From Candidatus Bathyarchaeota archaeon (lineage in GTDB: Archaea > Thermoproteota > Bathyarchaeia > Bathyarchaeales > DTEX01), in NCBI GenBank assembly GCA_018396995.1, contig JAGTQB010000015.1:1-35232 (forward strand): a stretch of DNA of 35,232 nucleotides. The letters are read 5' to 3'. The translations under genes and the position numbers were made by a program. The notes beneath the pieces were generated by a model. That model was given only the letters and a program-made list of their open reading frames with translations, did not search any database and was not told the DNA's origin. Below are positions 1 through 35,232 of the stretch, in pieces (within the stretch, counting starts at the first letter, position 1; each line of letters starts with the position of its first letter).

Positions 1-232
1 GGGTAAGTTCATTTGAACCTACTTTTTGTTCCTGCGCGCTTTTTTGTTTTTATTTTCAGAATTCTATATTCGTTGTTTCGTTTAATATTTCTTAAATGAA
101 ATTCTTGACGATTTATAACGTGTAAAAACGAAAAAGAGAAAAGGGGGTTTTTGCAAGGGAAATCTGTGAATTTTGTGGGGATTGTCTCTAGCAGTCCTCT
201 TAGGTCCAAGTTTCTCCCTGGTTCATTAAAGG
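1..232. other. AT-rich region without a recognisable gene
   Basis: I see no convincing coding region here. The only longish open frame lies on the minus strand at 9-209. It is rich in Lys, Arg and Phe with no family resemblance, and is probably chance. No tRNA cloverleaf, repeat array or inverted repeat was noticed. Confidence 0.4.
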
Positions 233-343
233 TTACTTGTGCTTTCTGAAAAGCTTTACACGTTGAATCTCACAGACATACTTAAACCCTGATTCTATTA
301 GGTTTACGGCCTCTTCAACGGTTCCTGAAAGATTAGAACAAGC
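233..343 (-). pseudogene. Possible C-terminal tail of an archaeal tyrosine recombinase (remnant)
   Basis: Read on minus, in the same frame and directly after the stop of the MFS gene, this stretch encodes about 36 residues. They include GTVEEAVNLIESGFKYVCEI and end in KLFRKHK before a stop at 233-235. The Val-Glu-Glu-Ala helix followed by an aromatic 'GF.YV' strand and a basic KLFRK tail resembles, from memory, the extreme C terminus of archaeal integrase-like proteins. No start codon or catalytic residues are present, so it would be a decayed fragment. The family assignment is weak. It could also be a chance extension past the MFS stop. Confidence 0.3.
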
Positions 344-1609
344 TTAAACTAACGCTTTTCCTTTAGTTTCAAGTCTCTTCCTCTTAAGCGTTGCAACCAC
401 TATTAATCCAAATATGCCTCCAAGTAAAGGTGGTATCGAGTATCCTTCTATCAGGCCGATGGAAGCTGCCAGATACCCAATCGCTACTCCAAGAACAGAA
501 CCGAGGATGCTTTTAACAAAGTCTAAAATGCCTTGAACACTGCCTCTAGCAGCTGTTGGAATAACCTCAGAAATCCAAACACGGACTGGAGTATCTAAAG
601 GCCTATGAGCCCACGCAAACATACAATATGTTATTATGAAGAAGGCTGCGACGCTAAGGTTCTCTCCAACTCCAACGAAATAAGGCGTGCGCCATATCAG
701 CTGCGATCCTATTAAAGCTATAATACCAACAATAAGTATAGTATTTAACCTGCCAATTTTGTCAGCGAGTCCCCCGGTCCCTGCGACTAAGAATACGTCA
801 ATTATGGTAGCTATTAGGGTTAACACTCCTATCAAAGCAGGTGAAAACCCTAGTACTACAGTTTGAAAGAATGATGCATTTCCAACAGTCAGCGTTGCAA
901 GTGTCACAAAGCCGTAACTAATCCCAAGAAGCATCGACCAAAGGAAGCTCTTCCGCACTCCCGGTTTTAGAAGCGTCCCTAAGGTTGCTTGCTCTTCTTT
1001 AGCAAGTTTTCCCTCTTTCATAAGCTTTCTGCGTTCCACCCATATTGGAGGTTCCCTTAGAAACAGAAAACCAAGAACTGCCATTATAAGATCTACTACG
1101 CCCACAAATATCACAAAAAGTTGCCATGTAATCCATGGAGCTACACCAGTTAAGGCTAGTAGAGCAGAGAGAAAGAGGATGCCGCAAGTATTTAGTGCCA
1201 ATCCCAACCCTGATATGGTTGATCTTTTATCAGCAGGCATTTCTTCAGGCATTAATGTAAAATAGGCCGCAAAGCATGTACCCACAGTAAAGCCAGCGAT
1301 AAATCTATACACTGCAAATTGAATCCAATTAGTTGATGTAGCCGATAGAAGATAACCTATTCCAGCAATAAGATTCCCCGCAACCCAAACCCTTTTCCTT
1401 CCAATATAGTCCATTAATATACCTGATATGAGCCCTCCTACTGCTGCGCCGAAAGTAAAGGCTGAGCCAAGCCATCCTACTTCAATAGGGCCCAATCCCC
1501 AAAGAGCTACAACTAACGGCAGGATAATAAAACCTATCCCTGCATCTGCTGCGTCGCTAAATTGACCTAACGCGGTTATAATAGCAGCTTTCTTCCAATA
1601 TTCCACCAT
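344..1609 (-). CDS. Major facilitator superfamily transporter
   Basis: A 421-residue integral membrane protein of the usual MFS length with about twelve hydrophobic segments in two halves. The first half carries the MFS motif A-like loop between helices 2 and 3 (MDYIGRKRVWVAGN, about residues 66-79), and the second half carries the equivalent ADKIGRLN loop (about 281-288). The Arg/Gly-rich helix 4 region (RFIAGFTVGTCFAAY) is also typical. Members move small solutes across the cytoplasmic membrane by proton- or substrate-coupled exchange. The sequence has the look of the sugar/organic-acid porter branch, but the substrate cannot be read. The start ATG is followed directly by GTG, and either could initiate. 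The next gene on minus (FAD oxidoreductase) lies 356 bp upstream, so this is probably a separate transcription unit. Confidence 0.85.
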   Translation of the reverse strand: MVEYWKKAAIITALGQFSDAADAGIGFIILPLVVALWGLGPIEVGWLGSAFTFGAAVGGLISGILMDYIGRKRVWVAGNLIAGIGYLLSATSTNWIQFAVYRFIAGFTVGTCFAAYFTLMPEEMPADKRSTISGLGLALNTCGILFLSALLALTGVAPWITWQLFVIFVGVVDLIMAVLGFLFLREPPIWVERRKLMKEGKLAKEEQATLGTLLKPGVRKSFLWSMLLGISYGFVTLATLTVGNASFFQTVVLGFSPALIGVLTLIATIIDVFLVAGTGGLADKIGRLNTILIVGIIALIGSQLIWRTPYFVGVGENLSVAAFFIITYCMFAWAHRPLDTPVRVWISEVIPTAARGSVQGILDFVKSILGSVLGVAIGYLAASIGLIEGYSIPPLLGGIFGLIVVATLKRKRLETKGKALV

Positions 1610-1965
1610 TGAACAACCCCAGAAATAGTTATTTGATGTAGTACTTAAAAAAACTTATGGCAGGAAGAAGCCCTGTGTAGGCTTAAAGTCAAGCAAATCA
1701 AAGTTTTATTAGAAGATTTGCTCACTTCGCAAATTCCATCAAGAGAGCGGAAAACAAATTAAAAGTTATTAAAATGAAACGAATATCTTGCTACTCATGA
1801 TATCAGTGTCTAAAAAATTGAGAAATGCATGGAATATGCGGAAAGCGTGCCTACGTGCTAGAAAATTGTAATTGCTATTCCTATCTTTATGTTTTACAGC
1901 AAAATAGGGATTTATAGTTCGGAGCTTACGTAAGCTACTTCAACTATGGCTTCTGTCTCATGGCT
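1610..1965. other. 356-bp intergenic region
   Basis: No open frame with family resemblance was found on either strand. The segment next to 1610 must hold the promoter of the MFS gene (minus) and the segment next to 1965 the 3' end of the flavoprotein gene. It is AT-rich with short T and A runs, and I see no tRNA or obvious stable hairpin. Confidence 0.4.
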
Positions 1966-3504
1966 TCATCTTAGCGTTTTTATATATCTTGCAGCGTTTC
2001 TTCCTGCAATACGACCAGTGTTTAAAGCATAGCTTAGATTGCTTCCCCATAGCATGTAAGTTAAAGAAAAGTCGTAAGCGAACACGGAGGCTGTACAGTC
2101 ACCTGCGGCATAAAGGCCCGGGATCACATCGTCCTCCCTATTTAATACTTCTGCTCTCTCATTAATTTTTATCCCTCCAACGGTTGTGTACATGGATAGC
2201 CCGCACTTGAATGCGTAGAATTTAGGCTCTTTAATTGGGATTAAATACCTTGGGTTCTTATTAAAAAGACGATCGCGGCCCGTCTCACAGAACCTATTAT
2301 ACTCCTCCACAGTCTTTTTAAAAGTCTCAAGATCAACTTTCATCTTGCCAGCCAATTCTTCCAATGAGTCAGCTATAAAAAGGGGAGAATCCTTTCTTTT
2401 AGATAGTCTCTCTACAGTCTCATTAAAAAGTTTCTTGTCAAGTTTGATTCTTGCAGGTCTATACAGATAGCTTATATGTTCAAAACCCGCCGTCTCCATA
2501 TGTCGCTTAATACCCTCATCAAATATAATATAGGCACACCTATTCTTCTGCCTAGCAATAGCATATGCTAAATGAACCCAGTTTGCGCCTAACTTCTCTT
2601 CATTTATGAAACGTTCCCCCTTCTGGTTAACTACAAGATTATAGGGTTGATTAAACGCCTCAGACAATTCTCGAGTAGGAATAGGTGAAACAATTAGGGC
2701 GGGAGACATGGCATCCTCAGCTGCACCTACCTCCCAAGCCATTTTAATTCCATCCCCGAGTAATTCTACCCCATGGATAACGGTGATGTCACGCCCAAGT
2801 TCAAATCCCGTATATTTTTTAAGCATCTCCTTGTTATGGCAGAATCCACCGGTAGCGATTATTACTGCCTTGCAATCGATTTGTAAAGTCTTCCCAGAAT
2901 TGTCCTCCGCAACTACACCGGCTACGCGCCCATTCTTCATGACGAGTTTTTTAGCACGAGTTCCTGTATATATCTCCACCCCTTTCTCTTTGGCTCTTTC
3001 TGTCATTATAGTAATCATAACAGCTGTCCTACCACCCTCCATAACTGTCTCTTTCGGGGTGATGCGCACTTCTCCAGTTACACCAGCCCATTTAGGCTCT
3101 TCAGCCGGCATAACGATTGTCCTTGTCTTCTTTACAAGATGTCCTGTATGCGTAACAAATTCCGAAGATTGATATATGTCTAAAAGTTCAAACTCCACTC
3201 CCATATTTTCCAACCACTCAATTGTAGAGGGCATTTCATCCACCCACGCTCTCACAAGCCTAGCATCAGCACGCCAATCAGTGTGCTCCATAATAAGCTT
3301 AAAGGCATCATCTCTTTTGAATGGAAAAGCTAATGCTTGTTGGAATCTGCTCTCAACAGCAGCTATTCCCATTCCAAGCTTGGCAATACCACCCATAAAA
3401 GACTCTTTTTCAAGCAGAACCACTTTAGCCCCATTCTCAGCAGCCGTAATCGCCGCAGCCAAACCAGCCGCACTACCACCAACAACCACGATATCAGTCA
3501 ACAA
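1966..3504 (-). CDS. FAD-dependent oxidoreductase, fumarate reductase/succinate dehydrogenase flavoprotein type
   Basis: A 512-residue FAD_binding_2 flavoprotein. The N terminus has the dinucleotide-binding beta-alpha-beta (VVVGGSAAGLAAA, about residues 6-18) ending in an acidic strand (VVLLEKES). A second FAD contact VIIATGGF lies near 215, and the C terminus has GLYAAGDCTASVFAYDF and NTGRIAGRNAA. Such enzymes reduce or oxidise carbon-carbon double bonds next to a carboxylate or ketone (fumarate, urocanate, ketosteroid relatives). There is no heme or FMN domain and no iron-sulfur subunit gene beside it, so it is a stand-alone soluble enzyme and not part of a complete succinate dehydrogenase. 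The start is TTG with GGTGAG six bases upstream, and a second TTG follows immediately. Substrate unknown. Confidence 0.85.
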   Translation of the reverse strand: MLTDIVVVGGSAAGLAAAITAAENGAKVVLLEKESFMGGIAKLGMGIAAVESRFQQALAFPFKRDDAFKLIMEHTDWRADARLVRAWVDEMPSTIEWLENMGVEFELLDIYQSSEFVTHTGHLVKKTRTIVMPAEEPKWAGVTGEVRITPKETVMEGGRTAVMITIMTERAKEKGVEIYTGTRAKKLVMKNGRVAGVVAEDNSGKTLQIDCKAVIIATGGFCHNKEMLKKYTGFELGRDITVIHGVELLGDGIKMAWEVGAAEDAMSPALIVSPIPTRELSEAFNQPYNLVVNQKGERFINEEKLGANWVHLAYAIARQKNRCAYIIFDEGIKRHMETAGFEHISYLYRPARIKLDKKLFNETVERLSKRKDSPLFIADSLEELAGKMKVDLETFKKTVEEYNRFCETGRDRLFNKNPRYLIPIKEPKFYAFKCGLSMYTTVGGIKINERAEVLNREDDVIPGLYAAGDCTASVFAYDFSLTYMLWGSNLSYALNTGRIAGRNAARYIKTLR

Positions 3505-3536
3505 TCCTGCTCACCACAAGTCAATTGTTTCATCTT

Positions 3537-3548
3537 CATATTTAAAAT
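3537..3548 (-). promoter_or_regulatory. Candidate TATA box for the flavoprotein gene
   Basis: On minus the sequence reads TTTTAAATATG about 35 bases ahead of the TTG start at 3504. An archaeal start point about 25 bases downstream would leave a leader of about 10 bases that still contains the GGTGAG ribosome site. The placement is inferred from spacing only. Confidence 0.35.
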
Positions 3549-3680
3549 TTTCATTTAAAAACTTCCACAGGGCGGCTTTGGAGTAAAATTTTGAAAAATC
3601 TTATTTAATGAATTGCACACTTAATATTGAAAACACCCTTTAGAAGGGCCAAAAATGCTAGACACCTAAACATCAAAACA

Positions 3681-3920
3681 TCACGCGCTCACCGCGATAA
3701 GATTCCTCAACATAAAATAGATTATACGAATCACCTTATGAACAACAGCAACGATATCTTTCTGATATCCTTCCTCCTAGCGTATCTTTCATAGAACTCC
3801 TTTGACCATGAATCCTAGCAAACTGAGCAGCCTGAGCCATAAACCCAAAATAACCTGGGCCGCACGACCGACAAAACATTCATTTGGGAAAATTCATCCA
3901 AAGGACGAAGTGACAATGAC
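3681..3920 (-). pseudogene. Degraded C terminus of an IS110-family-like transposase
   Basis: Minus-strand translation gives the end of a transposase spread over three frames. One frame has GYFGFMAQAAQFARIHG, the next SKEFYERYARRKDIRK, and the last DIVAVVHKVIRIIYFMLRN, which stops at 3681-3683. In order these match the conserved IS110/IS116/IS902 C-terminal block, known as a Trp/Phe-rich helix, then FYERL..R..., then a hydrophobic AVA.K(L/V)(L/I).IIY.ML helix. At least two frameshifts separate the pieces and the N-terminal DEDD domain is gone, so the element is dead. The surrounding 3505-3680 and 3921-4080 hold no other gene that I can support. No terminal repeats were identified. Confidence 0.6.
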
Positions 3921-4080
3921 GCATAATTTCAGTGCTGGCGTGGAAAATCCTCGCCGTCTCTCAGAGATAGATTATTTAGCATACTTAAAGTTTATTTAAA
4001 CCCTAATTGCTGAAAACGCTAAATCTATCCTCTTTTGGAGAATCTCATTACAGGAGGAGATGGGAAACCTCTCTGAATGA

Positions 4081-4257
4081 ATGAACAAAACGGATCCTGT
4101 TTTGGACTTCTTTTGCTTGTTTTGCGGTATGTCCTCCCAAAGCGAGGAGATTTGGTCGAATACGGCTAATTTTGTGCCCGTTTGTCCTCTATATTATTAT
4201 AAATGGGAAGACGCAGATCCAGAGGGAGTTGGGTTTGAAGAGCTCTGTCCTTTATGA
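4081..4257 (+). CDS. Small Cys-rich hypothetical protein, possibly the 5' part of a broken gene
   Basis: A 58-codon frame from ATG encodes a peptide with CLFC near residue 12, then VCP and LCP near the end, a pattern that could bind zinc. The nearest purine-rich ribosome site (AGGAGGAGA at 4051-4059) is over 20 bases upstream, so initiation is uncertain. The frame ends at TGA 4255-4257. The same frame continues through a second TGA (4264-4266) directly into the 4270 gene. I do not recognise the protein. It may be a real small protein or the N-terminal piece of one decayed gene together with 4270-4605. Confidence 0.3.
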   Translation: MNKTDPVLDFFCLFCGMSSQSEEIWSNTANFVPVCPLYYYKWEDADPEGVGFEELCPL

Positions 4258-4269
4258 CCTGATTGAGAC

Positions 4270-4605
4270 TTGGAGAGTAGAAGACTGATTGAAGAGGTTG
4301 GGAGGATTAAAAGCGCGGGGAAAATAGTGGCAGCCTACATTAATGATGATACCGACCTTTTAGTAAACACCCTCAGGCAAATCGCGGAGAAAACAACCAA
4401 CCCCCTCAAGCGCTTTATAGTTGAGACTTTTGTGGAGAATTACCCGAGCAATATAATGGGGAACATCTTAGAGTTTTCCGTCAGCAAGCTAAAATACATT
4501 GATGAAGGGTTCGATGTTGATGACATGCTTAGTTGTGTTTTTGAGGACGCCTTTATCATGATGCCCTTCCTTGAAGGTGAGGATAGAGAGAAAGGAAGTC
4601 TTTAG
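4270..4605 (+). CDS. Hypothetical acidic helical protein, possibly a gene remnant
   Basis: A 111-residue frame from TTG. It is predicted mostly helical and acidic, with a Lys/Ile-rich N terminus and segments such as KTTNPLKRFIVETFVENYP. There is no family I recognise, no signal peptide and no membrane segment. The start is poorly supported: no good ribosome site, and the same frame is open upstream across two TGA codons. After the TAG at 4603 similar coding-like sequence goes on in another frame (RKEVFRKNAELMEKSPFRD), which suggests a frameshift. Taken with the neighbouring transposase remnant, I read this as part of a decaying region, though a short functional protein is not excluded. Confidence 0.4.
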   Translation: MESRRLIEEVGRIKSAGKIVAAYINDDTDLLVNTLRQIAEKTTNPLKRFIVETFVENYPSNIMGNILEFSVSKLKYIDEGFDVDDMLSCVFEDAFIMMPFLEGEDREKGSL

Positions 4606-4904
4606 GAAAAATGCTGAATTAATGGAGAAATCACCCTTTAGAGACTGAGATTTTCCTATACTTCAAAACGCAGTTAGAAAGCTTCTTTCTCCTTTGGCTT
4701 GAGGGTGAAAAACTGGCAAAATATGTGGAATCCTGAAACTAAATCCTCAGCTTTTACATATTTCATGCCACAATCCAAAATGCACCAATGTTATTGAAGT
4801 TGATAGCCTACTCAAAATAACCATACCCCAATATTGCGTAGAATGCCAAAAGCAGAAGTCTGATGAGGCTTAGTTTTGGTTTGTACGTCCTCTCACAAAG
4901 TATG
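4606..4904. other. Non-coding or decayed coding stretch before the tRNA
   Basis: Two coding-like scraps are visible on plus. One ends at TGA 4646-4648 in the +1 frame relative to the 4270 gene. The other (4623-4736) has no start codon and encodes ETEIFLYFKTQLESFFLLWL followed by EGEKLAKYVES. From 4737 to 4904 I see nothing coding. This is the 3' flank of the minus-strand tRNA. Confidence 0.35.
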
Positions 4905-4982
4905 TGGTAGCGGGGGGACGATTTGAACGTCCGATCTCTGGGTTATGAGCCCAGCGGGTTAACCTGGCTACCCCACCCCGCT
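4905..4982 (-). tRNA. Initiator tRNA-Met (anticodon CAT), CCA encoded
   Basis: On minus a full cloverleaf folds. The acceptor is AGCGGGG with CCCCGCT, the D stem GGGT/ACCC, the anticodon stem-loop CTGGG-CTCATAA-CCCAG, the variable loop AGATC and the T arm GGACG-TTCAAAT-CGTCC, then A73 and a genomically encoded CCA (4905-4907). It is an initiator, not an elongator, because it starts with A1 paired to U72 and has three consecutive G:C pairs next to the CAU anticodon loop, the archaeal/eukaryotic initiator hallmarks. There is no intron. A weak AATAAAG-like box about 26-30 bases upstream (near 5008-5014) could be its TATA element. The mature RNA carries methionine to start codons, which in this genome are often TTG and GTG. 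Confidence 0.95.
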
Positions 4983-5123
4983 ACTCCACACTACACAATC
5001 ATTATCTTTATTTCCAAGAATTAATGGAGTAGGTTCTTGTTTAAAAATTTATCTCTGGTTGCCTGCTCCTCTTATTAATTAAATTTAAGATCGATATTGC
5101 ATATTTTTTCTGTGGTGGGTGTT

Positions 5124-6290
5124 TTGGTTTCTAGGTATGCTGAGGCTGGTGTTGATGTTAGGAAGAGGGGTATAGAAGTTTTTAAGGGTTTCATAAACAG
5201 TCTTTTTGCTGACTCTTTCTGTGTTGTTAGTGAGGATCCTGGGTTGCCTGGCTTTGGAATTGTGACTCATATTGATGGTGCTGGTAGTAAGCCTGTTCAG
5301 GCTTATCTTCATTGGAGGGAGACTGGTGAGTTGGGGTGGTTTAGGGGTTTAGCTCAGGATGTGCTAGCAATGAACTTGGACGACATCATTTGCGTTGGCG
5401 CTACTCCAATAAACTTTGTCGACTATATAGCCATAAACCCAATTAAAGTCGATAAGATTGGTGTACTAGGGGTTCTGGGAGAGGGCTTTAAAGAATGTCT
5501 ATCTTTGCTCAAGAGTCTAGGGGTTAATATACTATTTTCTGGAGGTGAGACAGCGGATCTGCCGGACCAGCTCAGAACACTAGACATCGCAGTAGCTATG
5601 AATGGACGTGTAGAGATTCCTAAGGCTATAACTGGATATGAAATTAAGCCTGGTAATGTAATTATAGGTTTTAGGAGTGGTGGGAGAACAAAGTATGAGA
5701 GACGCGAAAATAGCGGAATAATGTGTAATGGAATAACATTAGCGCGCCTGTGCCTAATGGACAAGAGCTATCAGGAAAGGTACCCGGAGATAGCTGAAGC
5801 GTATGATGGAAGGAGATCGTATTATGGTAGGTTTAAATTTAATGATTATGTTGAGGAGCTTGGCATGACCGTTGGCGAGGCAATTCTCTCGCCAACAAGA
5901 TTTTACGCGCCCGTTATTTTAAGAGTCTTGGAACGCCTTAAGGAGCATGTAACAGGGCTGGTTCATAACACTGGCGGCGGGCTAACAAAGTGCCTACGTA
6001 TAGGCAGGAACATCCATTATATTAAAGATAATCTATTTGAGCCAGATCCAATCTTTAAGCTCATACAGCGTGAGTCGGGTGAGAGTTGGGCTATGATGTA
6101 CGAGAATTATAACATGGGTGTCGGATTTGAGGTGATTGCTGATCCGGAAGCTGCCGATGATATAATTAGTCTTTCAGAGAAATATGGTTTGGAGGCGAAG
6201 GTTATTGGGAGATGTGAAGAGAGTTCTGAGGGAAACAAATTGACCATAAAGAGCCCTTATGGCGTTTTCCAATATTCCCTTCAACCTTAA
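5124..6290 (+). CDS. purM: Phosphoribosylformylglycinamidine cyclo-ligase (AIR synthetase)
   Basis: Catalyses ATP-dependent closure of FGAM to aminoimidazole ribonucleotide, step 5 of purine synthesis, in the cytoplasm. It has the PurM layout: the opening SRYAEAGVDVRKRG, the metal/ATP region THIDGAGSK, AQDVLAMNLDDIICVGATP (about residues 73-91), the Gly-rich GVLGVLGEGF and SGGETADLPD, and the C-terminal AIR synthase domain with HNTGGGLTKCLRIG. At about 388 residues it is slightly longer than bacterial PurM, as in archaea. The frame is open from TTG 5097, but I prefer TTG 5124: a GGTGGGTG ribosome site lies just upstream, and the protein then begins at the usual distance before the Tyr-x-x-Ala-Gly-Val-Asp motif. 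The upstream bases encode only non-conserved residues. purC is also in the window (28860-29921) but is not linked. Confidence 0.9.
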   Translation: MVSRYAEAGVDVRKRGIEVFKGFINSLFADSFCVVSEDPGLPGFGIVTHIDGAGSKPVQAYLHWRETGELGWFRGLAQDVLAMNLDDIICVGATPINFVDYIAINPIKVDKIGVLGVLGEGFKECLSLLKSLGVNILFSGGETADLPDQLRTLDIAVAMNGRVEIPKAITGYEIKPGNVIIGFRSGGRTKYERRENSGIMCNGITLARLCLMDKSYQERYPEIAEAYDGRRSYYGRFKFNDYVEELGMTVGEAILSPTRFYAPVILRVLERLKEHVTGLVHNTGGGLTKCLRIGRNIHYIKDNLFEPDPIFKLIQRESGESWAMMYENYNMGVGFEVIADPEAADDIISLSEKYGLEAKVIGRCEESSEGNKLTIKSPYGVFQYSLQP

Positions 6291-6411
6291 AAAATAGTGA
6301 TGAGAAACAGTAATTAATCTAAACTCTATAAGATTAATTTGTGGGAGCTTAAATTTAGGGCGGATTAAGGAGCCATATAGATCCCTTCTTAGTAGACTGC
6401 TTGATAAGTTA

Positions 6412-6741
6412 TTGGTGTACTTTGGAAACAACTTAGTATCATTTGTCATTTATGGGAGTGTGGCGCGTGGCTCAGCTAAACCAGATAGCGATATAGATAT
6501 TTTGATCGTAGCCAACGCTCTCCCAAAGAGCCGCATGGAGAGACAGAAAATTTTTCTTGAGGTTGAGAGGACTCTGGAGCCCGAAATAAATGATCTTTGG
6601 GGGAAGGGGCTCCATACAGATTTCTCGCCGATAATTCTATCTGTTGAGGAGGCGCGGAGGGTTAGGCCAATATACTTAGACATGGTTGAAGATGCTGTGA
6701 TAATCTATGATAAAGGCGATTTCTTTAAGGGGGGTGCTTGA
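6412..6741 (+). CDS. Minimal nucleotidyltransferase (MNT/DNA polymerase beta-like), frame interrupted
   Basis: A pol-beta superfamily nucleotidyltransferase with the defining YGSVARG (about residues 14-20) and DSDIDILIV metal-binding signature (DxD at about 27-29). Proteins of this type pair with HEPN toxins; several act as antitoxins by adding AMP or nucleotides to the HEPN partner. Two oddities. First, the conserved N-terminal helix (in-frame EPYRSLLSRLLDKLL, from about 6370) lies upstream of the first usable TTG/GTG at 6412/6415, and no ATG, GTG or TTG exists between the TGA at 6301 and 6412. Initiation at ATT 6364, or a start lost by mutation, must be considered. Second, the frame ends at TGA 6739 just after a run of six G (6729-6734), and the normal C-terminal tail is found in the +1 frame (see 6734-6856). 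It is followed by HEPN in operon-like order. Confidence 0.8.
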   Translation: MVYFGNNLVSFVIYGSVARGSAKPDSDIDILIVANALPKSRMERQKIFLEVERTLEPEINDLWGKGLHTDFSPIILSVEEARRVRPIYLDMVEDAVIIYDKGDFFKGGA

Positions 6742-6856
6742 AGACCTTAAAAGAAGACTTGAGGAGCTGGGCGCTAAGAGGGTTTGGGTTGGCGACAAAT
6801 GGTATTGGATTCTTAAACCTGACATAAAGTTTGGCGAGGTCGTCGAAATTGAATAA
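6734..6856 (+). CDS. Out-of-frame C-terminal tail of the nucleotidyltransferase (40 codons)
   Basis: Starting at GTG 6734, inside the G run that ends the previous frame, 40 codons encode LEDLKRRLEELGAKRVWVGD and then KWYWILKPDIKFGEVVEIE. From memory, archaeal MNT proteins commonly end with a helix, LGA(R/K)RV..GD.WYW.LKP and G.V.E(I/L), in one continuous chain. Removing one G from the six-G run would join FFKG to VLEDLKRR and restore such a chain. So this is either a frameshift mutation, a sequencing or assembly indel, a programmed +1 shift, or a separately translated coupled peptide. Its end overlaps the TTG start of the HEPN gene (6849) by 8 bases, as expected if it were the true 3' end of the antitoxin gene. 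Confidence 0.65.
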   Translation: MLEDLKRRLEELGAKRVWVGDKWYWILKPDIKFGEVVEIE

Positions 6857-7247
6857 TATTGAGATGGCGAGGTCATATCTTAGGCAGGCTGAAGAGAGAA
6901 TTAAGCATGCTGAAGAAGCCTTCAAAGGGGGTAATTACGCCTTCACAATACGTCAAAGCCAAGAAGCTGTTGAGTTAGCGCTTAAGGGGGCATTAAGACT
7001 GATGGTTATAGAGCCGCCTAAATGGCATGATGTTGGTCCAGTAATAAAGAGGCATAGAAATTTATTTCCAGAGTGGTTTAGGGTGAGGATTGATGAGATC
7101 GCTTCTATATCAAGGAGACTTAGGAGGGAGGGGGAGCCGAGTATGTATGGTGATGAAGAGACTGGAACCCCTCCCGACCAGCTATATAGCCTAGTGGATG
7201 CTGAGGAAGCCGTTCTCCAGCAAAAACTATTCTGGAGCTATGCATGA
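6849..7247 (+). CDS. HEPN domain protein (toxin partner of the nucleotidyltransferase)
   Basis: About 132 residues, all helical. It has the HEPN start ARSYLRQAEERIKHAEEAF, the surface helix YAFTIRQSQEAVELALKGAL, and the later EPPKWHDVGPVI segment common in archaeal HEPN proteins. HEPN domains are nucleotide- or RNA-binding folds; in MNT pairs they are RNase-type or otherwise toxic. The canonical R-x4-6-H catalytic motif is not clear: the nearest candidates are around KRHRNLFPEW and the Arg-rich stretch after it, so activity is uncertain. The frame is open from TTG 6831, but TTG 6849 is preferred because GAGGT lies 8 bases upstream and the start overlaps the end of the MNT tail, giving translational coupling. 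ATG 6864 is another option. Confidence 0.75.
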   Translation: MNNIEMARSYLRQAEERIKHAEEAFKGGNYAFTIRQSQEAVELALKGALRLMVIEPPKWHDVGPVIKRHRNLFPEWFRVRIDEIASISRRLRREGEPSMYGDEETGTPPDQLYSLVDAEEAVLQQKLFWSYA

Positions 7248-7307
7248 AACTCTTCAGGGAATATGAGGAAGCTGTAAGCCGATAATCCTAAATTAGCATT
7301 AATTACC

Positions 7308-8657
7308 TCACCTATTCATCTCATAGGCACGCTTAAGCAGCTTCTCACGAGCTTTTTCGGCTTCTTCTATAACCCACTTAACATTAACTGTTCTTATTTC
7401 CCTGTTCTCCATGATTATTTGCCCATTGATTATAGTTGTCTCTACGTCAGAGGCTTTTGCGGCATAAACTAGGTGGCTTGTCTCATTATATAATGGTTTC
7501 AGGTGGGGTCTCTGAAAATCAATTATTATTATGTCGGCTTTCTTTCCAATCTCAATTGTCCCTATCTGATCGCCCCAGAGAAGGGCTCTTGCCCCATCCA
7601 CAGTGGCCATTCTGAGAACAATTTCCGCCGGAAGAACCGTTGGGTCTCTACTAACCCCCTTATGCAGAAGAGCAGTGATCTTCATAACCTCAAACATGTC
7701 TGCAGAGTTATTCGAGCATGGGCTGTCCGTGCCAAGGGCAACTGTTATACCCTCTCTAAGCATATCTGGGACAGGGCTTATACCAGAGGCGAGCTTAAGG
7801 TTTGATACTGGGTTATGTGCAACTTTAACACCTTTTAATCTTAGTATCTCAATATCTCTCCTTGTTAAATGAACGCAGTGCGCTGCTATTACATCAGGGC
7901 CTAGAACCCCAAGCGAATCCATATATTCCACTATGCCCCCATCAACGTGGAGGTTGAATGATTCCCTAATTTTCTGCATTTCATCCTCCGTCTCCGCTAA
8001 GTGAGTATGCCACATGATTGGGCCGTGATCCCCCGCGTACTTCTCGTTCAGCTCTTTTGTCAAGATCCTCAGCTCCTTCATATATTCTGGGTCAACGGTG
8101 TATGGCGCGTGTGGGTCAACGCTTACGCGTATTCTTCCATCCGCCTCCCCATGCCACCTGGCTAACTCAATTAAGGCTTTAATGTCATGCTCCTTACGCC
8201 ATGAGAAGCATACATGGCCGACAACACCACGCAGCCCAGTCTCAGATATTGCTCTAGCCTCATTGTAGTCCTCCATATAATGATACATTGTGTTAATCGT
8301 TGTTGTCCCACTCATAATTGATTCTATTGCAGTTAGGAGTGAGCCTATGTAGATGTCGTATCCACTCATATGTCTCTCAACCGGCCAGACCCACCTCTCA
8401 AGCCACTCTTTTAGTGGATAATCATCCGCATAGCCTCTTAGAAGGCTCATGGCCATATGCTGGTGGGTGTTAATTAGCCCCGGCATAATGACCTTCCCCC
8501 TAGCATCAATCTTTTCATACCTAGGATACTTACGCTTAATTTCATCTGTCCTTCCAAGATCGATGATGGAGTCACCTTCGATGACAACAGCCCCGTCGCG
8601 TATAATCCCCTTACAGCTCATTGTGACAAGGGTTCCACCAAGTATCACGATCTCCAT
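7308..8657 (-). CDS. Amidohydrolase, S-adenosylhomocysteine/5-methylthioadenosine deaminase type
   Basis: About 449 residues of the metal-dependent amidohydrolase superfamily (TRZ/ATZ/MtaD branch). It shows the N-terminal beta strands VILGGTLVTM, then MPGLINTHQHMAMSL with the HxH metal pair (about residue 62), HTHLAETEDE with the third metal His, HCVHLT, and GTDSPCSNNSADMFEVMK with the metal Asp. The C-terminal strands GKKADIIIID complete the composite sandwich. Relatives deaminate S-adenosylhomocysteine, methylthioadenosine or adenosine in the cytoplasm, and in archaea the multi-substrate deaminase DadD replaces SAH hydrolase-type recycling. The substrate cannot be fixed here. The frame starts at 8675, but ATG 8657 has a GGTG site seven bases upstream and fits the family start. 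It is convergent with HEPN and divergent from the kinase at 8741. Confidence 0.85.
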   Translation of the reverse strand: MEIVILGGTLVTMSCKGIIRDGAVVIEGDSIIDLGRTDEIKRKYPRYEKIDARGKVIMPGLINTHQHMAMSLLRGYADDYPLKEWLERWVWPVERHMSGYDIYIGSLLTAIESIMSGTTTINTMYHYMEDYNEARAISETGLRGVVGHVCFSWRKEHDIKALIELARWHGEADGRIRVSVDPHAPYTVDPEYMKELRILTKELNEKYAGDHGPIMWHTHLAETEDEMQKIRESFNLHVDGGIVEYMDSLGVLGPDVIAAHCVHLTRRDIEILRLKGVKVAHNPVSNLKLASGISPVPDMLREGITVALGTDSPCSNNSADMFEVMKITALLHKGVSRDPTVLPAEIVLRMATVDGARALLWGDQIGTIEIGKKADIIIIDFQRPHLKPLYNETSHLVYAAKASDVETTIINGQIIMENREIRTVNVKWVIEEAEKAREKLLKRAYEMNR

Positions 8658-8740
8658 GGGCATACACCAAAGCAAAGATAATCGATTAACATTTTAAAGG
8701 GTTAGCCAAAGATACAAGAGGCTAGGTTCAGTCTCTTAAA

Positions 8741-9901
8741 ATGCGCGATATTTTGCCCAGCATAAACCAGATAAATCGAGAGATCTATGTAAGGAGATTG
8801 GGGAAGAGCTTTATGGAAATAAATCTCTCGGGGCTGGATAGTCTAAGAAAGTATTTCCAGGAGATTTATGGGCCTAATGCAGACGTTCTTAGGGTTATAG
8901 AGCTAACCTCTGGAAGGGAGAGGAGGGGCGAAGAGCTTAAGGGCTTCGGTTATGGTGTTCCATACTTAATTGAGGTATCGGTTAATGGAGAAGTCAGGAA
9001 GGTTGTCTTAGAGACCATAAGGCCGGGTGGATTTGGCCACGAACACTTCTCAGATAGGGCTCAGATACTCCTCTGGCAGCACTCAGCCTTTAACAACCTC
9101 CCGAGACACGTTAGGTCAATTGATGTTGGCGCCTTCACAACCAGCGGAACATTAAAGTCCCTTGGGGACTGCCGTGAGTTCTTTATACTGACCGAGTTCA
9201 TTGAGGGTAAACCCTACTACCTAGATTTAGAAGATATAAAGTCTCGTGGCGAATTAACGGATCTGGATGTTAAGCGCTGCCTAACGCTATCCGACTATCT
9301 TGTCGAAGTTCACTCGGTTAAGGGTGTTGGATTAGAATCGCTGTACATTAGGCGCGTCAGGGACCTTGTTGGTCACGGAGAATGTATAATGGGCTTAATA
9401 GATAGCTATCCACCTGGACTAGATTACGCGGACGAGAAGACTTTAATGGAGATTGAGCGCAAATGCATTGAGTGGCGCTGGAAGCTGAAGAAAAAAGCTT
9501 ATAGGTGCACTAGAGTTCACGGAGACTTCCACCCATGGAACATACTATTTCGCGAGGGAACAGACTTCACCGTTCTGGATAGAAGTAGGGGTGAGTGGGG
9601 TGAGCCGGCAGATGACCTGGCAGCCCTAACAATAAACTACTTATTTTATTCGCTCCAAGCCTACGGTGAAGTGAGGTGCCCCTTCAAAAGACTATTTGAA
9701 CTATTCTGGGAAAACTACCTAGATAAAACCGGGGATGAGGAAATTCTAACAGTCATACAACCATACTATGCTTGGAGGGGGTTAGTAATAGCATCACCAA
9801 TATGGTATCCAAACCTAACAAAAGAGACAAGAACAAGAATCTTCAACTTCATAAAAAGCATACTTGAGACGGAAAAGATCGATATCAAATCGATTTTTTA
9901 A
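8741..9901 (+). CDS. Phosphotransferase of the APH/choline kinase fold
   Basis: A 386-residue protein with the aminoglycoside-phosphotransferase family catalytic loop VHGDFHPWNILF (about residues 264-275) and the metal-binding segment TVLDRSRGEWGEPADDLAAL (about 283-302), in which the second conserved Asp and the final DDLA are present. The N-terminal kinase lobe is visible as the YLIEVSVNGEVRKVVLETIR strands with the Gly-rich FGYGVP ahead of them. Such enzymes phosphorylate small molecules (aminoglycosides, homoserine, choline, sugars) with ATP; archaeal members are mostly of unknown substrate and are not evidence of antibiotic resistance. There is no clear ribosome site before the ATG, so a leaderless message or an internal start is possible. 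It lies just before the ABC transporter promoter. Confidence 0.75.
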   Translation: MRDILPSINQINREIYVRRLGKSFMEINLSGLDSLRKYFQEIYGPNADVLRVIELTSGRERRGEELKGFGYGVPYLIEVSVNGEVRKVVLETIRPGGFGHEHFSDRAQILLWQHSAFNNLPRHVRSIDVGAFTTSGTLKSLGDCREFFILTEFIEGKPYYLDLEDIKSRGELTDLDVKRCLTLSDYLVEVHSVKGVGLESLYIRRVRDLVGHGECIMGLIDSYPPGLDYADEKTLMEIERKCIEWRWKLKKKAYRCTRVHGDFHPWNILFREGTDFTVLDRSRGEWGEPADDLAALTINYLFYSLQAYGEVRCPFKRLFELFWENYLDKTGDEEILTVIQPYYAWRGLVIASPIWYPNLTKETRTRIFNFIKSILETEKIDIKSIF

Positions 9902-9935
9902 CCCTCGGTCGTCGATGCTAATGTGAATAGAAAGT

Positions 9936-9948
9936 CTTATAAATTTTT
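9936..9948 (+). promoter_or_regulatory. TATA box of the peptide ABC transporter operon
   Basis: CTTATAAATTTTT matches the archaeal TATA element. A start point about 25 bases on (near 9965-9970) would place the GGGTGAT ribosome site and TTG 9980 within a leader of about 10-15 bases. The position also argues that the longer frame opening at 9923 is not the translated start. Confidence 0.55.
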
Positions 9949-9979
9949 ATGCGAGAAAGTAATGTCTTGGGTGATAACG

Positions 9980-12673
9980 TTGAAGGGTAAGAAGAGAATT
10001 TTAGCAGAATCCTTGCTGACTTTACTATTCTTAGGAGTTATTATATGGAGCATTCCAGTCTCCTACGCTCAGGTGCCAAAGGGTCCTTGGGTCGACGAGG
10101 TTGTTTTCTCTGTAGAAACGGATGAGGCGAAGACTGTAGATATGCTGCTTAAGAATGAGATTCAGGTTTACTTTAGGGATATAAGGGATCCGAAGCTCTT
10201 TGAGAAGATAAAGGCTTCGCCAGACCTCTGGTACGTAACGTCATATGGATTATACTTTGAATTAACGTTTAATCCAGTGGGGCCAGAGTTTCCCGCTACT
10301 GGCAAATTGAATCCATTCTCCGTCCCACGGATAAGGGAGGCAATGAACTATTTAGTTGATAGAAAGTATATTTGTGATGAGATAATGGCTGGAATGGCCG
10401 TACCTAAGTACACGGTTTTAACACCAGCCTTTCCAGACTACGCAAGATATGCAGATGTGGTTAAGGAAATTGAAAAGGAATATAGCTATAACTTCGAAAA
10501 GGCTAGGGAAATAATCACCGAGGAGATGATTAAGCTCGGCGCCGAGCTAAGAGATGGGAAATGGTACTATAAGGGTGAACCAGTTACGATAATATTCATT
10601 ATTAGAGTTGAAGATCAGAGGAGAGCTATCGGTGATTACGTGGCTTCACAGCTCGAGAAGCTAGGCTTCACGGTAGATAGGCAATATAAGACTAGCAGAG
10701 AGGCAGCGCCAATCTGGATAAGGGGAAACCCAGCTGATGGAAAATGGCACATTTATACTGGAGGATGGATAGTAACCGCTGTTTCTAGGGATGACGCAGA
10801 TACCTTTGGCTTCTACTATACGCCAAGGGCTGGTTTAGGACCCCTATGGAGCGCTTATAAACCAGCACCAGAATTCGATTACGTAGCCGGTAAGTTATGG
10901 ACTAGAGATTTTAGAACCATTGAAGAAAGAAACGACCTTATGAAGAAAGCTTTAACGCTTTCGATGAAGGATTCTGTAAGAGTATGGTTGGTTAACCAGA
11001 TAGCTCCCTGGCCCGCTAGAAAAGAAGTATCACTGACATATGACCTGGCAGCGGGCTTCTCTGGTGCAAGATTATGGCCATATACTATTAGATACGTTGA
11101 TAAGGTTGGCGGCACAATAAAAATAGCGTCTACAGATTTGCTTGTGGATCCGATAAACCCCGTAGCTGGAAGCGACTGGATATATGACGCTATGTTCTAT
11201 AGGGCATTATCTGACCCAGCCCTTATACCAGATCCATTCACTGGACTCTATTGGCCTCAGAGAGTTAAAAAGGTAGAGGTTTTCGTTGAGAAAGGGTTGC
11301 CTGTTGGAGTTACATTGGACTGGGTATCCTTAAAGTTTATCGATGAGATAACGGTGCCAACGGATGCATGGTATGACTGGGATCCTGTGAAGCAGGAGAT
11401 AATTTATGCTCCTCCTGGAACAAAAGCAAAAACGAAAACCATAGTCTATTATGATGATAACTTGTTCAACATAAAGTTTCATGATGGTAGTAAACTCTCG
11501 ATAGCAGACATAGTCTTCGCCTACATATTGACCTTTGACAGGGCTAAACCAGAAAGCCCAGTCTTCGATGAATCATATATTCCAGCATTTGAGGCCTTCA
11601 GAGAATACTTTAAGGGCTTCAAAATAGTAAGCACTAGTCCACTAGTCATAGAATACTATTCAGATCAGCTATATCTTGACGCTGAATGGATAGCGTGGGC
11701 GGCCGCAATGGCGTTCTATCCAGAGTACCTATATGGCCCAGCCCCATGGCACATGGTCACTATTGGCTGGCTCGCTGAGTCGGAGAATAAGCTAGCCTTC
11801 TCGGCCGATAAAGCTGAGAGCCTTAAAGTTGAGTGGATGAGCTACGTTGCTGGCCCCTCAATACCAATACTAGCAGAATATCTGGATAAAGCTATTAGAG
11901 AAAAGTTTATACCCTATAAGAACGTTTTAGGTAAATATGTCACCGAAGCAGAAGTCCTTGAAAGGTACAATAATTTAAAGAAGTGGTATGAAGCGAAAGG
12001 TCACTTCCTCATTGGCAATGGTCCATTTTATCTAGATAAAGTTGACCCGACCGCTAGGATAGTTGTGCTAAAGGCCAATAGGGAATTTATTGATCCCGCT
12101 GATAAGTGGCTTAAATTCTCTAAGCCAATGATTCCAGAAGTCAAGATTACTGCTGTACCCACCATTGTGCCGGGCTTACCTGCGGAGATCACGATTTCAG
12201 TAACATTTGAGGGTAAACCATATGGAAAAGCGGACATGAGCTACATTAAGTATATGATTACCAGCCCGACAGCAACTTTGACTGGGGCAGCTGAAGCTGT
12301 GGCGGATGGAAAATGGGTTATTAAGCTCAAGTCGGAGGAGACGTCACTATTATCTGCTGGGGCGGTTAGCATAGATGTAATAGCTGTCTCGAAATTGGTT
12401 GGTATGCCGGTGTTAGCGAGCGGAACAGCTATTGTTATGAGTGAGACGGAATACCTAATGAGCGAGCTGGCAAAAGCTAAAGCCGACTATGAAGTGAAAG
12501 TGTCTGAGCTAAAAACTGGACTAGAAAAGAAGATTGCTGAGCTTAGTGCGAAGATCGATGAAATGGGAGGCGTGATTGGCGTAGCTACAACTGCCATATA
12601 TGTTGGCGTAATAGCCATAATACTCTCCATAGTGGCGATAATACTCCAAATATTGATGAGAAGATTTAAGTAA
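9980..12673 (+). CDS. ABC transporter extracellular solute-binding protein, family 5 (peptide/oligosaccharide type)
   Basis: About 897 residues, much longer than the roughly 550 of bacterial DppA/OppA. From TTG 9980 the N terminus is a clean signal peptide: MKGKKR, a hydrophobic core, then VSYAQV, with cleavage probably after Ala. Two stretches resemble SBP_bac_5 sequence: about residues 35-370 (including FSVPRIREAMNYLVDRKYIC), and from about 375 (GGTIKIASTDLLVDP) through KFHDGSKLSIADIVFAY. The typical N-lobe thus lies in the second half. Next come a beta-rich Ig-like domain (about 705-810), a coiled coil with SELKTGLEKKIAELSAKIDE, and one C-terminal membrane helix ending in RRFK. This tethers the binding protein to the outer face of the membrane, as is common in archaea. 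It is the first gene of the importer operon. The substrate may be peptides or oligosaccharides and cannot be decided. Confidence 0.88.
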   Translation: MKGKKRILAESLLTLLFLGVIIWSIPVSYAQVPKGPWVDEVVFSVETDEAKTVDMLLKNEIQVYFRDIRDPKLFEKIKASPDLWYVTSYGLYFELTFNPVGPEFPATGKLNPFSVPRIREAMNYLVDRKYICDEIMAGMAVPKYTVLTPAFPDYARYADVVKEIEKEYSYNFEKAREIITEEMIKLGAELRDGKWYYKGEPVTIIFIIRVEDQRRAIGDYVASQLEKLGFTVDRQYKTSREAAPIWIRGNPADGKWHIYTGGWIVTAVSRDDADTFGFYYTPRAGLGPLWSAYKPAPEFDYVAGKLWTRDFRTIEERNDLMKKALTLSMKDSVRVWLVNQIAPWPARKEVSLTYDLAAGFSGARLWPYTIRYVDKVGGTIKIASTDLLVDPINPVAGSDWIYDAMFYRALSDPALIPDPFTGLYWPQRVKKVEVFVEKGLPVGVTLDWVSLKFIDEITVPTDAWYDWDPVKQEIIYAPPGTKAKTKTIVYYDDNLFNIKFHDGSKLSIADIVFAYILTFDRAKPESPVFDESYIPAFEAFREYFKGFKIVSTSPLVIEYYSDQLYLDAEWIAWAAAMAFYPEYLYGPAPWHMVTIGWLAESENKLAFSADKAESLKVEWMSYVAGPSIPILAEYLDKAIREKFIPYKNVLGKYVTEAEVLERYNNLKKWYEAKGHFLIGNGPFYLDKVDPTARIVVLKANREFIDPADKWLKFSKPMIPEVKITAVPTIVPGLPAEITISVTFEGKPYGKADMSYIKYMITSPTATLTGAAEAVADGKWVIKLKSEETSLLSAGAVSIDVIAVSKLVGMPVLASGTAIVMSETEYLMSELAKAKADYEVKVSELKTGLEKKIAELSAKIDEMGGVIGVATTAIYVGVIAIILSIVAIILQILMRRFK

Positions 12674-12703
12674 CCATTACCTTTTTATTTATCCTTATGT
12701 CTA

Positions 12704-12714
12704 TTTTTTTCTTT
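12704..12714 (+). terminator. T-rich tract between binding protein and permease genes
   Basis: TTTTTTT followed by CTTT lies in the 63-base gap after the binding-protein gene, with more T-rich sequence just upstream. Archaeal termination is driven by such tracts. A leaky terminator here would give more binding protein than membrane components, as in many importers. Inferred from sequence composition only. Confidence 0.35.
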
Positions 12715-12736
12715 AGATCATAAGGAAAGAAATTAG

Positions 12737-13813
12737 ATGTTTGCAGGTATCCTGAAATATATATTGAAGCGTAGCATTATACTCTTCCTAACCGTAGTTG
12801 TAGCAGTTTATATAACAATTTGGATTGCGAACATGGGCGGATATGTTGATGAAATAGTTAAAAGTGATATACTTCTCTCAGTTTCACAAAGCATTCGGCA
12901 AAACCCAGCATTTAAGGGGCTGAACGAGACCCAAATCACGAAAATAATAAACGAGGTTTACAATAATGAGCTAAAGAAAATAGGTTTTGATAAACCCTTC
13001 ATATATAGAAGCTTCATTTACTTGAAGGATGCGATAACACTCAACCTCGGGAGAGCACTATTCTTGAGTAGTGACAGTGGATCAAAAAATGTCCGCATAA
13101 TAATTCTTGAAAGATTACCAAATACTGTTCTCCTATTCACAACAACACAGATGATCCTATTCTTTATAGGGCTATTTTTCGGTCTATTTCTTTCAAGAAG
13201 ATATGGGAGCTTTCTGGATAGACTTTCAGTTCTACTTGCACCCCTTTCATCCCTGCCAGGATGGTTCTATGGAATCTTCTTAATATTGATTTTTGCCTCC
13301 CTATTTAGGTTGTGGTTTGGGTGGGGACTACCTTATGGTGGAATGGTTGATGCTCCTCCACCCATAGATAAGGTGGCGTACGCGTTAAGCGTTCTAAAGC
13401 ACATGATCTTGCCAGTACTTTCATGGCTAATATCATATTCATTCATAAACGTTTATGTGAGGAGAACCTTCTTTCTAATGTTTTCAAGTGAGGACTACGT
13501 GGAGTTCGCGAAGGCTAAGGGCTTACCTGACTCTCTAATACAGAGGAGATACATACTCAGACCAACGTTACCGCCGATAGTAACCGATTTCTCATTAACG
13601 TTAATTGGATCATGGATGGGAGCAATAATAACTGAGAGAGTATTTAACTGGCCTGGAATAGGAAGCCTATTCTACGCGGCGTCTGTAATGTTTGATACAC
13701 CGGTGCTTGTGGGATTAGTTGTTATATACGCATATCTCCTTGCGGCAACAGTATTTGCTCTTGAATTCGTATATGTGATCTTGGATCCAAGAATTAGGAC
13801 TGGAGGAGCATAA
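12737..13813 (+). CDS. ABC transporter permease, DppB/OppB type
   Basis: A 358-residue inner subunit with an N-terminal membrane helix, a periplasm-side loop, and the binding-protein-dependent transport domain. That domain has about five more helices and the conserved EAA-like loop YVEFAKAKGLPDSLIQRRYI (about residues 254-273), which contacts the ATPases, followed by ITERVFNWPGIGSLFYAA, the OppB signature. It forms half of the translocation pore. AAGGA lies about ten bases before the ATG. It is followed by the DppC gene after three bases. Confidence 0.92.
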   Translation: MFAGILKYILKRSIILFLTVVVAVYITIWIANMGGYVDEIVKSDILLSVSQSIRQNPAFKGLNETQITKIINEVYNNELKKIGFDKPFIYRSFIYLKDAITLNLGRALFLSSDSGSKNVRIIILERLPNTVLLFTTTQMILFFIGLFFGLFLSRRYGSFLDRLSVLLAPLSSLPGWFYGIFLILIFASLFRLWFGWGLPYGGMVDAPPPIDKVAYALSVLKHMILPVLSWLISYSFINVYVRRTFFLMFSSEDYVEFAKAKGLPDSLIQRRYILRPTLPPIVTDFSLTLIGSWMGAIITERVFNWPGIGSLFYAASVMFDTPVLVGLVVIYAYLLAATVFALEFVYVILDPRIRTGGA

Positions 13814-13816
13814 GAA

Positions 13817-15223
13817 TTGTCGAAAGTTAAAGGATTTCTCAGCCAATTACTGCTCTACAAGTCCGCGCTCATCGGATTAATAATCATAATTTTTTTAATT
13901 GGGCTATCCATCTATACTGTCATAACAATACCATATGAGGAGGCCACGCGGCTTTGGAGGGCTGGTGAACAGTATTGGCTAGATAATCCACGTAATGCTC
14001 TACCCTCATGGGTGAACATCTTTTCGCAAAAAAGGCTCCCGGAAACAATAATATTGAGTACAGAGAAGCCGCAGGTTGGCGTCTCCAAAGCTATTGTGTC
14101 AGCGCCGGGCGAAAGATTCAGCATAATTAAGGTGAAGTTTTCATTCAGATATGAATATGATGATTTTCCGAGCGAAATAAATCTGTTCCTTAAGGCAAGC
14201 TTTAATGAATCTAACCCCCACATAACAATCTACTGGGTTAAACCCGGCGGGGAGCAGATAACCCTGAAGTCGCTTTTAATATCTAGAGAAACGATGTATT
14301 ATATATCAAACGATGATAGACTAGCTGAGGAGATTAGGGGCTATATCTCTAAGAAAATTAACAGGACCATAGAGTATGAAGCGCCAGTCACCCTTCTACT
14401 TTTTGCAGAAGAGGATAATAGTGTTCTGAAACCAGACACAGCTAAGGTAATGAAGGGAGTATATGAACTTTGGATAGAAGGCATTATCTTTGAGACTAAG
14501 GTGGATCTAGATGCTAAATTGGTGATCTACGGTAAGGTTTATGGGCTTGCCGGTACAGATCACCTGAGAAGGGATCTAAGTATAGCGCTTCTATGGGGTA
14601 CACCTATAGCTCTCTCTTTTGGCGTTACAGCCTCGGTCACCGTGGCATTGATACAGATGTTTATTGGGGCCCTCAGCGCCTGGTTTGGAGGAATCGCAGA
14701 TACCGTTTTGCAGAGGGTTACGGAGGTCTTTATGGTTCTCCCTTTCCTACCGCTATTAATAATGATATCCACATTCTATAAGTTTAATATATGGGTGCTC
14801 TTGGCAGTCGTTATAATACTTACGGTATTTGGTAGCGGGGTCAAAAATTATAGGGCAATGTTCATGCAAATCAAGGAGTTCCCATATGTGGAGGCCGCTA
14901 GAGCTTATGGAGCTGGTAACCTTAGAATCATATTGCTCTATTTAATTCCGAAGGTTCTTCCAACGATAATTCCATCAATAGTTATTTCAGTTGCGGATTT
15001 CGTCTTCTTGGAGGCTGCATTAGCAATACTTGGTTTAGGTGATCCATTAGCTCCTACATGGGGGAAAATAATTGATGACGCCTATGAACATGGAGCACTA
15101 TATAAGGGGTTATATTACTGGGTTCTGCAGCCATCAATAATGTTGGCATTAACTTCGCTGAGCTTTGCAATATTAGGCTTTGCACTTGATAAAATATTTA
15201 ACCCAAGGTTAAAGGAGATATAG
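13817..15223 (+). CDS. ABC transporter permease, DppC/OppC type, with a large extracytoplasmic insertion
   Basis: A 468-residue second pore subunit. The C-terminal part (from about residue 245) is a standard DppC transport domain with the EAA loop YVEAARAYGAGNLRIILLYL and the signature AALAILGLGDPLAPTWG. Between the first membrane helix (about residues 12-34) and this domain lies roughly 200 residues of beta-rich, soluble-looking sequence, where bacterial DppC has only a short linker. The insertion must face outwards and could dock the membrane-tethered binding protein. The TTG start has AGGAG in the end of the dppB gene as its ribosome site, so translation is coupled. The stop codon abuts the ATG of the next gene. 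Confidence 0.9.
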   Translation: MSKVKGFLSQLLLYKSALIGLIIIIFLIGLSIYTVITIPYEEATRLWRAGEQYWLDNPRNALPSWVNIFSQKRLPETIILSTEKPQVGVSKAIVSAPGERFSIIKVKFSFRYEYDDFPSEINLFLKASFNESNPHITIYWVKPGGEQITLKSLLISRETMYYISNDDRLAEEIRGYISKKINRTIEYEAPVTLLLFAEEDNSVLKPDTAKVMKGVYELWIEGIIFETKVDLDAKLVIYGKVYGLAGTDHLRRDLSIALLWGTPIALSFGVTASVTVALIQMFIGALSAWFGGIADTVLQRVTEVFMVLPFLPLLIMISTFYKFNIWVLLAVVIILTVFGSGVKNYRAMFMQIKEFPYVEAARAYGAGNLRIILLYLIPKVLPTIIPSIVISVADFVFLEAALAILGLGDPLAPTWGKIIDDAYEHGALYKGLYYWVLQPSIMLALTSLSFAILGFALDKIFNPRLKEI

Positions 15224-16186
15224 ATGAGCGGGGAGCATCTAAGTGTAAGAAACTTAACGATGTATTATAGGACCATAAAGGGCGAGGTTAAAGCCGTAGT
15301 AAATGTATCCTTCTCGTTATTTAAAGGGGAGACAGTGGCCATAATAGGCGAATCAGGTTGTGGGAAAAGTTCGTTAGCGAAGGCTATAATAAGATTGATG
15401 CCCAGAAACGTCTCTGTATATAGGGGTATAATTTTGTTCAATGGCATAAATCTAATGGATTTAAACGAGGAAGAGTTTAGAAGGAAAATTAGGTGGAGCA
15501 AGATTGCGTATGTTCCACAGGCAGCGCTAAACTCTTTGAACCCCGTCGTTAAAGTTGGGGAGCAGATGATAGAGCCGCTTATCCTCACTTACAAGATGAG
15601 TAAAAGGGAAGCCTTGGAGAAGGCTGCTGAAGCATTAAGAAGGATTGGTATAAATGAAAGCTTTATAGATCGTTATCCCTTTGAGCTGAGCGGAGGAATG
15701 AAGCAGCGGATTATTATAGCAACTGCCCTTCTCATAAACCCGGAACTAGTAATCCTTGATGAACCGACATCATCCTTAGACGTGTTAACCCAAGCTAATA
15801 TCATGAATATATTGAAGAGCATTAAGGGGGAGAGAGGTTTAAGCATGATATTTATAACCCATGATATTAGTCTCTCAAGCGAGTTAGCAGACAAAGTTGC
15901 TGTAATGTATGCCGGACAAATAGTTGAGTTCAATGCGGCGGAAAAATTCTACAGCGATCCAAAACATCCATACTCTCAAAAACTGATGGAAAGCGTCCCA
16001 ACGCTTAGAACTGATAAGAAACTAGGCTTTATACCAGGCTCGCCCCCCAGCCTCCTAGATCCGCCTAAAGGGTGTAGATTCGCTGAAAGGTGTCCCCTTG
16101 CCTTTAGTAGATGCTCCGAAGATCCACCAACAATCTATTTAAATGGAGACTTTTACGTTAAATGCTGGCTTTATGCGAAGGAATAG
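15224..16186 (+). CDS. ABC transporter ATP-binding protein, DppD/OppD type
   Basis: A 320-residue ATPase. It has the Walker A GESGCGKSS (about residues 38-46), the Q loop YVPQAALNSLNP, the signature LSGGMKQR (about 153-160), the Walker B LVILDEPTSSLD and the switch His in ITHDISLSSELAD. The C terminus carries the oligopeptide/dipeptide extension with GCRFAERCPLAFSRC, a cysteine cluster known in this subfamily. It pairs with the next gene product to drive import through DppB/DppC. GGAGATA just before the ATG is the ribosome site, formed by the end of dppC. Confidence 0.93.
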   Translation: MSGEHLSVRNLTMYYRTIKGEVKAVVNVSFSLFKGETVAIIGESGCGKSSLAKAIIRLMPRNVSVYRGIILFNGINLMDLNEEEFRRKIRWSKIAYVPQAALNSLNPVVKVGEQMIEPLILTYKMSKREALEKAAEALRRIGINESFIDRYPFELSGGMKQRIIIATALLINPELVILDEPTSSLDVLTQANIMNILKSIKGERGLSMIFITHDISLSSELADKVAVMYAGQIVEFNAAEKFYSDPKHPYSQKLMESVPTLRTDKKLGFIPGSPPSLLDPPKGCRFAERCPLAFSRCSEDPPTIYLNGDFYVKCWLYAKE

Positions 16187-16188
16187 GT

Positions 16189-17166
16189 ATGGGCGCGCCA
16201 TTATTATTAGTTGAAAACTTGAAGAAGTACTTTGAGATAAGAAAAGGTTTCTTAGGTAAGAAGGTTTATTTAAGGGCTGTTGATGGAGTGAGCTTAACGT
16301 TAGCTAGGGGTGAGACTATAGCGATAGTTGGTGAAAGCGGCTGCGGAAAAACAACCCTCGGCAAAACGATACTTAGGTTATATGAGCCTACTGATGGGAG
16401 AATAATATTCGACGGGAGAGATATAACTCACTTAAAATGGAAAGACTTGAAGTGGTATAGGTGTGAGACTGGCTTAGTTCAGCAGGATCCATTTGGTGCA
16501 TTACCGCCATTTATGACGGTGAGGAGAATATTGGAGGAGCCGCTAATAATCAATGGTATTAAAAGTAAGAGGGAGAGAGAAGAGAAGGTTTACAGGGCTT
16601 TGGAGAGGGTTAAGCTGACGCCAATCGAAGACTTCATTAATAAGTATCCACATATGTTAAGTGGGGGTCAGCAGCAGAGACTAGTTATAGCCAGAGCAAC
16701 TATTCTGGAACCTAAAATGGTGGTCGCTGACGAACCCGTTTCAATGCTAGATGCATCAGTTAGAATAGAAATTCTTAAGCTACTTCAAGAACTACAATAT
16801 AAATATAATCAAAGCATAATATATATAACACATGACCTCTCGACAACAAAATACTTCTCGGAGAGAATATACATAATGTACGCAGCCCAAATAATTGAGA
16901 GCGCTGGTACAAGCGAGCTATTACAGAACCCAATGCACCCCTACACAAAGGCTCTACTTAATGTTATACCGGATCCAGATCCAAATAACCGCTTCATAAT
17001 TAAAGACGTGCCAGCGGGCGAGCCACCTAACTTAATGAGCCCGCCGCTTGGCTGCCGCTTCCACCCGAGGTGCCCGAATTTCATGAAAGGGGTTTGCGAT
17101 GTGAAGGAGCCGCCAACAATAGAGGTTACAAAAGATCATTATGTGATGTGTTGGCTTTATGGTTAA
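16189..17166 (+). CDS. ABC transporter ATP-binding protein, DppF/OppF type
   Basis: The second ATPase of the importer, about 325 residues. Walker A is GESGCGKTT, the signature LSGGQQQR, Walker [12 protein letters not shown] and the switch [13 protein letters not shown]. The C-terminal extension has [16 protein letters not shown], again with four cysteines. The frame opens at 16162, but ATG 16189, two bases after the stop of the previous gene and preceded by GAAGGA, fits the family start ([12 protein letters not shown]). The last 8 bases overlap the next gene. Confidence 0.93.
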
Positions 17167-17365
17167 GATAAGTAAAGAGGTTCTTGAAACAATTACTGGA
17201 GGTTTCCTCTTAGTAGCTGGCTTCGCCCTCTCGTTCCTCATGGTTATAGATATCTTAGAGAAGCATATATCCCTATCAATACTCGCTTTTTCCCTATCTT
17301 TTGCGGGCCTACTTATAGGTTTTCATGGAATATATGGATTAGTTATTTTGCGCCGTAAGGGGTGA
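17159..17365 (+). CDS. Small two-helix membrane protein of unknown function
   Basis: A 68-residue protein made of a short charged N terminus, two hydrophobic helices (about 12-32 and 38-60) and a basic RRKG end, so both termini are probably cytoplasmic. Its ATG lies inside the end of the oppF-type gene (overlap 8 bases), and the next gene begins 7 bases after its stop, so it is cotranscribed and translationally coupled. I do not recognise a family. It might be an accessory of the importer or unrelated to it. Confidence 0.65.
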   Translation: MVKISKEVLETITGGFLLVAGFALSFLMVIDILEKHISLSILAFSLSFAGLLIGFHGIYGLVILRRKG

Positions 17366-17372
17366 TTAAAAT

Positions 17373-17936
17373 ATGCCTGTGAGTGGCTGGTGTGTTTGGG
17401 TTACTGGTCTGCCCGGTAGTGGCAAGTCCACTATCGCGCACCTCCTCGCCGAGAAACTTAGAGCTTTTGGAATACACGCTTATGTTCTCTCTTCGGATGA
17501 ACTCCGCAAAGTTATGACGCCTAACCCAAAGTATACTGAGGAGGAGCGGGACATGGTTTACGCCACACTAGTCTATATTGCTAGAATTTTAACGGAGAAT
17601 GGTGTGAATGTGATTATTGACGCAACTGGTAATAGGCGTAGGTACCGTGATGAGGCTAGGAGGTTAATCCAGAGATTTATGGAGGCCTATTTAAAGTGTC
17701 CACTTGAAGTCTGTGTTGAGAGGGAGTCTAGGCGTGGCTTGGATTCTTATGGAGCTCCAAGCGGCATATATGCTAAGGCGTTTAGGGGGGAGAGCAAAAC
17801 GGTCCCCGGTATTGGAGCGCCATATGAGGAGCCATTAAACCCAGAGGTCGCCGTTGACTCAGATAAGCTTAGCCCGGAAGAGTGTGCGGAAAGAATATTG
17901 AAAGTAATATTAGATCGCTTTAACCCTATGCCTTAA
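17373..17936 (+). CDS. cysC: Adenylylsulfate kinase-like protein (CysC family)
   Basis: A 187-residue P-loop kinase: GLPGSGKST (about residues 13-21), then LSSDELRKVM, the segment NVIIDATGNRRRYRDEAR, and CPLEVCVERESRRG, as in APS kinases, which phosphorylate adenylylsulfate to PAPS. GGGGTGAT precedes the ATG. No sulfate adenylyltransferase or PAPS-using gene is in the window, and the family also contains kinases of other small substrates, so the reaction is not certain. It closes the run of genes behind the ABC transporter, which may be coincidental. It is convergent with the DUF763 gene. Confidence 0.75.
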   Translation: MPVSGWCVWVTGLPGSGKSTIAHLLAEKLRAFGIHAYVLSSDELRKVMTPNPKYTEEERDMVYATLVYIARILTENGVNVIIDATGNRRRYRDEARRLIQRFMEAYLKCPLEVCVERESRRGLDSYGAPSGIYAKAFRGESKTVPGIGAPYEEPLNPEVAVDSDKLSPEECAERILKVILDRFNPMP

Positions 17937-17964
17937 GTATAAAATAAATATGTTTAAAAAGAGA

Positions 17965-19095
17965 TTAAATTTTGACGTCTGGGGGAACAAATCTTCTAAG
18001 TTTTTGGAGCATTTCTAGGCGCTCTCTATCGCCCAGCTTAGCTTTCTCAACAGCCTCTCTTAAAATTTTTATCGACTCATCCATGGCTCTCCTATTAACT
18101 GGGTATGGGACTCCATCTTTTCCGCCATATGCAAACGAATATTTGACTGGATCCCTCCAGCTTGGCTTACTCCCGTAGATTATCTCAGCGACGAGTGCAA
18201 GGCCCCTAACTGTTGAGGGGCCTATACCCCTAATGCCTAAGAGTTCCTCGTAATTCCTTGGTTGTATCTCATAAGCCCTTTTCAAAGCCTTCCAGTTTAT
18301 TGATAATGGCATCTTAAGGAACTCTGCAACATACTCTCTATCTTCTTTAGACGCTGGGATCCATTCTTTTAGGGATCTCTGGTATGATGGTTTTATCATG
18401 TCGAGTAGTCTTGCAACCCTTTGGGGTCTTTCCTTAGCTAAGTCTACTGAAGTCTTTCTACATTCCTCGCTTTCTTTGGCTGTCATGTCTAGGGCAAAGG
18501 GGCGCTTAACATCTCCGACTATGGCGCTGTGTGGCTCCACAATGAAGTTTTCAATGCGCTCTGAGAGCCAGTGGTATCTACGTGCAGTTCTATCATTCAC
18601 GTTCATACCCTGTTGGACAACAGCCCACTCACCATCCTCGGTGACAAAGAAGGCATGGTGGTAGAGCTGGTATCCGGCCTGTATCGCGGAGTTATCAACC
18701 TTTGCACTCATCCTACTGGCATACTGTAGATCACTTATCTTTGATGTTGAAAGGTTGAATTTTTCACCGACAGAAACTATTTCTGAGAGGGTTTCTCTAG
18801 AGGCTCTCCCCTTGCCCCCGCATACAGCTACTCCCAAGTTAGCTTCCTTGAGGGCTGTCTTTAAAACCCCAGTGACAACCGTCGTTAGCCCAGATGAGTG
18901 CCAGTCATATCCCAAAACACAGCCAAATGCCTGGAACCAATGTGGGTCTGAGACTCTTTTGAGAAACTCCTCCCGGCCATACTCATCAATAATAATCGCA
19001 GATATCTCCTTCGCCAACCCTATCATGCGCTTAACTAACCATTGGGGGGCCTTGCCATCATGTAAGGGGAGCTCGGCTAAACCAGCTCTTTTCAA
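17965..19095 (-). CDS. DUF763 family protein
   Basis: A 376-residue protein matching the conserved DUF763 family, recognisable from MKRAGLAELPLHDGKAP at the start, the FGCVLGYDWHSSGLTTVV block and the C-terminal helix-hairpin-helix-like GIRGIGPSTVRGLALVAEII (about residues 288-307), which suggests DNA or RNA contact. The family is widespread in archaea and thermophilic bacteria and has no settled function; nuclease or DNA-repair roles are guesses. It begins 20 bases after coaD on the same strand and is likely cotranscribed with it. The length is normal for the family. Confidence 0.85.
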   Translation of the reverse strand: MKRAGLAELPLHDGKAPQWLVKRMIGLAKEISAIIIDEYGREEFLKRVSDPHWFQAFGCVLGYDWHSSGLTTVVTGVLKTALKEANLGVAVCGGKGRASRETLSEIVSVGEKFNLSTSKISDLQYASRMSAKVDNSAIQAGYQLYHHAFFVTEDGEWAVVQQGMNVNDRTARRYHWLSERIENFIVEPHSAIVGDVKRPFALDMTAKESEECRKTSVDLAKERPQRVARLLDMIKPSYQRSLKEWIPASKEDREYVAEFLKMPLSINWKALKRAYEIQPRNYEELLGIRGIGPSTVRGLALVAEIIYGSKPSWRDPVKYSFAYGGKDGVPYPVNRRAMDESIKILREAVEKAKLGDRERLEMLQKLRRFVPPDVKI

Positions 19096-19115
19096 TGGAA
19101 ATCACGTTATCCGCC

Positions 19116-19703
19116 TTAACGGGTAATAATTAACTTTTCCCCCTCCTTAAATCTTTCCTTCTTAACTAATCGGCCCTCATGGTCTATCTCGCCGCGCTTA
19201 ATCCTTGTAGTAGATATTGGAATATTGTCCTCTGCCAGAACCATATCTATAGCAATTATTTCCAGTGGCTTAAGCCCCCTCCTTACCCTTAAAGTGTTTA
19301 TTTCTCTCGCCCTGCTCTCTGTCTCCCTACTTACAACTATCGCCTCAATCTCCGGGTTACGTAGGGCTGGCCCATAAGGATCATTTAACGGCACAATCTT
19401 AGCCCTCTTTAAAACGCCTAAATCCTTAAGAAAGCGCAAGATTCTTCTAAGCCTAACCCCATAAGGTGCGATTTCATGGTTCTTTCGCAAACTCTTAGCA
19501 AACTCGTCTGTAGTTAAACCTATTATAACTCTCTCGCCATAATCAAAGGCCGCCTTCAATAAGAATTTATGTCCTTTATGGAGCTCATCAAACGTCCCGC
19601 CTACACCAACTACTCTGAATGATTTTTTAGGGCCTCTACTTTGTTGAGACGCCGTATCAATTCGCTTTAAACTAATCATTCCCATACACCCTAATTTAAA
19701 CAT
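19116..19703 (-). CDS. coaD: Phosphopantetheine adenylyltransferase, archaeal type
   Basis: A 195-residue nucleotidyltransferase of the HIGH/T(x)GH superfamily: VGVGGTFDELHKGHKFLL (residues about 32-49) carries the ATP-binding T-x-x-x-x-H-x-G-H, and the C-terminal ISTTRIKRGEID contains the ISSTRI-like motif. It transfers AMP from ATP to 4'-phosphopantetheine to make dephospho-CoA in the cytoplasm. The ATG at 19703 has GGAGTGA five bases before it, overlapping the end of the ECF gene, so the N-terminal extension of about 25 residues is probably real though not conserved. It lies four bases after the membrane protein gene and beside a divergent pantothenate kinase, which supports a CoA locus. 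Confidence 0.9.
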   Translation of the reverse strand: MFKLGCMGMISLKRIDTASQQSRGPKKSFRVVGVGGTFDELHKGHKFLLKAAFDYGERVIIGLTTDEFAKSLRKNHEIAPYGVRLRRILRFLKDLGVLKRAKIVPLNDPYGPALRNPEIEAIVVSRETESRAREINTLRVRRGLKPLEIIAIDMVLAEDNIPISTTRIKRGEIDHEGRLVKKERFKEGEKLIITR

Positions 19704-19707
19704 TCTT

Positions 19708-20442
19708 TCACTCCTTAGAGGGGTTTAAGCCCGGGAAAGCTCTTAGGCAACCCCTTATTATTGGGGGGCCGAGGATAACGAGAAATGGAATCTCTGTCGC
19801 ATATGTCCATATTAGCCAGATTAAGGCGGCGTATAATGGTAGCTTGGAGCCTCCCCCAACGGCTGCTGGGAGGAAAAATACCTGGCTGTAAGCCCAGACA
19901 ACGAACCCTATGATGGTGCTACCAACCAGTAGACCTATTATTGAAGCTATCCCATAATTCCTCCACTGCGGATAAATATGCCCTATAGTTACCGCTATCA
20001 CGTAACTCGCTATTGAAAGCCCGAGAAAGAGGATTGCTGCTTCAGGAGAAAACCATGTCAATAGAACATACTCTATGAGAGCGAAGGCCACCATGAGAAC
20101 CGCGCTTGTTATGGCTATAATATTAGCCCAATCTATCTTCCTTCTGGAGATGCTTCCCAAAATGTAAAAACCCACAAAGTTTGCCGTCACACCAGCGGAC
20201 AGGCTGAGTAAAGGATCACCATGTATTAACAGATCACTTATAAAAATTCCTATGGCCGCTCCAAGTCCGCCAACCAGCGGACCGAAGAGGTAAGCGAACA
20301 CTGCAGGTATAACTACCACAGGCCAAAACCTAACTATGCCTATACCTGGAGTTGTTATAGGCGTGAATAAATAGACTATGTACCCGAGAACCCCGTAAAG
20401 AACCCCACAGATGGCGCTCGCCGCGAGCTCGATTGTTTTCAT
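19708..20442 (-). CDS. ECF-type transporter substrate-binding (S) component, possibly for pantothenate
   Basis: A 244-residue membrane protein with about six hydrophobic helices. The GIVRFWPVVVIPAVFAYLFG segment followed by PLVGGLGAAIGIFISDLL is the typical ECF S-component pattern (substrate loop, FGP..G...A.(I)GD-like helix). S components bind a vitamin and work with a shared ATPase pair and EcfT, none of which is in the window. The substrate is not visible in the sequence. Pantothenate is inferred only from the tight linkage to coaD (4-base gap, same strand) and to the divergent pantothenate kinase. The first ATG follows the divergent promoter region. Confidence 0.7.
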   Translation of the reverse strand: MKTIELAASAICGVLYGVLGYIVYLFTPITTPGIGIVRFWPVVVIPAVFAYLFGPLVGGLGAAIGIFISDLLIHGDPLLSLSAGVTANFVGFYILGSISRRKIDWANIIAITSAVLMVAFALIEYVLLTWFSPEAAILFLGLSIASYVIAVTIGHIYPQWRNYGIASIIGLLVGSTIIGFVVWAYSQVFFLPAAVGGGSKLPLYAALIWLIWTYATEIPFLVILGPPIIRGCLRAFPGLNPSKE

Positions 20443-20566
20443 ATCAACATTAACCTCATTGTTTTTAAAGAAAGATTAAATATATGAATAAATAAGATTT
20501 TTTTATGTAAAGTTTAAACATATTTAAACATTCATTATATGAAGCTAATAGAGGAAAACGTGTTAC
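20443..20566. promoter_or_regulatory. Divergent promoter region of the CoA-salvage genes
   Basis: A very AT-rich 124-base gap between divergent genes. It contains a tandem TTTAAACA motif, 20513-20520 and 20523-20530, exactly 10 bases apart, either copy of which could be the TATA box of the kinase. AAAGATTAAATATATG-like sequence near 20470-20485 could serve the minus strand. GAGG at 20551-20554 lies 12 bases before the kinase ATG. The one-helical-turn repeat could also be an operator; this is inference. Confidence 0.45.
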
Positions 20567-21430
20567 ATGGAAGACTTTATTATTGGTCTAGATATTGGTG
20601 CGAGTTTAACCAAAATAGTCCTTGTGAATGAGAGACTTGAAATTATTAGGCGCATGGTTCTCCCATCTATGGATCCAAGGGAAACGGCGTTAAGAGCACT
20701 TAACAATCTTTTTAGTACCATTGACTCAGAGGATAGAGCTAAAGTGAGGATGACTCTATCTACTGGTGGAAGATCAAGATTCCTAGGCAATGAGATCCTT
20801 GGTATACCCATTATGAGGGTCGATGAGATAAAGGCTATTGGGTTCGGCGGGCTAACTCTTTCCGGAAGGAATAACTGCTTAGTTGTTAGTGCTGGAACTG
20901 GCACGGCTCTAGTAGCTGTATATGATGGTGGGCGTGCTATAAGACATGTTGGCGGCACTGGTGTTGGAGGAGGAACAATCCTAGGCCTATCTCGTAGGAT
21001 GATTGGTGTATACGATTTTAAAGTTTTGGAGGAGATGGCTTTAAGGGGTGATCCAAGTAAAGTGGATCTGACTATTAATGATATAGTCGGCGGCTCAATT
21101 GGCATCCTACCAGCAAATGTAACAGCCTCAAACTTTGGGAAGATTTTAGGCGAGGCGAGCGCCGAGGACGTAGCAGCTGGCATATTTAACATGGTTTCAC
21201 AGACAATAGCCGTCGTCGCGGTAATGGCTGCAAAGGCGTATAATTTAGAGGATAACGTGGTAGTTACAGGGATGCTCGCTAAAAGCAGGTTGATTTCAAG
21301 GATTATACGGGAGACTACGGATTTATTCTCTGTTAACGTAATAATCCCGGATAACTGTGAGCTCGCAGGCGCAATTGGAGCAATCGCTGTGTACCTCAAA
21401 GAGAAGGGTGAAAGTGATAGTAAAATTTAA
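20567..21430 (+). CDS. coaW: Type II pantothenate kinase
   Basis: A 287-residue ASKHA-fold kinase. The phosphate-1 loop IIGLDIGASLTKIVLV is at residues 5-20, a catalytic acidic residue in MRVDEIKAIGFGG at 83-95, and the phosphate-2/adenosine loops in SAGTGTALVAVYDGG and RHVGGTGVGGGTILGLS (about 108-142). The later GDPSKVDLTINDIVGG and ANVTASNFGKIL align in order with my recollection of Staphylococcus aureus CoaW, including the T/S-A-x-N-F-G block. The enzyme phosphorylates pantothenate, the first step of CoA synthesis from the vitamin. Most archaea instead use pantoate kinase and phosphopantothenate synthetase, so this points to salvage. Next to coaD and an ECF S component. The Rpo5 gene follows after 50 bases. 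Confidence 0.88.
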   Translation: MEDFIIGLDIGASLTKIVLVNERLEIIRRMVLPSMDPRETALRALNNLFSTIDSEDRAKVRMTLSTGGRSRFLGNEILGIPIMRVDEIKAIGFGGLTLSGRNNCLVVSAGTGTALVAVYDGGRAIRHVGGTGVGGGTILGLSRRMIGVYDFKVLEEMALRGDPSKVDLTINDIVGGSIGILPANVTASNFGKILGEASAEDVAAGIFNMVSQTIAVVAVMAAKAYNLEDNVVVTGMLAKSRLISRIIRETTDLFSVNVIIPDNCELAGAIGAIAVYLKEKGESDSKI

Positions 21431-21480
21431 TTAGCGGGGTAATCTGATATATCAGTGCCTTCTATTCGAGGTGCCTTGCC

Positions 21481-22020
21481 TTGCCCATAGATCCGATACT
21501 TGAGAGGAAAGCAAATGTAATCATTGAGCTTAGGAACTATAAGGTTCTGGGTAGGGAGGAGAGTGAGGAGGGCGTTTACACTCTCGTTGAGGATAGAGAG
21601 GGGAAGAAGGTTCTCATATGGACTGCCTCTATCTCGGATATAGGCATTAAGCATGTGAATAATATGGCGAAGTATATGAGGGAGAAGGGGGCTGAGGGCG
21701 GCATAATAGTGAGCAACAAATATTCACAGTCTGCTAAGACACAGGCGAGGAAGGAGAATATCGAGTTAATCCCACAGGACTTCCCCTCATTCAACATATT
21801 CAAACATTACCTGGTTCCGAGACATGAAATCCTGTCGCCTGAGGAGAAACAGGCCCTGTTAGAAAGGTACCGCATAGAGCCATGGAAGCTGCCGCGCATA
21901 AAGGCATCGGATCCAGCTGTACGCTTAATTGGGGCTAAGCCCGGGGACATAATCAAGATAGTTAGGCGGAGCCCAACTGCTGGGGAGAGCATATATTATC
22001 GGTATGTTGTTGAAGGTTGA
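21481..22020 (+). CDS. rpo5: DNA-directed RNA polymerase subunit Rpo5 (RpoH/RPB5) with an N-terminal jaw-like domain
   Basis: A 179-residue protein. Residues about 109-179 are a textbook archaeal Rpo[41 protein letters not shown] and [17 protein letters not shown]. Usual archaeal subunits are only about 75-90 residues, so the first 108 are extra. They resemble the N-terminal jaw domain of eukaryotic RPB5 (an endonuclease-like fold): [18 protein letters not shown] lines up with VGIKTIKVYCQRM of human RPB5, and [17 protein letters not shown] with the MTPSAK segment, in the same order and spacing. The TTG start has CGAGGTG 6-7 bases upstream. rpoB is not adjacent, unlike the usual archaeal rpoH-rpoB order, so this could be the main subunit relocated or a second copy. 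It is convergent with the winged-helix gene after 5 bases. Confidence 0.88.
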
Positions 22021-22025
22021 TGGGT

Positions 22026-22520
22026 CTAAATTCCTTTAAGGGCTCGGATTATATCCTCTGTTCTCCTAACCCCCAGCTCCGTTATCCTATATTCCCCCTC
22101 AGAGACCCTTTCAACTAGACCCCCCTCAATGAGCTTTGGTAGTTCATTAGTTATGGTTTTCTTAGCTTTACCGGTCAGCCTCGAGAGTTCAGTAACGGAT
22201 AATGTATCTTTGTTGAGTTTCCCAATCCTATAGCCGACATAAGCTCCCAGAAGAGCCAAGCACACGGCATTTCTCGCAGACAACTCTACACCCAGTTTTA
22301 TTATCGGCCCACTAGAGGATATCTCAATTAGGCCGGATAAATCGCCCATAATTTTTGCTAGGTCCGGCGTATATGTAATTCTCCTCAGCAGCTCTATATT
22401 TGGGCAAGCCTGTGATATAAAGCGCAATAATGTCTCAAAGACCTGCTCAGAGCTCCCTTCAAAATCCACCTTTATATCGCCGACCTCCAAATGAACTTTG
22501 ACTGCACCCTTTCCGCTCAA
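22026..22520 (-). CDS. Winged-helix protein of an uncharacterised archaeal family (paralogue 2)
   Basis: A 164-residue protein in three parts. The N-terminal beta-strand plus helix VKVHLEVGDIKVDFEGSSEQ is followed by FETLLRFISQ. A middle segment has ISSSGPIIKLGVELSARNAV and AYVGYRIGKL. The C-terminal winged helix is LSVTELSRLTGKAKKTITNE followed by GLVERVSEGEYRITELG. The same order of motifs is found in its neighbour (22517-23035) and more distantly in 23955-24440, so these are paralogues. The start overlaps the end of the neighbour by 4 bases, so the two are translationally coupled. The winged helix suggests DNA binding; the N-terminal part may dimerise or bind a ligand. No named family recognised. 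Confidence 0.7.
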   Translation of the reverse strand: MSGKGAVKVHLEVGDIKVDFEGSSEQVFETLLRFISQACPNIELLRRITYTPDLAKIMGDLSGLIEISSSGPIIKLGVELSARNAVCLALLGAYVGYRIGKLNKDTLSVTELSRLTGKAKKTITNELPKLIEGGLVERVSEGEYRITELGVRRTEDIIRALKGI

Positions 22521-23035
22521 CCCCTATCCTCCTCACCCCTAATCTTTGGTAATACTTCGTCGAGAAAGAACTTTAACCCGAGTGTTGTCACTTTATACTC
22601 GCCACGTCCAACCCTCTCAACGAGCCCCATATCAGTTAATTCACTGAGGCGGGCTGCAACAGTTCCACCTTTACATCCCGTAGCGGCGGTTAAGTCGGCT
22701 ACTGAGAGGGAGTCCTTCTCCAGGCGGCCAATCCTATAGCCGACATACGCCTTAACCAGGCTAACTAGTATGGCGTTTCTATCGCCGCCAAGCTTGCTTC
22801 TTGGAACAGTTATAACGGGTCCCTCCGGCGTAATGGCTATTATTCCCTTAACATTCCTCAGGAGTTCCTCTATATCTATTGATAGGGTTAGCTGTGTAGC
22901 GAGGTCATATGCTGGCAGAACCCTACTGATGAAGCTTAGGAGCGCCCTTATAACCTCATCCGGCCTTCCAGTGAATTTCGCCTCAATATCCTTATACCTC
23001 ACGGTTAAATCTAAATTTTCCCCTCTCTCCCCCAT
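22517..23035 (-). CDS. Winged-helix protein of an uncharacterised archaeal family (paralogue 1)
   Basis: About 172 residues, parallel to 22026-22520: LTVRYKDIEAKFTGRPDEVI plus ALLSFISRVLP, then a middle ITPEGPVITVPRSKLGGDRN and AYVGYRIGRLEKDSLS, then the winged helix LTAATGCKGGTVAARLSELT with GLVERVGRGEYKVTTLG. The frame is open to 23071, but a TATA-like box on this strand lies at 23069-23080, which would put the transcript start near 23048. ATG 23035 (GGAG three bases before) or GTG 23044 are therefore the likely starts. It is the first gene of a two-gene unit and divergent from 23214. Probably a regulator; its target is unknown. Confidence 0.7.
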   Translation of the reverse strand: MGERGENLDLTVRYKDIEAKFTGRPDEVIRALLSFISRVLPAYDLATQLTLSIDIEELLRNVKGIIAITPEGPVITVPRSKLGGDRNAILVSLVKAYVGYRIGRLEKDSLSVADLTAATGCKGGTVAARLSELTDMGLVERVGRGEYKVTTLGLKFFLDEVLPKIRGEEDRG

Positions 23036-23068
23036 TTTCTCCACAAATCCCCTTCTACAATAATCTTT

Positions 23069-23151
23069 CAAAAATATATATCCGGGATTTTGTATCTAAA
23101 AGATTTTGCCAGACTAGTGCTGGCCTCTCTAGTGAAAAAGATATATTTTTG
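23069..23151. promoter_or_regulatory. Symmetrical divergent promoter with inverted TATA-like boxes
   Basis: CAAAAATATATA (23069-23080) and GATATATTTTTG (23140-23151) form an inverted repeat about 60 bases apart. Read outwards, each is a TATA-like box for one of the flanking winged-helix genes (minus start near 23035, plus start 23214). The symmetry may only reflect two promoters, or it may be a shared operator for autoregulation. Confidence 0.45.
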
Positions 23152-23213
23152 GAGGAGAGAATCTTCTAGTGTGAATATTATTTCATTTAGAAATGGTAGT
23201 TGAGGGCTAGAAG

Positions 23214-23948
23214 ATGAGTTCTTCGAAGTTTCTCCCCAGGCGCTTAAGCTTCCCAAAGATATGTGAAGTGCTGGTTGGATATTTAAATGCTGGGGCGGAT
23301 AAAGAGTATGTTAATGTAAGCAATGTTGCTGACAAGACTACAGTCACTCTATATAACATAAGCCGTAACAACAACTTCTTTAAGAGCTGGGGCTTTATAG
23401 AGGAGAGTGAAAAAGAGCAGGGAAAATATAAGCTGACTAAGGAGGCAGCCGAGTTTGCATACGCTTATAAAATAGACCCGGATGGTAGCAAAACTAGGCT
23501 TCTCTTAAGAAACATTCTCTCGAAGGATGAGGTTTTGGTTGAGTTCGTTAAGCGGGTAAAGAGTGAGGGTATGGATAGGGAAGCGGCATTAATAGATTTG
23601 CCGAGGGTTGTGGGAGACCTAAGAGCCGATAAGGTTGGGCTGAACGCCTTCCTAGATTTGATAGCATATGCCTTCGAAATAGACTGGCTAACAACTCCAG
23701 TAAAGAAAGTGGCTAAGTCGGTGAGGAGAACAGCTGCGTTGGAGGTTAAAGTTGCTAAGCCACATGTTAAGAAGGCTGAGGTTAAGGCGCCACCAATATT
23801 TCAGGCTCTCCCAGAGCCCAGAACTAACATAACGATAAACCTGACGATCACCCCTGAAACTACCCCATCGATGCTGAAGGAGTATATTAGGGCTATGTTA
23901 GAGGCGTATGAAGAGTATGTGCGGAGTAGGGCTGGGGAGGGAGAATAA
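23214..23948 (+). CDS. Winged-helix-like hypothetical protein with a C-terminal strand-helix module
   Basis: A 244-residue protein. The N-terminal part (about residues 12-90) looks like a winged helix, with VNVSNVADKTTVTLYNISRN, a recognition-helix-like FFKSWGFIEES and a wing GKYKLTKEAAEFA. A helical middle follows, then a basic, Ala/Pro-rich linker (about 175-205: VKVAKPHVKKAEVKAPP). The C-terminal module NITINLTITPETTPSMLKEY plus IRAMLEAYEEYV resembles in layout the strand-helix N-terminal domain of the three neighbouring paralogues. I do not recognise a family. GAGGG lies about eight bases before the ATG. It is divergent from 22517-23035 and convergent with 23955-24440 (6-base gap). Confidence 0.7.
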   Translation: MSSSKFLPRRLSFPKICEVLVGYLNAGADKEYVNVSNVADKTTVTLYNISRNNNFFKSWGFIEESEKEQGKYKLTKEAAEFAYAYKIDPDGSKTRLLLRNILSKDEVLVEFVKRVKSEGMDREAALIDLPRVVGDLRADKVGLNAFLDLIAYAFEIDWLTTPVKKVAKSVRRTAALEVKVAKPHVKKAEVKAPPIFQALPEPRTNITINLTITPETTPSMLKEYIRAMLEAYEEYVRSRAGEGE

Positions 23949-23954
23949 AACTGT

Positions 23955-24440
23955 TTACGCTATTTTTCTTATTCTCGGCAAAACATCCTCCTCAATCCAC
24001 CGCTCACCCTTAGGCGTTAGTGCCCACTTAGGCTCCCTTGGAGAGGGCTTAAAGACTAAGCCCTTTTTAAGCATCTCATTTAATCTTGAGGAGGGTTGAA
24101 TAGGTATTCCAGAATATTTTAAAAGGCGCTCTATATGAGAGGGCCTGAGATATTTATCCTTTGAGAAGTATAGAATGAGGCCAATAGCTTCACAATGTGT
24201 GACGCAACTTGGATCCTTCAGCAACAATATGGGCCCTTCATCAGTATATTTCACAATACTGTTGAATTTCTCCTGTTTATTCCCCTCACCCATAGTAATT
24301 TTTTCTGAAAGGAGGGATTCTAAATTGCTGAAGAAGTTTTCGGGCAATCTTTCCAAGGTTTCAAGGAGCTCGTTTGGCGTTGCCCCCTCAATTATTACTT
24401 TACCGAAAGGCATATTTATCTCAGCTTGAATCTTCCCCAC
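23955..24440 (-). CDS. Winged-helix protein of an uncharacterised archaeal family (divergent paralogue 3)
   Basis: 161 residues from GTG. The N-terminal strand-helix INMPFGKVIIEGATPNELLE, the middle YTDEGPILLLKDPS with a following hydrophobic helix, and the C-terminal winged helix LRPSHIERLLKYSGIP through KWALTPKGERWIEEDVLPRI repeat the architecture of paralogues 1 and 2, including the xxEGPIxxL turn, but with low identity and an added VTHC. It lies 76 bases after gatE on the same strand and could be read through from it. Function unknown; DNA binding is inferred from the winged helix. Confidence 0.65.
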   Translation of the reverse strand: MGKIQAEINMPFGKVIIEGATPNELLETLERLPENFFSNLESLLSEKITMGEGNKQEKFNSIVKYTDEGPILLLKDPSCVTHCEAIGLILYFSKDKYLRPSHIERLLKYSGIPIQPSSRLNEMLKKGLVFKPSPREPKWALTPKGERWIEEDVLPRIRKIA

Positions 24441-24516
24441 AGAACATCACTAATATTTTTGCTATATTAAATGGCTTAATAACATTTATGACAAAAATAT
24501 GGCAATTTATTTTGGG

Positions 24517-26424
24517 CTATTTTGACGCTATTTTCTCAGAGATTTTCTCTTTGAGAATTCTGCTGACTACATCTGGTTTAACCCTACCCCTGAGTTCTCT
24601 CATGATGGCGCCCATTAATGCGCCGAATGCGCCTAGACCCTTCTCCGTTATGAGAGCATTATTCCTGCTAACATATTCTTCCACAATTTTATGGAGCTCC
24701 TCCTCTGGCATCATCATTAAACCGAGCTCCTTCACCGCATCCATTGGGTCAGCTCCCTCGTGGGTGGTGAGCCACTTGAGTATTTCTGGTATAGCCTCCT
24801 TAGTGGTCTTCTCCTGCCCAACAAGCCTAAATGTCTCAATTATCTGCTCGTCTGTTAACGCGTTAACGTTAAAGCCATCACGCTTAAGAGCCTTGAGGGT
24901 CTCGGTGAGGACTGTGGCTACAACTGTTGGTGTGACTCCAGTCTCCTTAACAATCACTTCAAAGAGATCATCATACTCCGTGTCCAGTAACTGCCTAGCG
25001 AGCTTCTCATTTATATTATAGGATTTTATGAGCTCTCTAACCCTCTCCTCCAAGGGTCTCGGCAGCTGGGCCCTAACCCTCTCTATAAATTCCTTAGTCA
25101 CCTTTACTGGCGGTATATCCGTTTCCGGGTACATTCTAGCAGCCCCAGGTCTGGGTCTCATGTACCTAGTTGTCCCATCAGGGTTTGCGGCGCGCGTTTC
25201 CTCAGGAACCCCCCTAAGCGCCTCCCTCGCCCTTTCAACAACCGCCCTTAAGGCATCCCTGGCATTCTCAGCTCCACCAGCTACGAGGACGATTGCGTCC
25301 TCCTCAGCTGCATTCACCATTCTCCTGAGTTCAGCCACCTCCTCATCTGTAACGCCATAGGATTTTATCTCATCGGTATGTATTATCCCACCAACTCTGC
25401 CCCAGAACTTCGCCCTATCAGCCAATTCCCCGCCGAATCTCAGTCCCGGAATAAGCTCGGAGCCAAGTAAGCCAGCGAACTTCGGCAGCTTCACAGCCAA
25501 TATTATCTCGCCTCTGTTTATCGCATTCCTGAGAACGCGGCACTTAGTCCCTCTGAAAACCGGTGTTACATCAATAAAGTCCTCTCGGATATCTTCCTCC
25601 CTCAGCCCACGTCTCCTCAATTCATCCCGCATTTTAAGCAGGTTTAGCTGACGTTGAACCTCATATTCAACAACCTTTGATATAAGCTCGAGCTCCTGGA
25701 CGCCTTTTATCTCTACTAGGGCTCCATCTCTAATTGAGATGTTCAGATCTTGCCTTATTGTTCCTATCCCACGCCTAACCCTTTTAGTCGCCCTCAATAT
25801 CTTCCCTATGGCCAAGGCAACCTTTTCGGCTTCTCCTGGACTATTTATCACTGGTCCGGTCGCCACTTCGATGAGGGGTATGCCAAGCCTATCAATCCTA
25901 TATATAACGGTGAGGCCTTCCTCCCCAATTTTCCTAGCGGCATCCTCCTCGAGGCTCACGTGCTCTATCGGTATCTCCTTCCCATCAACTGTTATTGAAC
26001 CATTTAATGCTACAACACAAGTCCTTTGGAAGCCCGTTGTGTTCGAGCCGTCTATCACAATTTTGCGCATAACATATATCTCATCCACGGGCTTCGCTCC
26101 CATCATGAGGGCAACCATTAAGGCTGTCTCTAACGCCTCATTATTAAGGTCATGGGGAGGCTCCTCATCCATCTCCACTAGACATGACGTCTCGGTATCC
26201 GCCTCATATAGAATTCTTACACCCTTCTGGAACTCAAAGTATGCCGCCGGATCTACTTGACCAAGTTCGCTTTGGGTTGGTCTAAGTCTCCGGAGGAACG
26301 TTATCTCCGGCTCGCATTTGAATAGCTCTGGTCTACAGCTGCAGAAGAGCTTCTCGCGAGTTGCCAGTTGCTGGTGTATCTCTAAGCCAACCTTAAGCCC
26401 AATCTCCCTATAATCAACATTCAA
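24517..26424 (-). CDS. gatE: Glutamyl-tRNA(Gln) amidotransferase subunit E
   Basis: A 635-residue archaeal-specific subunit of GatDE. It phosphorylates Glu-tRNA(Gln) and amidates it with ammonia from GatD, giving Gln-tRNA(Gln). The GatB-like cradle starts with LKVGLEIHQQLATREKLFCS and includes RIDRLGIPLIEVATGPVINS. The AspRS-like GAD insertion that distinguishes GatE from GatB follows (around 280-400, with GELADRAKFWGRVGGIIHTD). The helical and YqeY-like tail domains end in RELRGRVKPDVVSRILKEKI. The length is typical. The ATG overlaps the TGA of gatD by 4 bases (translational coupling), as expected for a stoichiometric complex. Confidence 0.96.
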   Translation of the reverse strand: MNVDYREIGLKVGLEIHQQLATREKLFCSCRPELFKCEPEITFLRRLRPTQSELGQVDPAAYFEFQKGVRILYEADTETSCLVEMDEEPPHDLNNEALETALMVALMMGAKPVDEIYVMRKIVIDGSNTTGFQRTCVVALNGSITVDGKEIPIEHVSLEEDAARKIGEEGLTVIYRIDRLGIPLIEVATGPVINSPGEAEKVALAIGKILRATKRVRRGIGTIRQDLNISIRDGALVEIKGVQELELISKVVEYEVQRQLNLLKMRDELRRRGLREEDIREDFIDVTPVFRGTKCRVLRNAINRGEIILAVKLPKFAGLLGSELIPGLRFGGELADRAKFWGRVGGIIHTDEIKSYGVTDEEVAELRRMVNAAEEDAIVLVAGGAENARDALRAVVERAREALRGVPEETRAANPDGTTRYMRPRPGAARMYPETDIPPVKVTKEFIERVRAQLPRPLEERVRELIKSYNINEKLARQLLDTEYDDLFEVIVKETGVTPTVVATVLTETLKALKRDGFNVNALTDEQIIETFRLVGQEKTTKEAIPEILKWLTTHEGADPMDAVKELGLMMMPEEELHKIVEEYVSRNNALITEKGLGAFGALMGAIMRELRGRVKPDVVSRILKEKISEKIASK

Positions 26425-27806
26425 CTTCCCGGAGCCCTCCCGGGTACCGTTTTTGGAGGTTCAATATATTCGACTGTTCTAAGTGAGAGTTCCCCGGCAA
26501 TATTAGTTAATAAGAGCTTCTTAACCTCTTCTGGATCATTTGTTTGGGCTAGACACCACATCATCTTCACAAGGGCGGTCTCAGCTAGCATATCGCTTAG
26601 CGGCACAACACCTATTGCCAATAAGTCTCTGCCAGTAGAGTAAACGTTCATGTTAACGCGCCCCCAGATGCATTGGGATGTCATCGCCACAACCACGCCG
26701 CTCTCAACAGCTCTCTTAATGGCTGGGAAAAGCTCCCTGCAGACATGCCCTAGACCGGTCCCCTCAAAGACTATGCCCCTATACCCCCTAGAGACATACC
26801 AGTCGATAACCTCAGGGTTTAGACCTGGATAATGCTTTATCAGCGCAACCCTCTCATCAAACTTAGGCTTAAGAGTAAACTCCCTATTAGGGTCCCTTGG
26901 GCGGTACTCGTCTGTCAGCATAATTATCTTATCTCCAACTATTCTTGCCAGAGGCTTAGCGTTTATAGACTTAAAGGCATCCCTCCTACTGGTATGACAC
27001 TTCCTTACCCTCGTCCCCCTATGTAGGACTATTGATTCATCTGAGGGTGTTTCATGCATCGCCACGGAGACCTCTGCAAATGGGGCCCTTGAGGCCGCTA
27101 GAACAGCCCCTATGAGGTTTAGAGCCGCATCTGAGCTGGGTCTATCCCCAGATCGCTGCGCCCCAACAAGGATAACTGGAACTGGCAGGTTCTGGAGGGC
27201 GAAGCTTAATGCCGCAGCCGAGTAGCCCATTGTATCCGTTCCATGGGCCACAACAACCCCTTGAACCCCACCCCTAACGTGTCTAGCAACAGCCTCAGCC
27301 ATTGCAGACCAATGCCTCGGAGTCATATCCTCACTAAAAATGTTAAATAATATTTCTGTGTCTATGACCGCTATCTCAGCCAGCTCTGGGATAACGCTAT
27401 ATAGGTCGCTTGCCGACATAACTGGTCTGACGGCACCGGTCCTATAATCAACGCGGCTGGCTATAGTTCCACCAGTACCTATTATCGAAACCCTCGGTAG
27501 ACCAGGCCTCTGCTCCGGTGGTGGGGGTGGGACGAAGGCTGGCTTCGCCTCAGGTCCAAGCCGAATAACCTTCGTTGATGGTGAAACTTCGATTCCCACA
27601 TTATATCCAGACCTAATTTTTATCACGATGTGCCTATCATCGCTGTACTCGAACCTTGGAATCAAAACCCCCTCCAAAGTCATGTCATCCCTAACTATGC
27701 GTATTAGGTCGCCTATCCCAGCCCCGGCTTCAAGCAGTAGCTTAAGGGCCAAACCCTTATATCCTGGTAGTTCACCATTCAACCCTATTTGCCCCCCACA
27801 TAACAA
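26421..27806 (-). CDS. gatD: Glutamyl-tRNA(Gln) amidotransferase subunit D (asparaginase-like)
   Basis: A 461-residue glutaminase subunit that releases ammonia for GatE. The N-terminal small beta-barrel domain (IGDLIRIVRDDMTLEGVLIP) is followed by an L-asparaginase-type domain: IGTGGTIASRVDYRTGAVRP with the first catalytic Thr, VVAHGTDTMGYSAAALSFAL with the second Thr-Asp, and a later Lys-containing segment. The first in-frame start is at 27806. A TTG eight codons later (27782), preceded by a G-rich GGGGGGC site, would give a start closer to the family norm (PGYKGLALKLL), so the true start is open. First gene of the gatD-gatE pair. Confidence 0.95.
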   Translation of the reverse strand: MLCGGQIGLNGELPGYKGLALKLLLEAGAGIGDLIRIVRDDMTLEGVLIPRFEYSDDRHIVIKIRSGYNVGIEVSPSTKVIRLGPEAKPAFVPPPPPEQRPGLPRVSIIGTGGTIASRVDYRTGAVRPVMSASDLYSVIPELAEIAVIDTEILFNIFSEDMTPRHWSAMAEAVARHVRGGVQGVVVAHGTDTMGYSAAALSFALQNLPVPVILVGAQRSGDRPSSDAALNLIGAVLAASRAPFAEVSVAMHETPSDESIVLHRGTRVRKCHTSRRDAFKSINAKPLARIVGDKIIMLTDEYRPRDPNREFTLKPKFDERVALIKHYPGLNPEVIDWYVSRGYRGIVFEGTGLGHVCRELFPAIKRAVESGVVVAMTSQCIWGRVNMNVYSTGRDLLAIGVVPLSDMLAETALVKMMWCLAQTNDPEEVKKLLLTNIAGELSLRTVEYIEPPKTVPGRAPGS

Positions 27807-27912
27807 ATCATTGCTAAGATAAATAGGTGAGGACTAGACCATCCACTAGCACATATATTGTAAGAGGAGGCTTTCAGAGTATATTTGTTTACCGGGATTG
27901 GGGATGCGGCCC

Positions 27913-28179
27913 CTACTTCTGAATAACCTTATATACTTTATCTCCTTCCCTGACCCTCTGATTAACCTTTAGCCCAATACTCTGCCCACTATGCGCGACA
28001 CTAACATTTTTATGTTCTATCTGCATTGACTCAACTGTCTGCTCGAAGTTTGTTGTGGTTCCCTTTATGATGATCCTATCCCCAACCGACAGCGTATCAG
28101 TTAAGCTGACTACAGCAACGCCTATCTTAGTGTAATAGTGGGTTACCCTGCCAACTTCCTTTAATTCTTTCTCGGACAT
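27913..28179 (-). CDS. Small EF-Tu/EF-1A domain-2-like protein
   Basis: 88 residues forming a single translation-factor beta-barrel: VGRVTHYYTKIGVAVVSLTD, LSVGDRIIIKG, then VESMQIEHKNVSVAHSGQSI and GLKVNQRVREGDKVYKV. This is the pattern of domain 2 of EF-Tu/EF-1A (G..V..V...G.A.V.L...L..GD.I.I.G). Stand-alone versions are widespread in archaea and often described as translation elongation factor-like; their role is not settled. The frame opens four codons earlier, but ATG 28179 has GGTGA about five bases upstream and is preferred. It follows the 28249-28659 gene by 69 bases on the same strand. Confidence 0.75.
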   Translation of the reverse strand: MSEKELKEVGRVTHYYTKIGVAVVSLTDTLSVGDRIIIKGTTTNFEQTVESMQIEHKNVSVAHSGQSIGLKVNQRVREGDKVYKVIQK

Positions 28180-28248
28180 GCTTGTCACCAAATAAAATTA
28201 TAATTATGGGGCTAAGTATATTTAAGCCAAAAAATTGTAAGGGGAGAG

Positions 28249-28659
28249 TTAAACAATTATTTCCTTAAGCTCCTCTATATTGGCACCAAGTTCCTTAGCC
28301 CTCTTAACGAGCTCTATAATGTCGGCCTTAATCTTCTTTATCTCCTCCTCCTTTGACAGATAAATTGTAAATGTCTCCAGCGGCCTTATCTCCATCAACT
28401 CCATTGTTGCTGAGAGAGGTATGAACTCGCCGCGCGGCCCACTCTCATAACTTATTATGAGCCTAGCTGGCTTATCAGTAGCGCCGCGCTTATTAACCTC
28501 TTCAACAATCTTAGAGGCTAAGTCAACCCAGGCCTTCTTATTCCCCTCCTTAACATCCGCTGGGAGTTCCTTAGTGTAGAAAATTGAATAAAACCATCTT
28601 TTAGCCCTGAAGAGTGCTCCTCTACTCGTAGGCGTGATCCTAAACCTCTGAGTGGGCAT
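28249..28659 (-). CDS. Conserved-looking hypothetical protein
   Basis: A 136-residue basic/acidic alpha-beta protein: MPTQRFRITPTSRGALFRAK, then WFYSIFYTKELPADVKEGN, a helix WVDLASKIVEEVNKRGA, a strand PARLIISYESGPRGEFIPLS, and a C-terminal helix IIELVKRAKELGANIEELKE. There is no signal peptide or membrane span. I do not recognise a family. The frame opens six codons earlier, but ATG 28659 with GGGT seven bases upstream is the better start. About 200 bases separate it from purC; a TATA-like ATATACATAATATATTG on minus near 28670-28690 may be its promoter. Confidence 0.65.
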   Translation of the reverse strand: MPTQRFRITPTSRGALFRAKRWFYSIFYTKELPADVKEGNKKAWVDLASKIVEEVNKRGATDKPARLIISYESGPRGEFIPLSATMELMEIRPLETFTIYLSKEEEIKKIKADIIELVKRAKELGANIEELKEIIV

Positions 28660-28859
28660 AATATTACCCAAAGACAATATATTATGTATATGGCATATAA
28701 GCGTATCGAGCGAGTAAGCATTAGCGTTTAAACTGAGCTTAAAACATGCTTATTGTAGAGCAATGGGCTAGAATTATTGGCTCTTAGAGTGCTTAAAAGC
28801 TAGCTGAGGGATTGAGGGCTTGAGTGAGAAGACAACTAGGTTTATTAAACCAGCTTCCA

Positions 28860-29921
28860 CTATTGATTCCCCAGTAGGCTTTGGAGCTCCTCAAGTATAT
28901 CCGCTAGTTTTGGGGTGTCGAAGAACCTCCTTTTAGTCAATTCGTTTGTGGCGGCCATATACATCTGGCTTATTAGAGATTTCAGCCTTGGATTGAGACT
29001 CGGCGGCTTAGACTTAACGAGCTCTCTCCAATTCTCTATCCCCTTCTCCTTCGCCCTCCTCTTAGCCTCCTCAACCTCCTTAGCCCAGTCTGTCCGCCTA
29101 TAATACATTCTAGCAACCTCCTTACTCACATGAAGCCCCCTATAAGTGAACCTACATTCATCCAATGTGCCCACCACATCAACGACCATGAGCCGCCTTT
29201 CAGGGTCAAACGCCAGCTCTATCTTCCCATCCTCATTCACTAAACCAGCCCCCTCAGCTATCTCAGTAATAGTTTCATTAACCTTTAGGAGCAGAATCTT
29301 AACTTCCTCAATCTCCTCAATGGTCAAGCCCGCAATCTCCTTAGCCTCCCTCCAAGTAATATATCTATCACTCTCCTCAAGCTTTGTACTAACATCAAAT
29401 ATTGGCTTTGGAAGCCTCTCACCAGGCTTAGGCATATGATCTAAGCCCAAATCTTCCAGTGTTATAAGCCCCTGTTCAAGTCTCTTAAAGACTGATGAGC
29501 CCTCAGGCAGACCATTTCTATAAATTATCTCTAGGGGAAGGAGGTAATTTCTTAGTTCAGGGGTGAAAATACTGTAGTCATACTTCAGTCTCCCATTTTC
29601 CACATAAGCTTTAGGCCTATAAACGTTTACTAGGTTTATCTCCATAATATTTGTAGGCTCCTCGATTTCATCAAAGTGAAGGACCCGCCCGTGGGAGTCC
29701 ACCAAACCGCGGTAGTGAGTTCTTATCCCTCTCTCCTCAAGCCTCTCGAAACAATATGCCCCCATGAGACATAAGGATGCACCCTTTCTCTCTATATGAT
29801 CAGGCATCTCCCCCCAGTCGAAAACAGAATAACGATCTGAAAAGTGAAATCGAGCCACGCCCATGGAATCACGAGTGGGCTTCTTAATGACAACTAAATC
29901 TTTAACACTACCCACATACAT
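28860..29921 (-). CDS. purC: Phosphoribosylaminoimidazole-succinocarboxamide synthase (SAICAR synthetase)
   Basis: 353 residues of the longer archaeal PurC form. It opens with VGSVKDLVVIKKP and FHFSDRYSVFDWGEMPDHIE, where the Gly-Ser-x-Lys and SDRxSxFDWG motifs bind ATP and substrate. Later features are the strand RHEVE-like EPTNIMEINLVNVYRPK, then GLVNEDGKIELAFDPERRLM and DVVGTLDECRF with the catalytic acidic cluster. It joins aspartate to CAIR with ATP in purine synthesis. The C-terminal helical extension (LKSLISQMYMAATNEL) is usual in archaea. It stands alone and is divergent from the PEP carboxykinase gene. purM is elsewhere in the window. Confidence 0.9.
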   Translation of the reverse strand: MYVGSVKDLVVIKKPTRDSMGVARFHFSDRYSVFDWGEMPDHIERKGASLCLMGAYCFERLEERGIRTHYRGLVDSHGRVLHFDEIEEPTNIMEINLVNVYRPKAYVENGRLKYDYSIFTPELRNYLLPLEIIYRNGLPEGSSVFKRLEQGLITLEDLGLDHMPKPGERLPKPIFDVSTKLEESDRYITWREAKEIAGLTIEEIEEVKILLLKVNETITEIAEGAGLVNEDGKIELAFDPERRLMVVDVVGTLDECRFTYRGLHVSKEVARMYYRRTDWAKEVEEAKRRAKEKGIENWRELVKSKPPSLNPRLKSLISQMYMAATNELTKRRFFDTPKLADILEELQSLLGNQ

Positions 29922-30089
29922 CCACCAATATTATTAATCCACTTATAATTTTTGGCTTGAATAAAACTTTCTATCATAACTGGCTCCATTTCCCCACAAC
30001 AAAACAATGTCTTCGTGTCTTTAATAGTAAAATTAATATTTTATGAGCTGAGATAAGCCAGTTATTAGAAACATGGTGAATTGGTCAAA

Positions 30090-31991
30090 ATGATGTCGGG
30101 TGAGAATATCGGAAACCCATTAGAGCTATTGAAGGATAAAATGGATGGCGAGAATTATAAGAAGCTATGCGCCATAAGAGACATAAGAGTACATAAGTTT
30201 ATTGCTGAGGCGGCAGAGCTCTGCCGCCCAAAGGACATATTTATATGCAGTGATACACCGGACGAGATAGCATACATTAAACATATGGCCATCGCAAGCG
30301 GGGAGGAGAGCGCAGCCCTACTGACCCCGGGACACACTTTTCATTTCGATGGGATATATGACCAGGCGAGGGATAGAGAAGTAACAAAGTTCCTCGTTCC
30401 TAAGGGCGATAGGCTGAGCCCAGCGATTAAGCAGATTGATAGGGATGAGGGCTTAATGGAGATCTTCAGTCTCCTCAAGGACTCCATGGTAGACAGAACC
30501 ATGATTGTACGCTTCCTGACGCTGGGTCCACAAAACTCGATCTTTACGATACCATGCATGGAGTGCACAGATTCATGGTATGTGGCCCACGCAGTAAGCT
30601 TACTCTATCGGAAGGGCTATGAAACCTTCCTTAAACTGACACCCGATATGGAATTCTTTAAGACTCTCCACTCCTGCGGAAAGGTTGATGAGCGAAAGAT
30701 AAGCGTGGAGCATGAGAAAAAGCGTATCTACATAGACTACGTGACGAACACCGTCTACAGTGTTAATACTCAGTACGCTGGGAACTCAATTGGCTTTAAG
30801 AAGCATGCATTAAGGCTAGCCATTAGGAAGGCTCATAGGGAAGGGTGGCTCGCGGAGCACTTCATGATAATGGGGGTTCACGGGCCAGGAGGGAGAAAAA
30901 CGTATGTGGCAGGCGCATTCCCAAGTGGCTGCGGGAAAACCTCTACAGCAATGCTGCCTGGAGAGACCATATTGGCCGATGACATAGCCTACCTACGCAA
31001 TATTAATGGCGTATGCAGGGCAGTAAACCCAGAGGCTGGAATATTCGGGATTCTAAGGGACATTAACCCAAGGGATCAGCCACTGCTCTACCAGGTTTTA
31101 GTAAGCCCAAATGAAATAATCTTCACAAACGTATTGGTTAAGGATGCGAGACCTTGGTGGATTGGAATGGGATGCAACCTTCCAGACGAGGGCATAAACT
31201 TCTCTGGAAGGTGGTGGAGAGGTAAGAGGGGACCAGATGGAAAAGAGATCCCGCCAGCCAGCGATAACGCCCGTTATATAATATCCCTCAAGGCTCTCTC
31301 GAACTGTGACCCAGAGCTAGATAATCCATTAGGGGTTGAGATAGGCGCCATCATTTATGGAGGGCGGGACTACAGGGCTTATGTACCAATACAGCAGGGG
31401 TATAGCTGGGAGCATGGAGTAATATGTTATGGAGCAGCTCTTGAGACGGAGACAACATTTGCAATCACTGAGGTGGGTAAATATGAGATCAACGTGATGG
31501 CAAACCAGGACTTCATCTCTATTTCACTTGGCCAGTACATTAAGAATTATCTAGAGTTCGGTAAAAAGCTCAGGAAGCAACCGCTCATCTTCGGGGCAAA
31601 TTATTTCCTGCGTGACCTAAAGACTGGTGAGTTCCTAAATAGCCCACTAGACAAGCACGTCTGGATAAAGTGGATTGAACTGCGCGTGCATGGTGATGTC
31701 GGCGCAATAAAGACGCCAACGGGCCTAATCCCGAAATATGAGGATCTTGCAGAGCTATTTAAGCAGGTTTTAAACAAGAAGTATACTGTGGAGGATTATA
31801 GGAGACAGTTCACGATAAGGGTTCCAGAGAACTTAAGCAAGATTAGACGTGTAAGGGAGTTCTGGTCGACACAAGTTACAGACACCCCAAATGAAGTGTT
31901 TGAGATACTGGATGAGCAGGCTGAGCGCCTAATTAAGGCCAGAAATCTTTACGGCGACTATATACCCCCAGATAAATTCGAGAAAGAATAA
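30090..31991 (+). CDS. pckG: Phosphoenolpyruvate carboxykinase (GTP)
   Basis: About 633 residues, normal for the GTP-dependent enzyme, which interconverts oxaloacetate plus GTP with PEP, CO2 and GDP in gluconeogenesis. It shows the kinase-1a P loop AGAFPSGCGKTSTAML (about residues 275-290), kinase-2 ETILADDIAYLR with the metal Asp pair, and the PEPCK-specific GPGGRKTYVAGAFPSG. The guanine-binding FSGRWWRGKRGPDGKEIPPA and SDNARY follow further on. The frame opens at TTG 30081, only two bases after GGTGAA. ATG 30090 or 30093 is better spaced from that site. Monocistronic, with its own AT-rich promoter region shared with divergent purC. Confidence 0.95.
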   Translation: MMSGENIGNPLELLKDKMDGENYKKLCAIRDIRVHKFIAEAAELCRPKDIFICSDTPDEIAYIKHMAIASGEESAALLTPGHTFHFDGIYDQARDREVTKFLVPKGDRLSPAIKQIDRDEGLMEIFSLLKDSMVDRTMIVRFLTLGPQNSIFTIPCMECTDSWYVAHAVSLLYRKGYETFLKLTPDMEFFKTLHSCGKVDERKISVEHEKKRIYIDYVTNTVYSVNTQYAGNSIGFKKHALRLAIRKAHREGWLAEHFMIMGVHGPGGRKTYVAGAFPSGCGKTSTAMLPGETILADDIAYLRNINGVCRAVNPEAGIFGILRDINPRDQPLLYQVLVSPNEIIFTNVLVKDARPWWIGMGCNLPDEGINFSGRWWRGKRGPDGKEIPPASDNARYIISLKALSNCDPELDNPLGVEIGAIIYGGRDYRAYVPIQQGYSWEHGVICYGAALETETTFAITEVGKYEINVMANQDFISISLGQYIKNYLEFGKKLRKQPLIFGANYFLRDLKTGEFLNSPLDKHVWIKWIELRVHGDVGAIKTPTGLIPKYEDLAELFKQVLNKKYTVEDYRRQFTIRVPENLSKIRRVREFWSTQVTDTPNEVFEILDEQAERLIKARNLYGDYIPPDKFEKE

Positions 31992-32070
31992 TTTATGGCA
32001 GTATGCCAGAATATAAAAAACTTAAATATCTATAATGAGGTTTTTAGATAAATGTGGTTGGGGGTAAACC

Positions 32071-32337
32071 TTGAGTAGGGTCGTTTTTATGCTCCTTCTT
32101 AATGACGTTTTAAGTAGAAGCGGTCTTAGAATTAAATTAAGTGATCTTGAGAAGAATCAGCTCTACGGGGAGGTTTTGAACCACTTTGGATTAATCGGAG
32201 GATTAAATGTCTGCGAGGCTCTCGAAAAGGCTTGGCAGGATCCCTACATGAAGAGTAAGATTGAAGATTTTATCTTAGCATGGCTCAGAAAAAGGGTTAA
32301 AAAGGTAAGGGGCGAGTATAGAACTGGAATAATTTAA
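32071..32337 (+). CDS. Small hypothetical protein, helical
   Basis: 88 residues from TTG with a GGGGGTAAACC ribosome site. The N terminus (VVFMLLLNDVLSRSGLRIKL) is moderately hydrophobic, and the rest is amphipathic and ends in a strongly basic helix AWLRKRVKKVRGEYR. There is no recognised domain. It is the first of a run of small genes (32071-33234) behind pckG and is 79 bases from its stop codon. The basic tail could bind nucleic acid, but this is only a guess. Confidence 0.55.
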   Translation: MSRVVFMLLLNDVLSRSGLRIKLSDLEKNQLYGEVLNHFGLIGGLNVCEALEKAWQDPYMKSKIEDFILAWLRKRVKKVRGEYRTGII

Positions 32338-32385
32338 TATTTCTCGGGAATTCCAGACTAGACGTATCACTATTAGATTAATTTT

Positions 32386-32475
32386 ATGGAGAGAAGAAGA
32401 ACTAAGTTTATATTCCAGTTACCCTGGATTCCTATTATTAATCGGCTCATAGATCAGCTTCGAGGGAGATCATGA
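32386..32475 (+). CDS. Possible 29-residue leader peptide gene
   Basis: A short frame MERRRTKFIFQLPWIPIINR followed by LIDQLRGRS whose TGA overlaps the ATG of the next gene in an ATGA arrangement (32472-32475). The overlap and the basic-hydrophobic composition suggest a coupled small protein or leader peptide, but the frame is short and has no strong ribosome site (GATTAATTTT precedes the ATG), so chance is quite possible. Confidence 0.25.
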   Translation: MERRRTKFIFQLPWIPIINRLIDQLRGRS

Positions 32476-32792
32476 AAAATCCCATGAAACGTGAAAAGCC
32501 TGTCTTAAACGGAGATAAAAATTTTAGAGATATATTAGAAGAGTTCAAAATTTTTGCTAACAACCTAATTCCAATAAACCCTGAGCAAGCTGAATGGATA
32601 TGCTATGAAATTGAGAGAATACTTAAAGAGAACCCTAATCTGGAAGTAAAGCTTAGGGAGCTACGTAAATCTGATGAGGATTGGTTTACCAGGCAATTAA
32701 CCCGAACTCGTATTAAGGCGAAAGAAAGGAAGGAGAAAACGGGTAATAAGCGTCGAAGATCTAGTTATGGTTCTATAAAGAACATTATGTGA
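32472..32792 (+). CDS. Hypothetical helical protein with basic tail
   Basis: 106 residues from ATG with CGAGGGAGATC immediately upstream as ribosome site. Predicted helices include NFRDILEEFKIFANNLIPIN and PEQAEWICYEIERILKENPN; the last 35 residues are strongly basic (RTRIKAKERKEKTGNKRRRS) and look disordered, a layout that suggests nucleic-acid contact. Not recognised. It lies 16 bases before the PPC-domain gene and is probably cotranscribed with it. Confidence 0.55.
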   Translation: MKNPMKREKPVLNGDKNFRDILEEFKIFANNLIPINPEQAEWICYEIERILKENPNLEVKLRELRKSDEDWFTRQLTRTRIKAKERKEKTGNKRRRSSYGSIKNIM

Positions 32793-32808
32793 ACCGAGGT
32801 GAAACTTT

Positions 32809-33234
32809 ATGAGTTATCTGGAGGTTAAGGGGCAGAGAGAAATCCTCTGCAGGATTCCCTATGACTCAGACCTTTTACTGGCATTAAAGGATCTTGCGAG
32901 GAGACTTGATATAAAGACTGGAGTGTTTATGCTGTTGGGGGCATTAAAGAATGCAACACTACTGTACTATGTGCAGAGCGAAAAGAAGTATACGAAGATA
33001 ACACTTGACTTCCCATTGGAATTAGTCTCTGGTTTTGGGAATATTGCTATGATGAATGATGATTTAATGGTGCATGCTCATGTAGTGCTTGCGGATAAAG
33101 AAGGAAGATGCTATGGGGGGCATCTGGCAGAGGGCTCAAAAGTATTTTCATGCGAAGCCTACATAAAAGAGCTATCACCAACAGTATATAGAAGATATGA
33201 CCAGCTTACAGGCCTAAATCTTTTTGACATATAA
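32809..33234 (+). CDS. PPC/DUF296 domain protein
   Basis: 141 residues matching the plants-and-prokaryotes-conserved (PPC, DUF296) domain: RIPYDSDLLLALKDLARRLD, KTGVFMLLGALKNATLLYYV, the strands ELVSGFGNIAMMNDDLMVHA, and the metal/trimer motif HAHVVLADKEGRCYGGHLAE, where the H-x-H and GGH residues are characteristic. In plants the domain occurs in AT-hook proteins; archaeal and bacterial single-domain forms are trimeric and have been called DNA-binding, with no firm role. GAGGTGA precedes the ATG by six bases. Last gene of the small cluster, convergent with the next. Confidence 0.85.
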   Translation: MSYLEVKGQREILCRIPYDSDLLLALKDLARRLDIKTGVFMLLGALKNATLLYYVQSEKKYTKITLDFPLELVSGFGNIAMMNDDLMVHAHVVLADKEGRCYGGHLAEGSKVFSCEAYIKELSPTVYRRYDQLTGLNLFDI

Positions 33235-33287
33235 TTTGTTCTAGGAAAAATGGGCGAAAATATCATGGAAAGCTAAATTGACTTTGA

Positions 33288-33815
33288 CTACTTATACTTG
33301 AGTAGGAATTTCAGTTTTTCTAGGAATTCTTGTGGGTTGCTTGGGCTTATAATATATTTTGTGCCCTGCTTCATCTCTATTAAGATCATTTTGTCTCGAT
33401 CCGTCACATACATCCATACCTTGCCTAGGTCTCCAATGTAGAATAGTCCGAAGAAGCCATATAAGCCTCCACTCGCGCCAAGTCTAAAAATTCTCCAAGT
33501 CCATGAAATTCTTCTAACGCTGGATATTTCACTATAGGGTATCAGAATGCTCCTCAAATGCCTTTTAATCAGAACCCCATTTGTTGTGAGTATGAAGCTT
33601 CTAGGCGAAAATAAGTAGGGAAGAACAATAATCAAAAAATAAAGTGCAATTAATGATAGAAAAACTGTAAACCCTATTGGGCTTCCCTCGCTCAGCATGA
33701 AGTATGAGAGCCACACGAAGAGAACCAGCAGTCCAATTATAATTGTACCAGTCACAGCCCTAGCCAAACGATCATATGGAGCGCCAAACTTATACGCCAC
33801 CAAATGCGGGCCCAC
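33288..33815 (-). CDS. Membrane protein with a bacterial PH-like domain
   Basis: 175 residues. Two adjacent hydrophobic helices near the N terminus (about 20-40 and 45-68) are followed by a cytoplasmic beta-rich domain with FILTTNGVLIKRHLRSILIP, the EISSVRRISW strand and a final YIISPSNPQEFLEKLKFLLK. This is the pattern of bPH-type domains (strand 'T..(R/G)(I/V)..', turn, closing helix). Its function is unknown; such proteins are small membrane-anchored sensors or scaffolds. The degraded gene at 33926-34203 on the other strand appears to be a related protein. Confidence 0.65.
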   Translation of the reverse strand: MGPHLVAYKFGAPYDRLARAVTGTIIIGLLVLFVWLSYFMLSEGSPIGFTVFLSLIALYFLIIVLPYLFSPRSFILTTNGVLIKRHLRSILIPYSEISSVRRISWTWRIFRLGASGGLYGFFGLFYIGDLGKVWMYVTDRDKMILIEMKQGTKYIISPSNPQEFLEKLKFLLKYK

Positions 33816-33925
33816 CCCTACAGTAGGCCTAAATCTTTAAGATTAGGCTTAACCTACTATAATTTTTTGTTTGCTGCTCTCAGACGATAAACGATATTAC
33901 CAAGAGTAAAAAATTTTAGTGATCA

Positions 33926-34203
33926 TGGATACCGTATCTGTGGGTTGAGAGGCCGTTTCTCAGGAAGACCTTCGTTAAGTTTCTGATAGCCTTCGTGGTT
34001 ATTCTGGTTCTGTTGCTGCTGCTAGTTTCACTCTGAATCGTCTTTTCACTTGTCTCCTTCATAGTCTATTACTTCAATAAGAGGGCATTCACATATTACA
34101 TAACTGACAAGTCCGTTAGAGTTGAGAAGCCCTGGATTCTCGGGGGATATGCTGGGGAGCTCTAACAACAAAGGAAGAATATGAGAAAACGATGAACCAG
34201 TAA
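33926..34203 (+). pseudogene. Remnant of a PH-like membrane protein gene
   Basis: One frame encodes WIPYLWVERPFLRKTFVKFL and a Leu/Val-rich membrane helix, is broken by TGA at 34034-34036, then resumes in the same frame with a second hydrophobic helix, YYFNKRAFTYYITDKSVRVE and KPWILGGYAGEL, and stops at 34163-34165. A shift of one base continues as LTTKEEYEKTMNQ to a stop at 34201. The two-helix plus YYITDKSVRVE layout is that of a bPH membrane protein. There is no start codon and a large part of the domain is missing, so it is dead. The gap 33816-33925 has no gene. Confidence 0.55.
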
Positions 34204-34220
34204 TTTATGATGAAGCATTT

Positions 34221-34526
34221 GTGCCGGAGGCAAGGAAATGTAGAGAATTCCTTCTTAGAATTGCTCTTAGCGAGATTGAAGCATATACATCACTTATCAC
34301 GTGGGATGAATTCACGTGGATAGTTAAGAAGATTATGGGAGATGAGTTATCAGTAGAGTATGGCAGGAAATTTCTTAGGTTTCCAAATTTAAGGTTTCTT
34401 GGGGAGTTGCGGAAGAGGGCTACTAGGCTCAGGAAGGGGCAGCTCATCGTCCATCACCCAATGCTCTTCGCCCCAATAATAGTTGAGTTTCCACCCCCAC
34501 CACATGTGATTAGCCTTGTCGCTTAA
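34221..34526 (+). pseudogene. Chimeric frame: PIN-like fragment joined to a HerA-like ATPase tail
   Basis: The 101-residue frame from GTG begins with PEARKCREFLLRIALSEIEA and YTSLITWDEFTWIVKKI, which resemble the middle of a VapC/PIN toxin but lack the initial DTN strand and the later acidic residues. After about residue 60 it changes into RATRLRKGQLIVHHPMLFAP and IIVEFPPPPHV, which recalls the extreme C terminus of HerA-type ATPases (G(Q/E)..(V/I)..P..FAPI.V.FPRPP). The join suggests a deletion fused two genes. Neither half can be functional. It overlaps the next frame by 11 bases, as HerA and NurA genes often do. Moderate confidence in the family calls. Confidence 0.45.
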
Positions 34527-34956
34527 CAGCTTCCTCAGAGGGCTGGGTGCAGCACCGGCCCTTCAGGTTCCTGCACTTGAGGAGCAGGAAGAGGAGCCCA
34601 CAGTCTCGCTTGAAACAAAGGATACGCTACATGTCTGCAACGTAGATATTAACATTATAAGTGGGTGAGCTACGTATCCGCGGTTCTTTATTGATGGCGT
34701 GGAGCAAGTGGCCATCACACACTACATTAACATCCCGGGTTATCCAAGAATACCTGTTGTAGGCGCGCATATAATTGTTGGTGCTGGAGAACTCAGAGAT
34801 GAAAAGATCATTTTTCATGCTTGTAGAGAAGCCTTCATTACAATATTTCCCTATCAGACGATAACAAGCGCGCTGAAGGCTGCTGGTGCTCCAGTTCCAA
34901 CAATTATTTGGGCAGAGTTGTTAGAGTTAATTCCTGGGAAGAATTTAAACGCTTAG
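34516..34956 (+). pseudogene. Truncated NurA-like nuclease gene with an in-frame stop
   Basis: From TTG 34516 the frame reads SLNSFLRGLGAAPALQVPAL and an acidic stretch, meets TGA at 34666-34668, and continues unshifted as YPRFFIDGVEQVAITHYINI, then PVVGAHIIVGAGELRDEKII, to about residue 130. The FIDGV(Q/E)... strand with the (G)AH(I/L)..GA.ER-like motif is reminiscent of archaeal NurA-type proteins that pair with HerA, although this match is from memory. After GAPVP the sequence runs into the upstream part of the next gene in a wrong frame (ends 34956), so most of the protein has been deleted. Confidence 0.45.
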
Positions 34957-35232
34957 TTAAAAAGTATGGCGCCAAGGAGATAGCGTATCGTGTTGAGATG
35001 GGGGTTCCAGCCAAGCATTTAACGGGGCTTAGGCTCATTCTTCCAACCTCGGATGCCCAGTATGTTTTCGTGGACACAGCTGCAGGTGATAGGCTGAGAA
35101 AGACCGGGATAAGATTGAGGGTTGATGAGCTCGGAAACATGTACATCAGCGACGAGGGCGTCATAAATTTCGTTAGATCCGAGCTTGGAGACAAAGAAAT
35201 AAAATTATATTCCTATTACCATGTGAAAAATA
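34908..35232 (+). CDS. Hypothetical protein, 3' end beyond the window
   Basis: A frame from TTG 34908 is still open at the last base (108 codons seen). It encodes VVRVNSWEEFKRLVKKYGAK, EIAYRVEMGVPAKHLTGLRL, ILPTSDAQYVFVDTAAGDRL, an ELGNMYISDEGVINFVRSEL and IKLYSYYHV. It reads like a compact alpha-beta protein with an intact, well-behaved sequence, in contrast to the broken genes before it. I do not recognise a named family. The ribosome site is weak, and the start may have been altered by the upstream deletion. It overlaps the out-of-frame end of the preceding remnant. Confidence 0.6.
   Translation, partial: MGRVVRVNSWEEFKRLVKKYGAKEIAYRVEMGVPAKHLTGLRLILPTSDAQYVFVDTAAGDRLRKTGIRLRVDELGNMYISDEGVINFVRSELGDKEIKLYSYYHVKN

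Follow-up and report, generated by a model that had tools for sequence, protein, structure and literature searches.

HerA-NurA is a DNA-end-resecting machine that most accounts treat together with Mre11-Rad50 (PMC7690668). In Sulfolobales, the herA-mre11-rad50-nurA operon is induced in a DNA-damage response that is centred on Orc1-2 and in which TFB3 and ArnA/ArnB also figure (PMC10470591). We found no description in the literature of how DNA-end resection is controlled in archaea outside Sulfolobales, and none of winged-helix genes linked to nurA-herA in open-access publications (most subscription journals lay outside this scope).

Bathyarchaeia are globally abundant and mostly uncultured. 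Here, we describe a cluster of four small genes, A to D, on contig C7 of a 1.46-Mb Bathyarchaeia MAG; the contig (35,232 bases) is referred to below as the window. With moderate confidence, we propose that A, B, and D, and C as a member of a separate family, act in archaea as small winged-helix regulators of transcription with a tie to DNA-end processing by HerA-NurA. For A to D, the support is indirect and comes from homology, from linkage in other lineages, and from conserved elements that precede the genes of the cluster. Conserved candidate controllers or partners of HerA-NurA can now be named across Bathyarchaeia and other Thermoproteota, along with a short DNA site, and the cluster offers a handle on several unannotated protein families of Bathyarchaeia.

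Gene layout and proteins of the cluster

The four ORFs that the earlier note had placed in this region are all present. Proteins A (164 amino acids [aa]; positions 22026 to 22520), B (172 aa; 22517 to 23035, with the longest ORF extending to 23071), and D (161 aa; 23955 to 24440) are encoded on the minus strand, and protein C (244 aa; 23214 to 23948) is encoded on the plus strand. B and the start of A overlap by 4 nt on the minus strand, and we therefore read B-A as one operon. C lies back to back with B and runs toward D, ending 6 nt from it. D is found 76 nt downstream of gatE (24517 to 26424, minus strand), a context gene that, as in many Bathyarchaeia, shares the strand of D and immediately precedes it. 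Since C and D are convergent and D follows gatE, the locus has a single divergent promoter, with B/A facing C, and not two pairs of genes meeting around a symmetrical divergent promoter, as had been proposed.

The symmetry of this promoter region is nevertheless real, as two AT-rich arms of an inverted repeat (16 nt each, 88%) lie at 23064 to 23079 and at 23141 to 23156, where they probably represent the TATA regions of B and C, respectively. The arms are not conserved in the B-C intergenic regions of relatives, and we rejected them as an operator. What is kept instead is an element of the TTAAAAGATTTTGCC type (at about 23096 to 23109), which emerged from the aligned B-C intergenic regions of the genus as a candidate operator or promoter element and has a single match in the window (0.15 expected).

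A and B share 40% identity (E = 1.5e-29) and are each other's sole matches in a search of the whole genome. D joins them by profile only, as a remote paralogue: the D profile (alignment of 29) matches that of A/B over the full length, including the N-terminal module and the EGP hairpin (probability, 98.8%; E = 6e-17). In a tree of 112 proteins, A, B, and D fall into separate orthologous groups (with a program warning of long branches). Scans of Pfam, NCBIfam, PADLOC, and PHROGs gave weak matches that were essentially confined to the winged helix; for A, those in Pfam were generic helix-turn-helix (HTH) matches covering residues 102 to 157 only. In the Pfam and NCBIfam scans, no curated family of winged-helix regulators (MarR, ArsR, HVO_A0261_N, or cas_HTH) scored above its cut-off. 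Judged by their sequences, none of A to D is claimed by any curated family, in keeping with the original description of A, B, and D as three paralogues of an unnamed family.

The layout described for these paralogues, with an N-terminal strand-helix module, an EGP turn, and a C-terminal winged helix, is seen in the AlphaFold2 model of B (pLDDT, 89.1). The model places strands at residues 8 to 14 and 17 to 23, followed by helices, a hairpin at the EGP turn (strands 66 to 69 and 72 to 75), and a winged helix at about residues 85 to 149 that is followed by a C-terminal helix. A is built in the same way, with a beta-hairpin/helix module at the N terminus, an EGP-type hairpin, and a C-terminal winged helix. 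In the AlphaFold2 models of both B and C, a helix-turn-helix is followed by a beta wing, the order that defines the winged-helix fold. Foldseek neighbours were winged-helix proteins with weak scores (E of about 0.004 or worse), and the closest solved chains by sequence and fold were transcription regulators (MarR, CRP/FNR, IdeR, and AspA), matched weakly and over the winged helix only.

Protein C had been described as an inverted version of this layout. It does have an N-terminal winged helix, but the strand-helix module reported at its C terminus is modelled as a helix only: in the AlphaFold2 model (pLDDT, 81.9), the winged helix is followed by a helical domain, and a disordered linker leads to the C-terminal helix. 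Profile comparison places C outside the A/B/D family, showing no homology apart from a weak match of generic HTH type (5.8% and 0.1%); the term "inverted" thus describes a likeness of layout only, and these profiles rule out the idea that C is a rearranged A/B/D protein. An alignment of 20 C sequences revealed a conserved C-terminal motif, INLTISPE..LKEYIKA. The same 20 members gave scattered weak matches only in Pfam; a sequence search of solved structures found no relative of C, and a fold search scored poorly throughout, with matches limited to generic winged helices and methyltransferase N-domains. C is present in 23 of 61 genomes (the window genome and 60 relatives) and is rare among 299 sampled Thermoproteota genomes (13 genomes, two of them with weak matches). 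C is not a recent insertion, since two distant families (L218 and L220) also carry it inside this cluster.

Archaeal Rpo5 usually measures about 80 aa, and the Rpo5 encoded beside the cluster (21481 to 22020, plus strand) has 179 aa. Its C-terminal part matches archaeal Rpo5, its residues 44 to 177 align with residues 67 to 205 of eukaryotic RPB5 (E = 1e-20) in an alignment that reaches the N-terminal jaw region, and its N-terminal part matches Pfam Mrr_cat just above the cut-off. A paper from 2026 on the small subunits of archaeal RNAP treats an extended Rpo6, in passages where no extended Rpo5 is named. Rpo5 adjoins the cluster only within the genus, and the link between the two that had been suggested is not supported. 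At 20567 to 21430 (plus strand), the window also encodes a Fumble-type (type II pantothenate kinase-like) protein (PF03630, well above the cut-off), to our knowledge an unusual protein for an archaeon, and a gene for a nucleotidyltransferase (PPAT-like) lies near it at 19116 to 19703.

Distribution and linkage to nurA-herA

Within the set of 61 genomes, A/B-type genes occur in 46 genomes and D in 49, making D, which is near single copy, the most widespread paralogue in Bathyarchaeia. Among the 299 Thermoproteota genomes, D-type matches were found in 70 and A/B-type matches in 216, many of the latter being weak generic winged-helix matches. Both genome sets include many incomplete MAGs, and the loci of named MAGs partly duplicate genomes in the sets. 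The recurrence of the A-D cluster across families of the phylum far exceeds chance, and the A/B/D paralogue set is ancient, having been kept over class-level distances in Thermoproteota. The cluster is therefore not merely the local expansion that the earlier note had supposed, and its conservation in relatives, on which that note had made its reading depend, is confirmed. A contig filed as Candidatus Njordarchaeum (L179; JAUQYT010000007.1) carries a Bathyarchaeia-like D together with GatE and is possibly misbinned.

Other small winged-helix families recur at these loci. The gene immediately preceding D in most other Bathyarchaeia is F1a, and F1b, with matches of its type in 80 of the 299 Thermoproteota genomes, is transcribed divergently from nurA-herA. 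The profiles of F1a and F1b are related (97.6%), and the A/B profile shows a weaker kinship to F1b (82%) and F1a (55%). By eye and in the profile alignments, an N-terminal strand-strand-helix stretch is common to F1a, F1b, and A/B/D. A comparison of F1b with solved structures gave chance-level matches only. A further small family with a winged-helix region, F2 (L244:7062-7493, plus strand), is found upstream of a different nurA-herA-like pair; it is present in 47 of the 61 genomes and adjoins a second NurA-like match in at least five of them (G023, G025, G033, G034, and G046). The N terminus of F2 includes, by eye, a strand/helix-like stretch. Its profile similarity to F1a (10.6%) and F1b (46%) is weak and confined to the winged-helix region, and for this reason we do not claim common descent.

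The linkage to nurA-herA was found in several ways. When the neighbours of 30 loci were clustered, 22 loci had nurA-type genes and 25 had herA-type genes, and a Pfam check of the examined loci placed NurA (PF09376) mostly above the cut-off and HerA (PF01935) above the cut-off. The recurring neighbour families in this clustering did not include mre11 or rad50. Outside the window's order, strong A/B matches were found in 58 genomes, of which 53 have nurA on the same contig; the distance between A/B and nurA is at most 3.1 kb in 52 of these 53 (median, 541 bp), the lone exception being G209, at 132 kb. Six loci (L221 to L226) contain same-strand runs of the form D-B-(A)-(F1a)-nurA-herA, with F1a in L221, and in many other loci F1b diverges from nurA-herA, with A/B alongside. 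Both nurA and herA thus stand next to the family in many relatives. An intein (PF14890; E = 2e-16) splits the HerA gene of one locus (L218:3565-6156, minus strand).

Within the order, F1b and F1b-linked nurA are either both present or both absent (p = 1e-12 by Fisher's test), and B co-occurs with nurA (p = 8e-5), where the p values are descriptive because the genomes are related, just as the counts include related, nonindependent MAGs. In the window genome itself, F1b-nurA-herA is on contig C1 (L232) and is unlinked from A to D on C7. Two further tandem nurA-herA pairs were observed in L242 (G000:C15:6000-21483), at 7751 to 10542 and 11160 to 13849; with the F1b-linked pair, the window genome has at least three.

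Between F1b and nurA, we noticed a dyad, TTGNNCA-N9-TGNNCAA, that closely precedes a TATA-like box ahead of nurA (one instance is TTGTACATGTTGTTCATGCACAA); in the window genome, it takes the form of a longer palindrome, TTGCGCATCTTGGCCAAGATGCGCAA (L232:9198-9223). The pattern TTGNNCA-N8-13-TGNNCAA was present in 42 of 59 distinct F1b-nurA intervals, compared with a mean of 0.39 and a maximum of 3 in dinucleotide shuffles, and in 0 of 192 regions upstream of D or F1a. As the dyad was found and tested on the same intervals, the shuffles gauge its strength and not its independence, and a whole-genome search is the better control. There, an extended pattern had a match, usually one, in 41 of the 61 genomes, with three matches for the reversed control. 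Exact genome-wide matches sit at F1b-nurA wherever the position of F1b-nurA is known. In the examined loci, this holds for all 45 exact matches, 36 of them by automatic label; the remaining nine are in F1b, D, or A/B loci where the genes are unlabelled, at positions that fit an F1b start. F1b is the natural candidate for binding this dyad: regulators and their operators are typically arranged in this way, with a conserved dyad next to a conserved winged-helix gene, here one divergent from nurA-herA. Because the dyad adjoins F1b rather than A to D, it informs mostly on F1b.

The promoters of D and F1a have elements of their own. TTACGTA boxes occur upstream of D in other lineages (9 of 59, compared with 1.3 in shuffles [maximum, 4]), and many F1a and D genes have GTAAATYCTAAAARG about 40 to 50 nt ahead of their starts. 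This latter D-promoter element is unspecific genome-wide (26 matches, with a similar number for the reversed control) and may simply represent a core promoter. As the marker of a wider regulon, CGTAAATYCTAAAARG was rejected, as its genome-wide matches, about ten of which are at D or F1a promoters, were no more numerous than those of the reversed control.

Regulators, subunits, or a self-contained system

Winged helices, deep conservation, and conserved promoter elements make regulators the most likely reading of this unnamed family, as first suggested. The C-terminal winged helices of the paralogue set would bind the conserved dyad and promoter elements, and dimers, perhaps heteromers of different paralogues, would form through the N-terminal hairpin-helix modules. 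The set may control the level of HerA-NurA, the DNA-end-resecting helicase-nuclease, as well as that of its own operons. In the window genome, where F1b stands beside nurA-herA on another contig, A to D would either work in trans or have their own promoters as main targets. Against regulation of HerA-NurA, A to D are kept without a detected F1b-nurA of the L232 type in G005, G006, and G007, which belong to the same genus as the window genome, and D persists alone, without B and without F1b-linked nurA, in genomes such as G032, G038, and G043.

Two to five distinct paralogues kept in a row are unusual for plain regulators and would also fit a multi-subunit complex. In the main alternative, these proteins instead belong to the HerA-NurA machine, as subunits with a structural or loading role: heteromers of A, B, and D would detect DNA ends or junctions and pass DNA on to the ring of HerA and the nuclease NurA. 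Such subunits would account for the same-strand runs and overlaps with nurA-herA at deep distances, for the joint retention of several distinct orthologous paralogues, and for the second family, F2, beside a second NurA-like match in the genomes listed above. We consider them a serious but unlikely explanation, as A to D are unlinked from nurA-herA in the window genus, D survives the absence of both B and F1b-linked nurA, and the operator-like dyad conserved beside F1b is what would be expected of a regulator. More speculatively, a multi-subunit complex of A, B, D, and F1b, joined through the N-terminal modules, could serve a separate HerA-NurA system of archaea as its obligate partner. Such a complex would not only bind the TTGNNCA dyad but also load the resection machine or gate it; to us, this seems rather doubtful.

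The frequent position of D beside gatE, its retention without F1b-linked nurA in some genera, and the conserved elements in the cluster's own promoters could alternatively mean that A to D make up a DNA-binding system of their own, autoregulatory or nucleoid-type, and that its nearness to nurA-herA merely reflects a housekeeping segment conserved in archaea (gatDE, nurA, and herA). This is improbable given that, outside the order, adjacency to nurA-herA is more persistent than adjacency to gatE and that F1b and B follow nurA in being present or absent. A regulator cassette of a defence system, as raised in the earlier note, or of a mobile element would fit PADLOC matches to the winged helices of Csa3, CARF, and AbiEi. 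It is very unlikely, since these matches span the generic winged helix only (A and B matched partially, C weakly, and D not at all, with no full-length match), F1b pattern matches in viral contigs yielded no confirmed relative, the cluster is present in most genomes of whole families, and the recurring neighbours of the 30 loci include no defence genes.

Comparison with known systems

As candidate regulators, A, B, and D resemble those of the MarR, ArsR, and CRP types in having a winged helix in the C-terminal half, where their best sequence and fold neighbours are found. Unlike in those regulators, the winged helix is accompanied by an N-terminal hairpin-helix module and an EGP hairpin that are unmatched there, and all matches are below the cut-off. 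The best Pfam match, the haloarchaeal winged-helix domain HVO_A0261_N (PF25213), aligns over about 50 residues with the winged helix alone (A, E = 2e-4 and 21 bits; B, E = 2e-6 and 28 bits; cut-off, 35 bits). KITE proteins (ScpB, MukE, and Nse1/3) bind kleisins and consist of two tandem winged helices, whereas the AlphaFold2 model of B has one, which sets B apart from them.

The nurA and herA genes found in this linkage are true counterparts of those in the canonical HerA-NurA operon (PMC7690668), with PF09376 and PF01935 above the cut-off in most examined loci. Judging from the recurring neighbours, the apparent difference is that winged-helix genes occupy the place of mre11-rad50 in the examined loci. 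The likeness to the DNA-damage regulation of Sulfolobales (PMC10470591) lies in a control layer, here a candidate one, placed on the same repair machine. Its components differ, as Orc1-2, TFB3, and ArnA/ArnB are different proteins from the set of winged-helix paralogues with its own dyad that we describe here.
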